Of a stretch of 64,000 bases of DNA, positions 1 through 64,000 are shown in pieces; within the stretch, counting starts at the first letter, position 1; each line of letters begins with the position of its first letter. Both the position numbers and the translations under genes were made by a program. The notes under the pieces are model-generated. The model had not been told where the DNA came from and searched no databases. It saw only the letters and a program-made list of their open reading frames with translations. Where the stretch lies: the NCBI RefSeq assembly GCF_000012965.1, contig NC_007575.1, forward strand, positions 2,108,001 to 2,172,000. The letters run 5' to 3'. The DNA comes from Sulfurimonas denitrificans DSM 1251. GTDB lineage: Bacteria; Campylobacterota; Campylobacteria; Campylobacterales; Sulfurimonadaceae.

Positions 1-461
1 TAAACCACTATGCCATAATCATTTTTTAGATTGTAAAATGTACACTCAGGACCGATGTCAAGATCTTTTATCTTTGCAAGTTGAATTATTGAATCTTTAT
101 TTACTTTTATGCCAAACTCTGTGAAGAATTTTTTAATATTTACAAACTTTACATCTTCTACAAATTTATATTCAAACTCTTTGTGTAGTCTCATCTTCTC
201 GTATGAGAAGAGATGTTCACTTACATGTAACTGATCTGAAGCGTACTTAATTGGAAGATGCCCAGACAAATCTGTCAATATATTTTCAATATGTTCATAC
301 TTTTGCGGAAGAGTTCTTTTTTGGATAAAAAGGTATTTATTGTTTAGTTTTAGATTTGGAGTATTTTTCCAATATCTGTAAGTAGGATTTGAGAGCCCTA
401 ACTTTGAAGAGACTTCTCTCCAGAGCCAGTAAGAGTTGAGTTTGCTTGGCAGATGTGACAC
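1..461 (-). CDS. Hypothetical protein, 3' part beyond window edge
   Basis: An open frame of 153 codons runs off the left edge without a stop. I place the start at a GTG preceded by AAGGAG seven bases upstream, because no in-frame ATG lies near a ribosome binding site. The protein starts MSHLPSKLNSYWLWREV and is rich in Lys, Tyr and Phe. Two stretches (about residues 14-32 and 74-95) look loosely like helix-turn-helix DNA-binding segments, but I recognise no family. There is no signal peptide or membrane segment in the visible part. It lies downstream of the YeiH-type exporter on the same strand with a 70-base gap, so it may or may not be cotranscribed. Function unknown. Confidence 0.6.
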   Translation of the reverse strand, partial: MSHLPSKLNSYWLWREVSSKLGLSNPTYRYWKNTPNLKLNNKYLFIQKRTLPQKYEHIENILTDLSGHLPIKYASDQLHVSEHLFSYEKMRLHKEFEYKFVEDVKFVNIKKFFTEFGIKVNKDSIIQLAKIKDLDIGPECTFYNLKNDYGIVV

Positions 462-531
462 TCTTAGGCTCCTTTATTAGAGATTATAATTTTAATTTAT
501 TATATACTTTTTTAGTTAAAAAGAGTAGTCA

Positions 532-1578
532 TTAAAATACTGCAACAACCCACTTTGTTATAAAGTATCCGCCAACCATAAGCCAAGCAAACATTAAGCC
601 CGCTGTGTAGATAGGAGCTAAACCAAGCCCTTTGAATTTTGCAAAAATAGTTCCCATTCCAAGTGCGGTCATTGCCATTGTAAGTAAAAAGGTATCTATT
701 TCGTTGATAATATCTACAATATTTTGAGGAACAACTCCAAGTGAGTTAAATCCCGCCATACCTATAAAGTAAACCGCAAACCAAGGGATAACAAGTTTAA
801 CTGTGCTAGCCTCTCCTCCGCTTCTCTTAGCACTAAAAGAGAGGTAAATTCCTAAGATGATAAGCATTGGAGCTATCATAATAACTCTTGTCATCTTAAC
901 GATAACTGCCGAGTTTGCCATCTCTGCACTTGCATTTAATATTGAAGCTGGAACCGCAACAACTTGAGCTACCTCATGTATTGTTCCTCCAACATAAATA
1001 CCAAACTCTTTAGCATCCATATCGAAAAAGCCTACATTATAGAGTGCTGGATATAAAAACATAGCTATTGTTCCAAAAAGAACAACCATAGAAACCGCAA
1101 CTGCTGTTTTATGCTCTTCTGCTTTTAGTACAGGCTCTGTTGCTAAAACCGCTGCAGCCCCACATACTGAAGCTCCTGCAGCACTTAACATTGAAGTGTC
1201 TCTATCCATTTTAAAGAGCCTTTGCCCTGCCCATGTTCCGAGTACAAAAGTTGTTGAGAGCATAATTAAAGAGACCATGAACCCCTCAACTCCGACCTCA
1301 GCAATCTGCTGGAAAGTAATACGAAAACCATAAAAAACTATAGCAAATCTAAGTATCTTCTTACCACTAAATGTGATACCGCTGCCCCACGCTTTTGGAG
1401 TGTTGTTATGCAGAGTATTTGCATAAAATATACCGATAACTATACCGATAACAAGAGGTGAGATTCCAAGAGATTTAACAAACGAAATATCAGCAATCAT
1501 AGTAGCCGCAGCTGCAAAAATTGCAACAAAGATTACCCCGTTTATCGTGCCCTTTCTATTCGTTGGTGAAAATGCCAT
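532..1578 (-). CDS. YeiH/PSE-family putative sulfate exporter
   Basis: A 348-residue polytopic membrane protein with about ten hydrophobic segments. It matches the UPF0324/YeiH 'putative sulfate exporter' family in length and in conserved stretches such as GxxFANTL-like (here GIFYANTLHNN), the SAAGASVCGAAAV segment near residue 135 and GGTIHEVAQVVA near residue 200. The family name comes from weak evidence and the substrate is not established. In a sulfur oxidiser that makes sulfate, an anion exporter of this kind would be plausible, but that is inference. It stands between an unknown gene and the DUF748 gene, with gaps of 70 and 103 bases, so it is probably transcribed alone or with the short gene downstream. 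Confidence 0.85.
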   Translation of the reverse strand: MAFSPTNRKGTINGVIFVAIFAAAATMIADISFVKSLGISPLVIGIVIGIFYANTLHNNTPKAWGSGITFSGKKILRFAIVFYGFRITFQQIAEVGVEGFMVSLIMLSTTFVLGTWAGQRLFKMDRDTSMLSAAGASVCGAAAVLATEPVLKAEEHKTAVAVSMVVLFGTIAMFLYPALYNVGFFDMDAKEFGIYVGGTIHEVAQVVAVPASILNASAEMANSAVIVKMTRVIMIAPMLIILGIYLSFSAKRSGGEASTVKLVIPWFAVYFIGMAGFNSLGVVPQNIVDIINEIDTFLLTMAMTALGMGTIFAKFKGLGLAPIYTAGLMFAWLMVGGYFITKWVVAVF

Positions 1579-1667
1579 TTTGGCTCCTTATCTTAAAAAA
1601 AAAGACGCAATTGTAACAAAAAAAATTATAAAAACCCTATCTACTTTTAGTATATAATTTATTTTAA

Positions 1668-1700
1668 TCTCTATTTTATCTCTATCTTATCTCTATCTTA
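1668..1700. repeat. Three tandem 11-bp repeats at the DUF748 gene end
   Basis: Three consecutive copies of TCTCTATYTTA (1668-1678, 1679-1689, 1690-1700; the last two are identical). The repeat overlaps the last codons and stop of the DUF748 gene on the minus strand, so it encodes its C-terminal KIEIR and supplies further stop codons beyond it. A change in copy number would mainly alter the last few residues. Confidence 0.75.
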
Positions 1701-4700
1701 AGAGTTGATTTAACCCACTGCTCTTTTGAGTCACTTCTTGCTTTTGTCTCCTCTTTTATCACTCTTGATTTCTCTATGTTTTTTGTTTGAATGAGGTAGT
1801 TTGTTAGAGTTTCTGCTCTTGTCTTTGCTAAGGCTATTAGCTCTTCATCGTTCACATTTTGCATCTGCGTACACTTCTCAAAAAGAGCCTTTTGATACTC
1901 TAATTTAAATAGTTCTTTTTGATATTTCTTCTCAATCTCACTCTTTAAGAGAGTTATATTTTGATTTCCTAAAAATTTAGAGCATATTGACTCAACTGTG
2001 TTTACGCTAACACCTACACCATTTGCATTTTCGTTTAGTATGAGTTGTGTTAGTTTCTTTGCTTGCATTGCTTCTTTATCCACTTTTGCATCAAATCCGC
2101 TAGCAACTATTAGAGATAATTTAGGCTTTTCTTGGAGCATCTTAGCTATGTTATCTAACTTCTCTCTCTCAGAGGCAAGCAATACCGCCTCAGAAGCTTC
2201 GAACTCTACAAAATCCATATTATCTCCACTTATGCCCATAGCAGAAGCTAAAAATTTAAAAGGAGAGGCAACAGCTTTTACAATAAGATTTACAAAAGTT
2301 TTTAAAATCATTGCACCATATTTAAAATCTGGCTTACTTATATCTCCCTCAACGGGCATGTTAATATCTATAACACCCTCAGAGTTTTCAAGAAGAGCAA
2401 CAGCAAATTTTAGTGGGAGTTTTGTAATATTTTCATCTTCTATCTCATCACCCAATTTTATGTTTTTGATAATCAGAGAATTTTTGCCAAGAAGCTGTGA
2501 ATCAAAAATTTTGTACTCTAAATCAAGAAAAAACTTTCCTTGATCTATCTTATACCCAGCAAACTGTGCGCTATAACCACTAAAATTATTGAGACTTAGA
2601 TTTCTAAAACTAAAGAGTAAATCCATATATGACTTTATGTTTGAAGCCTCAACGCTCCCTTTTAGTTTTGCGGAGCCATACTCATCAACTCCACCATCAA
2701 TCTCAACATAACTAACCTCTTCTTTCGCGCTTGAAATTGCATATACATTTCCATTTAAACCGTGTATTGCCGTTTTAAAATCGAGTGGAAGTGAGTAATC
2801 TGCGAAATTGGCACTTCCATTTGTTACTTTTAGATTAAGGAGTTTATAGCTTAGAGGGGGTTTGTTTGATGGCTTTTCCTCTACATGTGACTTTTTTTCT
2901 CTAAGAAGTTTTGCTAGATTCATAGTTTTATTTTTATCTATCTGCGCATCAATGTAGAAAGACTCAAGCAGTATTTCATCCATATTTAGCTCATTTGAGA
3001 GTGTATCAAACTTAAATGAGTTAAGATTTGCTTTTATAAAAGAGGCTACTGTACTATCATCTCTAGTATCATGTAAAAAGAAGTTCTCAACGCTCAAGCT
3101 TCCCTCTAGCGTTACTTTGTACTTATCTGCTTTTTGTTTATAACTGCTCTTGCTCTTTAGGCTAAAATATCCATCACTTATCCTTAGGAATGTGCTCTCT
3201 CTTAAGTATGGAGTAATCTCTTTTAAAGAGATATTTTTAAACTCAAATTCCCCTTTTTGTTCAAGCGGAGTGTGTTTAATAGAGCCATTTGAGCTAATAG
3301 AACCATTAGAATTAACCCTCAAACCAAGTGCATAATCAAACCAACTCTTCTCTTTTGAATCTATATTTTTTGCACTTATATTTATATTATCAATTATGGT
3401 TTTTGAGTTATCTTGTATGCTTTTATCATCAAATAGGAGTTTTGCGCCATTCATATCAAATGAGTCAAGCTTTACATTATATGGAACTTCTGCTGTTTTT
3501 ACACTCTTTTCGTTTTTTATCTCCTCTTTAGCCTCTACTAAGCCATCAAGATTTAGAGTGCCATCTTTCGCTCTGCTTATATTTAGAGCCAACTCATCTA
3601 AAGAGATATTTTCTACATGTAACTCTTTTGTTTTTGTATCCAAAGCAGCATTTTTTAGAGAGAAATTTTTAAATTCTGCTAGTTGCTCTTTGTTGTCTCT
3701 TCTGCTTAAAGAGAGGCTCTTTATATCAAAATTTGCACCAGCTACATGTAGATTTTCATCTCTTAGCAAGAGGTTTGCATCAAAGCCTAAAGTAGCACTC
3801 TTAAGAGCAATATTGTACTTTTTGAGCTTATCTTGGGCAATTTTATCTATGTATGGATTGTAATGTGTAATGTCAAAATTGGCGCATTTTATATAACTAT
3901 CAAGCAGTAGATTTTTATGTATCAAAGAGCCATCAAATCTACATGTAGCGCTTGTGTTTAAAACCAAATCAAGGGCATATTTTATTGGCTCTTCGCCCAA
4001 GAGTGTAATATTTTTTATCTCTGCATCAAGAGAGTTAAGCTCTGTTTTGAGTGATGGTTTTATAGTTTTGTCATGAAATATGGCAGCTATTTTTTTAAGC
4101 CCCACACTCTCTATGGCCACACTCCATTTTGTCGCATTATCATCCTTTTTTAGCTCTTTATTTGAAGAGCTATCACTTTTAAAATAGCCAACCCAATCTA
4201 TCTCTGCTTTTTCATCACGCTCAACCTTAACCTTCATTGAGTCCAAAACAACACTCTTTACCGATACCTTGTAATCCATCGGTTTCATACTTGCATCACT
4301 AATATTCAAACTCTTTAGGGTTAAAATATCGTTATTGGCATCTTTTGGTTTAACTCTCAAATCATTAAGAGTGAGGTGTATATTATCTACATGTGTTGCA
4401 TTTATATCATCTATATTAAAGTTATATGTTGCACCAAAACTAAACACCCCATCGGCTACTTCGACCCTCAAGACATCTTGAATATATTTCCAAATTGAGT
4501 ACAATTTAGCGTCTTTGATATCAACTCTTCCATCTACTGCAAAAGGGTTTAGAGCTAAAATATTTGCCCTCAAATCAATCTCTCCGCCATCTTGCAAATT
4601 TGAGTTAAATCTAAATTTTGCGCCACTTGAGCTGAAATCTTTTGTATCAATATCTGTAAGTTTAAAGCTTATTGCATCCGCTATAAACTCAAATTTTTGA

Positions 4701-5167
4701 GGTTTTGAAAAATCTTTATACGCAATGATACCATTTGAGAGAGAGAGGCTATCAACTATAACTCTTAGGCTATTTTTGCTTTTTGCTGTGCTGTTATCAT
4801 CTGCGCTCTCTTTTACTAAATTTGCAAAATTAAATGTTCTATCTTTGTCATATAGAAGAGAAATTTGTGGATTTTTAAAATTTATCTCTTTTACATGTAG
4901 CACCCCTTTTAAAAGTGGGAGCAATTTTACATCGATGTATAAAGAGTCAAAAGAGGCGAGGTGGTTATTCTCCTCATCTCTTAACTCTACACCAGAAATT
5001 TTCAACTCAAGGAGATATGGATTAAGCGATATATCTTTGATAGTTATGTTTGAGTTTGTGCTCTTTGCAACACTCTTTGGTATTTGCGATTCCAAGAGAA
5101 GTGGAACTACCAAAAAACCAACTACTGTATAAAAGGCTATAAGTGAGAGTAAAATTTTCTTAAACAT
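1682..5167 (-). CDS. DUF748 / AsmA-like envelope protein
   Basis: A very long protein (1161 residues) with one N-terminal membrane segment (about residues 4-25). A repetitive beta-rich body follows, in which short hydrophobic/polar alternating stretches and phrases such as 'SLSLSNGIIAYKDFS' and 'DSFDMNGAKLLFDD' recur. This is the pattern of DUF748 proteins, relatives of the AsmA/TamB/YhdP group that span the periplasm and are linked to lipid transport or outer-membrane maintenance. The last 200 residues contain a segment resembling an OmpA-like region, ending in charged helices. No catalytic motif is visible. It is flanked by 56 bases to ccoG upstream. Role in this organism is inferred only from family resemblance. 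Confidence 0.8.
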   Translation of the reverse strand: MFKKILLSLIAFYTVVGFLVVPLLLESQIPKSVAKSTNSNITIKDISLNPYLLELKISGVELRDEENNHLASFDSLYIDVKLLPLLKGVLHVKEINFKNPQISLLYDKDRTFNFANLVKESADDNSTAKSKNSLRVIVDSLSLSNGIIAYKDFSKPQKFEFIADAISFKLTDIDTKDFSSSGAKFRFNSNLQDGGEIDLRANILALNPFAVDGRVDIKDAKLYSIWKYIQDVLRVEVADGVFSFGATYNFNIDDINATHVDNIHLTLNDLRVKPKDANNDILTLKSLNISDASMKPMDYKVSVKSVVLDSMKVKVERDEKAEIDWVGYFKSDSSSNKELKKDDNATKWSVAIESVGLKKIAAIFHDKTIKPSLKTELNSLDAEIKNITLLGEEPIKYALDLVLNTSATCRFDGSLIHKNLLLDSYIKCANFDITHYNPYIDKIAQDKLKKYNIALKSATLGFDANLLLRDENLHVAGANFDIKSLSLSRRDNKEQLAEFKNFSLKNAALDTKTKELHVENISLDELALNISRAKDGTLNLDGLVEAKEEIKNEKSVKTAEVPYNVKLDSFDMNGAKLLFDDKSIQDNSKTIIDNINISAKNIDSKEKSWFDYALGLRVNSNGSISSNGSIKHTPLEQKGEFEFKNISLKEITPYLRESTFLRISDGYFSLKSKSSYKQKADKYKVTLEGSLSVENFFLHDTRDDSTVASFIKANLNSFKFDTLSNELNMDEILLESFYIDAQIDKNKTMNLAKLLREKKSHVEEKPSNKPPLSYKLLNLKVTNGSANFADYSLPLDFKTAIHGLNGNVYAISSAKEEVSYVEIDGGVDEYGSAKLKGSVEASNIKSYMDLLFSFRNLSLNNFSGYSAQFAGYKIDQGKFFLDLEYKIFDSQLLGKNSLIIKNIKLGDEIEDENITKLPLKFAVALLENSEGVIDINMPVEGDISKPDFKYGAMILKTFVNLIVKAVASPFKFLASAMGISGDNMDFVEFEASEAVLLASEREKLDNIAKMLQEKPKLSLIVASGFDAKVDKEAMQAKKLTQLILNENANGVGVSVNTVESICSKFLGNQNITLLKSEIEKKYQKELFKLEYQKALFEKCTQMQNVNDEELIALAKTRAETLTNYLIQTKNIEKSRVIKEETKARSDSKEQWVKSTLKIEIR

Positions 5168-5223
5168 TGATAGACCTTGAAGCTTAATAGCTAAAGTCTA
5201 TCGTATTGTATTTTAAACAGAGA

Positions 5224-6657
5224 TTATTTAGCCTCTCTTAAGATATCTTCTCGTGGATAGGTAAAAGTTGACTCTCTAAGAACTTCTATCTCTCCCTCAT
5301 GTCCTACTGCATAAGCACGTATGGTTATGGGAATAATCGTATCATGTCTTGAATCATCTGCTAACTTATCATATGTTCTAAGCACTACAATTTTTTTCTT
5401 TTTCACATCAGGTGTTACATCAAAAGAGTCTTTTGGTTTTTCAATCTCTAAAGTTCCCTTTAGACCTTGAGGCAATATAACTTCAAAGTAGAAGTTTAGA
5501 GTTTTATTCTGCGTATTTTGTAGTAAAAACTCATAAGCGTTCTCTACTACAACTCTTCCATCGCTCTCTTTATGAACAGAGTATAAGCGATTTTCTTTGT
5601 TTATATTTAGAAGCATATTCTCTTTTTTACTACCCATAATAATCATCGCAACAGCGATTCCAATAAGAAGCACAATGTACGCAATAATCTTTGGACGGAA
5701 GTATTTTGTCTTGCCTTTTTTATCTATAATCTCATATTCACTCGACCAAGTAACAAGAGATGGTTTGCCTAGTTTTCCCATAACAACAGTACATGCATCA
5801 ACACACTCTAAACAGTTAATACACTCAAGCTGTAACCCTTTGCGTATGTCGATATGTGTCGGACAAACTGTTACACAACTCTCACATGCAGTACACTCTG
5901 CGTGAGCTTCAACTGCTTGGAGATCTTTTTGTTTTGTAAATACTTTTTCTTTGTCACTATTGTAGATATGTCCGCCTCTGTTTGTATTATAAAGCGCCAT
6001 AACAGTATTTTCATCATATAAAACAGACTGTATCCTTGAATATGGACATACATAAATACAGTAATCCTCTTGTAAAAATACAATATCATAAATGAGAAAA
6101 AGTGCAGATGATACTAAAGTACCAAGCAAAATCATATGTTCAAAAGGATCTGACATGTAAGCAAAAAAATCTTCAGGCGGCACAAAAAACCAGATAAGAT
6201 TTGCACTAGCGACAAAAGAGAGCACAACCCAAAGCAAAATAGCAACAGCTCTTTTTATCTTGTTTTGAGCAATACTCATATCTGGTTCTAGTTGTTTGTT
6301 TTTTATACGCTTTCTAAGTTTTAGCAGTTTTGTCTCAATCACATCACGGTAGATTACCCGAAAAATAGTTTGCGGACAAATCCAGCCACAAAACACTCTT
6401 CCACCCATAACCGTCATACCAAAAATTCCCAAAAACAGCATCATTAATAAAAATGGTAAAAGATATAACTCCTGCATATCAAACTGAACAAATCCAAGAT
6501 GAAGCTTTAATTTATCAAAACTAAGTAGAAAAAAGTGACTCCCATTTACCTCAATCCAAGGTAAAACCAAAGCCATAATTGTCAAAAGAATAAAGAAATA
6601 ATATCTTTTTATTCTCCAAGCGGTAGGTATTTTAAAACCTTTTATCTCTTCACTCAT
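5224..6657 (-). CDS. ccoG: Cytochrome c oxidase accessory protein CcoG
   Basis: A 477-residue membrane iron-sulfur protein of the CcoG/RdxA/FixG family. It has four or five transmembrane segments, a CGWICP motif at about residues 90-95, DYCIYVCPYSR near 200, and a ferredoxin-like double cluster region (CTACESC..CP, then CINCLEC..C) at about 255-290. A C-terminal periplasmic Ig-like domain begins after a last membrane segment near residue 330. CcoG takes part in copper reduction and assembly of cbb3-type cytochrome c oxidase. No ccoNOPQ genes lie in this window, so the oxidase itself must be encoded elsewhere. A likely -10 box (TATAAT) lies at 6720-6725 on the minus strand. Confidence 0.93.
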   Translation of the reverse strand: MSEEIKGFKIPTAWRIKRYYFFILLTIMALVLPWIEVNGSHFFLLSFDKLKLHLGFVQFDMQELYLLPFLLMMLFLGIFGMTVMGGRVFCGWICPQTIFRVIYRDVIETKLLKLRKRIKNKQLEPDMSIAQNKIKRAVAILLWVVLSFVASANLIWFFVPPEDFFAYMSDPFEHMILLGTLVSSALFLIYDIVFLQEDYCIYVCPYSRIQSVLYDENTVMALYNTNRGGHIYNSDKEKVFTKQKDLQAVEAHAECTACESCVTVCPTHIDIRKGLQLECINCLECVDACTVVMGKLGKPSLVTWSSEYEIIDKKGKTKYFRPKIIAYIVLLIGIAVAMIIMGSKKENMLLNINKENRLYSVHKESDGRVVVENAYEFLLQNTQNKTLNFYFEVILPQGLKGTLEIEKPKDSFDVTPDVKKKKIVVLRTYDKLADDSRHDTIIPITIRAYAVGHEGEIEVLRESTFTYPREDILREAK

Positions 6658-6719
6658 AAATACTCCTAATTTTCTATTGTTACACTCTAAAATATACTTT
6701 TTGACATAATCTTGCCAAA

Positions 6720-6770
6720 ATTATAACAAAAATTATATAAATTCTCATTATCTATTGTAATAATAATTAT
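6720..6770. promoter_or_regulatory. ccoG/metH divergent promoter region, possible Fur-like box
   Basis: In the 199 bases between divergent ccoG and metH, a TATAAT reads on the minus strand at 6720-6725 for ccoG. A weaker GATAAAAT lies at 6817-6824 for metH. Between them, 6741-6752 read on the minus strand is GATAATGAGAAT, one mismatch from two NATAAT units of a Fur box; the rest of the 19-bp consensus is poor. The Fur assignment is tentative in such AT-rich DNA. Confidence 0.3.
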
Positions 6771-6856
6771 AAATTTAAATATATTTTTTATAAAAGTCTC
6801 TTTTATGCTCTGTTCTGATAAAATAGAGAACTACTATTTTACCGAAAAGATTTTAC

Positions 6857-9800
6857 ATGACAACTAAAGAGTATATCTTAAAAACTATCAAAAACAGACC
6901 GCTCATTATAGATGGAGCTATGGGAACACAGCTCCAACAGCGAGATGACAAAATCTCAAAAGAGGCTTGGGAGGGCAACGAGGGTTGTAATGAACTCTTA
7001 AATGTTACCGCTCCAGAGATACTCAGCGAGATTTTTCACGCTTATCTTACATCTGGTGCAGACTTTGTTACAACTAACACCTTTGGCTCATTCTCTTGGG
7101 TTTTAGATGAGTACCAAATCGGGCATCGTGCTTATGAGCTAACATATGCTGGAGCAAAACTTGCAAAAGATGAGTGCAAAAAATTCTCAACTCCAACTCA
7201 TCCACGCTTCTGTCTTGGCTCAATCGGACCAGGTACAAAGCTTCCATCTCTTGGACATATAACTTATGATGAGATGTACAAGGGTTATACTGAGTTTTGT
7301 TTAGCACTTATAGATGGTGGTGTTGATGTTTTTTTACTAGAGACCGCTCAAGACCCGCTCCAGATAAAAGCAGCCCTTCATGCGTGCAATGAAGCTTCAA
7401 AGCAAAGAGGCGTAGAGATTCCTATCATGGTCTCCGTTACAATTGAGCTTAGTGGAACTATGCTCATCGGAACAGATGCGCAAACGATAGCAACCATCCT
7501 TGAGCCATTTGATATATTGAGTCTAGGATTTAACTGCGGAACAGGTCCTGAACAAGTACTAAAACATGTAAAAACTTTGAGCGAAATTTGGCATAAACCA
7601 ATCAGCGTTCACGCAAACGCTGGGCTTCCTCAAAATCGTGGAGGATACACATACTATCCAATGGGACCAGATGAATTTGCAGCAAAACAGCAGAGCTTTT
7701 TGGAGTTTGATGGTGTTAGCTTTTTGGGTGGATGTTGCGGGACAACTCCACAACACATAAGAGCGTTGGTAAACCTTGTTAGTGATATAGCTCCAAAAGC
7801 ACCAAGTGGAAAACATGAGAACTCCTTAGCATCTCTTTTTTCTACAGTTCCGCTTATGCAAGAGTCTTCGGCTCTGCTTATAGGAGAGCGTTCAAACGCA
7901 ACAGGTTCAAAAGCATTTCGTGAGCTTCTCTTAGCTGAAGATTATGAGGGAACTCTAAGTGTAGCACAACAACAAGTAAGAGCAGGAGCGCACGTGCTAG
8001 ATGTCAGCGTTGGCTTTGCTGGACGTGATGAGACAAAAGATATGAACAGAGTAATGAGTCTTTATGCCCAAAAAATAGCACTCCCTCTTATGCCAGACTC
8101 AACACAAACAGCAGCCCTTGAAGAGGCATTAAAACTAATCGGTGCAAAACCTATAATCAACTCAGTAAATCTTGAAGATGGAATAGAGAAATTTGATGCC
8201 GTCTGCTCTCTTGCTAAAAAATTTGGTGCTGCTCTTGTTTGTCTAACTATTGATGAGATAGGCATGGCAAAGAGCGTTGAGAGAAAGCTTGAAGTTGCGG
8301 AGCGCATCTATGATTTGGCAGTAAACAAACATGGCATAAGAGCTGAAAATCTAGTCTTTGACCTTCTTACATTTACGCTTGGAAGTGGCGATGAAGAGTA
8401 TCTTGATGCTGGTATAAACACTATTGAAGCCATAAGAGAATTAAGACGCAGACACCCAGAAGTAGGCGCTACACTAGGACTCTCAAACATCTCTTTTGGG
8501 CTTGATAAAGATGCAAGACCATATCTAAACTCCATGTTTTTACACCACTGCAATGAAGCTGGGTTAACAAGTGTTATCATAAACGTAGCCCATATTATTC
8601 CTATAAACAAGATAAGCAAAGAAGATCAAGAGATTTGCGATAACCTCATCTTCAACCGCAAACCAAATGCGGCAGCACTCTTTGAGTTTATAGACCACTT
8701 TAGCACAAAAGAAGCAGTTGATAACAACGCAGTGGATGAAGCATATTTAGCCATGAGTGATGAAGAAAAAATCGCAAAACTGCTAATGGACGGCGACAAA
8801 GATAGAATGATTCCACTTGTTGAAGAGGCACGTCATAAGGTAGCTCCTGAGAAAATCGTAAATGAGATACTAATTGATGCTATGAAAGTTGTAGGCGAAC
8901 TCTTTGGCTCTGGGCAGATGCAGCTCCCTTTTGTTCTGCAAAGTGCGGAAACTATGAAAAAAACAGTCGATTATCTAAACCCATACTTGCCGAAAATTGA
9001 TAAAAGTGTAGATACAACTTTAGCGCTTGGAACAGTAAAGGGCGATGTGCATGACGTTGGTAAAAATCTTGTAGATATTATCCTCTCAAACAACGGTTTT
9101 AAAGTTAAAAATCTTGGTATAAAAGTAGATATTGGTGAATTTATACAGAGCATAAAAGAGTCAAATGCCACAGCTCTTGGGATGAGCGGTTTACTTGTTA
9201 AATCAACACAAGTTATGAAAGAAAATCTTGAAACACTCCAAAAAGAGGGGATAAAAATACCAGTCTTACTAGGTGGTGCCGCACTTACCCGCTCCTTTAT
9301 AGATGATTTTTGCCGTCCATTATATGATGGTCCTATATTTTACTGCAAAGATGCATTTGATGGCGTAACCGCTATGAGCCGTATTGAAGCTGGAAATTTT
9401 GATACAAATCTTCACCCAAAAGATTCTCAAGAAAAAATAGTAAAGATAAAAGAAGAGGTAATTATTCCTCCATTTAGCGAACTCAAAATGCCATCGCGTG
9501 ATGTTACTGTACCAACACCTCCTTTTTGGGGAAGACGCGAACTTAAACTTACACCTCAACAAATTGAGATGGCTTTTGATTGGATAAACCATAAACTGCT
9601 TTTTAAATCACGTTGGGGATACAGTTCAAAAGGCTTGAGTGAAGAAGCTTACGAAAAACAGCTAAACGATATAGTCTGGCCAGCTTATGAGAAGTTAAAA
9701 AAGCGTTTTATTGAAGAGAAACTCTTTGAACCTACCATTATATATGGATATTGGCCGTGCAGAAGTGATGATGATTCTCTGCTTATTTTTGATGAAAGCA

Positions 9801-10348
9801 GAGGCTACAATAGCCAAGAAGAGATTAATCGCGAAGATCTTGATAAGGTAAGAAACCAAGCGATAGAGAAGTTTACTTTTCCACGCCAATCACGACAACC
9901 TCACAGAGCCTTGAGTGATTTCTTCCATAGTGATAGAGATGATGTGGTTGCTTTTACATGTGTTAGTGCTGGATCAAAACTAAGCGATGTAGAGAGAGGG
10001 ATTTATGATAGAGGCGAATACACAGAGTACTATCAATTTCACGGTCTTGGAGTTGAACTTGCAGAGGCCTTGGCAGAGATAGTACATAAACAGATAAGGC
10101 TTGACTTAAATATCTCTGATGGAGAGGGGAGCAAACTTAGCGATGTTCAGATGAACAGATATCAAGGCTCAAGATACTCGTTTGGTTATGCCGCATGTCC
10201 AGATTTAGAGCTTAATCGCCCACTCTTTAACCTTCTAAAGCCAGAAGAGTTTGGGATTGAGTTAAGTGAAACATTCCAAATTCATCCAGAGCAATCAACC
10301 TCCGCACTTGTGGTTTATCATCCAAATGCAACCTATTACAACGTATAG
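6857..10348 (+). CDS. metH: Cobalamin-dependent methionine synthase
   Basis: 1163 residues, close to the usual MetH length, with all four modules. The homocysteine-binding barrel is at about 1-320, with the zinc ligands in GFNCGTG and GGCCGTTPQH. The methyltetrahydrofolate barrel is at about 335-600 and begins LLIGERSNATGSKAF. The cobalamin cap and Rossmann domain follow at about 630-880, with the histidine motif DVHDVGKN. The AdoMet reactivation domain is at the C terminus, with RYSFGYAACPDL near the end. It transfers a methyl group from methyltetrahydrofolate to homocysteine to make methionine, so the organism must obtain or make B12. It is a single-gene unit, with no riboswitch recognised upstream. 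Confidence 0.97.
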   Translation: MTTKEYILKTIKNRPLIIDGAMGTQLQQRDDKISKEAWEGNEGCNELLNVTAPEILSEIFHAYLTSGADFVTTNTFGSFSWVLDEYQIGHRAYELTYAGAKLAKDECKKFSTPTHPRFCLGSIGPGTKLPSLGHITYDEMYKGYTEFCLALIDGGVDVFLLETAQDPLQIKAALHACNEASKQRGVEIPIMVSVTIELSGTMLIGTDAQTIATILEPFDILSLGFNCGTGPEQVLKHVKTLSEIWHKPISVHANAGLPQNRGGYTYYPMGPDEFAAKQQSFLEFDGVSFLGGCCGTTPQHIRALVNLVSDIAPKAPSGKHENSLASLFSTVPLMQESSALLIGERSNATGSKAFRELLLAEDYEGTLSVAQQQVRAGAHVLDVSVGFAGRDETKDMNRVMSLYAQKIALPLMPDSTQTAALEEALKLIGAKPIINSVNLEDGIEKFDAVCSLAKKFGAALVCLTIDEIGMAKSVERKLEVAERIYDLAVNKHGIRAENLVFDLLTFTLGSGDEEYLDAGINTIEAIRELRRRHPEVGATLGLSNISFGLDKDARPYLNSMFLHHCNEAGLTSVIINVAHIIPINKISKEDQEICDNLIFNRKPNAAALFEFIDHFSTKEAVDNNAVDEAYLAMSDEEKIAKLLMDGDKDRMIPLVEEARHKVAPEKIVNEILIDAMKVVGELFGSGQMQLPFVLQSAETMKKTVDYLNPYLPKIDKSVDTTLALGTVKGDVHDVGKNLVDIILSNNGFKVKNLGIKVDIGEFIQSIKESNATALGMSGLLVKSTQVMKENLETLQKEGIKIPVLLGGAALTRSFIDDFCRPLYDGPIFYCKDAFDGVTAMSRIEAGNFDTNLHPKDSQEKIVKIKEEVIIPPFSELKMPSRDVTVPTPPFWGRRELKLTPQQIEMAFDWINHKLLFKSRWGYSSKGLSEEAYEKQLNDIVWPAYEKLKKRFIEEKLFEPTIIYGYWPCRSDDDSLLIFDESRGYNSQEEINREDLDKVRNQAIEKFTFPRQSRQPHRALSDFFHSDRDDVVAFTCVSAGSKLSDVERGIYDRGEYTEYYQFHGLGVELAEALAEIVHKQIRLDLNISDGEGSKLSDVQMNRYQGSRYSFGYAACPDLELNRPLFNLLKPEEFGIELSETFQIHPEQSTSALVVYHPNATYYNV

Positions 10349-10367
10349 CTTTTTGTAGTACCGCTTA

Positions 10368-10392
10368 AACTTTGTCACTAACTGACAAAGTT
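10368..10392 (+). terminator. Hairpin after metH
   Basis: A perfect 10-bp inverted repeat (AACTTTGTCA and TGACAAAGTT) with a five-base loop lies 20 bases after the metH stop. It lacks a good T-run, so it could be a weak terminator or an operator for the following yceI gene, whose TATAAT is at 10419-10424. Confidence 0.45.
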
Positions 10393-10418
10393 AAGACTCT
10401 TTCATCACTACTTAATAC

Positions 10419-10424
10419 TATAAT
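10419..10424 (+). promoter_or_regulatory. -10 element of the yceI-family gene
   Basis: TATAAT lies 28 bases before the start codon, followed by AAGGA as ribosome binding site. No -35 match is visible, as is common in Campylobacterota promoters. Confidence 0.5.
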
Positions 10425-10451
10425 GTTTCAAACAATATAAAGGATAAAAAA

Positions 10452-11030
10452 ATGAAAAAATTGCAATTTCTTGCTATTGCGTTAGCTCTAGGTGTAAGTT
10501 CACTCTTTGGTGGTGTATATAAGGTGGATCCTTCTCACACGAATGTTACTTTTTCAGTTAAGCACATGATGATAAGCACAGTAAACGGAGAGTTTCAAAA
10601 ATTTGATGGAACTTTTGAGCTAGATAAGAAAAACAAACTTATCGCTTTAAGTGGTGAGATGGAAGTTGAATCTATAAATACAAATATTGCAAAAAGAGAT
10701 GCACATTTAAAGTCTGATGAGATATTTGATGCAAAACAGTTTCCAAAAGTCACTTTTGTCCTTGATAAAATAAAAGGTAATAAAGCTTATGGAAAATTAA
10801 CTATCAAAGGCACTACAAAGGATGTTGTTCTTGATTATGAGTTTGGTGGTACTGTTACAGACCCATGGGGAAAACAGAGAGCTGGGCTTAGTCTAAGTGG
10901 TAAAGTTGATAGAAGAGATTACAACATTACATGGAACCAAGCTCTTGAAGCTGGTGGCGTTGTTGTAAGCGAAATTGTAAAACTTAATGTTGAGATACAA
11001 GGCATTTTAAAAGGTGATGATGAGTTTTAA
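10452..11030 (+). CDS. YceI-family periplasmic lipid-binding-like protein
   Basis: 192 residues with a clear N-terminal signal peptide (about 1-20, MKKLQFLAIALALGVSSLFG). A full YceI domain follows, beginning VYKVDPSHTNVTFSVKHMM and including DPWGKQRAGLSLSGKVDRRDYNITWNQALE near the end. YceI proteins form a lipocalin-like barrel that binds isoprenoid or other amphiphilic ligands in the periplasm; the ligand here is not predictable. The start is supported by AAGGA seven bases upstream. It stands alone, convergent with comM. Confidence 0.92.
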   Translation: MKKLQFLAIALALGVSSLFGGVYKVDPSHTNVTFSVKHMMISTVNGEFQKFDGTFELDKKNKLIALSGEMEVESINTNIAKRDAHLKSDEIFDAKQFPKVTFVLDKIKGNKAYGKLTIKGTTKDVVLDYEFGGTVTDPWGKQRAGLSLSGKVDRRDYNITWNQALEAGGVVVSEIVKLNVEIQGILKGDDEF

Positions 11031-11054
11031 CTCATATTATATGTAAACACTCTT

Positions 11055-11077
11055 GGCTAGGAAACTCTCTTCTAGCC
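11055..11077. terminator. Short inverted repeat between convergent yceI and comM
   Basis: GGCTAG (11055-11060) pairs with CTAGCC (11072-11077). The right arm overlaps the comM stop codon. It could act as a weak bidirectional terminator; there is no strong T-run. Confidence 0.35.
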
Positions 11078-12583
11078 TCTTCTTCTATAACTCAAAGCTT
11101 CTAAAATGTGTCTTTTCTCAATAATAACACTCGATTCCAAATCTGCAATAGTACGGGATATCTTTTGAACTTTTTTTATAGCTCTAAATGATAGCGCAAA
11201 CTGCATTGTAGCTCTTTGTAAAATATCATTTGCTTCTTTATCAAGTATGCAATATTTATCAACCTCTGCATCACTTAGTTTTGCCGTAAAAGTGCGCTGC
11301 TCCCTTTGCTTTACTATTTTATGTACCTCAATAACTTTTTCATGCATCTCTTTAGAGCTAATAGTTGCTCTGTCGTGCAAAGATACAGGTTGCATCACAA
11401 CAGATAAATCAATCCTATCCAAAAATGGTTCTGATAGTCTGTTTTTATACCTTTGAATATCAAGCTCTCTACATCTACACTCTTTCTCTTTATGCAGTAA
11501 GTTACCGCATGGACATGGGTTCATTGCACTTACAAATAGAAAATCACTCGGGTATTCTATCTTAGAGTTTACTCTTGAAATTCGTATTTTATTATCTTGA
11601 AGTGGCTCACGAAGAGCCTCTAAAACACTCTTAGAGAAGTGTGGAAGTTCATCAAAAAATAAAATTCCACGATGAGCCAACCCAACCTCTCCAATTTTTG
11701 CCGTATGACTTCCACCACCAAATACACTAGCAGTTGTAGATGAGTGATGAGGAGAGCGAAAAGTTCTAAGCGGTCTAAATTGCGGCTCTTTACCATCAAG
11801 AGCATCAAGCTTTGCAATATCTAAAATTTCATCACTGCTAAGAGGAGGAAGTATATATCTAAGGCGCTGCGCTATCATGCTTTTTCCGCATCCAGGGCTT
11901 CCCTCTAATAAAATATTGTGAAATCCAGCGGCACTTATAAGTGCCGCCCTCTTTGCCACCTCTTGCCCTTTGACATCTAAAAAATCTTCAACATACTCTT
12001 CATCATAGTAGTAAAATTGATCTCTTACACTTATGTTTGGATACTCAATTTTTTTATGCACTATATTAGGCATAGCATTTGCGCTATTTTTTAAAAGTGC
12101 TATCGCCTCATTTAAATTTTTTACACCATAAAAATCTATATCTGGTATATTTGAGAGTTTATCCAAACTCTCGTATGGAACTATTGATTTTTTAATTATC
12201 TTTTGCTTAGCAAGAGATAACAGAAGCGGATACAGCTGAAGATTCTCTTTAACAACGCCATCAAGACCCAATTCTCCAAAAACAAACCATTGACTTAAAT
12301 CATCTTCAAGATAATCAAGTGCAATTAAAAGAGCAATGCTCAGATCAAATTGACTACCCTCTTTTTTGACGTCACTTGGAGCAAGGTTGATTGTAATTCG
12401 TTTTGGTGGAAATGTAAACTCATTGCAAAGAAGCGCAGATTTTACACGCTCTTTCGCCTCATTTATAGATGCGCTTGCCATTCCAACAACACTAAAAGAG
12501 GGCAGTCCCTTTGTAAGAGTGGATTCGACATAAACAACTTTTGCTTCTATACCTTCATAAGTGGCACATGCAACCATTTTCAT
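11072..12583 (-). CDS. comM: YifB/ComM-family Mg-chelatase-like AAA+ ATPase
   Basis: 503 residues, the standard length. The N-terminal ChlI-type domain contains TKGLPSFSVVGMAS. The AAA+ core has Walker A GSPGCGKS near residue 230, Walker B GILFFDELP and the family motif MNPCPCGN, and a C-terminal Mg-chelatase domain ends in SRTIADLE and SYRRRG. ComM is a hexameric helicase that extends branch migration during natural transformation, which hints at competence. The reading frame begins MKMVACATYEG; the third codon is an alternative ATG. The ribosome binding site AGAGG sits next to an inverted repeat (12584-12610). It lies downstream of def with a 75-base gap. Confidence 0.93.
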   Translation of the reverse strand: MKMVACATYEGIEAKVVYVESTLTKGLPSFSVVGMASASINEAKERVKSALLCNEFTFPPKRITINLAPSDVKKEGSQFDLSIALLIALDYLEDDLSQWFVFGELGLDGVVKENLQLYPLLLSLAKQKIIKKSIVPYESLDKLSNIPDIDFYGVKNLNEAIALLKNSANAMPNIVHKKIEYPNISVRDQFYYYDEEYVEDFLDVKGQEVAKRAALISAAGFHNILLEGSPGCGKSMIAQRLRYILPPLSSDEILDIAKLDALDGKEPQFRPLRTFRSPHHSSTTASVFGGGSHTAKIGEVGLAHRGILFFDELPHFSKSVLEALREPLQDNKIRISRVNSKIEYPSDFLFVSAMNPCPCGNLLHKEKECRCRELDIQRYKNRLSEPFLDRIDLSVVMQPVSLHDRATISSKEMHEKVIEVHKIVKQREQRTFTAKLSDAEVDKYCILDKEANDILQRATMQFALSFRAIKKVQKISRTIADLESSVIIEKRHILEALSYRRRG

Positions 12584-12610
12584 TATATCAACCTCTATTA
12601 AGTTGATATA
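12584..12610 (-). promoter_or_regulatory. Inverted repeat covering the comM ribosome binding site
   Basis: TATATCAAC (12584-12592) and GTTGATATA (12602-12610) form a perfect 9-bp stem with a nine-base loop directly before the comM ATG. The purine-rich binding site, AGAGG on the message, is split between the loop and the second arm. A folded message would partly hide the translation start, or the palindrome could be a repressor site. Both readings are inference. Confidence 0.5.
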
Positions 12611-12658
12611 ATTATACTATTTAAATTTTTAGATGTGATAAAATATGACAAAATGTCA

Positions 12659-13195
12659 TTAAGCGAATTGGTTCTTTGAGAGTTTTTTCTCTTTTTGGAC
12701 TTTTTTATACTCTTTTTCAAACTTTTTTCTGCGAGAGTATGAGAGTTTGTCTATAAACAGTACTCCATGTAGATGGTCTATCTCATGTTGTATTGCAACA
12801 CTAAGCAACCCAGTTGCTTCAATTGTCTTTGTGTTTCCTTCTCTATCTTGATAATTAACACAAACTCTCTCAAATCTGCTAACGTCTTCATAAAAACTAG
12901 GTACACTTAAACAGCCCTCTTGATAAATAGTCTCTCCCTCACTTTGTGTAATTATAGGATTTATCATCTCTATAAGCGAATCTCTTGACTGTTCATCATT
13001 GTCGTCTGGAATATTTAAAAGTAGCACCTGTTTTGCATATCCAACTTGAATAGCAGCTAAGCCTATGCCATTTGATTCTATCATAGATGCATACATTGCT
13101 TCAAGGAGTTTATGCAACTCTTCATCAAATTTCTCAACAATTTTTGATTTCTCTTTAAGTCTTTTATCTGGATATTCTACTATTGTCAGCTTCAT
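12659..13195 (-). CDS. def: Peptide deformylase
   Basis: 178 residues carrying the three signature motifs of the metal-dependent deformylases: GIGLAAIQVG near residue 43, EGCLSVP near 94 and QHEIDHLHG (HEXXH) near 137. It removes the formyl group from the N-terminal methionine of nascent proteins. It is the last gene of the run lspA-tig-clpP-GGDEF-def, 15 bases after the GGDEF gene, which puts it with two other proteins that act on chains emerging from the ribosome. The C-terminal tail is lysine-rich. Confidence 0.96.
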   Translation of the reverse strand: MKLTIVEYPDKRLKEKSKIVEKFDEELHKLLEAMYASMIESNGIGLAAIQVGYAKQVLLLNIPDDNDEQSRDSLIEMINPIITQSEGETIYQEGCLSVPSFYEDVSRFERVCVNYQDREGNTKTIEATGLLSVAIQHEIDHLHGVLFIDKLSYSRRKKFEKEYKKVQKEKKLSKNQFA

Positions 13196-13210
13196 CTTCT
13201 TCTATTGCTC

Positions 13211-14260
13211 TTAAGTTTTTCTTAATAAAACCGCATAATCTAATTTAGGATTTTCATATGCTTTTTCTATCCCATCCATAGAACTCACAATAATCTCTTC
13301 TACTGAACTATCTTCTGTTATATCAGTAATACCTACCGAAATTTTAAGCTGGATTTCACGGTCTGCTAAAAAAAAGTTGCTATTTGAGACAAGTTCACAA
13401 AGTCTCTCACTTGCTTTTTTAGCACTCTCTATATCGGTATGCTTTAAAAGCATAACAAAAACGCCATTTCCATAGTGTGTGACTATATCGCTTCTTCTTG
13501 AAGTCTTAAGCAGAAGTCTTGCTATAGTTTTTGTCATAAGCATAACCGCTTTTTCATTTGCAACACTAGCTTTTAAATCACGAGACAGCTCAATCATAAT
13601 AAGCGAACTCTTATGTTTAAACTTCATTATCAAGCTTATCTCTTGCTCAATTTTACTCATCAAATAGCGCTTATTATAAACACCATACTGATTATCAAAG
13701 ATGGTCTCATTTTCAACATTTTTTATAATTTTTGCAGTATCATCGTACATACATTTGATGCTGCTGCTCTGTTTTTTAATTATCTCATTTAGTTTTATTA
13801 TGTCAAAACCAAGTGATGTTGCTATATTTTTAGCCTCTTTTATATCACCGCTTGCTTCTAAGTCTTCTTTTCTTTTTTCAAGAATTTTAGTCATAAGTGC
13901 CATATTTTTATATAAATTTGCAGTAATGCTAAGAATATTTTTTATATACGAGAAGCCCTGTTTTAAGCTTTGTTCAATCATAATAGAGTTCTCTGCATCA
14001 TTGCTCTCTTCAAGCTCTAGCATAGAAGCGATATGAGCACGTGCACTTTGGCTCTTATCCTCTAGGAGTCTATCAAAATAGAGTGCAAAATTATTTGGTG
14101 TTGGTGGCAATCCATCTTTAATAAGAGCGTTTAAAACCTCTTTTGAGTAGAGTTCAAGCTCGCCTTCTGGTTCAACAGCTACACTCTTGTCTGTAACTGC
14201 TGCCAACGGCTTTGCGGTTGTATTGTTACGATTTATTCTGCTCCTTAAAGGTCCAGCCAT
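13211..14260 (-). CDS. Degenerate GGDEF-domain protein
   Basis: 349 residues. The N-terminal half (about 35-185) is predicted helical with a conserved-looking LIKDGLPPTPNNFALYF segment and no membrane span, so it is cytoplasmic. The C-terminal half (about 185-345) has the GGDEF fold pattern: NQYGVYNKRYL at the start, SLIMIELSRD in the middle. The catalytic GG(D/E)EF is replaced by GNGVF (residues 264-268) after Tyr, so diguanylate cyclase activity is unlikely. A GTP- or c-di-GMP-sensing or scaffold role is possible but not shown. It sits between clpP and def, 19 and 15 bases from them, so it is cotranscribed with protein-quality-control genes. Confidence 0.82.
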   Translation of the reverse strand: MAGPLRSRINRNNTTAKPLAAVTDKSVAVEPEGELELYSKEVLNALIKDGLPPTPNNFALYFDRLLEDKSQSARAHIASMLELEESNDAENSIMIEQSLKQGFSYIKNILSITANLYKNMALMTKILEKRKEDLEASGDIKEAKNIATSLGFDIIKLNEIIKKQSSSIKCMYDDTAKIIKNVENETIFDNQYGVYNKRYLMSKIEQEISLIMKFKHKSSLIMIELSRDLKASVANEKAVMLMTKTIARLLLKTSRRSDIVTHYGNGVFVMLLKHTDIESAKKASERLCELVSNSNFFLADREIQLKISVGITDITEDSSVEEIIVSSMDGIEKAYENPKLDYAVLLRKT

Positions 14261-14279
14261 ACCAACTCCTTTTTTTTAG

Positions 14280-14870
14280 TTACTCTTTGCTCTTTTTTAG
14301 TAAAACTTCATCTATCATGCCGTACTCTTTTGACTCCTCGGCACTCATAAAGTTATCTCTATCTGTATCTTTTTCTACTTTTTTAATGCTCTGAGAACAG
14401 TTTTTTGCCAAAATAGCATTTAACTCCTCTTTCATACGAAGAATCTCTTTTGCTTGTATCGCAATATCTGTAGCTTGTCCTTGAGCACCGCCAAGAGGTT
14501 GATGAATCATAATTCTTGCATGTGGAAGAGCATACCTCTTTCCTTTAGCTCCACTTGAGAGTAAAAATGCTCCCATTGATGCAGCTTGACCAACACATAT
14601 AGTAGCAACATCCGGACGGATATAGTTCATAGTATCATAGATAGCCATTCCAGCAGTAACTACACCGCCAGGAGAGTTTATGTAGAAGTAGATATCCTTT
14701 TCTGGGTCTTCAGCCTCTAAAAAAAGCATTTGCGCCACTATTGATGAAGCAACAGCGTCGTTTACCTCTCCGCTTAGCATAATAATTCTATCTTTTAAAA
14801 GACGAGAGTAGATATCATAAGAACGCTCTCCACGAGCAGTTTTTTCAACTACATAAGGGATATAACTCAT
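14280..14870 (-). CDS. clpP: ATP-dependent Clp protease proteolytic subunit
   Basis: 196 residues, standard for ClpP. The catalytic triad is visible: Ser in [11 protein letters not shown] near residue 97, His in [11 protein letters not shown] near 122 and Asp in the following region. The N-terminal segment [23 protein letters not shown] is typical. It forms the tetradecameric chamber that degrades proteins delivered by ClpX or ClpA, neither of which is in this window. It starts 4 bases after the tig stop, so the two are cotranscribed. Confidence 0.97.
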
Positions 14871-14874
14871 CTAA

Positions 14875-16179
14875 TTAAGCCTCTTTTATCTTTGAGTTAA
14901 GAATCTGTGTAAGCACCTTATCCTCAACCATTGACATCTGAATTGCAGGTAAATAACCAGCATTTTTATACTTATCGTAAGCTAATCTTGGATCTTGTCC
15001 CATCTGCATAGCCTCATAATAAATTGTTTGCATAACTTCATTCTCATCTACTCTAACTTTTTCCTTAGTTGCTAATGCATCTATGATAAATGTAGCTTTT
15101 ACACTTTTTTGAGCATCAAGACGGAATGTTTCACGAAGTTCTTGAAGTTTATCGGCATTTTCACGCAGCTCTTTAATCTCATCTTCACTCATTGTGCTAG
15201 CTTTTCTATTAAGTGAAACATCAATCTCTTGCTCAACTACAAATTCTGGTAAATCAAAATTGATTTTTTCAACATATGTCTCTAAGAGTGCAGATTTTAA
15301 CTCTTCATTATAAAGTTTAGCAAGTGCCTCATTCTCTAATTGAAGTTTTATCTGAGCTCTTAAATTCTCTAAACTTTTGTCATCTTGACCTGCTAACATT
15401 TTTGCAGCGAAAGCTTCATCAATTTCTACTTTTACTTTTTCTTGAATATTGTGAAGTGTTACTTTAAATTCAGCATCTTTTCCAGCTAACTTCTCAGAAC
15501 CATAACTCTCTGGGAATGTTACTTTTATAACTTTCTCTTCACCAATTTTCATACCAACAACTTGCTCTTCAAAACCTGAGATAAATTGATTAGAGCCAAG
15601 AACAAGTGCAAACTCTTGTGCTGCACCACCTTCAAATAGTTCTCCATCAATTGAACCTTCAAAGTCTATTATCGCACTGTCACCATCTTTGGCTGCTCTT
15701 TTTTTCTTTAAATCGACAAATTTGCCTTGTGAATCAGCTAACTTCTCAAGTCTATCTTCAACTTCTTTATCACTTATCACAGGCTTTTTAAAAGGTGCAA
15801 CCATGTCAGCGTAGTTTTCAAGATTTATTTCAGGTCTCATAGCGATTTTAACAGTTACTTCAATTTTATCATCACTTTTGTCAAACTTAGAGATATTTGG
15901 CTCGCCAATTAATGCACTCATCGCCACTTTTAACTCATCGAGTCCCTTATTTAAAACTTCACGAAGTGCTTCTGCTTCTGCATCTTGAATTAAACGCTCA
16001 CCATACTGTTTTTTGATAACTGTTACAGGAACTTTACCTTTGCGAAAACCTTGAACTGAAGCAGTTTTTGTTAAATTTTTAGCAATTTTTTCTATATTTG
16101 CATCTATTGTCGTTCTTGGGATTTCTGCTTCAATTTGAGCATTTGCACTATTTATTTTATTTGTTTTGATTTTCATCAA
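14875..16179 (-). CDS. tig: Trigger factor, ribosome-associated chaperone
   Basis: 434 residues. The ribosome-binding N-terminal domain carries GFRKGKVPVTVIKKQYG (the signature loop GFRxGKxP). A FKBP-type PPIase domain follows at about 150-245 (DGDSAIIDFEGSIDGELFEGG), then a helical C-terminal chaperone domain. It binds nascent chains at the ribosome exit tunnel. It heads the tig-clpP-GGDEF-def run. The 168 bases upstream hold a 7-bp inverted repeat (CACTAAA 16214-16220, TTTAGTG 16233-16239) of unknown role. Confidence 0.97.
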   Translation of the reverse strand: MMKIKTNKINSANAQIEAEIPRTTIDANIEKIAKNLTKTASVQGFRKGKVPVTVIKKQYGERLIQDAEAEALREVLNKGLDELKVAMSALIGEPNISKFDKSDDKIEVTVKIAMRPEINLENYADMVAPFKKPVISDKEVEDRLEKLADSQGKFVDLKKKRAAKDGDSAIIDFEGSIDGELFEGGAAQEFALVLGSNQFISGFEEQVVGMKIGEEKVIKVTFPESYGSEKLAGKDAEFKVTLHNIQEKVKVEIDEAFAAKMLAGQDDKSLENLRAQIKLQLENEALAKLYNEELKSALLETYVEKINFDLPEFVVEQEIDVSLNRKASTMSEDEIKELRENADKLQELRETFRLDAQKSVKATFIIDALATKEKVRVDENEVMQTIYYEAMQMGQDPRLAYDKYKNAGYLPAIQMSMVEDKVLTQILNSKIKEA

Positions 16180-16347
16180 TTTCCTTTTATTTAATTTTAT
16201 TATCTCAACTTAGCACTAAAAAAATCTCTTTCTTTAGTGTAACTAACCCGTATGCCACTTAAAAATTTGAAGTTTAATAACATTAAAATTCAATCTTATT
16301 TCATTACAATTTTGGCAATATTACCTTAAATCTGCTTTTATCTATCT

Positions 16348-16809
16348 TTAGGAGTGATTTTTACAAAACTTAGGTTTAAAGTTAAGCAGAAGTATCCATA
16401 CCACTGCAACGTCTATCATTACATCTGCAAAATTAAACACCGCAAAATCAAATCCACAGTGCCAATAAACCATATCTACAACCCCGCCATGAATAAATCT
16501 ATCATATATATTTGAAAATGCTCCACCAAGCATCAATCCAGCTGGGATTGCATAACAGAGCTGATTTAGGTAGAGCATATAACCAAAAACACCAAAAACC
16601 AGAACAAGTTGAATATATTTTAGCGACTCATCCAAAAAGGCAAACATTGAAAATGCCACCCCTTTGTTATATACCAAAATCAAATCTATACAATCACTGT
16701 AATATCTGTAACCATCCACAAAAAGTGACTTTATATTTTGATCAATTATAAAAATACCTGCTATTGTAAGTATCAGTATTGTTAAATGGCGAACTGTTTT
16801 ATTATGCAT
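16348..16809 (-). CDS. lspA: Lipoprotein signal peptidase (signal peptidase II)
   Basis: 153 residues with four hydrophobic segments. The two catalytic aspartates lie in the family motifs [14 protein letters not shown] and FNFADVMID. It cleaves the signal peptide of prolipoproteins in the inner membrane; candidate substrates in this window include SoxD, the SoxH-like protein and the unknown lipoprotein at 28963. The start overlaps the end of glmM by eight bases, so they are translationally coupled. Confidence 0.95.
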
Positions 16810-18142
16810 TTAGGGCTTTTTGAAAAAACTCTACCATTTCATCCATATAGAGATTCATTTTTTTAGCATCTTTGCACTCAAGTAGAACTCTTAACTTATT
16901 TTCAGTCCCTGAGTAACGAACAAGATGATGAACTCCGTTTTCATCAAGCTCTTTTAATTTTTCATCAAGTCCATCTATCTCACTTAGCACTTTTTTTGTC
17001 TTGACTTTTATATTTACAAGTTTTTGAGGATATAGAGCAAATGGGCGGAGAGCTTTTGAAGCCTTTTGGGACGTTTTTAACAGAAGCGCTAAAACTTGAA
17101 GAGCAGAAACTAAACCATCTCCAGTTTTTGCAAAATCGCTAATTATTACATGTCCACTCTGCTCACCTCCAAAATTTATTCCCTCTTTTTTCATCACCTC
17201 TAAAACATTTTTATCTCCTACATCTGAGCGAAATAGTTTTAGCCCTTTATCAGACATAAAATCATCCAAACCTCTGTTGCTCATTACAGTTGAGACAATT
17301 CCGCCACCCTTTAGCGTGCCTCTATCACTCATAAAAGCGCCAAGAGCGCCAAGAAGTTGATCTCCATCTACAACCACACCATTTTCATCTACAATAACTA
17401 CTCTATCGGCATCTCCATCAAGTGCAATTCCCAAATCCGCTCTGTACTTTACGACACTCTCGCAAACATCTTTTGTATGAAGTGCACCACAACTATCATT
17501 TATATTGAAACCATCGGGTTTGTTGTGCAAAACAATAACCTCAGCGCCGAGCTCTTCTAAAACTGTTGGTCCAACCATATATCCTGCACCGTTCGCTGCA
17601 TCTAAAACTATTCGCATATCCTTAAGAGATAGATCTCTAGGAAATGAATTTTTTAACTGAACTATATAGCGCCCTATTACGTCATCAATTCTTTTCGCTT
17701 TGCCTATGTATTTGCCTTGAGTTTGAGCTTCCAAAATAGTATCTTTATCAAAAAATATCTTCTCTATCTCCTCTTCAACGCTATGAGGAAGTTTATCTCC
17801 ACGTCCATCAAAAAATTTAATCCCATTATCTTCAAAAGAGTTATGAGATGCACTTATCATAATTCCCGCATCACAACGCATATTTTCAGTTATAAATGCA
17901 ATGGCTGGAGTAGGCATCGGTCCGATTTGAATAACATCATATCCTATAGCAGTCAATCCGCTAACAATAGCATTTTCTATCATATATCCACTTCTTCGTG
18001 TATCTTTGCCAACCAAAATCTTATTTGTTATAGAGTGCGCTTTAAAGTATATCCCAGCAGCCATAGCTACTCTCATAGCAAGTTCTGCGGTTAAAAATGT
18101 ACCAGCTTCACCCCTAACTCCATCTGTTCCAAATAATTTCAT
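16802..18142 (-). CDS. glmM: Phosphoglucosamine mutase
   Basis: 446 residues from the ATG that gives [14 protein letters not shown], the standard GlmM N terminus. I prefer it over an in-frame TTG four codons upstream because GGAAA lies about seven bases before it. The active-site phosphoserine loop is [16 protein letters not shown], the metal site DGDADR and the sugar-binding loop GEQSGHV. It converts glucosamine-6-phosphate to glucosamine-1-phosphate on the path to UDP-GlcNAc, feeding peptidoglycan synthesis. It overlaps lspA. Confidence 0.96.
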
Positions 18143-18207
18143 GACATTTTCCAAAATTTAAATTGTTGTATTTTAACACATTTAGCTGATGTTGTACTCC
18201 CTAAAGC

Positions 18208-18219
18208 TACATGTATAAT
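18208..18219 (+). promoter_or_regulatory. -10 element of the exporter operon overlapping TACATGTA
   Basis: TATAAT at 18214-18219 overlaps a copy of the recurring palindrome TACATGTA (18208-18215), about 70 bases before the TolC-family gene. It is one of only two copies of the palindrome lying in a clearly intergenic region. Confidence 0.4.
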
Positions 18220-18290
18220 ATAAAAATAGACAAGAAATAACTACCCCTTTGTGCATATTTCCTAAAAGTATATAAAGTTAGGTAATAATA

Positions 18291-19526
18291 GTGAAATTTA
18301 AAAAAGGTTATATTGCAATTATGAAAAGAGTAGGCAACTTTTATTTGATTCTAATTTTACTCTCCAATACGGCTCTTTATAGTAAGAGCGTTGAACTTCT
18401 ATCCAAAGAGAAACAAGAGCTTCTGCTTCAAGAGCAGAAGCGTTATGAATCAGAGCATGAGAAGCTAAAATATAACTGGATTGCACCACTAAATCTTAAT
18501 GCCTCTTATGGATACGACAAAAGTGCCAGTGACATGTACTCAGATTCAAAGAAGATTCAGGCATCTATCTCTCAGGATATTTTCCGCTCGGGCGGAATAA
18601 CTTACGCTATAAATTATGCAGATGCAAAAAAAAGAGCTGATGAGCTTGGTCTATATAAAGAGATATCCTCTCTTAATGAAGATTTTTTTCTATCTCTTTT
18701 GGGTTATAAAAAAAGCAACTATGAGCTAGAGCAAAGCACAAAAAAACTTGCAAATTATGATATTGAAATCTTTATAAAACGCCAACTCTACACTGCAGGA
18801 AAAGTTGATATTACCGAATTAAATAATGCTCTTATGAACAAAAGTGCTGAGCAAAAAAACTATGCTCTTCTTGAGGCAAACAGAGCTAAATATAGGTTAG
18901 AGGTCTCAAAAATAAGCGATATAGACCCGCAGAGTTATCAGCTATACTCTTTTGAATTAATCCAAGAGGATAACTATCTTAGAGATAATTTTGACCTTCA
19001 ATTTACCAACGCACAGAGCAAGAGTTACAAAGAACTATACAATATAACAAAGAGTAGTTATCTTCCCTCGCTTACAATTAGTGGCTCCACAGGCTACCAG
19101 AGCTATGACGCAAGAGAGAGTTTTATGAGATATGATGGTGGTTTTTATAGTGCTGGATTATCCTTGAATATACCTATTTCATACAATGCCAATGCAACTA
19201 AAGAGGAGGCAAAAGCGATATTTTTAAAATCCTCAGCTGAGCTTCAAGATAAAGAGCGTTCCCTTAGGGCCTCTTATGCACAATCAATTGAACTTATAAA
19301 GAGCTATAAAAGATATATTGAGATTACATCAAAAAATCTCTCTCTGTATGATGAGCTCATAGCCGTTATTGCGTCGGGTGTGGATATGGGTTACAAAACA
19401 GGATATGATTTACAAACACTAAAAAATTCTAAAGAGATAGAGCAATACAATATAAAAATAAATGAGATAAATATAGAGCTTGAGTTAGCAAAACTTCACT
19501 TTAGCACAAACAAGGAACATAGATGA
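18291..19526 (+). CDS. TolC-family outer-membrane efflux protein
   Basis: 411 residues with an N-terminal signal peptide (hydrophobic core NFYLILILLSNTALYS). Long amphipathic helical repeats follow, each half ending in beta-strand signatures (APLNLNASYGYDKSAS; LPSLTISGSTGYQSYD), the layout of the outer membrane efflux protein family. It is shorter than E. coli TolC. The GTG start at 18291 has AGG eight bases upstream; the ATG ten codons later has a poorer site but would give a neater signal peptide. It is the first gene of an exporter operon and overlaps the adaptor gene by four bases (ATGA). Confidence 0.88.
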   Translation: MKFKKGYIAIMKRVGNFYLILILLSNTALYSKSVELLSKEKQELLLQEQKRYESEHEKLKYNWIAPLNLNASYGYDKSASDMYSDSKKIQASISQDIFRSGGITYAINYADAKKRADELGLYKEISSLNEDFFLSLLGYKKSNYELEQSTKKLANYDIEIFIKRQLYTAGKVDITELNNALMNKSAEQKNYALLEANRAKYRLEVSKISDIDPQSYQLYSFELIQEDNYLRDNFDLQFTNAQSKSYKELYNITKSSYLPSLTISGSTGYQSYDARESFMRYDGGFYSAGLSLNIPISYNANATKEEAKAIFLKSSAELQDKERSLRASYAQSIELIKSYKRYIEITSKNLSLYDELIAVIASGVDMGYKTGYDLQTLKNSKEIEQYNIKINEINIELELAKLHFSTNKEHR

Positions 19527-20719
19527 TACCAACAAAAGAGGCTATTGAACTAACAGTAGCAAAAGGTGCTAAAAAATCTTCTAAAAAGTATATGTGGATA
19601 GCTACTGTTTTAGTTCTTGTTTTTGGCACTGCTGCCTACTATAAATTTTATAACTCAAAGAGTGCTCTCTCTTATTTAAGCGTTCCAGTAGAGCTAAAAG
19701 ACATAACAACAACTGTCTCAGCAACTGGGAATTTAGAGCCTACAAACAGCGTTGATGTTGGTATTGAAGTCTCAGGAACTATTCGTGAGGTTTTAGTTGA
19801 TTATAACACTCATGTAAAAGTCTCTCAAGTTATGGCAAAACTCGATACAACTCGTCTAAACTCTGCCGTTGAGAGCTCAAAAGCAGCACTCTCAAGATAC
19901 AGAGCAAATGTAGCTGAGGCAAAAGCAACTGTAGTCTATGCACAAGGCGAGTTTGAGAGAGTAGATAAGATGTATAGCGCAACAAATGGAAATTACCCAT
20001 CCGCAAGAGAGGTTGATGAGGCTAAAGCCAGTATGGACAGAGCAAAAGCTGCCTATGATGCCACAATAGCCCAAACCAAACAAGCCTCTGCCGAACTTGC
20101 TGCTAATGAGGATAATCTTCGCAAAGCAATTGTTCTCTCACCTATAGATGGCATTGTTTTGGAGAGAAAAGTTGAGCCAGGGCAAACTGTAGCAGCAACA
20201 ATGCAGACACCTATTTTATTTAAAATGGCAGAAGATTTGACAAAAATGAGAATCATTTTAAGTGTTGATGAGGCTGATATTGGCGATGTTAAAGAGTCTC
20301 AAAGTGTTGAATTTAGCGTTGCTGCTTATTCAGATAAAAAATTTAAAGGTACGATTACACAACTTCGCCTAAACTCAGAGATAATTAACGGGGTTGTAAC
20401 TTATGATGCAGTGGTTGATGTAAACAACCAAGACCTACTCCTTCGCCCTGGAATGACAGTATCTGCTTTGATAACTACTTCTATTTTAGAGGATGTTTTA
20501 ACTGTACCAAACGCAGCTCTTCGTTTTACGCCTCCTGAACAAAGCGATAGCCAAAAAAAGGCTAAAGAGGCTTTACAAACACTACATGTATGGATATTAA
20601 AAGATAATAAACCTCATGAAGTGGAGCTTAAAGTTGGAAAAAGTGATGGCTCATCAACGGTTGTTTTATCATCAGATTTAAAAGTTGGTGATAGTGTAAT
20701 TATTGGGATTAAAAAGTAA
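19523..20719 (+). CDS. MacA/HlyD-type periplasmic adaptor
   Basis: 398 residues: short cytoplasmic N terminus, one membrane segment (about 24-41), then a lipoyl-like half motif, a long coiled-coil hairpin (about 100-190) and the second lipoyl half (LSPIDGIVLERKVEPGQTVAATMQ), followed by beta-barrel and membrane-proximal domains. This is the MacA layout, bridging an inner-membrane ABC transporter to an outer-membrane channel. It overlaps the TolC-family gene before it by four bases and abuts the ATPase gene after it (one shared base). Substrate unknown; MacAB-type pumps export macrolides, peptides or lipids. Confidence 0.9.
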   Translation: MIPTKEAIELTVAKGAKKSSKKYMWIATVLVLVFGTAAYYKFYNSKSALSYLSVPVELKDITTTVSATGNLEPTNSVDVGIEVSGTIREVLVDYNTHVKVSQVMAKLDTTRLNSAVESSKAALSRYRANVAEAKATVVYAQGEFERVDKMYSATNGNYPSAREVDEAKASMDRAKAAYDATIAQTKQASAELAANEDNLRKAIVLSPIDGIVLERKVEPGQTVAATMQTPILFKMAEDLTKMRIILSVDEADIGDVKESQSVEFSVAAYSDKKFKGTITQLRLNSEIINGVVTYDAVVDVNNQDLLLRPGMTVSALITTSILEDVLTVPNAALRFTPPEQSDSQKKAKEALQTLHVWILKDNKPHEVELKVGKSDGSSTVVLSSDLKVGDSVIIGIKK

Positions 20720-21429
20720 TGACACTAGATGAGAAAGAAGCCGTTATCTCTCTTCATAAAGTGGTAAAATCTTATGGCAGCGCAGAAGCTACAACTTACG
20801 CTCTTCGTGGTGTAAATCTTGAGATTAAACGTGGTGAATTTGTTGCAATAATGGGTCCTAGCGGTTCAGGAAAATCTACGGCTATGAATATCATAGGATG
20901 CTTAGATACTCTAAGCAGTGGCGACTATCTATTTGGTGGTGTAGATATCCAAAAGCTCTCTCTTGACCAAAGAACCCTCCTTCGCCGCAATTACATCGGT
21001 TTTATATTTCAAGGATTCAATCTCTTGGGCAAAACAACTGCTATTGAAAATGTTGAACTGCCTCTTTTATATCGAGGTTTTCCAGCACGCCAAAGATCAG
21101 AAATGGCAATGAATGCACTTCGCAGCGTTGGTCTTGAGCAAGTGGCACATCACACACCAGCAGAACTCTCAGGCGGACAACAACAAAGAGTTGCTATTGC
21201 AAGAGCCATAGTTACAGACCCTTTTATTTTACTAGCAGATGAGCCTACTGGGAATTTAGACACTGCAAAAAGCAGAGAGATTATGGAGCTGCTTAGCTCA
21301 TTTAACAAAGAAAAAGGATTAACTATTGTCATGGTAACGCATGAGAATGAGATGGCATCTTACGCTTCTAGAATTATCCGTTTTCGTGATGGAAAGATTG
21401 ATGATACACTACATGTAGAGAAAGCTTGA
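20719..21429 (+). CDS. MacB/LolD-type ABC transporter ATPase
   Basis: 236 residues with Walker A GPSGSGKST, Q-loop in GFIFQGFNLL, signature LSGGQQQRVAIARA and Walker B ILLADEPTGNLD. These belong to the MacB/LolD/FtsE group of ABC ATPases. In E. coli MacB the ATPase is fused to the permease; here the two are separate genes overlapping by four bases, as in YknYZ-type systems. It energises the exporter formed with its three neighbours. Confidence 0.94.
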   Translation: MTLDEKEAVISLHKVVKSYGSAEATTYALRGVNLEIKRGEFVAIMGPSGSGKSTAMNIIGCLDTLSSGDYLFGGVDIQKLSLDQRTLLRRNYIGFIFQGFNLLGKTTAIENVELPLLYRGFPARQRSEMAMNALRSVGLEQVAHHTPAELSGGQQQRVAIARAIVTDPFILLADEPTGNLDTAKSREIMELLSSFNKEKGLTIVMVTHENEMASYASRIIRFRDGKIDDTLHVEKA

Positions 21430-22640
21430 TGATACAAAACGCTTTTTTTCTAGCATTTAGAGAGATTCGCAGAAGTGCTATGAGATCTATTCTCACAACA
21501 TTAGGTATTGTAATAGGGATAGCATCAGTTATCGCTATGGTTATGCTAGGAGATGCAACAACTGCATTTATAACTCAAAACATATCAAAACTTGGCACAA
21601 ATATGCTTATGGTTATCCCTGGGCAAGAGCGCAAAGGACCACCAAGCAGTTCTCTTATGGCAAAAAAATTTACCCATAGTGATATAGAAGCTATAAAAAA
21701 AGAGATTGCAAATCTAAGAGGTGCGGCACCTGTTGGTTCAACTATGATACGCGCTGTTTATGGGAATCAAAACTATTCAACAACCATAGAGGGGAGCAAT
21801 AACGACTATTTTATTGTCAAAGATTGGGTTTTTGCATCTGGCAGAAATTTCAACGAAACAGAACTCCGTAGCGGAAAAGCGGTTTGTGTAATAGGAGAGA
21901 GTGTTAAAAAAGAGCTTTATGGTGACCTTGACCCAATAGGAACATCTATGCGGCTGGAGAATTTTTCTTGTGAAGTTATCGGTCTTTTGGAGTCCAAGGG
22001 GGCTGCGATGTTTGGAATGGATCAAGATGATATAATTGTTGCTCCAATTAGAATGTTTCAACGCCGCATCAGCGGAAATCAGGATATATCAAGAATCATG
22101 CTCTCAGCTAATAGCTCAGAAAATATCGAGGATGTTAAAGCTTCAACTATTATGCTTATGCAAGAGCGTCGCCGCATCGGTTTAAACCAAGATAATGATT
22201 TTTTTGTACATGATATGCGAGAGATGGTTCAAACTCTCTCATCTACAACCAAAATGCTTACTATTTTACTCGGCGCTGTCGCTGCTATTAGCCTCTTGGT
22301 TGGAGGAATAGGAATTATGAACATTATGCTTGTCTCAGTTACAGAGCGAACTCGTGAAATAGGCATCCGACTAGCCATCGGTGCCCTTGAGAGAGAAGTT
22401 TTACTTCAGTTTTTAGTAGAGGCTGTAGTTCTCTCCTCACTTGGTGGAGTTATTGGGATAGTTTTGGGCATTAGTGTAGGTGTTGGAGCTACAATCTTTT
22501 TTGATCTTCCTCTCATTGTTAATACCTACATTATCATTATTGCCTTTTTGTTCTCTACATGTGTGGGAGTTGTTTTTGGTTACTTTCCTGCGCAAAAAGC
22601 AGCTCGATTAAACCCAATTGATGCACTCAGACATGAATAA
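21426..22640 (+). CDS. MacB-type ABC transporter permease
   Basis: 404 residues with the MacB permease topology: one N-terminal membrane helix (RSAMRSILTTLGIVIGIASVIAMV region), a large periplasmic domain (about 45-275), and three C-terminal membrane helices including GGIGIMNIMLVSVTERTREIGIRLAIGA, the FtsX/MacB signature. The protein ends at PAQKAARLNPIDALRHE, the classical end of the family. It is the last gene of the four-gene exporter operon. Confidence 0.94.
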   Translation: MMIQNAFFLAFREIRRSAMRSILTTLGIVIGIASVIAMVMLGDATTAFITQNISKLGTNMLMVIPGQERKGPPSSSLMAKKFTHSDIEAIKKEIANLRGAAPVGSTMIRAVYGNQNYSTTIEGSNNDYFIVKDWVFASGRNFNETELRSGKAVCVIGESVKKELYGDLDPIGTSMRLENFSCEVIGLLESKGAAMFGMDQDDIIVAPIRMFQRRISGNQDISRIMLSANSSENIEDVKASTIMLMQERRRIGLNQDNDFFVHDMREMVQTLSSTTKMLTILLGAVAAISLLVGGIGIMNIMLVSVTERTREIGIRLAIGALEREVLLQFLVEAVVLSSLGGVIGIVLGISVGVGATIFFDLPLIVNTYIIIIAFLFSTCVGVVFGYFPAQKAARLNPIDALRHE

Positions 22641-22767
22641 AAGTATAAAAAAGTCAGATTTTTAAACAAAAATATAGAAATAGTTTTATTTTAGCTTGGC
22701 TTTAACTTAATTTTAATTATTTTTAAGCTAATATTCTGCACTAAATTTTTATGAGAAGGACTCATGC

Positions 22768-23028
22768 ATGGCAAATCACAAGTCATCAATTAAGAGAATT
22801 CGCCAAACTATCGTTCGTAGCGAACGTAATCGTTTTTATAGAACTCGTCTTAAAAACATTGTAAAAGATGTTCGTTCTGCAATAACCGCAGGTAACAAAG
22901 AAGAAGCAGCCTCAGCAATGGGCGTAGCAAACAAACAAATTCAAAAATTTGTAAGCAAGGGTGTCTTGAAAAAAGAGACTGCTGCAAGAAAAATTAGCCG
23001 TCTGCACAGAGCTGTAAACGCTATATAA
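22768..23028 (+). CDS. rpsT: 30S ribosomal protein S20
   Basis: 86 residues, highly basic, with the S20 start [14 protein letters not shown] and end ISRLHRAVN. It binds 16S rRNA early in small-subunit assembly. The ATG follows AGAAGGA. It is 14 bases upstream of prfA, the usual epsilonproteobacterial pairing. Confidence 0.97.
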
Positions 23029-23042
23029 GGTTAACAGCATAA

Positions 23043-24110
23043 ATGTTAGCCGATAAACTTACTCCGTTTATCAATCGTTATAATGAACTTGGCGAAATGC
23101 TAAGTTCACCCGACATAACTTCCGATATCAAAAGAATGACCACCCTCTCAAAAGAGAGATCCTCCCTTGAAAAAATCGTTGAAAAAGCACAAGAGTACAA
23201 ATCTGTAATTTCTCAGATTAACGATACAAAAGAGATGCTTTATGATGCAGAGATGGCAGAGATGGCAAAAGAGGAACTCAAAGAGCTTGAGATACAAATC
23301 CCTATTTTAGAAAACGATATAAAACTTCTTCTTCTTCCAAAAGACCCAAATGACGATAGAAATATCATCGTTGAGCTTCGTGCTGGTGCTGGTGGAGATG
23401 AAGCAGCTATATTTGTTGGAAATCTTTTTGAAGCGTACACTCGTTATGCTGATTTAAAAGATTGGAAAGTTGAGATTTTGAGTTCTTCACCTTCTGATGC
23501 AGGTGGATACAAAGAGATTATTGCTCTTATTCGAGGGGAACAAGTTTATAGCAGATTGAAATATGAAGGTGGAACTCATAGAGTTCAGCGTGTTCCAGCA
23601 ACTGAATCACAAGGACGTGTACACACCTCAGCAATTACTGTTGCAGTTATGCCTGAAGTTGATGACGTTGAGATACAGATAAATGAAAATGATTTAAAGA
23701 TTGACGTTATGCGTTCATCTGGTTGTGGTGGGCAAAGTGTCAACACTACAGACTCTGCCGTTAGGATTACCCACTTGCCAACAGGTTTGGTAGTGACAAA
23801 TCAAGACCAAAAATCACAACACAAAAATAAAGAAAAAGCTATGAAAGTCTTAAAAGCAAGACTTTATGATTTAGAGATGCAAGAAGCTATCGCAAAAGAT
23901 AGCGCAAACCGCTCAGCTCAAGTCGGAACTGGCGATAGAAGTGGACGTATTAGAACATATAACTATCCGCAAAACCGCATGAGTGATCATAGAATTACAC
24001 TAACACTATATAGATTGGCAGAAATTATGCAAGGCGGACTCATGGATGAGATTATTGAGCCGTTAATAGCTGACCACCAATCAAAAATAGTTGAAGCAGC
24101 TGGACTCTAA
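23043..24110 (+). CDS. prfA: Peptide chain release factor 1
   Basis: 355 residues. The peptidyl-hydrolysis motif GGQ lies in [17 protein letters not shown], and the codon-recognition tripeptide PAT in [18 protein letters not shown] marks it as RF1 (UAA/UAG) rather than RF2. Both positions match E. coli RF1 in context. The stop overlaps the stop of convergent dapF by four bases, so there is no room for a terminator between them. Confidence 0.97.
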
Positions 24111-24880
24111 AGGGAGTCTATCTCTGCGCTAAAGATGCTTCTTACTCTACCTCTAAAAGTAATCGTTCTATCGTTTACTCCAAGATATAGGGTCTCGCCG
24201 CTAGTTGGATAGACTTCTATATCATTACCAACCACTTTTTCGCTATACGCTCTGTAAAAACACGCAGCCATACCAGTTCCACAAGCCAAAGTCTCATCTT
24301 CAACGCCACGCTCATAAGTTCTAACTCTTAAGTTTTTACCTTCTATAAAAGCTATATTTACATTCGCATTATATTTATCTCTAAGCTCTCTTGCTTCAGC
24401 AATATCGAACTTTGTTATATCTTTTGTAAAATAAACTAAATGAGGAACTCCAGTATCAAGAAGCCACCATGATTTGCCATTTTCTAAAATCTCTTTATCT
24501 ATAATCTTTGGAGGAGTTAGTTCACTCAAAACCATATCTCCATCAACCACAGCTCCTATAATCCCAGCACCTGTTAAAAATTTCATTACATTTTGTGCCA
24601 ACTCATTTACATAAGCATAGTGTGCACAAGCTCTTGAACCATTTCCACACATATTGGCTTCACTTCCATCAGAGTTGTAAAATTGCCACTCAAAATCAAT
24701 CTTTGATTTATCTCCTCCAATCTCATTTTTACTCTTAGGAAGAAGCACGATAAGTCCATCTGCTCCTATGCCATTTTGTCTATGACATAGTTTTTTTGCA
24801 AGAAGGCTTCTATCTTTTTTAACAAATGTATGAAAAATTACAAAATCATTTCCGTTTGCACTATATTTTGTTACTCTCAT
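24107..24880 (-). CDS. dapF: Diaminopimelate epimerase
   Basis: 257 residues with both catalytic cysteines in their motifs: [14 protein letters not shown] (near residue 77) and [12 protein letters not shown] (near 198). It converts LL- to meso-diaminopimelate for lysine and peptidoglycan. The N terminus [12 protein letters not shown] is typical. It is the last gene of the speE-coaE-dapF operon, overlapping coaE by four bases. Confidence 0.96.
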
Positions 24881-25479
24881 TTTTTCTCCAAATATTTAGC
24901 TTTTATCTTCTCTACAAACTCTTCGCACTCACGTTGAAGATGTTTCAAGTCCCCAGAGTTGTCAATCACCCAAGTTGCTCTTTTTTTCTTCTCTTCTATA
25001 TCCATTTGGGACTCTATACGTCTGAGTGATTCTTCTCTTGAGAAACCATTTCTTTTTATAAATCTCTCTAGCTGAAGCTCTTTTGGAACATATACAACAA
25101 CACTCTCTTTTATATCATAAGCACCACTCTCAAAAAAAAGCGGAATATCTATGAGATATGGAAACATAAAACTATCCTGCTTTATACTTCTTTGCTCTAT
25201 CTCTGCCCTTATTTTAGGGTGTAAAAAACTCTCTAACTTTTTTTTTGCAATATTATCTGAGAAAATCAAAGTTCCAAGTTTAGAGCGGTTTACACTCACA
25301 CCATCAACAAACTCATCGCCAAAATTTTCCCTAACCCACAGAGATGAAGCATCAAGTATATCATGCGAAATTGCGTCTGCGTCTATAACTCTCATGCCAT
25401 TTAGTGACAAAAGTGAAGCAACTGTGCTCTTTCCAGTAGCAATTCCTCCACTAAGAGCTATAGCATATTTAAATGCCAT
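24877..25479 (-). CDS. coaE: Dephospho-CoA kinase
   Basis: 200 residues with the P-loop SGGIATGKSTV and the family segments VIDADAISH and YLIDIPLFFESG. It performs the last step of coenzyme A synthesis, phosphorylating the 3' hydroxyl of dephospho-CoA. It overlaps dapF by four bases and the upstream speE-like gene by one, indicating translational coupling. Confidence 0.95.
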   Translation of the reverse strand: MAFKYAIALSGGIATGKSTVASLLSLNGMRVIDADAISHDILDASSLWVRENFGDEFVDGVSVNRSKLGTLIFSDNIAKKKLESFLHPKIRAEIEQRSIKQDSFMFPYLIDIPLFFESGAYDIKESVVVYVPKELQLERFIKRNGFSREESLRRIESQMDIEEKKKRATWVIDNSGDLKHLQRECEEFVEKIKAKYLEKK

Positions 25480-26024
25480 TAGTTTTTAATGATTCCCAAG
25501 TACTCTTTGCGAATGTAATTCCCCATAGCAAAAGAGGCTACATGAACATCACAGTTATAGTACTTAAGTCCATCAATCATATCTGCACGTTGCAAAATCA
25601 AATCTGCTGTTGGATGGTACTCTTTAGAAGCCAAAAGTGCTGTATTTGAGCCTCCTATACTGTATGGCATTATGATTTTAAAATATTTCCCGAGTATTTT
25701 CATTAAGCTCTTGTTTGCCTCAACGTTATCTAAAGATGGATGAGTAGTCACAAACTGAGCATCTTTTCTTAAAACTCTGTTTACATGTGAAAAAAATGCT
25801 TCATCGGGACTCATTTCTGAGATAACTACATCAAAACTAGCATCATTTAAAGAGCTTATTTCACCAAGTGAACAGTTTATTACTTTTAAGTTTGCCTCTT
25901 TATGTCTTGCAACTTCAGCACTAAGCGACTCTGGCTTATCGCTTATAATTAAAATATCTTTCGCCTCTTTAGAGGTACACAAAGGTACATGTACCATCAT
26001 TTCATTGTAAATAAAATCTTTCAT
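25479..26024 (-). CDS. speE: Short spermidine synthase-like protein
   Basis: 181 residues. The Rossmann core and the C terminus (GLKYYNCDVHVASFAMG) resemble the Helicobacter pylori SpeE C-terminal half, as does the start region MVHVPLCTSKEAKDILII. About 75 residues of the N-terminal beta domain that helps bind substrate in ordinary SpeE are missing. The upstream 159 bases have stops in the relevant frame, so the gene really begins here. It may be a reduced aminopropyltransferase or a methyltransferase-fold relative; activity is uncertain. First gene of an operon with coaE and dapF. Confidence 0.7.
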   Translation of the reverse strand: MKDFIYNEMMVHVPLCTSKEAKDILIISDKPESLSAEVARHKEANLKVINCSLGEISSLNDASFDVVISEMSPDEAFFSHVNRVLRKDAQFVTTHPSLDNVEANKSLMKILGKYFKIIMPYSIGGSNTALLASKEYHPTADLILQRADMIDGLKYYNCDVHVASFAMGNYIRKEYLGIIKN

Positions 26025-26150
26025 TCTTATAATTTCCTAAGTTGTTTTATGCGATTCTAACATATTAGAATTAAAATCTCTAATTTAACTTTGCTATCAC
26101 ATTTTTTCTCTATGCTAAAAATAAGCTATAGGTAAGTCTAAAAATGATAA

Positions 26151-26156
26151 TATAAT
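26151..26156 (+). promoter_or_regulatory. -10 element of the FccB-like gene
   Basis: TATAAT, 27 bases before the ATG, followed by AAAGGGA as ribosome binding site. Confidence 0.5.
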
Positions 26157-26183
26157 CACAATTTTCAAATCAAAGGGATTCTC

Positions 26184-27509
26184 ATGGCTATATCAAGAAG
26201 AGATGTTCTAGCACTATCAAGCTTAGCGGTTGCATCTACGGCTCTTAATGCGAGTACGCAAAAAACAGATAAAAAAAATAGCTCTAAAACAGAGTATAAA
26301 GCGGCTCTGCCTGAGACAAAAAACTCAAGAGTTGTAGTAGTTGGTGGTGGATGGTCTGGTCTTTGTATAGCAAAATATACAAAAGTTTTCGCACCAAATG
26401 CTGATGTTATATTAGTTGAACAGAGACATGAATTTATCTCTTGTCCTGTTAGTAATTTATGGGTTGTTGATAAAGTAAAACTTGAATATTTAACTCACGA
26501 TTATCTCAAAGCAGCACGAAAAAATAACTATACCTATTTCCATGCAACAGCGATTGATTTAGATAAAGAAAATCAGATACTAAAAACAAGTGAAGGAGAT
26601 ATCAAATATGACTATTTGGTATTTGCACCAGGTATTGAGTATGACTACTCTCGTTGGACAAAAGACATAGCTTTTGAAAATAGATTAAGACAAGAGTACC
26701 CAGCTGGATTTATTCCAGGCTCAGAGCATATGACACTTAAGAGTAAAGTTCTAAACTTTAAGGGTGGCAACTTTATACTAACAGTTCCTGCTGGAAACTA
26801 CAGATGCCTTCCAGCTCCATATGAAAGAGCATGCGTTATAGCGGACTACTTTAAACAAAAAAAGCTTGATGCAAAAGTAGTGATTCTTGATGCAAATAAT
26901 GCCATAACAATAAAAGAAAAAGGTTTCCAGTCAGCATTTAAAGAGCTTTATGCTGATTATATTGAGTATGTGCCAAATGGCATAATTACAAAAATAGATT
27001 TAGATAAAAAAGTTGTTTACACTGAGTTTGATGAGTATGCGTTTGAAGATGCTGCATTTTATCCTCAAGTTAGAGGTGCTAAGATTTTAGAGAGAGTCGG
27101 GCTTGCTAAAGACGCTAAGAACAAACAAGAAGCGCATATAAACCAACTAACTTATGAAGCACTTGATGCTAAAAATGTCTATATTGCAGGCGATTCTCGC
27201 CCCATGGGCTTTTCAAAGTCTGGAAACACTGCAAATTCAGAGGGAAAATATGTAGCCTCTTTAATAGCACAAAAGATTAACAAAACAGCAAAAATAAAAT
27301 GGGAATCACCAACTACCACATGTTTTTCTGCTGTCTCAATAGCTCCAGAAAAAGCAATCTATATCTATACACAATACGCTTACGATAAAAACAGAGTATT
27401 TAGTTTTACAGATACCATAAGTGGTGAAGATTGGAAAGAACATGGCAAACAAAATGCTGACTCCCTCTATAACTGGGCAGACGCAATGTATGATGATATG
27501 TTTAACTAA
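26184..27509 (+). CDS. FccB/SoxF-like sulfide dehydrogenase flavoprotein
   Basis: 441 residues. A twin-arginine signal (SRRDVLALSS, residues 4-13) sends it folded to the periplasm. The FAD-binding GGGWSGL motif starts near residue 54. Three family cysteine sites are present: CPVSN at 87-91 (the covalent-FAD cysteine in flavocytochrome c), CLPAPYERAC near 213 and TTCFSA near 378, which correspond to the redox-active pair. The likely role is oxidation of sulfide or a polysulfide, passing electrons to a c-type cytochrome. No haem subunit (FccA) is next to it. It has its own promoter and a terminator hairpin. Confidence 0.88.
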   Translation: MAISRRDVLALSSLAVASTALNASTQKTDKKNSSKTEYKAALPETKNSRVVVVGGGWSGLCIAKYTKVFAPNADVILVEQRHEFISCPVSNLWVVDKVKLEYLTHDYLKAARKNNYTYFHATAIDLDKENQILKTSEGDIKYDYLVFAPGIEYDYSRWTKDIAFENRLRQEYPAGFIPGSEHMTLKSKVLNFKGGNFILTVPAGNYRCLPAPYERACVIADYFKQKKLDAKVVILDANNAITIKEKGFQSAFKELYADYIEYVPNGIITKIDLDKKVVYTEFDEYAFEDAAFYPQVRGAKILERVGLAKDAKNKQEAHINQLTYEALDAKNVYIAGDSRPMGFSKSGNTANSEGKYVASLIAQKINKTAKIKWESPTTTCFSAVSIAPEKAIYIYTQYAYDKNRVFSFTDTISGEDWKEHGKQNADSLYNWADAMYDDMFN

Positions 27510-27526
27510 CACTTGTAGCTCTTATA

Positions 27527-27550
27527 AAAGAGATGTTTTTTCATCTCTTT
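27527..27550 (+). terminator. Hairpin after the FccB-like gene
   Basis: AAAGAGATG and CATCTCTTT form a 9-bp stem around a T6 loop, 18 bases after the stop. The trailing T-run is weak. Confidence 0.55.
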
Positions 27551-27581
27551 GTCTATTCTCTTTTGATAAACCAATCTCTGA

Positions 27582-27587
27582 TATAAT
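27582..27587 (+). promoter_or_regulatory. -10 element of the DUF2892 gene
   Basis: TATAAT in a TGATATAATCC context, 38 bases before the ATG. Confidence 0.45.
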
Positions 27588-27625
27588 CCTCGCTCTAAAA
27601 TAAAAATATATAAAATGGAGTTAAA

Positions 27626-27808
27626 ATGAATTTTGACAAAATTAGAAAAAACTGCAGAGTTATAAGAATAGTCCTTGGTCTTGCACTTATTGCTACTGGT
27701 TTTATTACGGGTAATGCTTGGTTTTACCTTGGCGTTCTTCCTTTAGTAGCTGGGATAGCGAACTTTTGTCCTCTTTGTATTATCACTAAAAAGTGTTCTA
27801 TAGAATAA
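27626..27808 (+). CDS. Small DUF2892-family membrane protein
   Basis: 60 residues with two hydrophobic segments (about 15-30 and 32-46) and a C-terminal FCPLCIITKKC. This is the DUF2892/YgaP membrane-anchor pattern, which elsewhere is fused to rhodanese domains. Here it stands alone. The three cysteines at the C terminus would face one side of the inner membrane. A link to sulfur chemistry is suggested only by family and by the flavoprotein gene upstream. Confidence 0.8.
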   Translation: MNFDKIRKNCRVIRIVLGLALIATGFITGNAWFYLGVLPLVAGIANFCPLCIITKKCSIE

Positions 27809-27836
27809 ATTAACTCTCGCTTTAACTCTCATTAGA

Positions 27837-27842
27837 TATAAT
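27837..27842 (+). promoter_or_regulatory. -10 element of purM
   Basis: TATAAT in AGATATAATTTCG, 27 bases before the purM ATG. Confidence 0.5.
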
Positions 27843-27869
27843 TTCGCACTTTAAATATGGGAGCCATAC

Positions 27870-28865
27870 ATGAGCCAAATCAGCTACAAAGATGCTGGCG
27901 TCGACATTGACGCTGGTAATAGTTTCGTAGAAAACATCAAACCTTTAGTAAAATCAACAAAAATTCTAGGCGTTTTGGGTGGCATAGGCTCTTTTGCTGG
28001 GGCATTTGAACTCCCACAAGGTTTCAAAGAGCCTGTAATGCTTGCTGCTACTGATGGTGTTGGAACTAAACTAAAGCTAGCGATTGATTCAGGCATACAC
28101 AACACAGTAGGAATAGACCTTGTTGCTATGTGTGTAAACGATCTTCTTTGTAACTTTGGAACTCCCTCTTTCTTCTTGGATTACTACGCAACTGGCAAAT
28201 TGGATGTTAAAACTGCGACAAGCGTTGTAGCTGGTATTGCTGAGGGCTGTATTCGTGCAGAGTGCGCTCTCATTGGCGGAGAGACTGCAGAGATGCCAGG
28301 AATGTATTCTCATGATGATTATGATTTGGCTGGTTTTGCCGTTGGTGTTGCTGAGAAGTGTGAAATGGACAGAGTCTCAATGGTTAAAGCAGGATACAAA
28401 CTTATAGCGCTCCCAAGCTCTGGGCTTCACTCAAATGGATTTTCTTTGGCTAGAAAAGTTTTATTTGAAAAGATGAACTTAAATTTCAATGATGATTTTA
28501 ACGGAGAACCTCTTATACAAACACTTCTTGAACCTACAAAAATCTATGTAAAAACATTCAAAGCCTTAAAAGAGCATATTGTAGCCTTAGCACATATCAC
28601 AGGAGGCGGTATAGTAGAAAACCTTCCACGAGTTCTGCCTGAGGGTTTAATGGCAGAGATAAAAAAAGAGTCTATTAGAGTACTTCCTATTTTTGAATTA
28701 ATCGCTCAACATGTAGAGTCAGAAGAGATGTACAGAGCATTTAATATGGGAGTTGGAATGATTTTAGTTGTAAAAGAAGAAGACGTTGCTGTTGTTCTTT
28801 CTAAAACTGATGGTTATCTAATCGGAGAAATCAAAGAGGGGAAAAGAGAAGCTAAACTTATATAG
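27870..28865 (+). CDS. purM: Phosphoribosylformylglycinamidine cyclo-ligase
   Basis: 331 residues. It begins with ISYKDAGVDIDAGN and contains GGIGSFAGAFELP, MLAATDGVGTKLKLA and the ATP-binding GGETAEMPGMY, all typical of PurM (AIR synthetase). It closes the imidazole ring in purine synthesis. It is transcribed alone, with a convergent minus-strand operon downstream. Confidence 0.97.
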   Translation: MSQISYKDAGVDIDAGNSFVENIKPLVKSTKILGVLGGIGSFAGAFELPQGFKEPVMLAATDGVGTKLKLAIDSGIHNTVGIDLVAMCVNDLLCNFGTPSFFLDYYATGKLDVKTATSVVAGIAEGCIRAECALIGGETAEMPGMYSHDDYDLAGFAVGVAEKCEMDRVSMVKAGYKLIALPSSGLHSNGFSLARKVLFEKMNLNFNDDFNGEPLIQTLLEPTKIYVKTFKALKEHIVALAHITGGGIVENLPRVLPEGLMAEIKKESIRVLPIFELIAQHVESEEMYRAFNMGVGMILVVKEEDVAVVLSKTDGYLIGEIKEGKREAKLI

Positions 28866-28925
28866 TAAGCTGAACTACCTTTTCTATTTTTATCTCTCAC
28901 GCATAATCGCTAGAGAATTTTAGGA

Positions 28926-28955
28926 CACTCTCTGAAGCTTTGCCGCCAGAGAGTG
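28926..28955 (-). terminator. Inverted repeat between convergent purM and lipoprotein gene
   Basis: CACTCTCTG (28926-28934) and CAGAGAGTG (28947-28955) form a perfect 9-bp stem with a 12-base GC-containing loop, in the gap between two convergent genes. It probably terminates both, although neither side has a strong T-run. Confidence 0.5.
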
Positions 28956-28962
28956 CTAAACG

Positions 28963-29811
28963 CTATTTAAATGGCTTGTTTAAATCTTTTATAATATCAC
29001 CAGGGATTGATGCAATTCCAGCAAATTGTCCCATACCCAAAAGAGGATAATTCATTGCTATATAATATTCAGCCTTAAGCATTGTAGCTTTTCCACCACT
29101 AACAACAATCGGCCAAGGCAGTAGCCCTGCATTTTCTCGACCAATTTTTGAAACAAATCTTTTTGTACCACGACCTATATCATAACCAACCAAAGTTGTA
29201 TCATCAGAAATCTTTAACTCATAAGCAATAGCTTTACCTTTTTGATACTCTTTTAACTTTGCAAGCAAATCAGCATTTGTTCCCTCACCTAAAATCTCTG
29301 TATCCTCATAGTAAGGCATTCCTATAGTGAAGTGGTAGCCTGCGAGATCTTCAAATTTCATCTTATCTTTTGATGGAGTCAAATTTGGAAATATTTTTAC
29401 AAGTTTCTCGCTTATTGCACTAAAAGTTGCATGATTATAATCGCCTTGCATATATGCTCTTCCAAAATAGACTGGATTTGTCAGAGAGATAGTTTTTGTC
29501 TCATCATCAATATAAAGTCTCATAACGGCTATATTTGCACGTCCTGGCTTTGCTGCTTCTTTTTTAAGAGAAGGACACGTAAAAATAATTGTGTTGCCAT
29601 CTTTTACACTCTCGAAAGTATTTAATACTTCAAATCCACCACTGCTCAATTTTGCTTTAGCATCATCAACACTCATGTGAGCGCCCTGAAGATAAGTACT
29701 AACATCGCCTTTAGGCTCGTCACCTTTTGCTTTTAATTCAGCACCTTTATGGCCACAACCTACAAAAGTAAGAATTGCAAGACCTGCTAAAAAATTTAGT
29801 AACTTTTTCAT
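28963..29811 (-). CDS. Unknown lipoprotein
   Basis: 282 residues with a lipoprotein signal (MKKLLNFLAGLAILTFVGCG, Cys19 as the lipidated residue). The mature part is a mixed alpha/beta protein with no motif I recognise; it includes SVDDAKAKLSSGGFEV near the start and a glycine-rich GMGQFAGIASIPGD near the end. Its start overlaps the stop of the DUF302-like gene by four bases, so the two are translated together and probably work together in the envelope. Confidence 0.75.
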   Translation of the reverse strand: MKKLLNFLAGLAILTFVGCGHKGAELKAKGDEPKGDVSTYLQGAHMSVDDAKAKLSSGGFEVLNTFESVKDGNTIIFTCPSLKKEAAKPGRANIAVMRLYIDDETKTISLTNPVYFGRAYMQGDYNHATFSAISEKLVKIFPNLTPSKDKMKFEDLAGYHFTIGMPYYEDTEILGEGTNADLLAKLKEYQKGKAIAYELKISDDTTLVGYDIGRGTKRFVSKIGRENAGLLPWPIVVSGGKATMLKAEYYIAMNYPLLGMGQFAGIASIPGDIIKDLNKPFK

Positions 29812-30821
29812 ATCTCTTTTGCTCCTAAACTAATCATTATACTTCTGATTTTTTCATCCATCTCTTTGATATACTTAATTTTTGCAGGATCTTTAATATG
29901 ACCAAAAGTAATCCAGTTTTCAACACTTGGCATACCGACATGTAATACATTTTTACCTTTTTCAACGTACATGTACATTGAACATGGAGCAGATGCACCT
30001 AAATCTGTATGTTGCCAAACATTAAACACTGTATATGAAAAAGTAAAATGACAAAGTGAGTAAACCCAATAAGCATCATATCTGTCATTTTCTAAACTAT
30101 TGTCAGCCCAATATTCAGCAAAATCTCTCTTTCCTGCTATGATATACTCTTCTTTCTCAAATGCCTTTTCAAACTTTTCCATAAAGTCAAATTTAGCATC
30201 TAAGATGTCACTGCCTCTATCAAAAGGAACTTCAAACTCCATCATTGTTTTGTCGTTAAGTTTATCTATCTCGACATACTTAACTTCTCCGCCCATACCC
30301 GCATCAGTTGCTTTACTTAAAGCATCTATGTAAGATGTAAACTGCTTTCTTACTTCAGGATCTTTCACCTTAGTAATATCTAGCATAGCTTCTGGGGTTA
30401 ATGTGCCTACATAAGTTTTTGTTTCACTTTTTTTCTTGTAAATAAGATAGTTCAGCGGAGCAAAACCACCAAGAGAAGGCTCTTTCATAAGCAATTCTCG
30501 CATAGTTTCTTCATTTGAAATCGTAATAAATCCAAGATTATCTAAATTTTCAACATAGTCTTCTTTAAATTGAGGATTTGGTTTACCATCTTTCAACAAT
30601 TTTGTACCATAAAAAAGTCTATAGTAGTACTCAATCCCAGGATGGACATCTTTTGGAGTAAATCCAGCATCTTCTAAATCAACTTCTAAAATTGCGTTGA
30701 ACGCATCATTTCTCTCTTTAGCATCACCCTCTGAAACATTTAGCCTAATAGCCTGATAACTAAACGCCACACTTGAAGTCAGTGCCAATAAAAGTGTCGC
30801 TTTTATTAATGTGTTAAACAT
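29808..30821 (-). CDS. Secreted protein with DUF302-like C-terminal domain
   Basis: 337 residues from an ATG giving MFNTLIKATLLLALTSSVAFS, a signal peptide; AAGGA precedes it. An in-frame codon fifteen residues upstream has no binding site. The last 80 residues (APCSMYMYVEKGKNVLHVGMP, then MDEKIRSIMISLG) follow the DUF302 pattern of a Pro-Cys strand and a C-terminal EVDEKLR-like helix. The N-terminal 200 residues are unassigned. Known DUF302 proteins have no agreed function. It has its own promoter and an operator-like palindrome upstream, and is coupled to the lipoprotein gene downstream. Confidence 0.7.
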   Translation of the reverse strand: MFNTLIKATLLLALTSSVAFSYQAIRLNVSEGDAKERNDAFNAILEVDLEDAGFTPKDVHPGIEYYYRLFYGTKLLKDGKPNPQFKEDYVENLDNLGFITISNEETMRELLMKEPSLGGFAPLNYLIYKKKSETKTYVGTLTPEAMLDITKVKDPEVRKQFTSYIDALSKATDAGMGGEVKYVEIDKLNDKTMMEFEVPFDRGSDILDAKFDFMEKFEKAFEKEEYIIAGKRDFAEYWADNSLENDRYDAYWVYSLCHFTFSYTVFNVWQHTDLGASAPCSMYMYVEKGKNVLHVGMPSVENWITFGHIKDPAKIKYIKEMDEKIRSIMISLGAKEI

Positions 30822-30846
30822 TTGATTCCTTTTTTTGCTTAAGTTT

Positions 30847-30870
30847 TTTTGTGATACTTTTATCACAAAA
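30847..30870 (-). promoter_or_regulatory. Perfect 10-bp palindrome just after the DUF302-gene promoter
   Basis: TTTTGTGATA (30847-30856) and TATCACAAAA (30861-30870) surround CTTT. The -10 box (TATAAT on the minus strand, 30879-30884) puts the transcription start near 30872, so the palindrome covers about +2 to +25, a position suited to repression. The half-site TGTGATA resembles CRP/FNR-family half-sites. A second imperfect copy (ATCA..TGTGAT, 30885-30902) overlaps the promoter. Confidence 0.6.
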
Positions 30871-30878
30871 TATAAAAT

Positions 30879-30884
30879 ATTATA
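30879..30884 (-). promoter_or_regulatory. -10 element of the DUF302/lipoprotein operon
   Basis: Minus-strand TATAAT in a TGATATAATATTTT context, 58 bases upstream of the ATG at 30821. Confidence 0.5.
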
Positions 30885-30932
30885 TCATACAAATCTGTGA
30901 TTTTTCTGAAATATGTTTTTGATTTTTGTGTA

Positions 30933-30966
30933 AAAATAAAGTGCCACCGAGTTGGTGGGCACTTTA
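30933..30966 (-). terminator. Rho-independent terminator of the FadL-family gene
   Basis: On the minus strand, AAAGTGCCCACC pairs with GGTGGCACTTT around an AACTC loop (one bulge) and is followed by ATTTTTA, 20 bases after the FadL gene stop. A good intrinsic terminator. Confidence 0.8.
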
Positions 30967-30985
30967 AATGAAGGGAGTAGTGTTC

Positions 30986-32188
30986 TTAGAATTTAAAGTC
31001 AAGCTGTGCAGTAACAGCTGATTGACTATGTTTTGTTTCAATAGTAGTTGCTGGACCACCTAAGCTATATGCATAATTCTCACTTGCCTCTGGTGAGTAA
31101 ACATACGCTAAATCAAGTGATGTCATTTTGCTGAAACCATAGCTTGCACCAACAGTATAATGACTCTCAACTATTGCTGGGAAACCAAGAAGGTTAAATA
31201 CATTTGATAATGAACCTGCCATTCCTTGATCTTTTATTGGGCTTTTTGCATGATTATAACCTGCACGTAGTGCCCAATTATCTTGAGCATATTGATAACC
31301 AACCATAATTACATTTTGATTATCCCATGCAAAATCTTTATACCCTTTTGCATCAGACCATTTAATTTGTTTATAATCTATTGCAAAAGTGTTACCGCTT
31401 ACCTTATATGATGCACCAACTCCAATTTCTGCTGGTTGTTCTAAACTATCAGAACCTAAAAATCCAGTGAAATCTTTCATTGCTCTACTAATTTGTCCTT
31501 TGTATTCCATATCAATTTTTGATTTATACGAAGCACCAACTGTTAAGCCTGCTGTTTCGTATGCTACACCAACATTATAACCAAGACCAAAATCTTGTGC
31601 AACGCCTCTTGTAGTTGACATATTCGTACCAGGCGCAGCCATATACATTGCACTCATATCATAATTAATGTCTAATGAACCGTATTGAAGTATTGGAGCT
31701 ATACCAAGACTAAATCCGTTTGCTTTATATGCTAATGGAACCACAAATTGCATTAACTGTAAATTTGTTACCATATTCATATTAGCCATACCGCCAGTAG
31801 CATCACGATAATCCGTTCCCATACCAGCTACCCCGTACATACCAATACCCCAGTAAAAATTATTAGATACTTTTTGGGCAATTGCAACTGAAGGAATTAC
31901 TGAAAGATCAGCATCACTATTATGAAAACCTGATCCATCTCCCATATTAGTTTTTACATCTGGCATAAATATAGTACCACCGAAAGAAATTTCAGTTCCC
32001 TCTACATTAGTAATCATCGCAGGGTTTGTTAATGCTGATTCTGCACCATGGCTTACACCAATACCAACACCACCCATACCGATAGCTTTTGCACCAACAC
32101 CTATCATAGTGTCACCATTTGTTGCGAATGCAGAAGTTGTACCCAAAGCTAATGCAGCTACTACTGCGAGTTTAATTGTTCTTTTCAT
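30986..32188 (-). CDS. OmpP1/FadL-family outer-membrane transporter
   Basis: 400 residues with a signal peptide (about 1-22, ending AFA) and the FadL start NGDTMIGVGAKAIGMGGVGIG, where the conserved N-terminal hatch begins. The rest alternates beta strands and ends in an aromatic TAQLDFKF, the outer-membrane assembly signal. FadL-type porins carry hydrophobic molecules such as fatty acids or aromatics across the outer membrane. It has its own terminator. The 832 bases upstream are non-coding and hold its promoter. Confidence 0.9.
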   Translation of the reverse strand: MKRTIKLAVVAALALGTTSAFATNGDTMIGVGAKAIGMGGVGIGVSHGAESALTNPAMITNVEGTEISFGGTIFMPDVKTNMGDGSGFHNSDADLSVIPSVAIAQKVSNNFYWGIGMYGVAGMGTDYRDATGGMANMNMVTNLQLMQFVVPLAYKANGFSLGIAPILQYGSLDINYDMSAMYMAAPGTNMSTTRGVAQDFGLGYNVGVAYETAGLTVGASYKSKIDMEYKGQISRAMKDFTGFLGSDSLEQPAEIGVGASYKVSGNTFAIDYKQIKWSDAKGYKDFAWDNQNVIMVGYQYAQDNWALRAGYNHAKSPIKDQGMAGSLSNVFNLLGFPAIVESHYTVGASYGFSKMTSLDLAYVYSPEASENYAYSLGGPATTIETKHSQSAVTAQLDFKF

Positions 32189-33020
32189 TTTCTCTCCTAC
32201 GAGTATTTTTTAGAATGCAAGCATTATAGGCGACTATTTTTTAACCGTTTCTTAAACAGAAAGTAAACAAGCATAAATTTATCTTAATAAAATAATTTAA
32301 AATAGCAACAATATAAGTTTTATATATAACTATAATCAATATCTTCTATAAAAAAGCTTTTTTCAGCATTAATATAACTTTTTCATATACTTAAAAGTTA
32401 ATGAGCTAATAAATACTCTTTATCAAAATTTGTGATAAAATTATCATAATGTGTAGCTAAGTAACGTTTTTAATAATTTTAGAAGTTCTAAAATATAACT
32501 ATATAAATAATAATATCTTTTTGAACAACTTTATTAAACGTTTTATTTCTTATTTATAATATATTCTAAGTCTTAACATAAAAATCTACATAAATATCCA
32601 TCGGTTTTTTACAAAAATATTTTTACCTCTTTTGCTTCAATAACACCACTATTTGTATTTAAGCAACTCCTATTATTAGATAAAATTCATATCTCAGGCA
32701 TAAGACTAGAACTATTATAGGTAAAAATTACAGAGCGGATTGATGAGTAAAAAAATATTATTAAGCTAGATTGATACACTTAATTATTGATATAAAATTG
32801 ATAAATGGGAATTACTACATGTAAATACCTAATAAAATTAAAATCAACGAAGTGCTTTAGCAAAAAGAATTAAAGAATTAAAGAATTAAAGAATTAAAGA
32901 ATTAAAGAATTAAAGAATTAAAACAGTAAATGAATAAAGTTTATAAAAGAGTTAGACTAGAATTAAAAAGTGGATTTGATTGAAGTTAAAGAAGTGTTGG
33001 TAAGTAGTAGAAATGATCAA
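32189..33020. other. Long AT-rich non-coding region
   Basis: No open frame of useful length and no RNA gene recognised. It must hold the promoter of the FadL-family gene (minus) and the 3' end of the rRNA transcript. Visible elements are an inverted repeat TTTATCA..TGATAAA (32419-32439), one TACATGTA (32816-32823) and a perfect 8-bp tandem repeat (32864-32919). No convincing intrinsic terminator for the rRNA operon was found. Confidence 0.7.
32864..32919. repeat. Seven perfect tandem copies of AAAGAATT
   Basis: An 8-bp unit repeated seven times without a mismatch, in non-coding DNA about 100 bases beyond the 5S gene. Perfect short repeats of this kind are prone to slippage. Confidence 0.9.
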
Positions 33021-33136
33021 CTAGGCAGCGACCTACATTTCCAATCCTGCAAGGATCAGTATTATCAGCGATGAGAGGCTTAGCTTCTGGGTTCGGAATG
33101 GGACCAGGCGTTTCCCTCTCTCTATAGCCACCTAGA
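33021..33136 (-). rRNA. rrf: 5S ribosomal RNA
   Basis: About 116 bases. The ends pair (CTAGGTGGC with GCTGCCTAG) and the core CCCATTCCGAACCCAGAAG, read on the minus strand, is the conserved 5S loop. It is the last gene of the rRNA operon; ends are estimated to within a few bases. Confidence 0.93.
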
Positions 33137-33226
33137 CAATCACATTTAAATACACTGTTTTGTGTACTTAAAAGTAATTGTTCTTAAGTTAGAGTGAGTT
33201 TTATGCAATTAATGCATAAAATATCA

Positions 33227-33291
33227 TTGTTAAAGTCAACATAACTAAATAACTACATCAGGTACCTATACACTAAGTAAGGTAGTGAACG
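33227..33291 (-). other. 3' half of the 23S processing stem
   Basis: Three segments here are complementary, in nested order, to the region upstream of 23S: 33227-33242 with 36385-36400 (16 bp, perfect), 33243-33256 with 36306-36319 (13 bp, one bulge) and 33274-33291 with 36263-36280 (18 bp, perfect). They would fold into the long stem cut by RNase III. Confidence 0.85.
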
Positions 33292-33315
33292 AATTGTTAT
33301 TCTATAAATAGAATG

Positions 33316-36205
<2,890 letters not shown>

Positions 36206-36262
36206 ATTCTAATTTACTAAAGAAACTTTTTAGCTTACGCTAAAATCACTTCATTAGTTTTG

Positions 36263-36400
36263 CGTTCACTACCTTACTTAATGTAGGGCAGTATCCTGTT
36301 TAATTGTAGTTATTTTAGTTGATATAATTTATAAACTAATCTCTAAATATATTTACATATATCTAGCTATCTTTTTATAACTATATGTTGACTTTAACAA
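36263..36400 (-). other. 5' half of the 23S processing stem
   Basis: The partner segments 36263-36280, 36306-36319 and 36385-36400 of the stem that brackets 23S, lying between tRNA-Ile and 23S. No second tRNA is present in this spacer. Confidence 0.85.
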
Positions 36401-36483
36401 TAATAATTTAATGAACTTTTTGGTGTAAAACCAAATCTAAATACTCTATTGAGTACTTGGATTTAGTTTTATTAAAATGTGAA

Positions 36484-36560
36484 TGGTGGGTCTAAGAGGA
36501 TTTGAACCTCTGACCTCACCCTTATCAGGGGTGCACTCTAACCAACTGAGCTATAGACCC
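36484..36560 (-). tRNA. tRNA-Ile(GAT)
   Basis: 77 bases, cloverleaf complete: acceptor GGGTCTA with TAGACCC, D-loop AGCTCAGTTGGTTAGAG, anticodon loop CTGATAA (GAT), T-arm GAGGTTCAAATCCTC, and an encoded CCA end. It lies between 16S and 23S. The usual tRNA-Ala partner is absent from this operon. Confidence 0.97.
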
Positions 36561-36590
36561 ATTTTCAATTTCAAATGAACAATGATCACT

Positions 36591-36608
36591 GAAAACTAAG
36601 CAAGTAAA
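36591..36608 (-). other. 3' half of the 16S processing stem
   Basis: These 18 bases are perfectly complementary to 38419-38436 upstream of 16S, and pairing continues on both sides with a few mismatches (for example ATCACT with AATGAT). It would form the RNase III stem that releases 16S. Confidence 0.85.
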
Positions 36609-36680
36609 AGACTAAAATAACTGTTTCTCTTGTGAGATTTTCTTGTATGTCAATTCAAATGAATGATTGACTCTACTCTA

Positions 36681-38204
<1,524 letters not shown>

Positions 38205-38418
38205 GGTTTGTTTAATCTTTGCCCAAGATTTAAAAATCATTGGCTTTATGTTGCCATCATGTAATTTAATACTTGATGGACTTTATTGTATAGTATCTAT
38301 ACTATTGGGTATCTCTAAATTAATAGAGACCAAATAGAATAGACGGTTGTTGTTATTTAGTTTTTATAAGTAAACTTACTCGACTTAAATAATAACTAGT
38401 TTTAGTTATTAAAGTCTA

Positions 38419-38436
38419 TTTACTTGCTTAGTTTTC
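38419..38436 (-). other. 5' half of the 16S processing stem
   Basis: Perfect 18-base complement of 36591-36608; lies in the transcribed leader. Confidence 0.85.
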
Positions 38437-38516
38437 AATGATCTCAAACTACCGTTATAAGCCTCTACTTGAAGCCTAGATACCTAAACTTTAGGTCTCT
38501 GTGTTTGTGGATGGGA

Positions 38517-38545
38517 ATTATAGACAAATCAATCTTAGTTGTCAA
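38517..38545 (-). promoter_or_regulatory. Consensus promoter of the rRNA operon
   Basis: On the minus strand, TTGACA (38545-38540), exactly 17 bases, then TATAAT (38522-38517). Both hexamers are perfect matches to the sigma-70 consensus with optimal spacing. Transcription would start near 38510, about 306 bases before 16S. Confidence 0.9.
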
Positions 38546-38718
38546 TACTTTTTGCAACGAATTTAAAAAGTTTTTTGAGTTGTTTATTTTTTTGAATTAT
38601 TTTGATTTTTTGACCATAAAAAAAGTATGTTGCTGTCTATTAACTCTTTATATATAAAATTCTTATAAATACAAATAATATAAATTTATTTTGTATTGCA
38701 TATATAAAAGGAATAAAT

Positions 38719-39417
38719 ATGGGACTTTATAATCGTGACTACGCAAGAGAAAATGCATCTACTTACAGCTCTCATACTAAAAGTGACGCACAAATTGTAT
38801 CTTTTGTAAAAGAGACTTACAAGCTTTTTGCTGCTTCAATGATGGCTGGTGCTGTTGGTGCTTATGTTGGTGTACCTATGGCTGGAACAATCGCAGCTAA
38901 TTTTTTCCCTTTACTAATTTTAGAAATTGGGCTTTTAATAGGGTTACACTTTGTAAAACATAAACAAGGTATTAATCTTATGGTTATGTTTGGGTTTGTT
39001 TTCATGACTGGTTTAATGTTGGCTCCTCTTCTTTCACATACACTAGGAATGAGTGGTGGTGGAACAATTGTGGGGAATGCTTTTGCTATGACATCTTTAA
39101 TATTTGGTGCTATGAGCTTTTACGCTATTAAAACAACAAAAGATTTTTCAGGATATGGTAAACCATTAATGATTGCTCTTGTTGTTATCGTACTTTTTTC
39201 AATAGTTAACTTATTTATGGGAAGCCCTTTAATTGCTATTCTTATCTCTGGGGCAGCTGTTGTTCTTTTTAGTATCCTAGTTACATATGACACTCAAAAT
39301 ATAATTAAAGGTGCTTATGAAACTCCAATTGATGGAGCAATTGCTCTTTACCTAGACTTTTTAAACATATTTACTTCTCTATTACATCTCTTTGGTATAT
39401 TTGGAAAAGATGAATAA
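38719..39417 (+). CDS. Bax inhibitor-1/YccA-family membrane protein
   Basis: 232 residues with seven hydrophobic segments from about residue 30 onward and the BI-1 end region (YDTQNIIKGAYETPIDGAIALYLDFLNIFTSLL), which holds the conserved aspartates of the last helices. Bacterial members act as pH-sensitive calcium leak channels or modulate FtsH; the role here is not known. The ATG follows AAAGGA. Its end overlaps the start of the next gene by eight bases. Confidence 0.93.
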   Translation: MGLYNRDYARENASTYSSHTKSDAQIVSFVKETYKLFAASMMAGAVGAYVGVPMAGTIAANFFPLLILEIGLLIGLHFVKHKQGINLMVMFGFVFMTGLMLAPLLSHTLGMSGGGTIVGNAFAMTSLIFGAMSFYAIKTTKDFSGYGKPLMIALVVIVLFSIVNLFMGSPLIAILISGAAVVLFSILVTYDTQNIIKGAYETPIDGAIALYLDFLNIFTSLLHLFGIFGKDE

Positions 39418-39814
39418 TCAACTCTCACCCGAGCTTTATCGGGTGATTGATGCAAATATAAATCGCCTAAAAGAAGGCATTAGAGTTGTTGAAGATATTA
39501 TGAGATATAAAGATAACAACAAAGAACTCTCACATAAACTAAAGAATCTGCGTCATATGGCAACTATACAAGAGAGCATAGAACTCTTAAAGAATCGTGA
39601 TAGCATCAATGATGTACTTCGTCAAACAATCAAAAGCGAGATGAATCGTTCTAGCTTAAATGATATAATCATTGCTAACTTTAAAAGAGCTCAAGAGTCT
39701 GCAAGAGTCTTAGAAGAAATATATAAACTCCATAGCTCTCAATATAGTGAAAATTTTAAACATATACGGTATGAATTATATACTTTAGAAAAAGATATTC
39801 TTCTCTCTAATTAG
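39410..39814 (+). CDS. Stand-alone ThiD2-family protein
   Basis: 134 residues from the ATG giving MNNQLSPELYRVIDANINR. The pattern RVIDANINRLKEGIRVVEDIMRY at the start and IIANFKRAQESARVLEEIYKL in the middle matches the ThiD2 domain, often found fused to ThiE and able in some bacteria to phosphorylate hydroxymethylpyrimidine phosphate in thiamine synthesis. I chose this ATG over one six codons upstream because it gives the family start and has GGAAAAG just before it. No other thiamine gene is nearby. Confidence 0.78.
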   Translation: MNNQLSPELYRVIDANINRLKEGIRVVEDIMRYKDNNKELSHKLKNLRHMATIQESIELLKNRDSINDVLRQTIKSEMNRSSLNDIIIANFKRAQESARVLEEIYKLHSSQYSENFKHIRYELYTLEKDILLSN

Positions 39815-39927
39815 AAGTAATTTTATAATTGATTTAAATGTTTAGAGTTGATTTTGATAAACGTACGTTCAGATTATACTATATAAAGAAGATGTGACTA
39901 GCTAGTTAAAGCTAGTCATTACAAATA

Positions 39928-40950
39928 TTACTCAAGTCCCATGTCATACTCTAAGTATGCTCTAGAAACATTCACTGCATTTAAAAGATCGTACAACTCT
40001 TTATCTTTAAACTCTTCGAGAGGCACTTTTTCAACTATCTCTGTACTATCTACACCATCATCTATTGCTGCTAATATTCTCTCTTTAGTTAAAGTAAAAT
40101 ATTGTACAGCTTCATCAGTTGCAGTTTTATCAATAATAAATCCATGACCAGGAACTAAAGTTGTCCAATCTTTTGAATTTATAGTTTCAAGTGCAGCAAG
40201 TTGCCCTTCAACTGAACCATCTCTATTTGATGTAATTCTTCCATTCATAACAAGGTCACCTGCAAGGATAAGCTTATTGTCTGGCATATAAAGGAAGTAA
40301 TCCTCTTCTGAATGTCCGTTACCTACTGAAACATACTCAAAATTCACACCATCCACTGTAAACTTTATAGGCTCTTTCTCTTCATACCACTTATCAACAG
40401 GAATAATCTTTGTGCCTCTGATTGCATTTTCTGCTAAAGTCATAAACATTCTCGTTTTATCACCAGCTTTATAATTCTTATTTATAGATTCAGGTCCTAC
40501 AATTTCTGCACCATGAACTTCTTTATAATAATTATTTCCTAACCAATGATCATCGTGCTCATGACTTAAAATAACTTTTGTAACTGGAAGTTTTCCAGCT
40601 ATTTTACTCATAGCTTCATATGCTTGTTTTGCATATATATATGATGGACCAGTATCCCACAATACATAGCCTGTATTGGATTTAATATAGCAAGAGTTAG
40701 ACATATCTCCAGCATTCTCTTTTGTTGGAATTTCAAGAGCTCCAAAGAAACACCATACATTTTCACTTACTTGTTTTGGTTCTAGATTGTATTGATGTTC
40801 AGCGCTCAGTGTTGCAACAGGGGCCGCTGTTTCGGTTGTAGTTTTAGTCGTAGTTGTCTCAGATTTAGTTGTATCTGAAGAGCATGCACTTATAAATGGC
40901 ATTAAGACAACAGCTGATATCATTAGTGGATTTATCATCTTTTTTAACAT
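39928..40950 (-). CDS. SoxH-like metallo-beta-lactamase-fold lipoprotein
   Basis: 340 residues. A lipoprotein signal ends ISAC (Cys22) and is followed by a Thr/Lys/Ser-rich linker. The metal-binding motif SHEHDDHWLGN (HxHxDH) lies near residue 135, further ligands in GNGHSEEDY, GDLVMNG and PGHG. This matches the SoxH-type zinc hydrolases found next to sox genes, whose precise substrate is unknown. It follows soxZ on the same strand after a 113-base gap that holds two hairpins, so it may be transcribed with, or separately from, the sox genes. Confidence 0.85.
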   Translation of the reverse strand: MLKKMINPLMISAVVLMPFISACSSDTTKSETTTTKTTTETAAPVATLSAEHQYNLEPKQVSENVWCFFGALEIPTKENAGDMSNSCYIKSNTGYVLWDTGPSYIYAKQAYEAMSKIAGKLPVTKVILSHEHDDHWLGNNYYKEVHGAEIVGPESINKNYKAGDKTRMFMTLAENAIRGTKIIPVDKWYEEKEPIKFTVDGVNFEYVSVGNGHSEEDYFLYMPDNKLILAGDLVMNGRITSNRDGSVEGQLAALETINSKDWTTLVPGHGFIIDKTATDEAVQYFTLTKERILAAIDDGVDSTEIVEKVPLEEFKDKELYDLLNAVNVSRAYLEYDMGLE

Positions 40951-40984
40951 AAGAATTCCTTGTTTTAGTTTATTCTTGGAAGAA

Positions 40985-41018
40985 TATAGCTCGTTTGTAA
41001 AAAAACAAACCAGCTATA
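40985..41018 (-). promoter_or_regulatory. Strong inverted repeat before the SoxH-like gene
   Basis: 40985-40997 and 41006-41018 are complementary at 12 of 13 positions (arms TATAGCTCGTTTG and CAAACCAGCTATA), around an A-rich 8-base loop (T-rich on the message). It lies 35 bases before the start codon of the lipoprotein. Operator or message-processing element are both possible. Confidence 0.5.
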
Positions 41019-41033
41019 CTCTATATAATTAAT

Positions 41034-41058
41034 TTTCTCCCCCTATAAAGAGGAGAAT
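41034..41058 (-). terminator. Hairpin after soxZ
   Basis: On the minus strand, TTCTCCTC pairs with GGGGAGAA (one G-U pair) six bases after the soxZ stop. No T-run follows, so it may only reduce read-through or protect the soxCDYZ message. Confidence 0.45.
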
Positions 41059-41063
41059 TAAAA

Positions 41064-41357
41064 TTACTTGATAACTACTTTATCAGTTTCAGTAGCGCCT
41101 TTGTCATCGATTGTATCAATAACAAGCTCATCACCATCTTTTGCACCTTTAAAGTTGAACATAAAGTATGGGTCTTTTGACAAGAATGGACCAGTTGAAG
41201 CTTCCCATACAACTTTTCCACCTACTTTAGCAGTTACATGTGTAATGTAGCTTTCTGCTATTTTTTTTGTTGCAGCTTCTTCTTTACCAACCATTGGGCT
41301 AGAAAGTAAAAGTTTAACTTCTGTAACGTCTTTTTTCAATTTTGCTTTAATTTTCAT
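41064..41357 (-). CDS. soxZ: Thiosulfate carrier subunit SoxZ
   Basis: 97 residues, the usual SoxZ length, without a signal peptide, since SoxZ is exported bound to SoxY. It begins KIKAKLKKDVTEVKLLLSSPM and contains the Ig-like segment YITHVTAKVGGKVVWEASTGPFLSKDPYF. It forms the SoxYZ heterodimer that carries sulfur intermediates through the Sox cycle. AAGGA precedes the ATG; soxY is 53 bases upstream. Confidence 0.96.
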   Translation of the reverse strand: MKIKAKLKKDVTEVKLLLSSPMVGKEEAATKKIAESYITHVTAKVGGKVVWEASTGPFLSKDPYFMFNFKGAKDGDELVIDTIDDKGATETDKVVIK

Positions 41358-41410
41358 AATAGTCCTTTTTTATTTAATTTTTTTATAGATATATTATTTG
41401 TGTGGTTGAA

Positions 41411-41863
41411 TCAACCTCCACATCCACCAATTGAAACTTCTACTTTTTGCATAGCTGAATATAATTTGCCATCTTTGCCTTTTGCAACGATAGTAACATT
41501 AGCAGTTTTTCTCATTTTAATTTTGGTTTGAAGATCTACAACACCACCTTCGCCTAATTCAAAAACAACAACAGCACTTCTTGGGTTTGCATCTTGAAAA
41601 AGAGCTATAGTTGTAAGCTCTAGTTTTGAAATGATACCAATTGGCACAGCGCCACCGTTTTCAGCAAGCTTTGGTGCTTTAATTTCGATATCACCTTCAA
41701 CTGTTGCTGATGTACCAAATAGAGCTTCAATAGCCTCTTTACTTGTAGCAGCTTCCCATGCTTTTGGAGCAGTTGCTCTAAAATCTGTAGCACTTAAGCT
41801 AGCAGGTAAAACTGAGGCAGCAGCAGCTACTGCACCCAAACTTAAAAATTTTCTTCTTTTCAT
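41411..41863 (-). CDS. soxY: Thiosulfate carrier subunit SoxY
   Basis: 150 residues. A twin-arginine signal (KRRKFLSLG) is followed by the SoxY domain and the C-terminal swinging arm ending GGCGG, with Cys148 as the sulfur carrier. With SoxZ it presents protein-bound sulfur to the other Sox enzymes in the periplasm. This is a second-type soxYZ pair placed with soxCD rather than with soxXAB, which are not in the window; two separate sox clusters are known in Sulfurimonas. Confidence 0.96.
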   Translation of the reverse strand: MKRRKFLSLGAVAAAASVLPASLSATDFRATAPKAWEAATSKEAIEALFGTSATVEGDIEIKAPKLAENGGAVPIGIISKLELTTIALFQDANPRSAVVVFELGEGGVVDLQTKIKMRKTANVTIVAKGKDGKLYSAMQKVEVSIGGCGG

Positions 41864-41904
41864 TTCTTGTCCTTTATATTAATGTTAGTAGAGCCTAGCA
41901 AGTA

Positions 41905-43053
41905 CTACTTACTAGATTCTACCATAAATTTAACAACATCTTTGACTTGGTCGTCACTTAAATCCATAGCGCCACCCTTTGGAGGCATACCGCCAATACC
42001 ATTGATTGCATTGTTATTTACCATGTTTATACCTTGCTCTAATACGGTTGCCCAAGCATTCTTGTCTCCAAGCGCAGGTGCACCCATAGTGTCAGTTTTG
42101 TGGCAAACTGCACATGATTTTTCATATATCTTTTGAGCCTCTGACACTGGTCCACTTGCGCTTTCTGGTGGAAGATCTCTTAGAGTAGAGTAAGCAGGTA
42201 CTACCGCAGTTATCTCGTTTCCTATTGTTGCTACACTCTCTTTTCCACAGTTAGTCATACAACGTACTCCAACTGCACCAAAGTTCTTAGGATCTTTGTA
42301 GAATGCTTTAACATTTTCTACACCATTTGGTCCATCAATATTTGGATAAAATCCATCACGATTTGGCATAACTATCTTTTTGAAGTTATCTTGATTTAAC
42401 TCTTCAATATCTTCACCATCTATTTTAACACCATTTTCTTTTAGCAAGTAAGCCGTCATAGCATACATCTGATCTGGTGTATAACTTTTTGGGTTTGCAT
42501 ATGGCATTGCATCACGAATATACCAAATCAACGTACTAGCTTGTGGCCAATATGAACCAATTGTTCTATTTGGAGCATCTTTGCCAGGGCAAGTTCTTTG
42601 GTTTGATAATGATTTTAAAGAACCACCCGTTAGAGTTGGGTAACCTTTACCGCCTGCACCAAACTCACCATGACAAACAGCACAATCTTTATCATAAAGT
42701 GCTTCACCATCATCAACAGTACCGCTACCAACTGGTAAGCCCGTACCATCTGGCATAATATCTGTATCCCATGCTTTTAGCTCATTTGGAGTTGGTGTTC
42801 TACCAAAGTTTACACCAGTTGTAGCTTGGTCATTAACAGCATACGCAGCATACATACCATTTTCTCTTTTGTATGTAACACCACCATCAAGAGCGTCTTT
42901 TGTTGGATTATACATACCATTTGCTGCTGAGCTTACTTTTGCTGATGAGTTTCCAGCAGAAGCATTTGAACCTAAACAACCTGTGAAAAACAGAGCACTG
43001 CTTGCAACCACAGAAACCCCTAAAATAATTAATTTATTATTTAATTTAATCAT
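41905..43053 (-). CDS. soxD: SoxD, dihaem cytochrome c of sulfane dehydrogenase
   Basis: 382 residues with two CXXCH haem sites, CAVCH at 124-128 and CAVCH at 314-318, each in a cytochrome c domain with later Met ligands (for example GGMPPKGG). It accepts electrons from the molybdenum subunit SoxC. The N terminus reads as a lipoprotein signal ending FTGC (Cys26) followed by a Ser/Ala/Gly linker, so it is probably anchored to a membrane. SoxD is otherwise usually a soluble periplasmic protein. The start lies 12 bases after the soxC stop. Confidence 0.92.
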   Translation of the reverse strand: MIKLNNKLIILGVSVVASSALFFTGCLGSNASAGNSSAKVSSAANGMYNPTKDALDGGVTYKRENGMYAAYAVNDQATTGVNFGRTPTPNELKAWDTDIMPDGTGLPVGSGTVDDGEALYDKDCAVCHGEFGAGGKGYPTLTGGSLKSLSNQRTCPGKDAPNRTIGSYWPQASTLIWYIRDAMPYANPKSYTPDQMYAMTAYLLKENGVKIDGEDIEELNQDNFKKIVMPNRDGFYPNIDGPNGVENVKAFYKDPKNFGAVGVRCMTNCGKESVATIGNEITAVVPAYSTLRDLPPESASGPVSEAQKIYEKSCAVCHKTDTMGAPALGDKNAWATVLEQGINMVNNNAINGIGGMPPKGGAMDLSDDQVKDVVKFMVESSK

Positions 43054-43065
43054 AATCTACTCCCC

Positions 43066-44403
43066 TTACTTTGGACAATTGTCTGTTCTAACTTGAACAT
43101 TATGAACTGAACCATCTTGTCTAACTTCCCAAGTACAAATTGAGTTTCTATGATAAACACCCTCTACCCCGATAATCTCTTTCTCTTGAGTTACTGATGG
43201 CTGAACATATCCAGCATCATCCATTGCACGAGATTGGAGCAATAGAGGTTTTCCTTCATATTTGTACATGTAAGAGAATCTTGTCCATGATTTTGGAAGA
43301 ACTAATCCTTTTAGTTTTGCTTCAACATAGTTGTCTCCGCCATCAAAAGAGATATCTACTGCAGTAATAGTTCCATGTCCACTCCACGCAATACCTTCAA
43401 TCTCTACCACATCACCTTTTTTAAGTTCTGTCCATGGTTTTTCAGGACATGGTTTTGTAATAATTGAGTTTACTTCTAACGGATAGAAATGTTGTATCGC
43501 TTTACCGCTTGCAGTAAGTACTGTATATTTAGAAGTCTCTTCTTTACAGTACCAAGGTTCTGCTCCAAATTCTAAACGCTTTAGCCACTTAACACATAAG
43601 TTTGCTTCCCAACCTGGTAGCATTAGACGAACAGGATAACCTTGCTCTGGTCTAAGTGCCTCACCATTTTGAGCCCAAACAACCATTGCATCATCTAAAA
43701 CTTTTTCAACAGGAACTGTTCTGCTCATCTCTGAACCGTCAGATCCTTCAGCTAGCATCCACTTTGCAGTAGGTTTTAGACCGATTTCATCAAGAATAGT
43801 TTTAAGACGAACTCCCGTCCACTCAGCATTACTCATCATACCTTTTACAAATTGTAAAGAGTTAAATTGAGGACCTTTCCACTCAGCAGCACCATTGGCA
43901 GGGCACTCTAGAAAAAGAATTCTACTCTCAGCTGGATATTTTTTCAACTGTTCTAGAGTTAAAACGATTGGCTTATCAACCAGTCCATGAATCATTAATC
44001 TAAATTTATTTGGATCTACATGAGCCACACCATTGTGTGTTCTTGTAAAGTGCAAACCATTTGGAGTAATTATTCCCTCTGATTCATGAATAGGAGTCAT
44101 TGACACCGCAGCATGCATATCTCCAGCTGAAGAAAGAAGACTTGAAGTTCTTCTTACAACGTTATGCTCATACTTTGATGGTATACCATATGGATGCTTA
44201 TTAAGCTCATCACCTAATGATGTCCCCCACTCCACATGATGAACTATATTTTCATCGTCTGCTGACAATTTTACTGGTGCTAAAATATTAGCAGCGGCAA
44301 TTGCACTCACAGAATACGCAGCAGTTTTTTTGAAGAAATCTCTTCTGCCAGACTGCTCTATATTTGTAGTAGTTTCTAAATTGTTTTCAGAAATATTACT
44401 CAT
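43066..44403 (-). CDS. soxC: SoxC, molybdenum subunit of sulfane dehydrogenase
   Basis: 445 residues. A twin-arginine signal (GRRDFFKK, Arg20-Arg21) precedes the sulfite oxidase-type molybdopterin domain, with the Mo-ligating cysteine in FLECPANG (Cys167) and the region GYPVRLMLPGWEANLCVKW. The C-terminal dimerisation domain follows. With SoxD it oxidises the sulfane sulfur bound to SoxY, removing six electrons, so its presence allows complete oxidation of thiosulfate to sulfate without sulfur globules. First gene of soxCDYZ, with a strong promoter upstream. Confidence 0.95.
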   Translation of the reverse strand: MSNISENNLETTTNIEQSGRRDFFKKTAAYSVSAIAAANILAPVKLSADDENIVHHVEWGTSLGDELNKHPYGIPSKYEHNVVRRTSSLLSSAGDMHAAVSMTPIHESEGIITPNGLHFTRTHNGVAHVDPNKFRLMIHGLVDKPIVLTLEQLKKYPAESRILFLECPANGAAEWKGPQFNSLQFVKGMMSNAEWTGVRLKTILDEIGLKPTAKWMLAEGSDGSEMSRTVPVEKVLDDAMVVWAQNGEALRPEQGYPVRLMLPGWEANLCVKWLKRLEFGAEPWYCKEETSKYTVLTASGKAIQHFYPLEVNSIITKPCPEKPWTELKKGDVVEIEGIAWSGHGTITAVDISFDGGDNYVEAKLKGLVLPKSWTRFSYMYKYEGKPLLLQSRAMDDAGYVQPSVTQEKEIIGVEGVYHRNSICTWEVRQDGSVHNVQVRTDNCPK

Positions 44404-44503
44404 TTATATCTACCTCCCTCTCTCTTTAATCTTGTAGATTTTGATAGTATGCAAAGCACACATGGTACAAATTCATATGCATATTACAAAATGCAAGACG
44501 GAG

Positions 44504-44533
44504 ATTATATATGAAATTAAATTGAATTGTCAA
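44504..44533 (-). promoter_or_regulatory. Strong promoter of the soxCDYZ operon
   Basis: On the minus strand, TTGACA (44533-44528), an 18-base spacer and TATAAT (44509-44504). Both hexamers are perfect. The start of transcription would be near 44497, leaving a leader of about 94 bases. Confidence 0.8.
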
Positions 44534-44544
44534 GGCATCATACT

Positions 44545-44572
44545 AAAAATGTAATAATTTTATTACATTTTT
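44545..44572. promoter_or_regulatory. 12-bp palindrome upstream of the soxC promoter
   Basis: AAAAATGTAATA (44545-44556) and TATTACATTTTT (44561-44572) are perfectly complementary around ATTT. The centre is about 61 bases before the predicted soxC transcription start, a classical class I activator position. It could also serve the divergent MOSC gene. Not a match to FNR or CRP consensus. Confidence 0.65.
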
Positions 44573-44684
44573 ATATTTATACACAATTAGTTACTTTTAT
44601 GAGATTTTTAGCACTATTTACAGCGCTATTTTATATAACAAAAAATATGATACCATTTCGAACAAATAACTGAGGGTACTTTGA

Positions 44685-45131
44685 ATGTTAAGCAAAAAAG
44701 TTGGGAAAGTATTACATCTTTTTATATCAAAATCGGGAATATCTCAAAGATTTGAGCAAGAGAAGATAACCTTAGATAAGCTTGGCGTAAATGAAGATAA
44801 ATTTTATACCAAAAACCCTCAAAGATCAGTTTTAATCTCTTCAATAGACAGTTACACTCTTCTTAAAAACTATAATATAGAAATCCCTTTTGGCTATTTA
44901 GGCGAAAATATCTTGCTTGATTACAATCCTTATGCTCTTGAGGTAGGAACTCTGCTAAAAATCGGAGGCTCTACTTTAGAGATTACTCAGCACTGCACCA
45001 TCTGTAATCATCTCGCTGTTATAGATGTAAAAATTCCTACTCTCTTAAAAAATGATAGAGGAATTTTTGCAAGAGTTGTTGAAGATGGAGATATAGAAAT
45101 GGCAGATGAAGTTTATCTCTTAGATGTATAG
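44685..45131 (+). CDS. MOSC-domain protein
   Basis: 148 residues forming a single MOSC (molybdenum cofactor sulfurase C-terminal) domain: DKFYTKNPQRSVLISS and the ALEVGTLLKIGGSTLEITQHCTICNHL segment, where the cysteines sit at the expected site. MOSC proteins bind or transfer sulfur to molybdenum cofactor. It is divergent from soxC, itself a molybdenum enzyme, though SoxC-type cofactor needs no terminal sulfur, so a functional link is only suggested. Its end overlaps convergent bioC-like by 19 bases. Confidence 0.85.
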   Translation: MLSKKVGKVLHLFISKSGISQRFEQEKITLDKLGVNEDKFYTKNPQRSVLISSIDSYTLLKNYNIEIPFGYLGENILLDYNPYALEVGTLLKIGGSTLEITQHCTICNHLAVIDVKIPTLLKNDRGIFARVVEDGDIEMADEVYLLDV

Positions 45132-45805
45132 ATAAAAGCTACTTCAAACTCTAGATAATTTAGTGGATAATCTCTTAAGAGTTTTTTGCTCTCTTTATAG
45201 TTTAATACTTTTCTAGACCCACTTACACCACTTTTTTTAATATACTTAAAAATATCTCTTGTTGATTCAAATTCTAGTTTATAGTTTTGTACTTCAAAAT
45301 TTGCATCAAAATATTTTTCTTGAAGCTCTTTAATCTCATTAGCGCTCTTAAGTATTGAGCTAATTGAGGCTGTTTCATTTATGCTCTTAAAAGTTCCAGC
45401 TGTAAAAATAGCTAAGGCTATAGGTGCCTTTAGCCCTTTTATCTTACTAAAAATCCTCTCTAAATCATCTGCCCACTGCAGAGCTGATGCTGAGAAAACA
45501 AAATCAAAACTACATGTAAGCATATTATCAAAGAGTTCATCTTTGTTAAAGTCCGTATATAGAAGCTCTATTTTTGGAGATTTTGGATGCAACTCTAGCA
45601 TCCCTTTTGCAAAATCAACTCCACAAAAAAACTCATAATCCCAATCTATTGCGCTAAGAAGTGCTCCGCTTCCACATCCGATGTCTAAAATCTTTTTGGG
45701 TTTTGACTCTACATGTAAGAGAAGTTTCTCTATAACTATATTTTGAATAATGTTATAACTTCCATACTCTAGAGCATGTTTGGAAAATTCGGAGCTTATA
45801 TTCAT
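45113..45805 (-). CDS. BioC-like SAM-dependent methyltransferase
   Basis: 230 residues from the ATG giving MNISSEFSKHALEYGSYN, which forms an ATGA overlap with the permease stop. The SAM motif ILDIGCGSGALL lies near residue 40 and FSASALQWADD near 105, as in BioC (malonyl-ACP O-methyltransferase, early biotin synthesis); the N-terminal F..hA..Y pattern is also shared. The placement downstream of zinc transport genes is unusual, and no other bio gene is nearby, so ubiquinone/other small-molecule methyltransferase remains possible. Confidence 0.72.
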   Translation of the reverse strand: MNISSEFSKHALEYGSYNIIQNIVIEKLLLHVESKPKKILDIGCGSGALLSAIDWDYEFFCGVDFAKGMLELHPKSPKIELLYTDFNKDELFDNMLTCSFDFVFSASALQWADDLERIFSKIKGLKAPIALAIFTAGTFKSINETASISSILKSANEIKELQEKYFDANFEVQNYKLEFESTRDIFKYIKKSGVSGSRKVLNYKESKKLLRDYPLNYLEFEVAFIYTSKR

Positions 45806-46611
45806 TTTCTGTTTATAATTAAAGAGAGTATAAATATAAAAAGCACGCACACAACTATTGTTGCACCTGAGGGAAGTGAGAAATAAAACGACAGAGTCAT
45901 TCCAGCGACTACGCTAAAGAGAGCAATTACAAGAGAGAGCAGAACTGTCTTTAAAAATCCTACTCTAAATTGAAGAGCGGCGATAGTCGGAATAATCATC
46001 AGCGCACTGATAAGAAGACTTCCAACAATCCTAATTGAGAGTGCAATAATAATTGCTACAACACTAACAAGTAAAAAATTTAGAAAATTCACTTTTACAC
46101 CACTTGTTTTTGCAACCTCTTCATCATAAGCGATAAAATAGAATTCTTTTGAGAAAAGCAAAAGAGTGACCAAGGAGATAGCTCCAAAGATGGATATTAC
46201 AACTATATCTTCACTGCTAACCGAGAGAATCGAGCCAAATAAGTATGAAAACAGAGAGTTATTAAAAGCTCCTCCAAGCGAGACAATTATTATGGCAAGG
46301 GAGAGTGAGCCAGAGAGTAAAATAGCAAGAATTGCATCACTGTAAATAGAAAATGCACTTCTTAAGTACTCAATGAGCCAAGCTGAAAAGAGTGCAAAAA
46401 GCACAGCCATCCAAAGAGGATTGTACTCCGCTACAAGCCCAATAGCAACTCCCAAAAGAGCTGAATGAGCTAATGTTTCACCAATTAACGAGTAGCGTCT
46501 CAACACTATAAAAGTACCACTAATCGAAGCTAAGATAGCAATAATAATCCCCGCTATAAAAGCTCTTTGCATAAAATCATACTCAAACATCTCAAACATC
46601 TTAGTGCTCAT
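45802..46611 (-). CDS. znuB: Zinc/metal ABC transporter permease (ZnuB type)
   Basis: About 269 residues with eight hydrophobic segments and the family motif YSLIGETLAHSALLGVAIG near residue 40. I set the start at MSTKMFEMFEYDF, overlapping the ATPase gene end; an ATG four codons later is equally possible, and longer versions lack a binding site. It forms the membrane channel for metal import with the ATPase and binding protein upstream. Confidence 0.88.
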   Translation of the reverse strand: MSTKMFEMFEYDFMQRAFIAGIIIAILASISGTFIVLRRYSLIGETLAHSALLGVAIGLVAEYNPLWMAVLFALFSAWLIEYLRSAFSIYSDAILAILLSGSLSLAIIIVSLGGAFNNSLFSYLFGSILSVSSEDIVVISIFGAISLVTLLLFSKEFYFIAYDEEVAKTSGVKVNFLNFLLVSVVAIIIALSIRIVGSLLISALMIIPTIAALQFRVGFLKTVLLSLVIALFSVVAGMTLSFYFSLPSGATIVVCVLFIFILSLIINRK

Positions 46612-47365
46612 GCTTATGATTATGAAGCAGATGTGCATCAATTCCATAAAGAGAACTCATCTCTTCACAGCTAAGCGTCTGTTTTGGGTTATTGCAGATA
46701 ATAGCTTTTTGGTTTATAGTAAAGAGCCTTGCTATATCATCTGCTATTACACCTATATCATGTGTTATAAAAACTATGGTAATCCCATCTTCTTTGTTTA
46801 ACTTACTCAAAAGCGCATAGAATCTTTTTTGTGAAGCTACATCAACACCTGTGTTTGGCTCATCTAAAATCAATATCTCTGGTTTTGAAGCAAGAGCACG
46901 TGCAATCATTACTCGCTGTCTCTGCCCACCAGAGAGAGTTCCTACCATTTTTTCAGCCAAATCTAAAATATCCATCTTCGCCATTGCATCGTGAACTAAC
47001 TCTTTATCCTCTTTGCTAAGTGGTGAGAAGAGTTTTCTTTGAGAAGTTCTGCCCATATTTACAATATCTAATACACTTGCAGGAAAAGAGCTATCTACAT
47101 GTGAAGCACGTTGTGGAACATAGCCTATTTTATGCCACTCTTTAAAGTCTGTTAGTTTTTTCCCATAAATTTTTACTTCGCCACTTGTAGGAGTTTCAAG
47201 TCCTAAGAGCATTCTTATTAGAGTTGTTTTGCCTCCTCCATTTGGTCCAATTATGGCTATATACTCTGAGGAGAAAATTTCAAAAGAGATATTTGATAGG
47301 ATTGTCTGCTCTTTTACAACAAAACTCAAATTTTTTATATCAAAAATTGGAACGCTAAATTTCAT
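46601..47365 (-). CDS. znuC: Zinc/metal ABC transporter ATPase (ZnuC type)
   Basis: 254 residues with Walker A GPNGGGKTT, signature LSGGQRQRVMIARA and Walker B ILILDEPNTGVD. The start MKFSVPIF forms an ATGA overlap with the znuA stop. The C terminus is histidine-rich (HLLHNHKHEH), which suits a zinc system. It drives import with ZnuB. Confidence 0.9.
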   Translation of the reverse strand: MKFSVPIFDIKNLSFVVKEQTILSNISFEIFSSEYIAIIGPNGGGKTTLIRMLLGLETPTSGEVKIYGKKLTDFKEWHKIGYVPQRASHVDSSFPASVLDIVNMGRTSQRKLFSPLSKEDKELVHDAMAKMDILDLAEKMVGTLSGGQRQRVMIARALASKPEILILDEPNTGVDVASQKRFYALLSKLNKEDGITIVFITHDIGVIADDIARLFTINQKAIICNNPKQTLSCEEMSSLYGIDAHLLHNHKHEH

Positions 47366-48276
47366 TTGCACTCAAGAGCGGTAGATATCTTCTCTAAGTT
47401 TATTCTCATAATATCTTCATATCCAAGATTTTGTTTCGCTTCATCAGCTGTTATATTGCCAAGAGGTTGAAGAACATCTGCATTTACATTTGCCTCTTTT
47501 GCAATAGCTTTTATAGCTTTTTGGCTTGCAAATTTCTCAAAAAAGATAACTTTTACTTTATGCTCTTTTATAAATTTTATCAGCTTTATCATATCTTTTG
47601 CGCTCGGTTCTGCTTCTGGTGAGAGCCCGCTTAGGGCTTGCGTGTAAAAATTATATCTATTTGCAAGGTATGAAAAAGCGTTATGATTTACAATAATAGT
47701 ATCTAGTTTACACTCTTTTAAATTAGCTCTATATGAAGCATCTAAGTTTTGAAGCATTGCTACATAAGTGTCTCCATTTTTTATATATAAATCTCTGTTT
47801 TTTGGGAAAAGAGAAATTAGCTCTTTTACTATCTGCTGTGTTGCTAATATCATATTTTGTGGGTCTTGCCAGTAGTGCGGATCAGCTCCATGTTCTGAGT
47901 GGTTATGTCCATGTTTATCATGCTCATCATGCAAAAGCTCTCTTAGCTCTACAAAATTGCTGATGTCAAGCGCTCTGTTTTTAAACTCAAAACCTTTTAT
48001 CCACGGTTCCAACCCAGCACCACTATATAAAACAAGAGCACTTTTTGATATTTTTGCCATCTGTTTTGGAGATGGCTCATAACTATGTGCATCTACTCCA
48101 AAAGGCATAATCATAAAGACTTCGGCACTATCTGCTGCAATATTTTTTGCTATATCATAGAGCGAAAATGTACTAGCTGCAATAGTTGGCTTTTGATTTA
48201 TTTCATCTGCTTGAAGTGGCATTAAGAAGATTACTGCTGAGAATAGTGTTGTTAAAATTGTCTCTCTTAAATTCAT
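47362..48276 (-). CDS. znuA: Zinc/metal ABC transporter binding protein (ZnuA type)
   Basis: 304 residues with a signal peptide (about 1-23) and the cluster A-I metal-binding fold: IMPFGVDAHSYEPSPKQ supplies the first histidine, and HNAFSYLANRY the third. A histidine-rich loop (about 116-131, HDEHDKHGHNHSEHG) points to zinc rather than manganese. First gene of znuACB-methyltransferase; a minus-strand TATAAT lies at 48300-48305. I see no clear Zur box. Confidence 0.9.
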   Translation of the reverse strand: MNLRETILTTLFSAVIFLMPLQADEINQKPTIAASTFSLYDIAKNIAADSAEVFMIMPFGVDAHSYEPSPKQMAKISKSALVLYSGAGLEPWIKGFEFKNRALDISNFVELRELLHDEHDKHGHNHSEHGADPHYWQDPQNMILATQQIVKELISLFPKNRDLYIKNGDTYVAMLQNLDASYRANLKECKLDTIIVNHNAFSYLANRYNFYTQALSGLSPEAEPSAKDMIKLIKFIKEHKVKVIFFEKFASQKAIKAIAKEANVNADVLQPLGNITADEAKQNLGYEDIMRINLEKISTALECK

Positions 48277-48299
48277 AAATATCCCTAAAAATTTTTGAA

Positions 48300-48341
48300 A
48301 TTATAGCTTATTTTACAAAAATTAATTTTTTTGGGTATAAT
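48300..48341. promoter_or_regulatory. Divergent znuA and secG promoters
   Basis: A minus-strand TATAAT at 48300-48305 serves znuA; a plus-strand TATAAT at 48336-48341, preceded by a T-run and GGG (an epsilonproteobacterial-style promoter without -35), serves secG. Confidence 0.6.
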
Positions 48342-48384
48342 TCGCCACTTTTAACATAGGGACAATCCCCTACAAGGATATATA

Positions 48385-48786
48385 ATGACAACTAGTTTTT
48401 TACTTATTGTTCAAATAGTTTTAGTTGTAATGCTAGTTATTGCGGTACTTTTACAAAAAAGCTCAAGCATCGGTCTTGGCGCATACAGCGGTTCAAATGA
48501 GTCCGTTTTCGGAGCAAAAGGACCTGCTAGTTTTTTAGCAAAAACAACTTTTGCGATAGGCTTTTTATTTGTGATAAATACAATAGCTTTAGGCTACATG
48601 TACTCATCGGCTGCTACGGATTCTATTGTTGATAATATTACTCCAAGTACAGACATAGCAGCTCCTTCAGCTACTGTTTCTGTTGTTCCTGCCGTAGAGA
48701 CTAAGGTTGTAGCTCCAACTCAAGAAGCTGCTCCTGTACAACAGAGCACTCAAGAACAAAACAATACATCTTCTACAAAACAGTAG
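48385..48786 (+). CDS. secG: Preprotein translocase subunit SecG
   Basis: 133 residues with two membrane segments (about 3-22 and 54-72) and the loop LLQKSSSIGLGAYSGSNESVFGAKGPASFLAK characteristic of SecG. A long Ala/Pro/Gln-rich C-terminal tail extends it beyond the usual 75-110 residues. It stimulates the SecYEG channel. A terminator hairpin follows directly, so it is a single-gene unit. Confidence 0.93.
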   Translation: MTTSFLLIVQIVLVVMLVIAVLLQKSSSIGLGAYSGSNESVFGAKGPASFLAKTTFAIGFLFVINTIALGYMYSSAATDSIVDNITPSTDIAAPSATVSVVPAVETKVVAPTQEAAPVQQSTQEQNNTSSTKQ

Positions 48787-48825
48787 TTGCCCACAAGGCA
48801 ACTACAGCCTTGTGAATTCTTTTTT
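48787..48825 (+). terminator. Rho-independent terminator of secG
   Basis: CACAAGGC (48792-48799) pairs with GCCTTGTG (48807-48814), then AATTCTTTTTT. A second possible hairpin, GTTGCC (48787-48792) with GGCAAC (48797-48802), would exclude the first. The first is the stronger. Confidence 0.75.
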
Positions 48826-48839
48826 AAAATATTTCTCGC

Positions 48840-48845
48840 TACAAT
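48840..48845 (+). promoter_or_regulatory. -10 element of frr-pyrE
   Basis: TACAAT in a T-rich context, 34 bases before the frr ATG. Confidence 0.4.
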
Positions 48846-48879
48846 AACGCCACTATTTTTTACATGACAAAGGAACAAT

Positions 48880-49437
48880 ATGCTAAACGAATTATTCAAC
48901 GAGTGTGAGACAAAAATGAAATCAAGCGTAAATCATATGCTTAGAGACTTCAAAACACTTAGAACAGGAAAGGTTACAACATCTGTTTTGGATAATGTTA
49001 AAATTGACTATTATGGAACTTTGACTGCTCTTGATCAAGTTGGCTCTATTTTAGTAGCAGATGCAACTACAATTATTATAAATCCTTGGGAGAAAAATCT
49101 TCTAAACATTATTGATAGTGCTATCTCAAAAGCGAATATTGGAGCTACTCCAAACAATGACGGAAGCCAAATCAAACTTTTCTTTCCAGCTATGACAGTT
49201 GAGCAGAGACAAGAGTCTGTTAAGCAGATGAAAGGCATGGGAGAACATGCAAAAGTTGCTGTTAGGAATGATAGAAAAAATGCCAACGACAAAATAAAAA
49301 AATCTGAAAAAGATAAAGAGATAACAGCGGATGAGTCAAAATCTGCACAAGATAATATACAAAAAATAACTGATAAATATATCTCCGAAATAGACTCTAT
49401 TTTAAAAACAAAAGAAGCAGAAATACTAAAGGTATAA
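48880..49437 (+). CDS. frr: Ribosome recycling factor
   Basis: 185 residues, the standard length, with [21 protein letters not shown] near the start, INPWEKNLL in the middle and [14 protein letters not shown] in the coiled coil. It splits ribosomes after termination together with EF-G. Four bases separate it from pyrE, so the two are cotranscribed. Confidence 0.97.
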
Positions 49438-49441
49438 TCAG

Positions 49442-50050
49442 ATGAATGTTAAAAAAATCTACATGGACGCAGACGCTCTTTTAGAGGGACATTTTAAGTT
49501 AAGCAGTGGAAATCATTCACAGTTTTATCTTCAATCTGCTAAAGTTTTAGAAGACCCAAAAACAGCCAAACTTTTAGCAGATGCTCTAGCTCTTCAGATA
49601 AAAGAGAGCGCTTTAGAGATAGACACGGTTTGTGCTCCTGCACTTGGTGGCTTAATAGCTGGTTTTGCACTAGCTAGCGCACTTGATGTCCGCTCTATTT
49701 TTGCTGAGAGAGTTGATGGAGTGATGAATCTTCGCCGTGGTTTTGAGATAAAGAAGGGCGAGAGAGTTCTAATGTGTGAAGACATTATCACAACTGGCGG
49801 TTCTGCTATGGAAGCGGCTGAAGTTGTGAAGAGTCTTGGGGGGGAGATTGTAGGTGTGGCAGCACTTGCAAATCGTGGTTTTTGTAAGCGTCAAAACAGT
49901 GATGTTACAACAAAACCCAACTGTAAACTTCCTCAAGATATTCCATTTTTTGCACTTGATGATTTTACATTTGAGATGTATGCTCCTGAGGAGTGCCCAA
50001 TGTGCAAATCAGGAAGCGAAGCTATCAAACCTGGCTCAAGAGGAAACTAA
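49442..50050 (+). CDS. pyrE: Orotate phosphoribosyltransferase
   Basis: 202 residues. The PRPP-binding motif is [20 protein letters not shown] near residue 105 and the orotate-site segment [14 protein letters not shown] near 62. It joins orotate to PRPP in pyrimidine synthesis. A C-terminal [18 protein letters not shown], found in this bacterial subgroup, ends the protein. nagZ begins 24 bases later, so pyrE may lead into the cell-wall recycling genes. Confidence 0.95.
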
Positions 50051-50074
50051 AGAGCATTCTAAAAGGCACATTTT

Positions 50075-51181
50075 TTGAAACTATTTATACTCTCTCTTCT
50101 TTTTGTGATTAATGTTTTAAACTTAAGCGCATCACAAAATCCCATTGATGATGAGACGCTCAAGAAGATGATTGGCAAAATGTTAATTATTGGTTTTGAA
50201 GATGAATATATTGATGAAAATAGTAAAATAGTCTCCCTCATCAACCGCTATGAACTTGGCGGTGTTATCCTATTTGACCGCTTTTATAATGATAAAACAA
50301 AAATAAAAAATATCAGCTCTGCTAAACAGCTCAAGCAATTAACCCTTAAGCTACAATCTTTTGCAAAAAAACCTCTTTTAATCAGCGTTGATCAAGAGGG
50401 TGGACGAGTTGCAAGACTAAAACCAAAGTATGGTTTTGAAGCAACACCTTCAGCTAAAGCTGTCTCACAAAATGATGAGTATATGAGTAAGCATATCTAT
50501 AACGCTCTAGCTAAAACATTAAGACAAAACGGCATAAATTGTAACTTTGCACCTGTTGTAGATTTAGCGCTAAACCCCAATAACAAAGTAATATATGGTT
50601 TAAATCGCTCTTATGGAGCAGCAAGCAGTGAAGTTATAAAGTATGCCAAGATATTTATGGATTCACTTGAAAATGAGGGCGTTGTTAGTGTTTTAAAACA
50701 TTTTCCAGGACATGGTTCATCACTTGGTGATTCACATGAGGGCTATGTTGATATTAGCAAAACTTGGAGCGAAGCGGAGCTTGAGCCATATAGGGAACTG
50801 ATAAAATCTAGCAAAGTTCCAATGATTATGAGCGCTCATGTCTATAACTCAAAACTCGATGAAAAATATCCTGCCACTCTTTCATATAATGTAAATACAA
50901 AATTATTAAGACAAGAGCTTGGATTTAAGGGTATCTTAGTGAGTGATGATTTACAGATGAAAGCTATTTTATCCCACTATAGCCTAGAAGAAATTGTTGC
51001 ATTGTCCATAAATTCTGGTGTTGACATGCTGCTTTTTGCAAATCAGTTAACCACACAAGATATTGACGCTCTTGTTGATGTTATATTTCAAGAGATAAAA
51101 AATGGCAATATCCCAATGGATAGAATAGAAGAGTCAAATGCAAGAATTGAGCAACTTTATAAAACTTACAAGTTTAAATAA
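50075..51181 (+). CDS. nagZ: Beta-N-acetylhexosaminidase NagZ with a signal peptide
   Basis: 368 residues. The glycoside hydrolase family 3 core has SVDQEGGRVARL near residue 108, KHFPGHGSSLGDSHEG near 208 (the conserved Lys-His and the mobile Asp-His catalytic loop) and GILVSDDLQMKAI near 287 (nucleophile Asp). It removes GlcNAc from GlcNAc-anhydroMurNAc fragments. Residues 1-20 (MKLFILSLLFVINVLNLSAS) form a typical signal peptide with an S-A-S cleavage site, so it is predicted to act in the periplasm. E. coli NagZ is cytoplasmic. Shares its last base with the symporter gene. Confidence 0.93.
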   Translation: MKLFILSLLFVINVLNLSASQNPIDDETLKKMIGKMLIIGFEDEYIDENSKIVSLINRYELGGVILFDRFYNDKTKIKNISSAKQLKQLTLKLQSFAKKPLLISVDQEGGRVARLKPKYGFEATPSAKAVSQNDEYMSKHIYNALAKTLRQNGINCNFAPVVDLALNPNNKVIYGLNRSYGAASSEVIKYAKIFMDSLENEGVVSVLKHFPGHGSSLGDSHEGYVDISKTWSEAELEPYRELIKSSKVPMIMSAHVYNSKLDEKYPATLSYNVNTKLLRQELGFKGILVSDDLQMKAILSHYSLEEIVALSINSGVDMLLFANQLTTQDIDALVDVIFQEIKNGNIPMDRIEESNARIEQLYKTYKFK

Positions 51182-52650
51182 TGCAAAGTGCATTTTCATC
51201 CCTTGATTGGTTTGTTTTTGGCTTATATTTTTTAATTTTAGCTCTTAGCTCTTTTGTTTTAGGCAAAACCAAAATAAGCTCTTCAAGAGAGTTTTTTCTC
51301 TCTCCAAAAGCAGTTCCAATGTATGCCGTAGCACTTTCTGTCCTTGCTACTTCACAATCAGCCGCAACATTTTTGGGCGTGCCTGAGCTCTCTTATAATG
51401 GCAATTTTACCTTTATTGGGTTTTACTTCTCAGCTCTTTTAGCAGTAATTTTTATAGCTTATGTTCTTATCCCAAAATATTATGAGATGCGCGCACTCAC
51501 AGTTTACGAACTCCTAGAGTCAAGATATGGTAAAAGTGCAAAACAGCAAGCTGGTGTTATGTTTTTGATAGGGCGAATACTTGCTAGCGGAGCAAGGCTT
51601 TACATTGGTGCTTTAGCTATCTCTATGATTTTATTTAGCGATATCCTTTTTCTACATGTAGCAATTTCGATTGTCATTTTGATGCTTGGAGCGCTTAGCT
51701 ATACCTACTTTGGAGGTGTCCGTTCAGTTATCTTAAGTGATGTAATTCAATCATTCGTTTACATAAGTGCAGGAGTTGGAGTTGCAATTTATCTCTATCT
51801 CTCGTTAGAAAACATTGAAATATTTAAAACACTTAGCGAGGCTGGAAAATTAAAGTTTTTAGATACATCACTTGATGGAAATTTTAACATTGTTGCACTT
51901 CTTAGCGGATGGCTTCTTTTAAATATTGCAGCTTTTGGACTTGATCAAGATATGACACAAAGGGTCCTTACATGTAAGAGCAAGGATGAAGCAGCAAAGG
52001 CGCTTATCATCTCAATACTCCTTACCATTCCCGTTGTACTTCTATTTCTAACTATCGGCGCATTTCTTTATCTTTTTTATATGCAAAGCAGTGTAACTCA
52101 GAGTTTTGATGGCGAAAATATTACAATTTTTATGTACTATATATTAAATGAGATGCCAGATGGGCTTAGAGGCTTGGTTACAGTTGGAGCAATTGCCGCA
52201 GCACTCTCAAGTGCAAATTCAGTTTTAGGCGCTATGGCATCTGTTGGTATTGAAGATTTATACAGACCTTGGAAATTAGTGCGTGGTGAAGTAGATGAGG
52301 AGCATTTTATAAAAGCTTCAAGAGTAGCTGTGCTTATTTTTGCACTTCTTTTATCATTGATGGCGATGATTAGTTACTTTTGGCAACGCTATAGTGACCT
52401 CTCGCTTATTAGCTTCGCACTTGGGGTTATGTCATTTGCTTACACTGGTCTTTTGGGTGTATATTTCTCTGCAATTTTTACTTCACGTGGAAACAGAACA
52501 ACTGTTCTCTTTGCTCTAATCGGCGGTTTTTTAACTGTTTTAGCGCTTCAACCATATATCTTTGGCGTAACAATAGGCTTTGCCTCTATGATGGTTATAG
52601 GTACTCTTGTCTCTTTTTTAATTATGCAACTTGGAGTTAGTCGTGAGTGA
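51181..52650 (+). CDS. Sodium:solute symporter, candidate amino-sugar importer
   Basis: 489 residues with about thirteen membrane segments, including SREFFLSPKAVPMYAVALSVLATSQSAATFLG at the start (the SSS N-terminal region) and IAAALSSANSVLGAMASVGIEDLYRP near residue 340, the family signature around the sodium site. SSS transporters import sugars, amino acids, sialic acid or vitamins with sodium. It lies between nagZ and anmK, overlapping both at one or eight bases. That makes anhydroMurNAc, GlcNAc or their disaccharide the obvious candidate substrates, by context only. Confidence 0.88.
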   Translation: MQSAFSSLDWFVFGLYFLILALSSFVLGKTKISSSREFFLSPKAVPMYAVALSVLATSQSAATFLGVPELSYNGNFTFIGFYFSALLAVIFIAYVLIPKYYEMRALTVYELLESRYGKSAKQQAGVMFLIGRILASGARLYIGALAISMILFSDILFLHVAISIVILMLGALSYTYFGGVRSVILSDVIQSFVYISAGVGVAIYLYLSLENIEIFKTLSEAGKLKFLDTSLDGNFNIVALLSGWLLLNIAAFGLDQDMTQRVLTCKSKDEAAKALIISILLTIPVVLLFLTIGAFLYLFYMQSSVTQSFDGENITIFMYYILNEMPDGLRGLVTVGAIAAALSSANSVLGAMASVGIEDLYRPWKLVRGEVDEEHFIKASRVAVLIFALLLSLMAMISYFWQRYSDLSLISFALGVMSFAYTGLLGVYFSAIFTSRGNRTTVLFALIGGFLTVLALQPYIFGVTIGFASMMVIGTLVSFLIMQLGVSRE

Positions 52651-53749
52651 GTTTTATATAGGTGTTATGTCTGGGACTAGTCTTGATGGAATCGATTTAG
52701 CTCTTTGTGAGATAGAAGATGATGCTTTTGAGCTTCTTTTATGCGCTTCTTACCCTTTTGATGCAGAGTTAAAGAGCGATATTTTAAATGCTATAAATGC
52801 GCAAACAACGCTTAAAAACATTGGCGAAATAGATATTCGTTTAGGCAAAATGTATGCTGATGCGTTAGAGAAATTTATTGAAGAAAATAGCCTTAAGAGA
52901 GTTAAAATAAGAGCTATCGGTCTGCATGGGCAAACACTTTGGCATGAGCCAGAGAGCCAAAATCCTTTCTCCATGCAGTTAGGAAATGCCAACATACTAA
53001 CAGCTAGGCTTGGCATCTGCGTAGTGAGTGATTTTAGGCAAAAAGATATAGCTCTTGGAGGTCAAGGGGCACCATTTACTCCCGCTTTTCATGAATTTTT
53101 ATTCTCTAAATTAAGTGGGAATGTAGCTGTTTTAAATATTGGTGGAATGGCGAACATTACGCTTCTTAGAGAGATGCTTAGCGGTTATGATACTGGATGC
53201 GGAAATGTACTTATGGATTACTGGATTTCTAAATATAACGGCTCCCCATACGACAAAGATGGAGAGTGGGCAAAATCAGGAACTCCAAACAGAGAACTCT
53301 TAAGAGAGTTTTTAAAGGAGCCTTACTTTTTAAAGAGTCCCCCAAAGAGTACTGGGCGTGAGCTTTTTGGCGAAAAATGGCTGAAAAAACAGTTGAGTGA
53401 ATTTGCTAAAAAAAATCAAAACTGCTCATACTTAAAAGCAAGAGATATTCAAGCTACACTCCTTGAGTTGAGTGTTCAAAGTATTGCAAATGAGATAAAA
53501 AAAAGTGATACAACTCTGCTAATAGTCTGCGGTGGAGGTATAAACAACCGCTATCTTATGGAACGCTTGCAAGAGGAGCTAGGAGATATAAAGATAGCTT
53601 CAAGTGACGAATATGGCGTAAGTAGCGAATTTATGGAGGCTATGGCATTTGCTTGGCTCGCACATGAGAGAATCCATAAAAAATGTGTTAAAATTTCATC
53701 TGTTAGCGGAGCGTTAAGAGACTCAATTTTAGGTGCTATTTATGAATAA
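52643..53749 (+). CDS. anmK: Anhydro-N-acetylmuramic acid kinase
   Basis: 368 residues from a GTG giving VSEFYIGVMSGTSLDGIDLAL, with GGAG seven bases upstream; it overlaps the symporter stop by eight bases. The ATP/sugar kinase motifs GVMSGTSLDGID and FTPAFHEF, NIGGMANIT, GYDTGCGNVLMDYW are typical of AnmK. It opens the 1,6-anhydro ring of anhydroMurNAc while phosphorylating O6, giving MurNAc-6-phosphate in the cytoplasm. Overlaps amgK by eight bases. Confidence 0.94.
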   Translation: MSEFYIGVMSGTSLDGIDLALCEIEDDAFELLLCASYPFDAELKSDILNAINAQTTLKNIGEIDIRLGKMYADALEKFIEENSLKRVKIRAIGLHGQTLWHEPESQNPFSMQLGNANILTARLGICVVSDFRQKDIALGGQGAPFTPAFHEFLFSKLSGNVAVLNIGGMANITLLREMLSGYDTGCGNVLMDYWISKYNGSPYDKDGEWAKSGTPNRELLREFLKEPYFLKSPPKSTGRELFGEKWLKKQLSEFAKKNQNCSYLKARDIQATLLELSVQSIANEIKKSDTTLLIVCGGGINNRYLMERLQEELGDIKIASSDEYGVSSEFMEAMAFAWLAHERIHKKCVKISSVSGALRDSILGAIYE

Positions 53750-54680
53750 ATTACAAGAGTGGTTAGGTGAAACGTCGTTTAAAAACTACACTATTGAGAG
53801 TGCATTGGCTGATGCCAGTTTTAGAAAATATTATCGGCTCAGAAATGGGGACAAAACAGCCATTTTGATGGACTCTTCTTCAGAGAAAAACTCTCTTAAA
53901 TCTTTTATACATGTAACAACAAAACTGATAAATGCTGATGTTTGTGCACCAAAGATTTTTGAACAAAACCAAGAAGATGGCTTTCTAATCTTAGAAGATT
54001 TTGGAACAACACACTACTTAGATATTTTAAATAATCAAAATTATAAAGCATTCTACACAAAAGCAATCAATACAATTTTAAAGATGCAAAAAGCTGATAC
54101 CTCATCACTTCCTCTTTATGATAAAGATTTCCTTCATTTTGAGATGGATTTGATGCAGGAGTGGTATTTGGAAAAACTCCTAAAATTAAAAATAGGTGAA
54201 TCTCAAATAAAACTTCTCAAAAAAACCCTAGACTCTATAAGCAGTGTTGTCTTAGAGCAACCTCAAGGAGTTTTTGTACATCGTGATTTTCACTCTAGAA
54301 ACATTATGCTAAAGAGCGATAAAAAAATCGGAATCATAGATTATCAAGACGCTATGAGTGGCGCTGTTACTTATGACTTAGCATCTCTGCTCAAAGATTG
54401 TTATGTTGCTTATGATAGAAAAGAGATAAAAAAGCTAGCCTTAGAGTTTCGTGATAAAAAAGGTATTAAAGTAGATGATGAGACTTTTATAAAGTGGTTT
54501 GATTTTATGGGAATGCAGCGACATATAAAAGTACTTGGAGTCTTCTCACGTCTTAGTATTCGTGATAAGAAAAATGGCTATTTAAAAAATATACCACTGA
54601 CTCTAAAGTACCTCATCGATACAGCACAGAGGTATGAGCAGACAAAAGAGTTTGCTTCATTTTTAAACTCTCTTAAATGA
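53742..54680 (+). CDS. amgK: AmgK-type MurNAc/GlcNAc anomeric kinase
   Basis: 312 residues from the ATG giving MNKLQEWLGETSF. It has the aminoglycoside phosphotransferase fold with the catalytic loop FVHRDFHSRNIML (HxDxxxxN) near residue 185 and IIDYQDA near 205. AmgK phosphorylates the anomeric hydroxyl of MurNAc, making MurNAc-1-phosphate for MurU. The assignment rests on the fold and on the next gene being murU, with which it overlaps by four bases; this pair defines the recycling shunt known from Pseudomonas. Confidence 0.9.
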   Translation: MNKLQEWLGETSFKNYTIESALADASFRKYYRLRNGDKTAILMDSSSEKNSLKSFIHVTTKLINADVCAPKIFEQNQEDGFLILEDFGTTHYLDILNNQNYKAFYTKAINTILKMQKADTSSLPLYDKDFLHFEMDLMQEWYLEKLLKLKIGESQIKLLKKTLDSISSVVLEQPQGVFVHRDFHSRNIMLKSDKKIGIIDYQDAMSGAVTYDLASLLKDCYVAYDRKEIKKLALEFRDKKGIKVDDETFIKWFDFMGMQRHIKVLGVFSRLSIRDKKNGYLKNIPLTLKYLIDTAQRYEQTKEFASFLNSLK

Positions 54681-55339
54681 AAGCGATGATTTTAGCTGCA
54701 GGACGTGGCGAGAGAATGCGTCCTCTTACAGATAAAATACCAAAACCACTCATTGAAATTCACTCTAAAGCACTTATAGTTTGGCATATAGAAAAGCTCT
54801 CCTATCTTGGGTTTAGTGAGATTGTTATAAACATAGCATATCTTGGAGATAAAATCATCTCATTTTTAGGAGATGGCTCTAAATGGGGAGTTAGTCTGCT
54901 CTACTCTGATGAGAGAGAAAGCGGAACACTTGAGAGCGCTGGTGGAATCATAAAAGCACTACCTTTGCTGGGAAATGACACTTTTTTAGTTGTAAATGGT
55001 GATATTTGGTCTGATTATGAATTTGAGAGCGATTTTGATTTAGGAGATGATTTAGCACATCTTATCTTAGTCCCAAACCCGCAACATAACCATCTTGGAG
55101 ATTTTGGGCTTGATAAAAATAGAGCCTCAAATAATGCAAATATAAAATATACTTTCTCTGGCATAGGATATTACAGTCCGAAACTCTTTAACACTCTTGA
55201 GCTAGCAAAACTCCCTTTAGCACCTATTCTTCGCCAAAATATTGATAAAAACAGGGTAAGTGCCTCTTTGTATGAGGGGAAATGGCATGATATAGGTACG
55301 CCACAAAGATTACATACTGCAGAGACTACTTCTGTATAA
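54677..55339 (+). CDS. murU: MurU-type MurNAc-1-phosphate uridylyltransferase
   Basis: 220 residues with the nucleotidyltransferase N terminus MKAMILAAGRGERMRPLTDK, VNGDIWSDY (metal-binding Asp) and a C-terminal WHDIGTPQRL. It transfers UMP to MurNAc-1-phosphate to give UDP-MurNAc, bypassing MurA and MurB. Last gene of the nagZ-symporter-anmK-amgK-murU chain, in which every junction overlaps or touches. Its final 14 bases overlap a small gene on the other strand. Confidence 0.9.
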   Translation: MKAMILAAGRGERMRPLTDKIPKPLIEIHSKALIVWHIEKLSYLGFSEIVINIAYLGDKIISFLGDGSKWGVSLLYSDERESGTLESAGGIIKALPLLGNDTFLVVNGDIWSDYEFESDFDLGDDLAHLILVPNPQHNHLGDFGLDKNRASNNANIKYTFSGIGYYSPKLFNTLELAKLPLAPILRQNIDKNRVSASLYEGKWHDIGTPQRLHTAETTSV

Positions 55340-55472
55340 ACTGTCCGCACCCTTTTACTTCAGTGCCTTTGAATGTTTTATATTCTTTGTTACCATCTAA
55401 ATAGGATTGAAATCTAGCGCACTCCTTGCTTTTTAGACATATCTCGTTGTTACAAGCTTTATCTACTTCCAT
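55326..55472 (-). CDS. Small four-cysteine protein, 48 residues
   Basis: A complete frame starting at an ATG with GGAG seven bases before it and ending TAG. The protein has four cysteines (7, 12, 18, 42) arranged C-x4-C-x5-C then a C-terminal GCGQF, plus a YKTFKGTEVKGCG stretch. No signal or membrane segment, so it is cytoplasmic and could bind zinc or an iron-sulfur cluster. Coding is supported by the ribosome binding site, start context and codon use, not by any family I can name. It is convergent with murU (14-base overlap) and divergent from the transglycosylase. Confidence 0.6.
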   Translation of the reverse strand: MEVDKACNNEICLKSKECARFQSYLDGNKEYKTFKGTEVKGCGQFIQK

Positions 55473-55544
55473 CTCTACTCCTGCGTTTTGTTTTTTAAAG
55501 TCCGCTATTATACTAAAAGTAAAAAAAACAGAGGTTTATATTTC

Positions 55545-56531
55545 ATGAGAAAACTATTTTTTATCCTTATACTTCCCTTTCTTCTTCTTGCAAAGAGTGA
55601 TAACTGTACATTTAAAAACAGTGATTATGAAGATATTTGCAAAAAAGCTGTAAATAACGGTGTGTCTTATGAGTATGCAAATAATTTTCTACTCTCATAC
55701 TTTAAAACAAAAAAATTTGATGAAGTAAGCTACAAATACTTACAACCACAATACATTGCACAACATAAAAAAAATGAGAAAAAGGCAAATAATACACTTG
55801 TAAAATATGTCTCTGAAATGGTTGTGCATCTAAGAGAGTATAAGGAAGTGTATGATTTTGTAGAAAAAGAGTATGGGGTAAACCGCGAAATAATTACTGC
55901 TATTTTAATCAAAGAGACAAGACTTGGAAAAATCAAACCCTCTCATGACGCTTTTATCGTCTTTAACACTTTAGTTTTAAGAGTAAAGCCAAATTCACAA
56001 AGAGAAAAATGGCTCTTAGAGATGGGAAAAACAAACATGATATCTATTATTATTCACTGCTATAAAAGAGGCGTTGCACCCCTAGAGTGCAATCTTCCAA
56101 GCTCTTATGCTGGAGCTATTGGGATTCCACAATTTATGCCAAATAGTTTTGTCTATGCAAAAGGGTATAAAACAGAGATTGGGGATTTGACAAAAATGGA
56201 GGATTCTATCGTATCTGTTGCAAATTTTTTAAATCAAAAAGCAGAGTTTACGTCTCTCTTAGATTGGAATAAAGTTCCAGACATAGTTTCAATAGAGTCT
56301 AAATGGTACGATTTTGAGTTTGAAAATAGTGATGCCTCATTTGTATATGCAAGCAATAAGAAAGGGGATAAGCTCTACAAATGTTTTACATGTGATAATG
56401 AAGAGCTTGACTACTTAAGAGATTACACAAAAAAAATCATGAGCTACAACAACTCATCAAATTATGCCATCGGGGTAATGCGTTTAGCTTATGAAGCACA
56501 GCGAGAGCTACTGCTTAGTAAAAACCAATAG
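55545..56531 (+). CDS. MltB-type lytic murein transglycosylase
   Basis: 328 residues from the ATG giving MRKLFFILILPFLLLAKS, a signal peptide; an in-frame codon 19 residues upstream is less likely. The catalytic glutamate lies in ILIKETRLG near residue 126 and the family segment SSYAGAIGIPQFMPNSFVYAKGY near 200, typical of the SLT_2/MltB group. It cleaves peptidoglycan and leaves 1,6-anhydroMurNAc ends, the very product the nagZ-murU genes upstream would recycle. AGAGG lies upstream. Confidence 0.9.
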   Translation: MRKLFFILILPFLLLAKSDNCTFKNSDYEDICKKAVNNGVSYEYANNFLLSYFKTKKFDEVSYKYLQPQYIAQHKKNEKKANNTLVKYVSEMVVHLREYKEVYDFVEKEYGVNREIITAILIKETRLGKIKPSHDAFIVFNTLVLRVKPNSQREKWLLEMGKTNMISIIIHCYKRGVAPLECNLPSSYAGAIGIPQFMPNSFVYAKGYKTEIGDLTKMEDSIVSVANFLNQKAEFTSLLDWNKVPDIVSIESKWYDFEFENSDASFVYASNKKGDKLYKCFTCDNEELDYLRDYTKKIMSYNNSSNYAIGVMRLAYEAQRELLLSKNQ

Positions 56532-56544
56532 CTCTTAGTGGTGG

Positions 56545-56787
56545 TTACTTTTTCTTAAGAAAAATTCTACACCAACCCTCTGGGCTAACTACCCCCTCGA
56601 CCATCTTACACTCGCTACTCTCTGCAAGGAAATAGACACAATCGACACATTTCTTTCCATCTAGTGGCGTATCTTGATACTTAAATGTCGCTTTTGGCAC
56701 TTTTGCATAAAGAGGGGTTGTACTCCATGTTACTAAACCCAGCATTGCCATGTACTTTAAAAAAACTCTTCGTGATGAAACTTTCAT
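56545..56787 (-). CDS. High-potential iron-sulfur protein (HiPIP)
   Basis: 80 residues. A twin-arginine signal (SSRRVFLKY, Arg6-Arg7) leads to a mature part with four cysteines at 47, 50, 60 and 73 in the pattern CVDC-x9-C...GWC, the HiPIP cluster site. HiPIPs carry electrons in the periplasm, for example from sulfur enzymes or bc1 complex to oxidase. It is a single gene. In this window it would suit the Sox or FccB-like enzymes as an electron carrier; that link is inferred. Confidence 0.88.
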   Translation of the reverse strand: MKVSSRRVFLKYMAMLGLVTWSTTPLYAKVPKATFKYQDTPLDGKKCVDCVYFLAESSECKMVEGVVSPEGWCRIFLKKK

Positions 56788-56875
56788 AACACTCTCCTTT
56801 GTAAAGCAATTAAAACTAAAAGATAATATTCCTATTGCTCTTAAGAAATAATAATTTTTTATATTTAGCTAAATG

Positions 56876-57712
56876 CTAAAAGATTTGCACAATCAGTGTA
56901 TGAGATTGTTTTGGCTCTATAACTCTGGCATCATCAAATGCATTTGCGGACTCTATACAAACAAAATATTTGTAAGCGTCCTCTTTCATAGCGCTCATCC
57001 TTAAGGTTTTTTCTATCCATGGATTCCAGATAACAGCAGAAGATGAGTTTTTGTTTTTTATATTTATCTCTCTATTTTTATCTCTTAACACTATCTTTTC
57101 ATCAATCTCTTGATAAACTCTATCGACCTCTTCTTCAAAATAGATATTGCCTCCTTGAACCTCTTTTTGCCACGAGAGCGCATCAAGGTATGGTTTTTTA
57201 TCTAAGCCACTTATAGTAACTTCAGAGATATGTGAAACACTGAAGTATGTGTGAAGAGCTTGAGATATTTTAAAAGCCTTATCATCCAAGTTTGTAGTTT
57301 TTAACTCCATCTTTAACTCTTTGGAAATTGTGATTTGAAGCTCTAAGAGAAACTTATAGTTCCAAATTTTGAGTGTTTGTTCACTGTTAGTTAGTCTAAA
57401 GAGAAGAGTAGTTTTACTCTCATTTACCTCATTAGCACCTACAAACTCCCACATACTAGTTCTTGCAAAACCATGTTGTGGTAAATTTTTATCCTCATTA
57501 AATCCAAACCATGGCCAACACACAGGAACACCACCGCGAATTGCCCGACCTTGTTCAAAATCGCTAATTTCGCTAAGCCATAAAATAGCCTCTTCTCCAA
57601 CTCTTTGATACTCAAAGATATGTGCACCTTGAAGTGCTATTTTTGCTTTTGCAGAGCTGTTTTGAATCTCTATGTACTCAAACCCGTTTGGGAACTCTCT
57701 AACTCTTATCAC
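56876..57712 (-). CDS. D-hexose-6-phosphate mutarotase
   Basis: 278 residues from a GTG (VIRVREFPNGFEYIEIQN), preceded by GGAAA. An in-frame ATG nineteen codons upstream would overlap the transporter gene by 71 bases and lacks a site. It belongs to the aldose 1-epimerase-like YeaD group: GGVPVCWPWFGF near residue 65, PQHGFAR near 80 and a conserved ALHTYFSVS near 155. It interconverts the anomers of glucose-6-phosphate or related sugars. Last gene of the Kef-HAD-MFS-mutarotase operon. Confidence 0.87.
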   Translation of the reverse strand: MIRVREFPNGFEYIEIQNSSAKAKIALQGAHIFEYQRVGEEAILWLSEISDFEQGRAIRGGVPVCWPWFGFNEDKNLPQHGFARTSMWEFVGANEVNESKTTLLFRLTNSEQTLKIWNYKFLLELQITISKELKMELKTTNLDDKAFKISQALHTYFSVSHISEVTISGLDKKPYLDALSWQKEVQGGNIYFEEEVDRVYQEIDEKIVLRDKNREINIKNKNSSSAVIWNPWIEKTLRMSAMKEDAYKYFVCIESANAFDDARVIEPKQSHTLIVQIF

Positions 57713-58979
57713 TGTTTTTCCAAGATGAAATTTTGTGCCCTGCGACAGCGTAATAAAGTATAAAGGCATAAGAGACTATGCCAAGGAGATATGCTGTTTG
57801 CATGCTTGAGACCAGCTGAGCAATTTTGCCAAAAAGAAGCGGAAGAAGCGCTCCTCCCGCTATTGACATAATAAGCAGTGCGCTCCCTTTTGGGGTATGT
57901 TTGCCAAGCCCATTAAGCGCTAATGGCCAGATACTCGGCCATACGAGAGCATTTGCAAAACCTAAAAGTGCAACAAATGTTATAGTATCTGGAAGAGTTC
58001 TAACACCACTCCATCCCCATAAAATCTCAGATAAGAGATGAGAGGTTGATAAGGAAAATACAACACCGAGTAAAAACAAAATACCAAAGAGTGCAGAGCC
58101 TATAAGTGCGTTTTTTTGTGAGAGATATCTAGGTATAAAAACAATTCCAGCTATATATCCAAGCACCATAAAAAACATGGTAAAAGAGGTAAGAGTGCTA
58201 TAACTCTCAACTCCAATACTTTGCGCATAAAGAGCTATTGTATCTCCCGCAATGACTTCTATGCCGACATAAAAAAAGAGGGCAATTGCGCCTAAGATAA
58301 GGCGTGGAAATTCAAATATAGAGCTTTTTTCACTATTTGATTTATCATCTTTTATTGTGAGACTCTCTAGTGATGAGAACTTGATAAGAACGATAAGCGC
58401 TACCAATATAAGCGCCATAACAATATATGGAACTATAAGTTTTTGAGCAAGTATCTCCCTTGAGGCTTCGCTCATCACATCTTGTTCACCAACATCCAAA
58501 AAGAGCAAAGCGCTAAATACGATAGGTGCCAAAACTCCAGCACCTTTGTTTATGATTCCCATTATGCTTATTCGCATAGCCGCACTCTCTACTGGACCCA
58601 GATAAACGATATATGGATTTGAAGCGCTTTGAAGGATTGTAAGTCCTGTTCCTAATGTAAAGAGTGCAATCAAGAAGATAATAAACTCAGCACTTTGTGC
58701 TGCTGGTATAAAAAGAAGTGCGCCGATAGCCATCACTCCAAGTCCTAAAGCCATACCATCTTTGTAGCCAGTTTTTTCCAAAACATACGCCATAGGAAGA
58801 GCCATAACAGTATATGAGATATAAAAAGCAAAGGTTACAAACAGTGCTTCAAACTCATTGAGCTCACATACTATTTTTAAAAATGGGATTAAAGAGCCAT
58901 TTAACCATGTTACAAAACCAAAGATAAAGAAGAGAGTGCCCATGATAAACATAGGAATGAATGAACTTTTAGCGGGCAT
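57699..58979 (-). CDS. FucP/GluP-type sugar MFS transporter
   Basis: 426 residues with twelve membrane segments. The start FIPMFIMGTLFFIFGFVTWLNGSLIPFLK and the segment TLGTGLTILQSASNPYIVYLGP are typical of the FucP/glucose-galactose subfamily of proton-coupled sugar symporters. The substrate is probably a hexose. It overlaps the HAD gene upstream by 11 bases and the mutarotase downstream by 14, so the three are coupled. Confidence 0.9.
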   Translation of the reverse strand: MPAKSSFIPMFIMGTLFFIFGFVTWLNGSLIPFLKIVCELNEFEALFVTFAFYISYTVMALPMAYVLEKTGYKDGMALGLGVMAIGALLFIPAAQSAEFIIFLIALFTLGTGLTILQSASNPYIVYLGPVESAAMRISIMGIINKGAGVLAPIVFSALLFLDVGEQDVMSEASREILAQKLIVPYIVMALILVALIVLIKFSSLESLTIKDDKSNSEKSSIFEFPRLILGAIALFFYVGIEVIAGDTIALYAQSIGVESYSTLTSFTMFFMVLGYIAGIVFIPRYLSQKNALIGSALFGILFLLGVVFSLSTSHLLSEILWGWSGVRTLPDTITFVALLGFANALVWPSIWPLALNGLGKHTPKGSALLIMSIAGGALLPLLFGKIAQLVSSMQTAYLLGIVSYAFILYYAVAGHKISSWKNSDKS

Positions 58980-59799
58980 TTTTTAGGCTATCAAGATAGT
59001 GCGCAACAGCGTCTTCATCATTTGTGTGTTCTAGCACAATCTTTGCTAATTTTTTTACACCATCTTGTGCATTTGCGACTGCAACAGAAGTTCCAGCTAT
59101 CTCAAACATTCCTATATCGTTAAAATTATCACCAAAAACTGTTAATTTATTTAAGTCAAAACCTAGATGTTGGCTCACACTTCTTATCCCATGAGACTTA
59201 TCTGCATCTTTATGTAAGAGAGTTAAAAAATAGCACCCAACATAGGCTTCTGGAGCCAGTATGTACTTAAACATATTGCCAAAGGTTGCTTCTAAATGTT
59301 TTGCTAACTCTCTAAGAAGTACCTCTTCTCCAAAATAGACGATTTTAAAGTTATCATCCATCGTTCTGATATCTCTGCACTCTACTAAGTTATCATCGCC
59401 TTTATATCTTGATAGTACACTCTTTTGATGCTCATTTAGAATGCTTGAGTATAAAAATGCTTCATTTAAATTTTTATCTCTAAGTGAGAGAACAAAAGGG
59501 TATATCCCAAACTTTGCACCCTCATCTATGATGGCATCTCCTGCGTCTTTTGCTATAAATTTTGAATCTATTATTTTTTTATCTACAGTTGCAATTAGTG
59601 CGCCATCAAGGAGTATCATCGGAGCATTTATCTCTACATCACGTAAAAACTGTACTGTTTTTTTATATGTTCTAGCCGTTGCTATGGTTGCGATAGAGCC
59701 TTGCGCCATATCGTTCCATCTACTTTTTGTAAAATCACTTATAGACAAATCAGTTCGTAAAAAAGTGTGGTCCAAATCTGTAATATATATATTTTTCAT
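58969..59799 (-). CDS. HAD-IIB (Cof-type) phosphatase
   Basis: 276 residues with the HAD motif I ITDLDHTFL (DxDxT, residues 8-12), motif III lysine in the KSHG region and motif IV GDNFNDIGMF near 220. The IIB cap lies between. Members dephosphorylate sugar phosphates or act as sucrose/mannosylglycerate phosphatases. Its position with a sugar transporter and mutarotase suggests a hexose phosphate substrate. Three bases separate it from the antiporter gene. Confidence 0.88.
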   Translation of the reverse strand: MKNIYITDLDHTFLRTDLSISDFTKSRWNDMAQGSIATIATARTYKKTVQFLRDVEINAPMILLDGALIATVDKKIIDSKFIAKDAGDAIIDEGAKFGIYPFVLSLRDKNLNEAFLYSSILNEHQKSVLSRYKGDDNLVECRDIRTMDDNFKIVYFGEEVLLRELAKHLEATFGNMFKYILAPEAYVGCYFLTLLHKDADKSHGIRSVSQHLGFDLNKLTVFGDNFNDIGMFEIAGTSVAVANAQDGVKKLAKIVLEHTNDEDAVAHYLDSLKNAR

Positions 59800-59802
59800 A
59801 TT

Positions 59803-61422
59803 TTAAAATTTCAGTTTACATGTAGTCATTTTTTCAACAAGCAGTCTTGCAACCTCAACTTTATCATCTACCATAGAGGTTATCTCTAAATCTTCAAGGT
59901 TGTTTTTGTCCTCTAGCGTGGAGATTTTTACTATTAGATTTACATGTTTTGTATGCTTTAGCACTGCCTCACAAATAGCTCTTTTTTTCTCCATATTATC
60001 CAGCGTAACTATAACAGCCGCGGAACTCTCTGCATGCAGTGCCTCAAGAAGAGATAATTTTGACATATCTCCAAGATATGCCTCTTTTTTATCAGCTATA
60101 GCCTCTTGAACATGTTTTGGATTATTGTCAATTATGACATAGTGTGCGTCTATCTTATCAAGGTAGTGTGCTACAAATTTTCCTGTAATACTGTATCCGC
60201 ACACTATTACATGATTTTGTCTTGATGTAAAGGCAGAAGTTTTAAGTCCTAAATACTCATAATTTGTTAGATAGCTTACAAATCTGTTTATTTTTGAGAT
60301 AAAAAATGGAGTAATTACCATTGAAAATATAACTATAAGAATAAAAAGAGACTCTAGTTCTTTGTTTAAAAGTCCATCCACACTTGCAACTGCAAAAATC
60401 ACAAAAGAGAACTCTCCAACTTGAGAGATAGCAAGTGCTGTTTTTAGGGAGCGTGAATGTGAAGATGTAAGACGAAGGATAAGATAGGTAACAGTTGTTT
60501 TTAAAATCATAACAAGTGCGAACAGACCTGCTATTACCAAGAAATTATCTATAAAGAAAAAGATATCAATCTTCATCCCCACAACAATAAAAAAAGTACC
60601 AAGTAAAATATCTTTAAAAGGCGCTATATCTGATTCTACTTTGTGGTGGTACTTTGTCTCAGCTATAATCATACCCGCAACAAAAGCCCCAAGAGAGTAT
60701 GTAAAACCCATATATGAAGCTAAAAGAGCCGCACTTACAACTATAAAAAGAACCGAACCCATAAAAAGCTCATCTACCTCACTTGAAGCTGAGAAGTGCA
60801 GAAGCCATGTCATAGCTCTTTTACCAACTATAAACATAAGCCCAATAACTAGTACAGCACTTATAAAAGTGTCTCTTAAGATTATAAGCACACTCTGATC
60901 TGCATTGCTTGTTAAGAAACTTAAAAGAATCAAGATAGGAATAACGGCAATATCTTGAAAAATAAGTATCCCTGTTGCTTGTTGTCCGTATGGACTATGA
61001 ATCTCTTTTGAACTCTTTAGATAGCTAAGAACAACAGCGGTAGAAGAGAGAGCAAACGCTAAAGATAAGATAAGTGCAGAGATTGAATCTAATGCAAAAA
61101 AATAGTGACTAACCGCATAAACTATAAGCGCTGTAAAAGTAACCTGCATAAAACCGTTGAAAAATATCTCTTTTTTCATACTGTACATTCTTGCAAGAGA
61201 GATCTCAAGCCCTATTGTAAACATCAAAAACACTATACCAAATTCACCAATATGTTCAAGAATAGAAGAGTCACTCATTTGTCGCAAATCAAATGCATAT
61301 ACAATAATTGTACCAGTAAAGATATATCCAATTATCTGTGAGATGCCTAAGCGTTTTAAAAAAAGATTGAGTATTGTTGAGACACCTAGTGCCATAACTA
61401 TATATAAAAGTGTTGAATCCAT
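59803..61422 (-). CDS. Kef-type cation:proton antiporter with TrkA-N domain
   Basis: 539 residues. About twelve membrane segments (residues 1-375) form the CPA2 antiporter domain, with the conserved LTFTIGLE-like region (here FLMFTIGLEISLARM) and FALSSTAVVLSYL, GILIFQDIAVIP. A TrkA-N Rossmann domain follows (HVIVCGYSITGKF, near 405-520). Such proteins exchange K+ or Na+ for protons under regulation by nucleotides or thiols. No second regulatory TrkA-C domain is visible. First gene of the operon. Confidence 0.9.
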   Translation of the reverse strand: MDSTLLYIVMALGVSTILNLFLKRLGISQIIGYIFTGTIIVYAFDLRQMSDSSILEHIGEFGIVFLMFTIGLEISLARMYSMKKEIFFNGFMQVTFTALIVYAVSHYFFALDSISALILSLAFALSSTAVVLSYLKSSKEIHSPYGQQATGILIFQDIAVIPILILLSFLTSNADQSVLIILRDTFISAVLVIGLMFIVGKRAMTWLLHFSASSEVDELFMGSVLFIVVSAALLASYMGFTYSLGAFVAGMIIAETKYHHKVESDIAPFKDILLGTFFIVVGMKIDIFFFIDNFLVIAGLFALVMILKTTVTYLILRLTSSHSRSLKTALAISQVGEFSFVIFAVASVDGLLNKELESLFILIVIFSMVITPFFISKINRFVSYLTNYEYLGLKTSAFTSRQNHVIVCGYSITGKFVAHYLDKIDAHYVIIDNNPKHVQEAIADKKEAYLGDMSKLSLLEALHAESSAAVIVTLDNMEKKRAICEAVLKHTKHVNLIVKISTLEDKNNLEDLEITSMVDDKVEVARLLVEKMTTCKLKF

Positions 61423-61539
61423 GAAAATCTTTCAGCTATTTTTTTATGGTTTTTATCTGCACCACAATGAGGAGAAAATTATAGCAAAATAACCTTTTGG
61501 CTCGGATGGATATATTCTTAATTTTAAGAGACTCTATAC

Positions 61540-61545
61540 TATAAT
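61540..61545 (+). promoter_or_regulatory. -10 element of pyrG
   Basis: TATAAT in ACTATAATTGCC, 32 bases before the pyrG ATG, with GGAG seven bases before that ATG. Confidence 0.5.
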
Positions 61546-61577
61546 TGCCACTTTAATTGACATTTTGGAGCTATTTT

Positions 61578-63206
61578 ATGACTAAATATATTTTTGTAAC
61601 TGGTGGTGTTTTAAGTTCTCTTGGAAAAGGAATTACAGCAGCAAGTATTGGTACTCTGCTTAAACACTCAGGCATACAAGTAGGTATGTTAAAAATAGAT
61701 CCATATATAAATGTCGATCCTGGAACTATGAGCCCATTAGAACATGGTGAAGTTTTTGTTACAAAAGATGGTGCGGAGACAGACTTAGACATTGGAAACT
61801 ATGAGAGATTTTTAGATACTTCATACTTAAAATCAAGCAACTTCACGACAGGTCAGGTCTATTCAGCAGTTATTGAGAGAGAGCGTGCTGGAGGATATTT
61901 GGGGCAGACTATTCAAGTTATTCCTCATATCGTTGGCGAGATTGTAAAGCGTATAAAAGAGGCTGGAGAGGGTCATGATATACTTATAGTAGAACTTGGC
62001 GGGACTGTTGGAGATATTGAAGGACTTCCTTTTATGGAGGCAATTCGCCAGATGAAACATGATGATGAAGTTGAGGGAACTTTCTTTGTGCATGTAACGC
62101 TTATCCCTTTCATTAAAGCAGCTGGAGAGCTAAAGAGTAAGCCTACACAGCACTCTGTTCAAGAGCTTCGCCGTATCGGTATAACTCCGCAAATGATAAT
62201 TGCAAGAAGCGAAAACGCACTTCCTAAAACATTTAAGAAAAAACTGGCAATGAGTTGTGATGTATCTTCAGATAGCGTAATAGAAGCGCTTGATGCTGCT
62301 AGTATCTACGATGTTCCTATCTCTTTTTTAAGACAAAATATATTAAAACCTATCTCAAAAGAACTCTCTCTTGGCGAACTAAATCCAAATATGGAAAAAT
62401 GGGACTCTTTAGTGAAGAAAATTGTTCAACCACAAAACCGCATCGTTCTTGGTTTTGTAGGAAAATATCTTGAACTAAAAGAGGCTTATAAATCTCTAAC
62501 TGAAGCTCTTATTCATGCAGGAGCGCATCTTGATACACGTGTTGATATTCACTGGGTTGATAGCGAGAAGATAGAGGAGAGAGGAGCGGAAGCACTTCTG
62601 GGCGACTGTGACTCTGTTTTAGTTGCTGGCGGATTTGGAAATCGTGGTGTTGAGGGCAAAATCAAAGCTATAGAGTATGCAAGAGTAAATAAAATTCCAT
62701 ATCTTGGTATCTGCCTTGGAATGCAACTTACACTTGTAGAGTATGCTAGAAATGTGCTTGGTTATGAGGGTGCAAACTCTATTGAGTTTGATGAGAATAC
62801 TCCATATCCAATGATTTATCTCATAGATAACTTTCTTGATCAAAGTGGAAATACACAACTCCGTACTCACAAATCTCCAATGGGAGGAACGCTTCGTCTT
62901 GGGGAGTATCCATGTGATACATTAGAGGGCTCTATCATACGAAAAGCGTACCATGGAGAGAAGACTATACATGAGAGACATCGTCATAGATATGAGGCAA
63001 ACCCAACTTACCGCAAAGCTCTTGAAGATGCTGGAATGATTGTAACTGGCGAATCAAACGGGCTTATTGAAGCAGTTGAGATAAAAGACCATCCATGGTT
63101 TCTAGGTGTTCAGTTTCACCCAGAGTTTACATCAAGACTGCAAACTCCAAATCCTTCAATCCTTGCATTTGTTGAAGCAACATTAGCTATATCTCAAGAA
63201 GAGTAG
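61578..63206 (+). CDS. pyrG: CTP synthase
   Basis: 542 residues from the ATG giving [23 protein letters not shown], the standard start; an upstream in-frame codon has no binding site. The synthetase P-loop and the glutamine amidotransferase domain are present, the latter with [18 protein letters not shown] (nucleophile Cys near 380) and [11 protein letters not shown]. It makes CTP from UTP. recJ begins 12 bases later, so the two are cotranscribed. Confidence 0.97.
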
Positions 63207-63218
63207 TACATTTTTAAA

Positions 63219-64000
63219 ATGTCTCTTTTTCTAAAGAAACTTCGTTTTGATGATATTCCTACTCTTAGCAAAAGCTCTATCTTTGAACTTCTTAGCCAAA
63301 GATTTCAGAGCCAAGAGAAGAAGCTATCTCACATCCCAGACCCATCTCTTTTACATGACGCACCAAAGGCTGCAAAAAAAATAGCAGACGCCATAAGAGA
63401 GAATAAAAAAATCACTCTTGTTGGAGATTATGATGTAGATGGTGTGAGTGCCACTGCTATTATGGTTGATTTTTTTAGACAAATTCCTTATCCGCTTGAA
63501 GCTGTTATACCAAATCGTTTCAGTGATGGATATGGCGTTAGTCCTCATCTTTTAGAGCGCATAGATACGGACCTTATCATCACGGTAGATAATGGTATAA
63601 CGGCCCTAGAAGCAGCGGAGATTTGTGCGCAAAGGGGCATAGAACTAATTATTACAGACCATCATACACCGCTTACCACTCTGCCTCACGCCTATGCAAT
63701 CATAAACCCAAAACTCTCTGCATGTAGCTACCCATTTCAGGAGATATGCGGCGCACAAGTTGCATGGCTGCTTTTAGCTCTTCTGAAAAAAGAGTTGAAT
63801 CTGAATATAGACATGAGAAGTTTTTTGGACATACTCTGCATCGCTATCATCGCAGACATAATGCCTCTAACTGACATAAACAGACCTCTTGTAAAAGATG
63901 GGCTAAAGGTTTTAATGAGCTCAAATAGAGCCTCTTGTGTTATTATAAGAGATTTTTTAAATAAAAAAAATATCTCCTCTGAAGATATAGCTTTTCAAAT
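63219..64000 (+). CDS. recJ: RecJ single-strand exonuclease, 5' part (cut by window edge)
   Basis: An open frame of 260 codons running off the right edge. It has the DHH phosphoesterase motifs LVGDYDVDGVSATAIMV near residue 70 and ITDHHTP near 146, and DNGITALEAAE near 126, as in RecJ, the 5'-3' single-strand DNA exonuclease of recombination and mismatch repair. The ATG at 63219 is 12 bases after pyrG. Confidence 0.92.
   Translation, partial: MSLFLKKLRFDDIPTLSKSSIFELLSQRFQSQEKKLSHIPDPSLLHDAPKAAKKIADAIRENKKITLVGDYDVDGVSATAIMVDFFRQIPYPLEAVIPNRFSDGYGVSPHLLERIDTDLIITVDNGITALEAAEICAQRGIELIITDHHTPLTTLPHAYAIINPKLSACSYPFQEICGAQVAWLLLALLKKELNLNIDMRSFLDILCIAIIADIMPLTDINRPLVKDGLKVLMSSNRASCVIIRDFLNKKNISSEDIAFQ

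Follow-up and report, generated by a model that had tools for sequence, protein, structure and literature searches.

A sodium:solute symporter encoded with cell-wall recycling enzymes in Sulfurimonas denitrificans is a candidate importer of 1,6-anhydroMurNAc

We propose that a sodium:solute symporter (SSS) encoded among the peptidoglycan recycling genes of Sulfurimonas denitrificans DSM 1251 is a Na+-coupled inner-membrane importer of free 1,6-anhydroMurNAc, and perhaps also of MurNAc, that replaces AmpG, a reading to which we assign a probability of about 0.7. We infer both the substrate and the direction of transport. The gene lies in a 64,000-nucleotide stretch of contig NC_007575.1 (positions 2,108,001 to 2,172,000), the window analyzed here, to which all coordinates refer. 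The relevant features are as follows.

50075..51181, + strand: nagZ, GH3 beta-N-acetylglucosaminidase (PF00933, 6.2e-68; NF003740, 183 bits, under the cut-off of 207)
51181..52650, + strand: SSS symporter, proposed 1,6-anhydroMurNAc importer (PF00474, 93.4 bits, curated cut-off 22.8)
52643..53749, + strand: anmK, anhydro-N-acetylmuramic acid kinase (PF03702, 440 bits; NF007139, 460.6, cut-off 367)
53733..54680, + strand: amgK, MurNAc/GlcNAc 1-kinase (NF045759, 237.5 bits, under the cut-off of 550)
54677..55339, + strand: murU, MurNAc-1-phosphate uridylyltransferase (NF045761, 288.6 bits, cut-off 250)
55488..56531, + strand: lytic transglycosylase (SLT_2/MltB-like), maker of anhydro ends (PF13406, 1.9e-32)
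57699..58979, - strand: NagP-like MFS permease, proposed to import GlcNAc for this salvage system (NF046060, 497 bits, under the cut-off of 625)
58969..59799, - strand: Cof-type HAD phosphatase, candidate MurNAc-6-phosphate phosphatase (MupP step; TIGR00099, 126.7 bits, under the cut-off of 137)

Results

The symporter gene is embedded in a recycling operon

The genes run in the order nagZ-SSS-anmK-amgK-murU-lytic transglycosylase, and the symporter reading frame spans exactly 51181-52650 (+), encoding 489 amino acids. An earlier note on this DNA held that the gene touches nagZ and overlaps anmK, and this is borne out: it shares 1 nt with nagZ at a TAATG junction and overlaps anmK by 20 nt if the latter starts at the mechanically assigned TTG (52631), or by 8 nt if it starts, as is more probable, at the GTG at 52643, which has a ribosome-binding-like GGAG just 5' of it. 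The further statement that all other members of the operon act on anhydroMurNAc holds insofar as they serve one pathway, but AmgK acts on MurNAc and MurU on MurNAc-1-phosphate. Since pyrE (49442-50050) ends only 24 nt before nagZ, the transcription unit may extend beyond nagZ. The arrangement is repeated in relatives, with symporters 57-78% identical and amgK again neighboring anmK and murU; this recurrence and the co-occurrence with AnmK and MurU described below rule out a chance neighborhood.

The symporter co-occurs with AnmK and MurU in the absence of a recognizable AmpG

Among 347 genomes of the class, an orthologue of the symporter (at least 57% identity) is present in 35, every one of which also encodes AnmK and MurU. 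AnmK is found in 36 of the 347, MurU scores over its cut-off in the same 36, and the sole genome that has both enzymes without the symporter is a 240-contig assembly. The association between symporter and AnmK has a Fisher p of 2.7e-47, a value that is overstated because the genomes are related. The symporter gene and anmK are on the same strand in all 33 genomes that carry both on one contig; in genome G234 they are on separate contigs and the symporter gene follows one for an M16-like peptidase. Because AnmK, MurU and the symporter are gained and lost together, co-occurrence alone cannot pinpoint the metabolite that is carried.

A search for AmpG (TIGR00901) found nothing at E <= 1 in the S. 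denitrificans genome and no match above the model cut-off in any of the 347 genomes of the class. Together with the tracking of anmK in 35/35 carriers, this supports the suggestion of the earlier note that the symporter is a candidate anhydroMurNAc importer. MurQ and AnmK act on MurNAc-6-phosphate and anhydroMurNAc, respectively. No MurQ (TIGR00274) was found over cut-off in 52 genomes, S. denitrificans included; the weak matches present in all 52 (at most 36.4 bits against a cut-off of 302) were taken for other SIS-domain proteins. We therefore prefer an anabolic over a catabolic reading of the pathway in this class.

The predicted fold and pocket resemble those of a sialic-acid symporter

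The protein belongs to the SSS/SLC5 family, and among proteins of solved structure it is closest to the sialic-acid symporter SiaT (5nv9, E 1.7e-36). A predicted model (pLDDT 89.2) has a LeuT-type fold of the SSS kind and superimposes on SiaT with Z scores of 42-43 (best 43.4, rmsd 2.6 over 457 residues), compared with 37.8 for NIS and 37.7 for SGLT1. The SiaT carboxylate ligands Ser60 and Thr63 in TM1 are retained in 119/119 homologues. SiaT Arg135, which forms a salt bridge with the substrate carboxylate, is replaced by alanine in 35/35 orthologues, and TM3 instead has invariant arginines at positions 132 and 139; with alanine at 135, the arginine argument is one of helix neighborhood, not of position. 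The Na2-site hydroxyls in TM8 correspond to Ser343/Ser344 in the S. denitrificans protein; across the 35 orthologues the first position is Ser in 30, Thr in 4 and Ala in 1, and the second is Ser in all 35. In 84 homologues from outside the class these positions are mostly Ala and Thr, so that the hydroxyls are partly replaced. Sodium coupling of the S. denitrificans protein is presumed.

Two further SSS proteins are encoded in the genome, one of them beside a PutA-like gene. They look like acetate permease and PutP, which sets the symporter at 51181-52650 apart. We judge an amino-acid substrate unlikely, the PutP-like protein beside the PutA-like gene being a different one. A sialic-acid role is likewise improbable: Pfam identified no sialic-acid catabolic (nan-type) family among the ten locus proteins tested, the symporter included, and Arg135 is lost.

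Distant homologues lie beside MurNAc genes

Outside the class, the closest homologues that were found occupy 84 loci, mostly in Sphingomonadales, at 37-47% identity. At 55 of these murQ lies within 10 kb of the symporter gene (less than 300 nt away in 49), and anmK lies within 10 kb at 26. Both MurQ and AnmK are out of reach at 29 loci, of which 7 are on contigs shorter than 14 kb. At some of the 29 the symporter adjoins a beta-lactamase-family protein and other hydrolases; the wider subfamily may therefore carry other substrates. The two Bacteroidota SSS matches examined, on plasmid-labelled contigs, adjoin a ribosome-biogenesis gene and not MurNAc genes, and a murQ search of plasmid records returned no Tannerella or other Bacteroidota among the best 60 of 121 matches.

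These loci bear on an alternative that we regard as unlikely, in which the symporter takes up free MurNAc and anhydroMurNAc reaches AnmK otherwise. MurNAc is a direct substrate of AmgK, and a BadF-type kinase takes the place of AnmK at 16 of the 84 outside loci, suggesting that MurNAc rather than anhydroMurNAc is the substrate there. There is also a precedent in MurT of Tannerella forsythia, which is described as transporting MurNAc and as belonging to the sodium symporter superfamily (PMC5790795). However, free MurNAc would skip AnmK, yet symporter and AnmK occur together in 35/35 genomes, and a lytic transglycosylase, whose products are anhydro sugars, is encoded near the operon in 20 of the 21 symporter-bearing genomes of the genus, although none was found in the examined stretches of the other two symporter-bearing groups. 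In addition, AnmK is the sole sugar kinase annotated in the Novosphingobium EMRT-2 stretch, although the gene table there may have gaps.

Upstream enzymes and a second permease narrow the choice of substrate

In 34 of 35 genomes the gene directly 5' of the symporter gene encodes one of three kinds of enzyme: a NagZ-amidase fusion in 15, an amidase in 10 and NagZ in 9. The fusions are nagZ orthologues with a C-terminal Amidase_2 domain. The NagP-like permease is encoded in 24/24 AnmK-positive and 0/16 AnmK-negative genomes of the S. denitrificans family. These observations make it very unlikely that the symporter imports GlcNAc, the other product of NagZ, or both sugars. AmgK does phosphorylate GlcNAc as well, and a second family, with 12 AnmK-positive genomes, has no NagP-like permease (0/12). 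Against this, the amidase-only neighbors do not include NagZ, and homologues are paired with murQ and anmK. GlcNAc, which the earlier note had also entertained, is thus less likely at least where the NagP-like permease co-occurs.

The upstream enzymes have N-termini of the export type, as judged from mean hydrophobicity over 12 residues: values are 2.0 to 3.1 in the listed NagZ and amidase reading frames versus 0.5 to 1.3 in AnmK, AmgK and MurU. S. denitrificans NagZ, which has the KHFPGHG..DSH and SDDLQM motifs, scores 2.82, and the lytic transglycosylase also has an export-type N-terminus; the amidase at L041, missed by the motif filter, was assessed by eye. On this basis NagZ and the amidase are probably periplasmic, and the substrate would already be split before uptake. 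An AmpG-like import of the GlcNAc-anhydroMurNAc disaccharide or of a muropeptide is accordingly highly improbable, even though no over-cut-off AmpG is available for that role; moreover, the ligand of the closest structurally solved relative is a monosaccharide (PMC5931594). Least probable of all is entry of recycling intermediates through a peptide ABC system, with unrelated cargo for the symporter: the genome does encode one SBP_bac_5 binding protein (at ~0.10 Mb) and YejBEF-YepA is described as importing muropeptides in Agrobacterium (PMC9790009), but the operon contains the symporter and not the binding protein, and the symporter strictly co-occurs with AnmK and MurU.

Discussion

In the pathway we favor, with the symporter as importer of anhydroMurNAc, lytic transglycosylases would liberate anhydromuropeptides, exported NagZ would strip GlcNAc in the periplasm, and there too an exported Amidase_2 enzyme would cut off the stem peptide. 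The symporter would carry the remaining carboxylated amino sugar inward, AnmK would convert it to MurNAc-6-phosphate, a phosphatase (for which the nearby HAD protein is a candidate) would yield MurNAc, and AmgK and MurU would produce UDP-MurNAc. The symporter would thus share with AmpG the position of inner-membrane entry point of peptidoglycan recycling and act as its stand-in, after hydrolysis instead of before. AmpG is an MFS protein that imports anhydromuropeptides while they are still intact, ahead of NagZ and AmpD, whereas the S. denitrificans protein is an SSS member placed after an apparently exported NagZ and amidase.

How AmpG-less Gram-negatives recycle their walls is an open question for many lineages. 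Our proposal puts forward a testable candidate importer for the AnmK- and MurU-positive group in which AmpG was not found and connects it with homologues that occur chiefly in Sphingomonadales. It also predicts that the breakdown of muropeptides precedes entry rather than following it. If it is correct, intact anhydromuropeptides would not be imported by the AmpG route, which in other bacteria supplies the kind of signal that governs the AmpC beta-lactamase. Fosfomycin-bypassing salvage would also be expected to depend on the symporter; the AmgK/MurU route bypasses fosfomycin in Pseudomonas (PMC5371407).

Several known systems invite comparison. MurT, compared by description only, resembles the S. 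denitrificans symporter in superfamily, in the kind of sugar and in an operon with MurNAc-metabolism enzymes (PMC5790795, PMC7670621). Its cluster, however, includes MurK, MurQ and an AmpG homologue, and AnmK is not predicted in T. forsythia (PMC7670621), whereas the partners of the S. denitrificans symporter are AnmK, AmgK and MurU, with no over-cut-off MurQ or AmpG. An operon joining MurQ and a MurK-type kinase to the symporter is absent here and partly present among the outside homologues. OngIT, likewise compared by description only, is an SSS protein that takes up GlcNAc1A, an aldonic acid derived from chitin, and so a case of SSS import of a carboxylated amino sugar freed by a periplasmic hydrolase; it serves another pathway, and its deletion is reported to have left growth on MurNAc unaffected (PMC9537276). 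YejBEF-YepA of Agrobacterium replaces AmpG in bacteria with AnmK, AmgK and MurU, but is described as an ABC transporter for muropeptides (PMC9790009). SiaT (5nv9/5nva) shares the fold, equivalents of Ser60, Thr63, Asp182 and Arg260, and a carboxylated amino sugar as the substrate we propose; it differs in having only ~25% identity and in Arg135, which is Ala here, with arginines at 132 and 139.

The earlier note knew of no description of such an arrangement. The MurT precedent tempers that novelty, but an SSS importer paired with AnmK was not found among the literature matches listed, in which subscription papers are thinly covered. What is new is the pairing with AnmK and MurU, a fusion enzyme that seems to be exported and a DUF819 protein whose occurrence follows that of the amidase.

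More tentatively, and at slightly less than even odds, these genes may form a periplasm-first recycling system with one importer per product: anhydroMurNAc would enter through the symporter, GlcNAc (in one family) through the NagP-like permease and the stem peptide through the DUF819 protein. In many genomes an exported NagZ-amidase fusion would do the dismantling, and a Cof-type HAD phosphatase would complete the route. An orthologue of the HAD protein, a candidate MurNAc-6-phosphate phosphatase, is present in 36/36 AnmK-positive and 1/16 AnmK-negative genomes. The scheme also gives DUF819 membrane proteins a proposed role that can be tested. A point against the favored pathway is that in S. 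denitrificans the amidase gene is located outside the nagZ-SSS operon. Across 38 genomes carrying Amidase_2, the gene lies directly upstream of the symporter gene, or is fused into its upstream neighbor, in 25 and lies directly upstream of DUF819 in 12, G234 being the exception; this is as expected if the two transporters serve the amidase's two products. Three AnmK-negative genomes keep the amidase and DUF819 without the symporter, which indicates that the symporter goes with the sugar arm.

The symporter in its operon

Altogether we think it probable, at roughly 70%, that the 489-residue solute:sodium symporter (SSS) encoded in the window works like an importer of free 1,6-anhydroMurNAc. The earlier note had proposed import of this sugar, or of GlcNAc, from a single operon; co-occurrence across the class and gene neighborhoods in relatives now strengthen the case for anhydroMurNAc import well past that operon. 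The symporter gene does lie inside a recycling operon, touching nagZ and overlapping anmK as described there: it shares 1 base with nagZ and overlaps anmK by 8 nt if anmK begins at the GTG at 52643, which is preceded by GGAG; taking the mechanical TTG start instead lengthens this overlap to 20 nt.

51181-52650, plus strand: SSS symporter
Plus strand, operon order: pyrE, nagZ, SSS symporter, anmK, amgK, murU, lytic transglycosylase

AmgK and NagZ are named from their Pfam families, motifs and context, since their NCBIfam scores fall below the cut-offs. MurQ was found above its cut-off in 0 of the 52 genomes searched, S. denitrificans included, which favors the anabolic route through AnmK, a phosphatase, AmgK and MurU that is known from Pseudomonas (PMC5371407). 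The S. denitrificans genome, a single contig of 2,201,561 bases, has three SSS genes; by reading, the second looks like an acetate permease and the third, which adjoins a PutA-like gene, looks like PutP.

Co-occurrence across the class

Searches for the symporter, AnmK, MurU and AmpG all used one sample of 347 genomes from the class. Symporter matches occur in 65 genomes, 35 of which carry nearly full-length orthologues (57-100% identity); the top matches in the other 30 reach at most 30% identity. AnmK is present in 36 genomes and MurU exceeds its cut-off in 36, by inspection the same ones, with related nucleotidyltransferases matching below the cut-off in all 347. All 35 genomes with the symporter fall within this set, and the lone AnmK-positive genome without it (G284) is a 240-contig assembly, its AnmK match beginning at base 678 of a contig. 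The set has a patchy distribution: of the window's genus it includes 21 of 26 genomes, of one other genus in the family 3, and of a second family 12, 11 of which have the symporter. Fisher's test gives 2.7e-47 for the co-occurrence, a value that ignores relatedness and is thus no true probability.

AmpG (TIGR00901) has no match at E <= 1 in S. denitrificans and none above the cut-off in any of the 347 genomes. Weaker matches occur in 38, only one of them AnmK-positive (G342, 149 bits against a cut-off of 350). In the control set E. coli was among the matches to this model, whose cut-off was passed in 2 of 14 genomes that were not singled out. A review describes the occurrence of AmpG in alpha-, delta- and epsilonproteobacteria as more sporadic (PMC11382707).

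Gene neighborhoods in relatives

We scanned 37 stretches fetched from relatives with the window's proteins. The clustering with anmK recurs: both genes lie on a single contig in 33 of 35 genomes, the window counted, and on the same strand in all 33, with distances below 450 nt in 23, below 5.5 kb in 32 and of 8.0 kb in one; the other two genomes, G234 and G266, have them on separate contigs. A lytic transglycosylase is close to the operon in 20 of the 21 symporter-bearing genomes of the window's genus and was not found in the scanned stretches of the other genus and the second family.

The gene before the symporter takes several forms. In 15 genomes it encodes a 550-575-residue protein with an N-terminal GH3 and a C-terminal Amidase_2 domain (PF00933, 1.1e-65, and PF01510, 3.8e-21, in the one run against Pfam; Amidase_2 matches in all 15). 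Ten second-family genomes have a separate Amidase_2 protein there, overlapping the symporter gene by 1-4 nt in eight, and in nine genomes, including that of the window, NagZ alone precedes it; in G234 the gene ahead looks, by reading, like an M16-like peptidase. NagZ, fusion and amidase proteins carry export-type hydrophobic N-termini, with a lipobox-like cysteine in three amidases. Judging from these sequences, the symporter gene in 34 of 35 genomes sits directly behind that of an apparently exported enzyme that would help to free anhydroMurNAc. Two genomes also have a second, C-terminal symporter fragment between the intact gene and anmK (L043:9910-10311 and L044:7182-7571); with the inserted genes, these fragments are traces of duplication.

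Family, fold and binding pocket

The protein belongs to the SSS family by all tests made. It matches PF00474 at 93.4 bits (cut-off 22.8); its NCBIfam matches all lie below cut-off (the top one, TIGR00813, at 149 bits against 184), so no annotated subtype is assigned. The closest solved structures by sequence are SiaT (5nv9, E 1.7e-36), SMVT, SMCT1 and vSGLT. Foldseek and VIA-align both ranked SiaT first against the predicted model (mean pLDDT 89.2, from 60 sequences), the latter with Z 43.4 and rmsd 2.6 over 457 residues, followed by NIS (37.8) and SGLT1 (37.7).

In SiaT, Ser60 and Thr63 are ligands of the substrate carboxylate (PMC5931594, also our source for the other SiaT ligand residues). 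Both are conserved in 119 of 119 homologues (the 35 orthologues and 84 from outside the class), as are the equivalents of Asp182 and Arg260. At the Arg135 position all 35 orthologues have Ala, and the other homologues have Ala (82) or Ser (2); one helical turn before and after it, all 119 have an arginine (Arg132 and Arg139). Gln82 and Gln250 are unconserved. The Na2 hydroxyls are present in nearly all 35 orthologues and partly replaced by Ala or Thr in the other 84. AnhydroMurNAc bears a lactyl carboxylate, and the pocket residues would be compatible with, though not proof of, a Na+-coupled transporter of a carboxylated amino sugar of this kind.

Relatives outside the class

In plasmid records, homologues of 38-42% identity were found in six Sphingomonadales entries, the next matches lying near 28%. 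In Novosphingobium EMRT-2 the symporter gene stands between a TonB receptor gene and murQ. Nearby are anmK, nagA and the genes for an SIS protein and D-lactate dehydrogenase; the gene table of this stretch, which may be incomplete, lists no further sugar kinase besides AnmK. A scan of genome contigs confirmed at least 544 relatives; the best 80, nearly all from Alphaproteobacteria, were kept, a sample centered on Novosphingobium because the query's first row was the Novosphingobium protein. Among the 84 outside loci (the best 80 of at least 544, plus four from plasmids), MurQ lies within the stretch at 55, less than 300 nt from the symporter at 49; AnmK at 26; a BadF-type kinase at 28, 16 of them without AnmK; and neither MurQ nor AnmK at 29, 7 of them on contigs below 14 kb.

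In a quick tree the 35 class proteins form one clade (SH-aLRT 100); MurQ or AnmK linkage is seen on the deep branches, rows lacking it are nested, and labels change 7 times in total; in this topology the root, the outgroup and several of the long branches are uncertain. What both lineages share is anhydroMurNAc/MurNAc chemistry; downstream they diverge, one having MurQ and the other AmgK with MurU.

Ten of the 29 loci with neither gene were inspected. In the Robiginitomaculum-like ones (L165:8485-16171, L155 and L152) the symporter adjoins a beta-lactamase-family protein, and at L165 Pfam also places a Na+/H+ antiporter, an amidohydrolase and an NlpC/P60 protein nearby; L165 and L155 have what looks, by reading, like a DUF819 protein. 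These are perhaps peptidoglycan-scavenging loci. At others of the ten the symporter adjoins genes without an evident link.

Comparison with known importers

The sodium symporter superfamily includes MurT of Tannerella forsythia, which imports MurNAc and is encoded in an operon with MurK and MurQ (PMC5790795); a later paper raised, without a test, its carrying anhydroMurNAc, in an organism for which AnmK is not predicted (PMC7670621). The operon described here differs from that arrangement of MurK and MurQ, and we therefore do not file its symporter as MurT, to which any orthology is putative. OngIT is described as an SSS importer of GlcNAc1A (PMC9537276), and in Agrobacterium YejBEF-YepA is reported to replace AmpG (PMC9790009). 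The earlier note knew of no description of its arrangement. In a literature of incomplete coverage we likewise found no paper that pairs an SSS importer with AnmK or describes an exported NagZ-amidase fusion, but MurT is a known MurNAc importer of the same superfamily. What appears new is the layout, in which muropeptides would be dismantled before import; the kind of transporter is itself known.

A proposed separate peptide arm

Of the 36 AnmK-positive genomes 35 have Amidase_2, as do 3 of the 16 AnmK-negative genomes of the window's family; the three genomes that belong to the other genus carry a second copy elsewhere. DUF819 (PF05684) is found at full length in all 36 and in the same three AnmK-negative genomes (G060, G289 and G327), two further genomes having short partial matches only; it thus tracks Amidase_2 across 52 genomes with the single mismatch of G284. 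The amidase gene lies upstream of the symporter, or is fused into the upstream gene, in 25 genomes. In the 13 where it does not adjoin the symporter, it stands directly upstream of DUF819 on the same strand in 12 (nine window-like and the three AnmK-negative); in the thirteenth, G234, its contig has neither. The S. denitrificans pair overlaps by 4 nt, and its amidase has an export-type N-terminus.

L076:224-2010 (about 1.871-1.873 Mb of the genome), minus strand: Amidase_2 gene and DUF819 gene

Since the three AnmK-negative genomes keep amidase and DUF819 and have no symporter, the system separates into a sugar arm (symporter, AnmK, AmgK, MurU) and a peptide arm (amidase, DUF819), with the symporter in the former. 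DUF819 may import the murein stem peptide. Its family has been assigned to the CPA/AT transporter superfamily (PMC8396727), and in meningococci a DUF819 gene is reported behind an M15 metallopeptidase gene (PMC12671195), a pairing that would fit a link to peptide breakdown and tests nothing.

Accessory candidates

Two genes downstream of the operon could supply further steps.

57699-58979, minus strand: NagP-like MFS permease, candidate GlcNAc importer
58969-59799, minus strand: Cof-type HAD phosphatase, candidate MurNAc-6-phosphate phosphatase

Among 52 genomes searched, the permease is found in 24 of 24 AnmK-positive and 0 of 16 AnmK-negative genomes of the window's family and in none of the 12 from the second; of the matches, six contain one in-frame stop, and one of the six (G239) is partial. 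The HAD protein, a candidate for the missing phosphatase of the route, is present in all 36 AnmK-positive genomes and in 1 of the 16 AnmK-negative ones (46% identity); in another two the match is weak and partial. An alternative candidate is a gene that reads as HAD-type behind a peptide-binding protein: at L170:1327-3463, about 0.10 Mb in S. denitrificans, a single SBP_bac_5 peptide-binding protein is followed by this phosphatase gene. The binding protein is possibly a component of peptide or muropeptide uptake.
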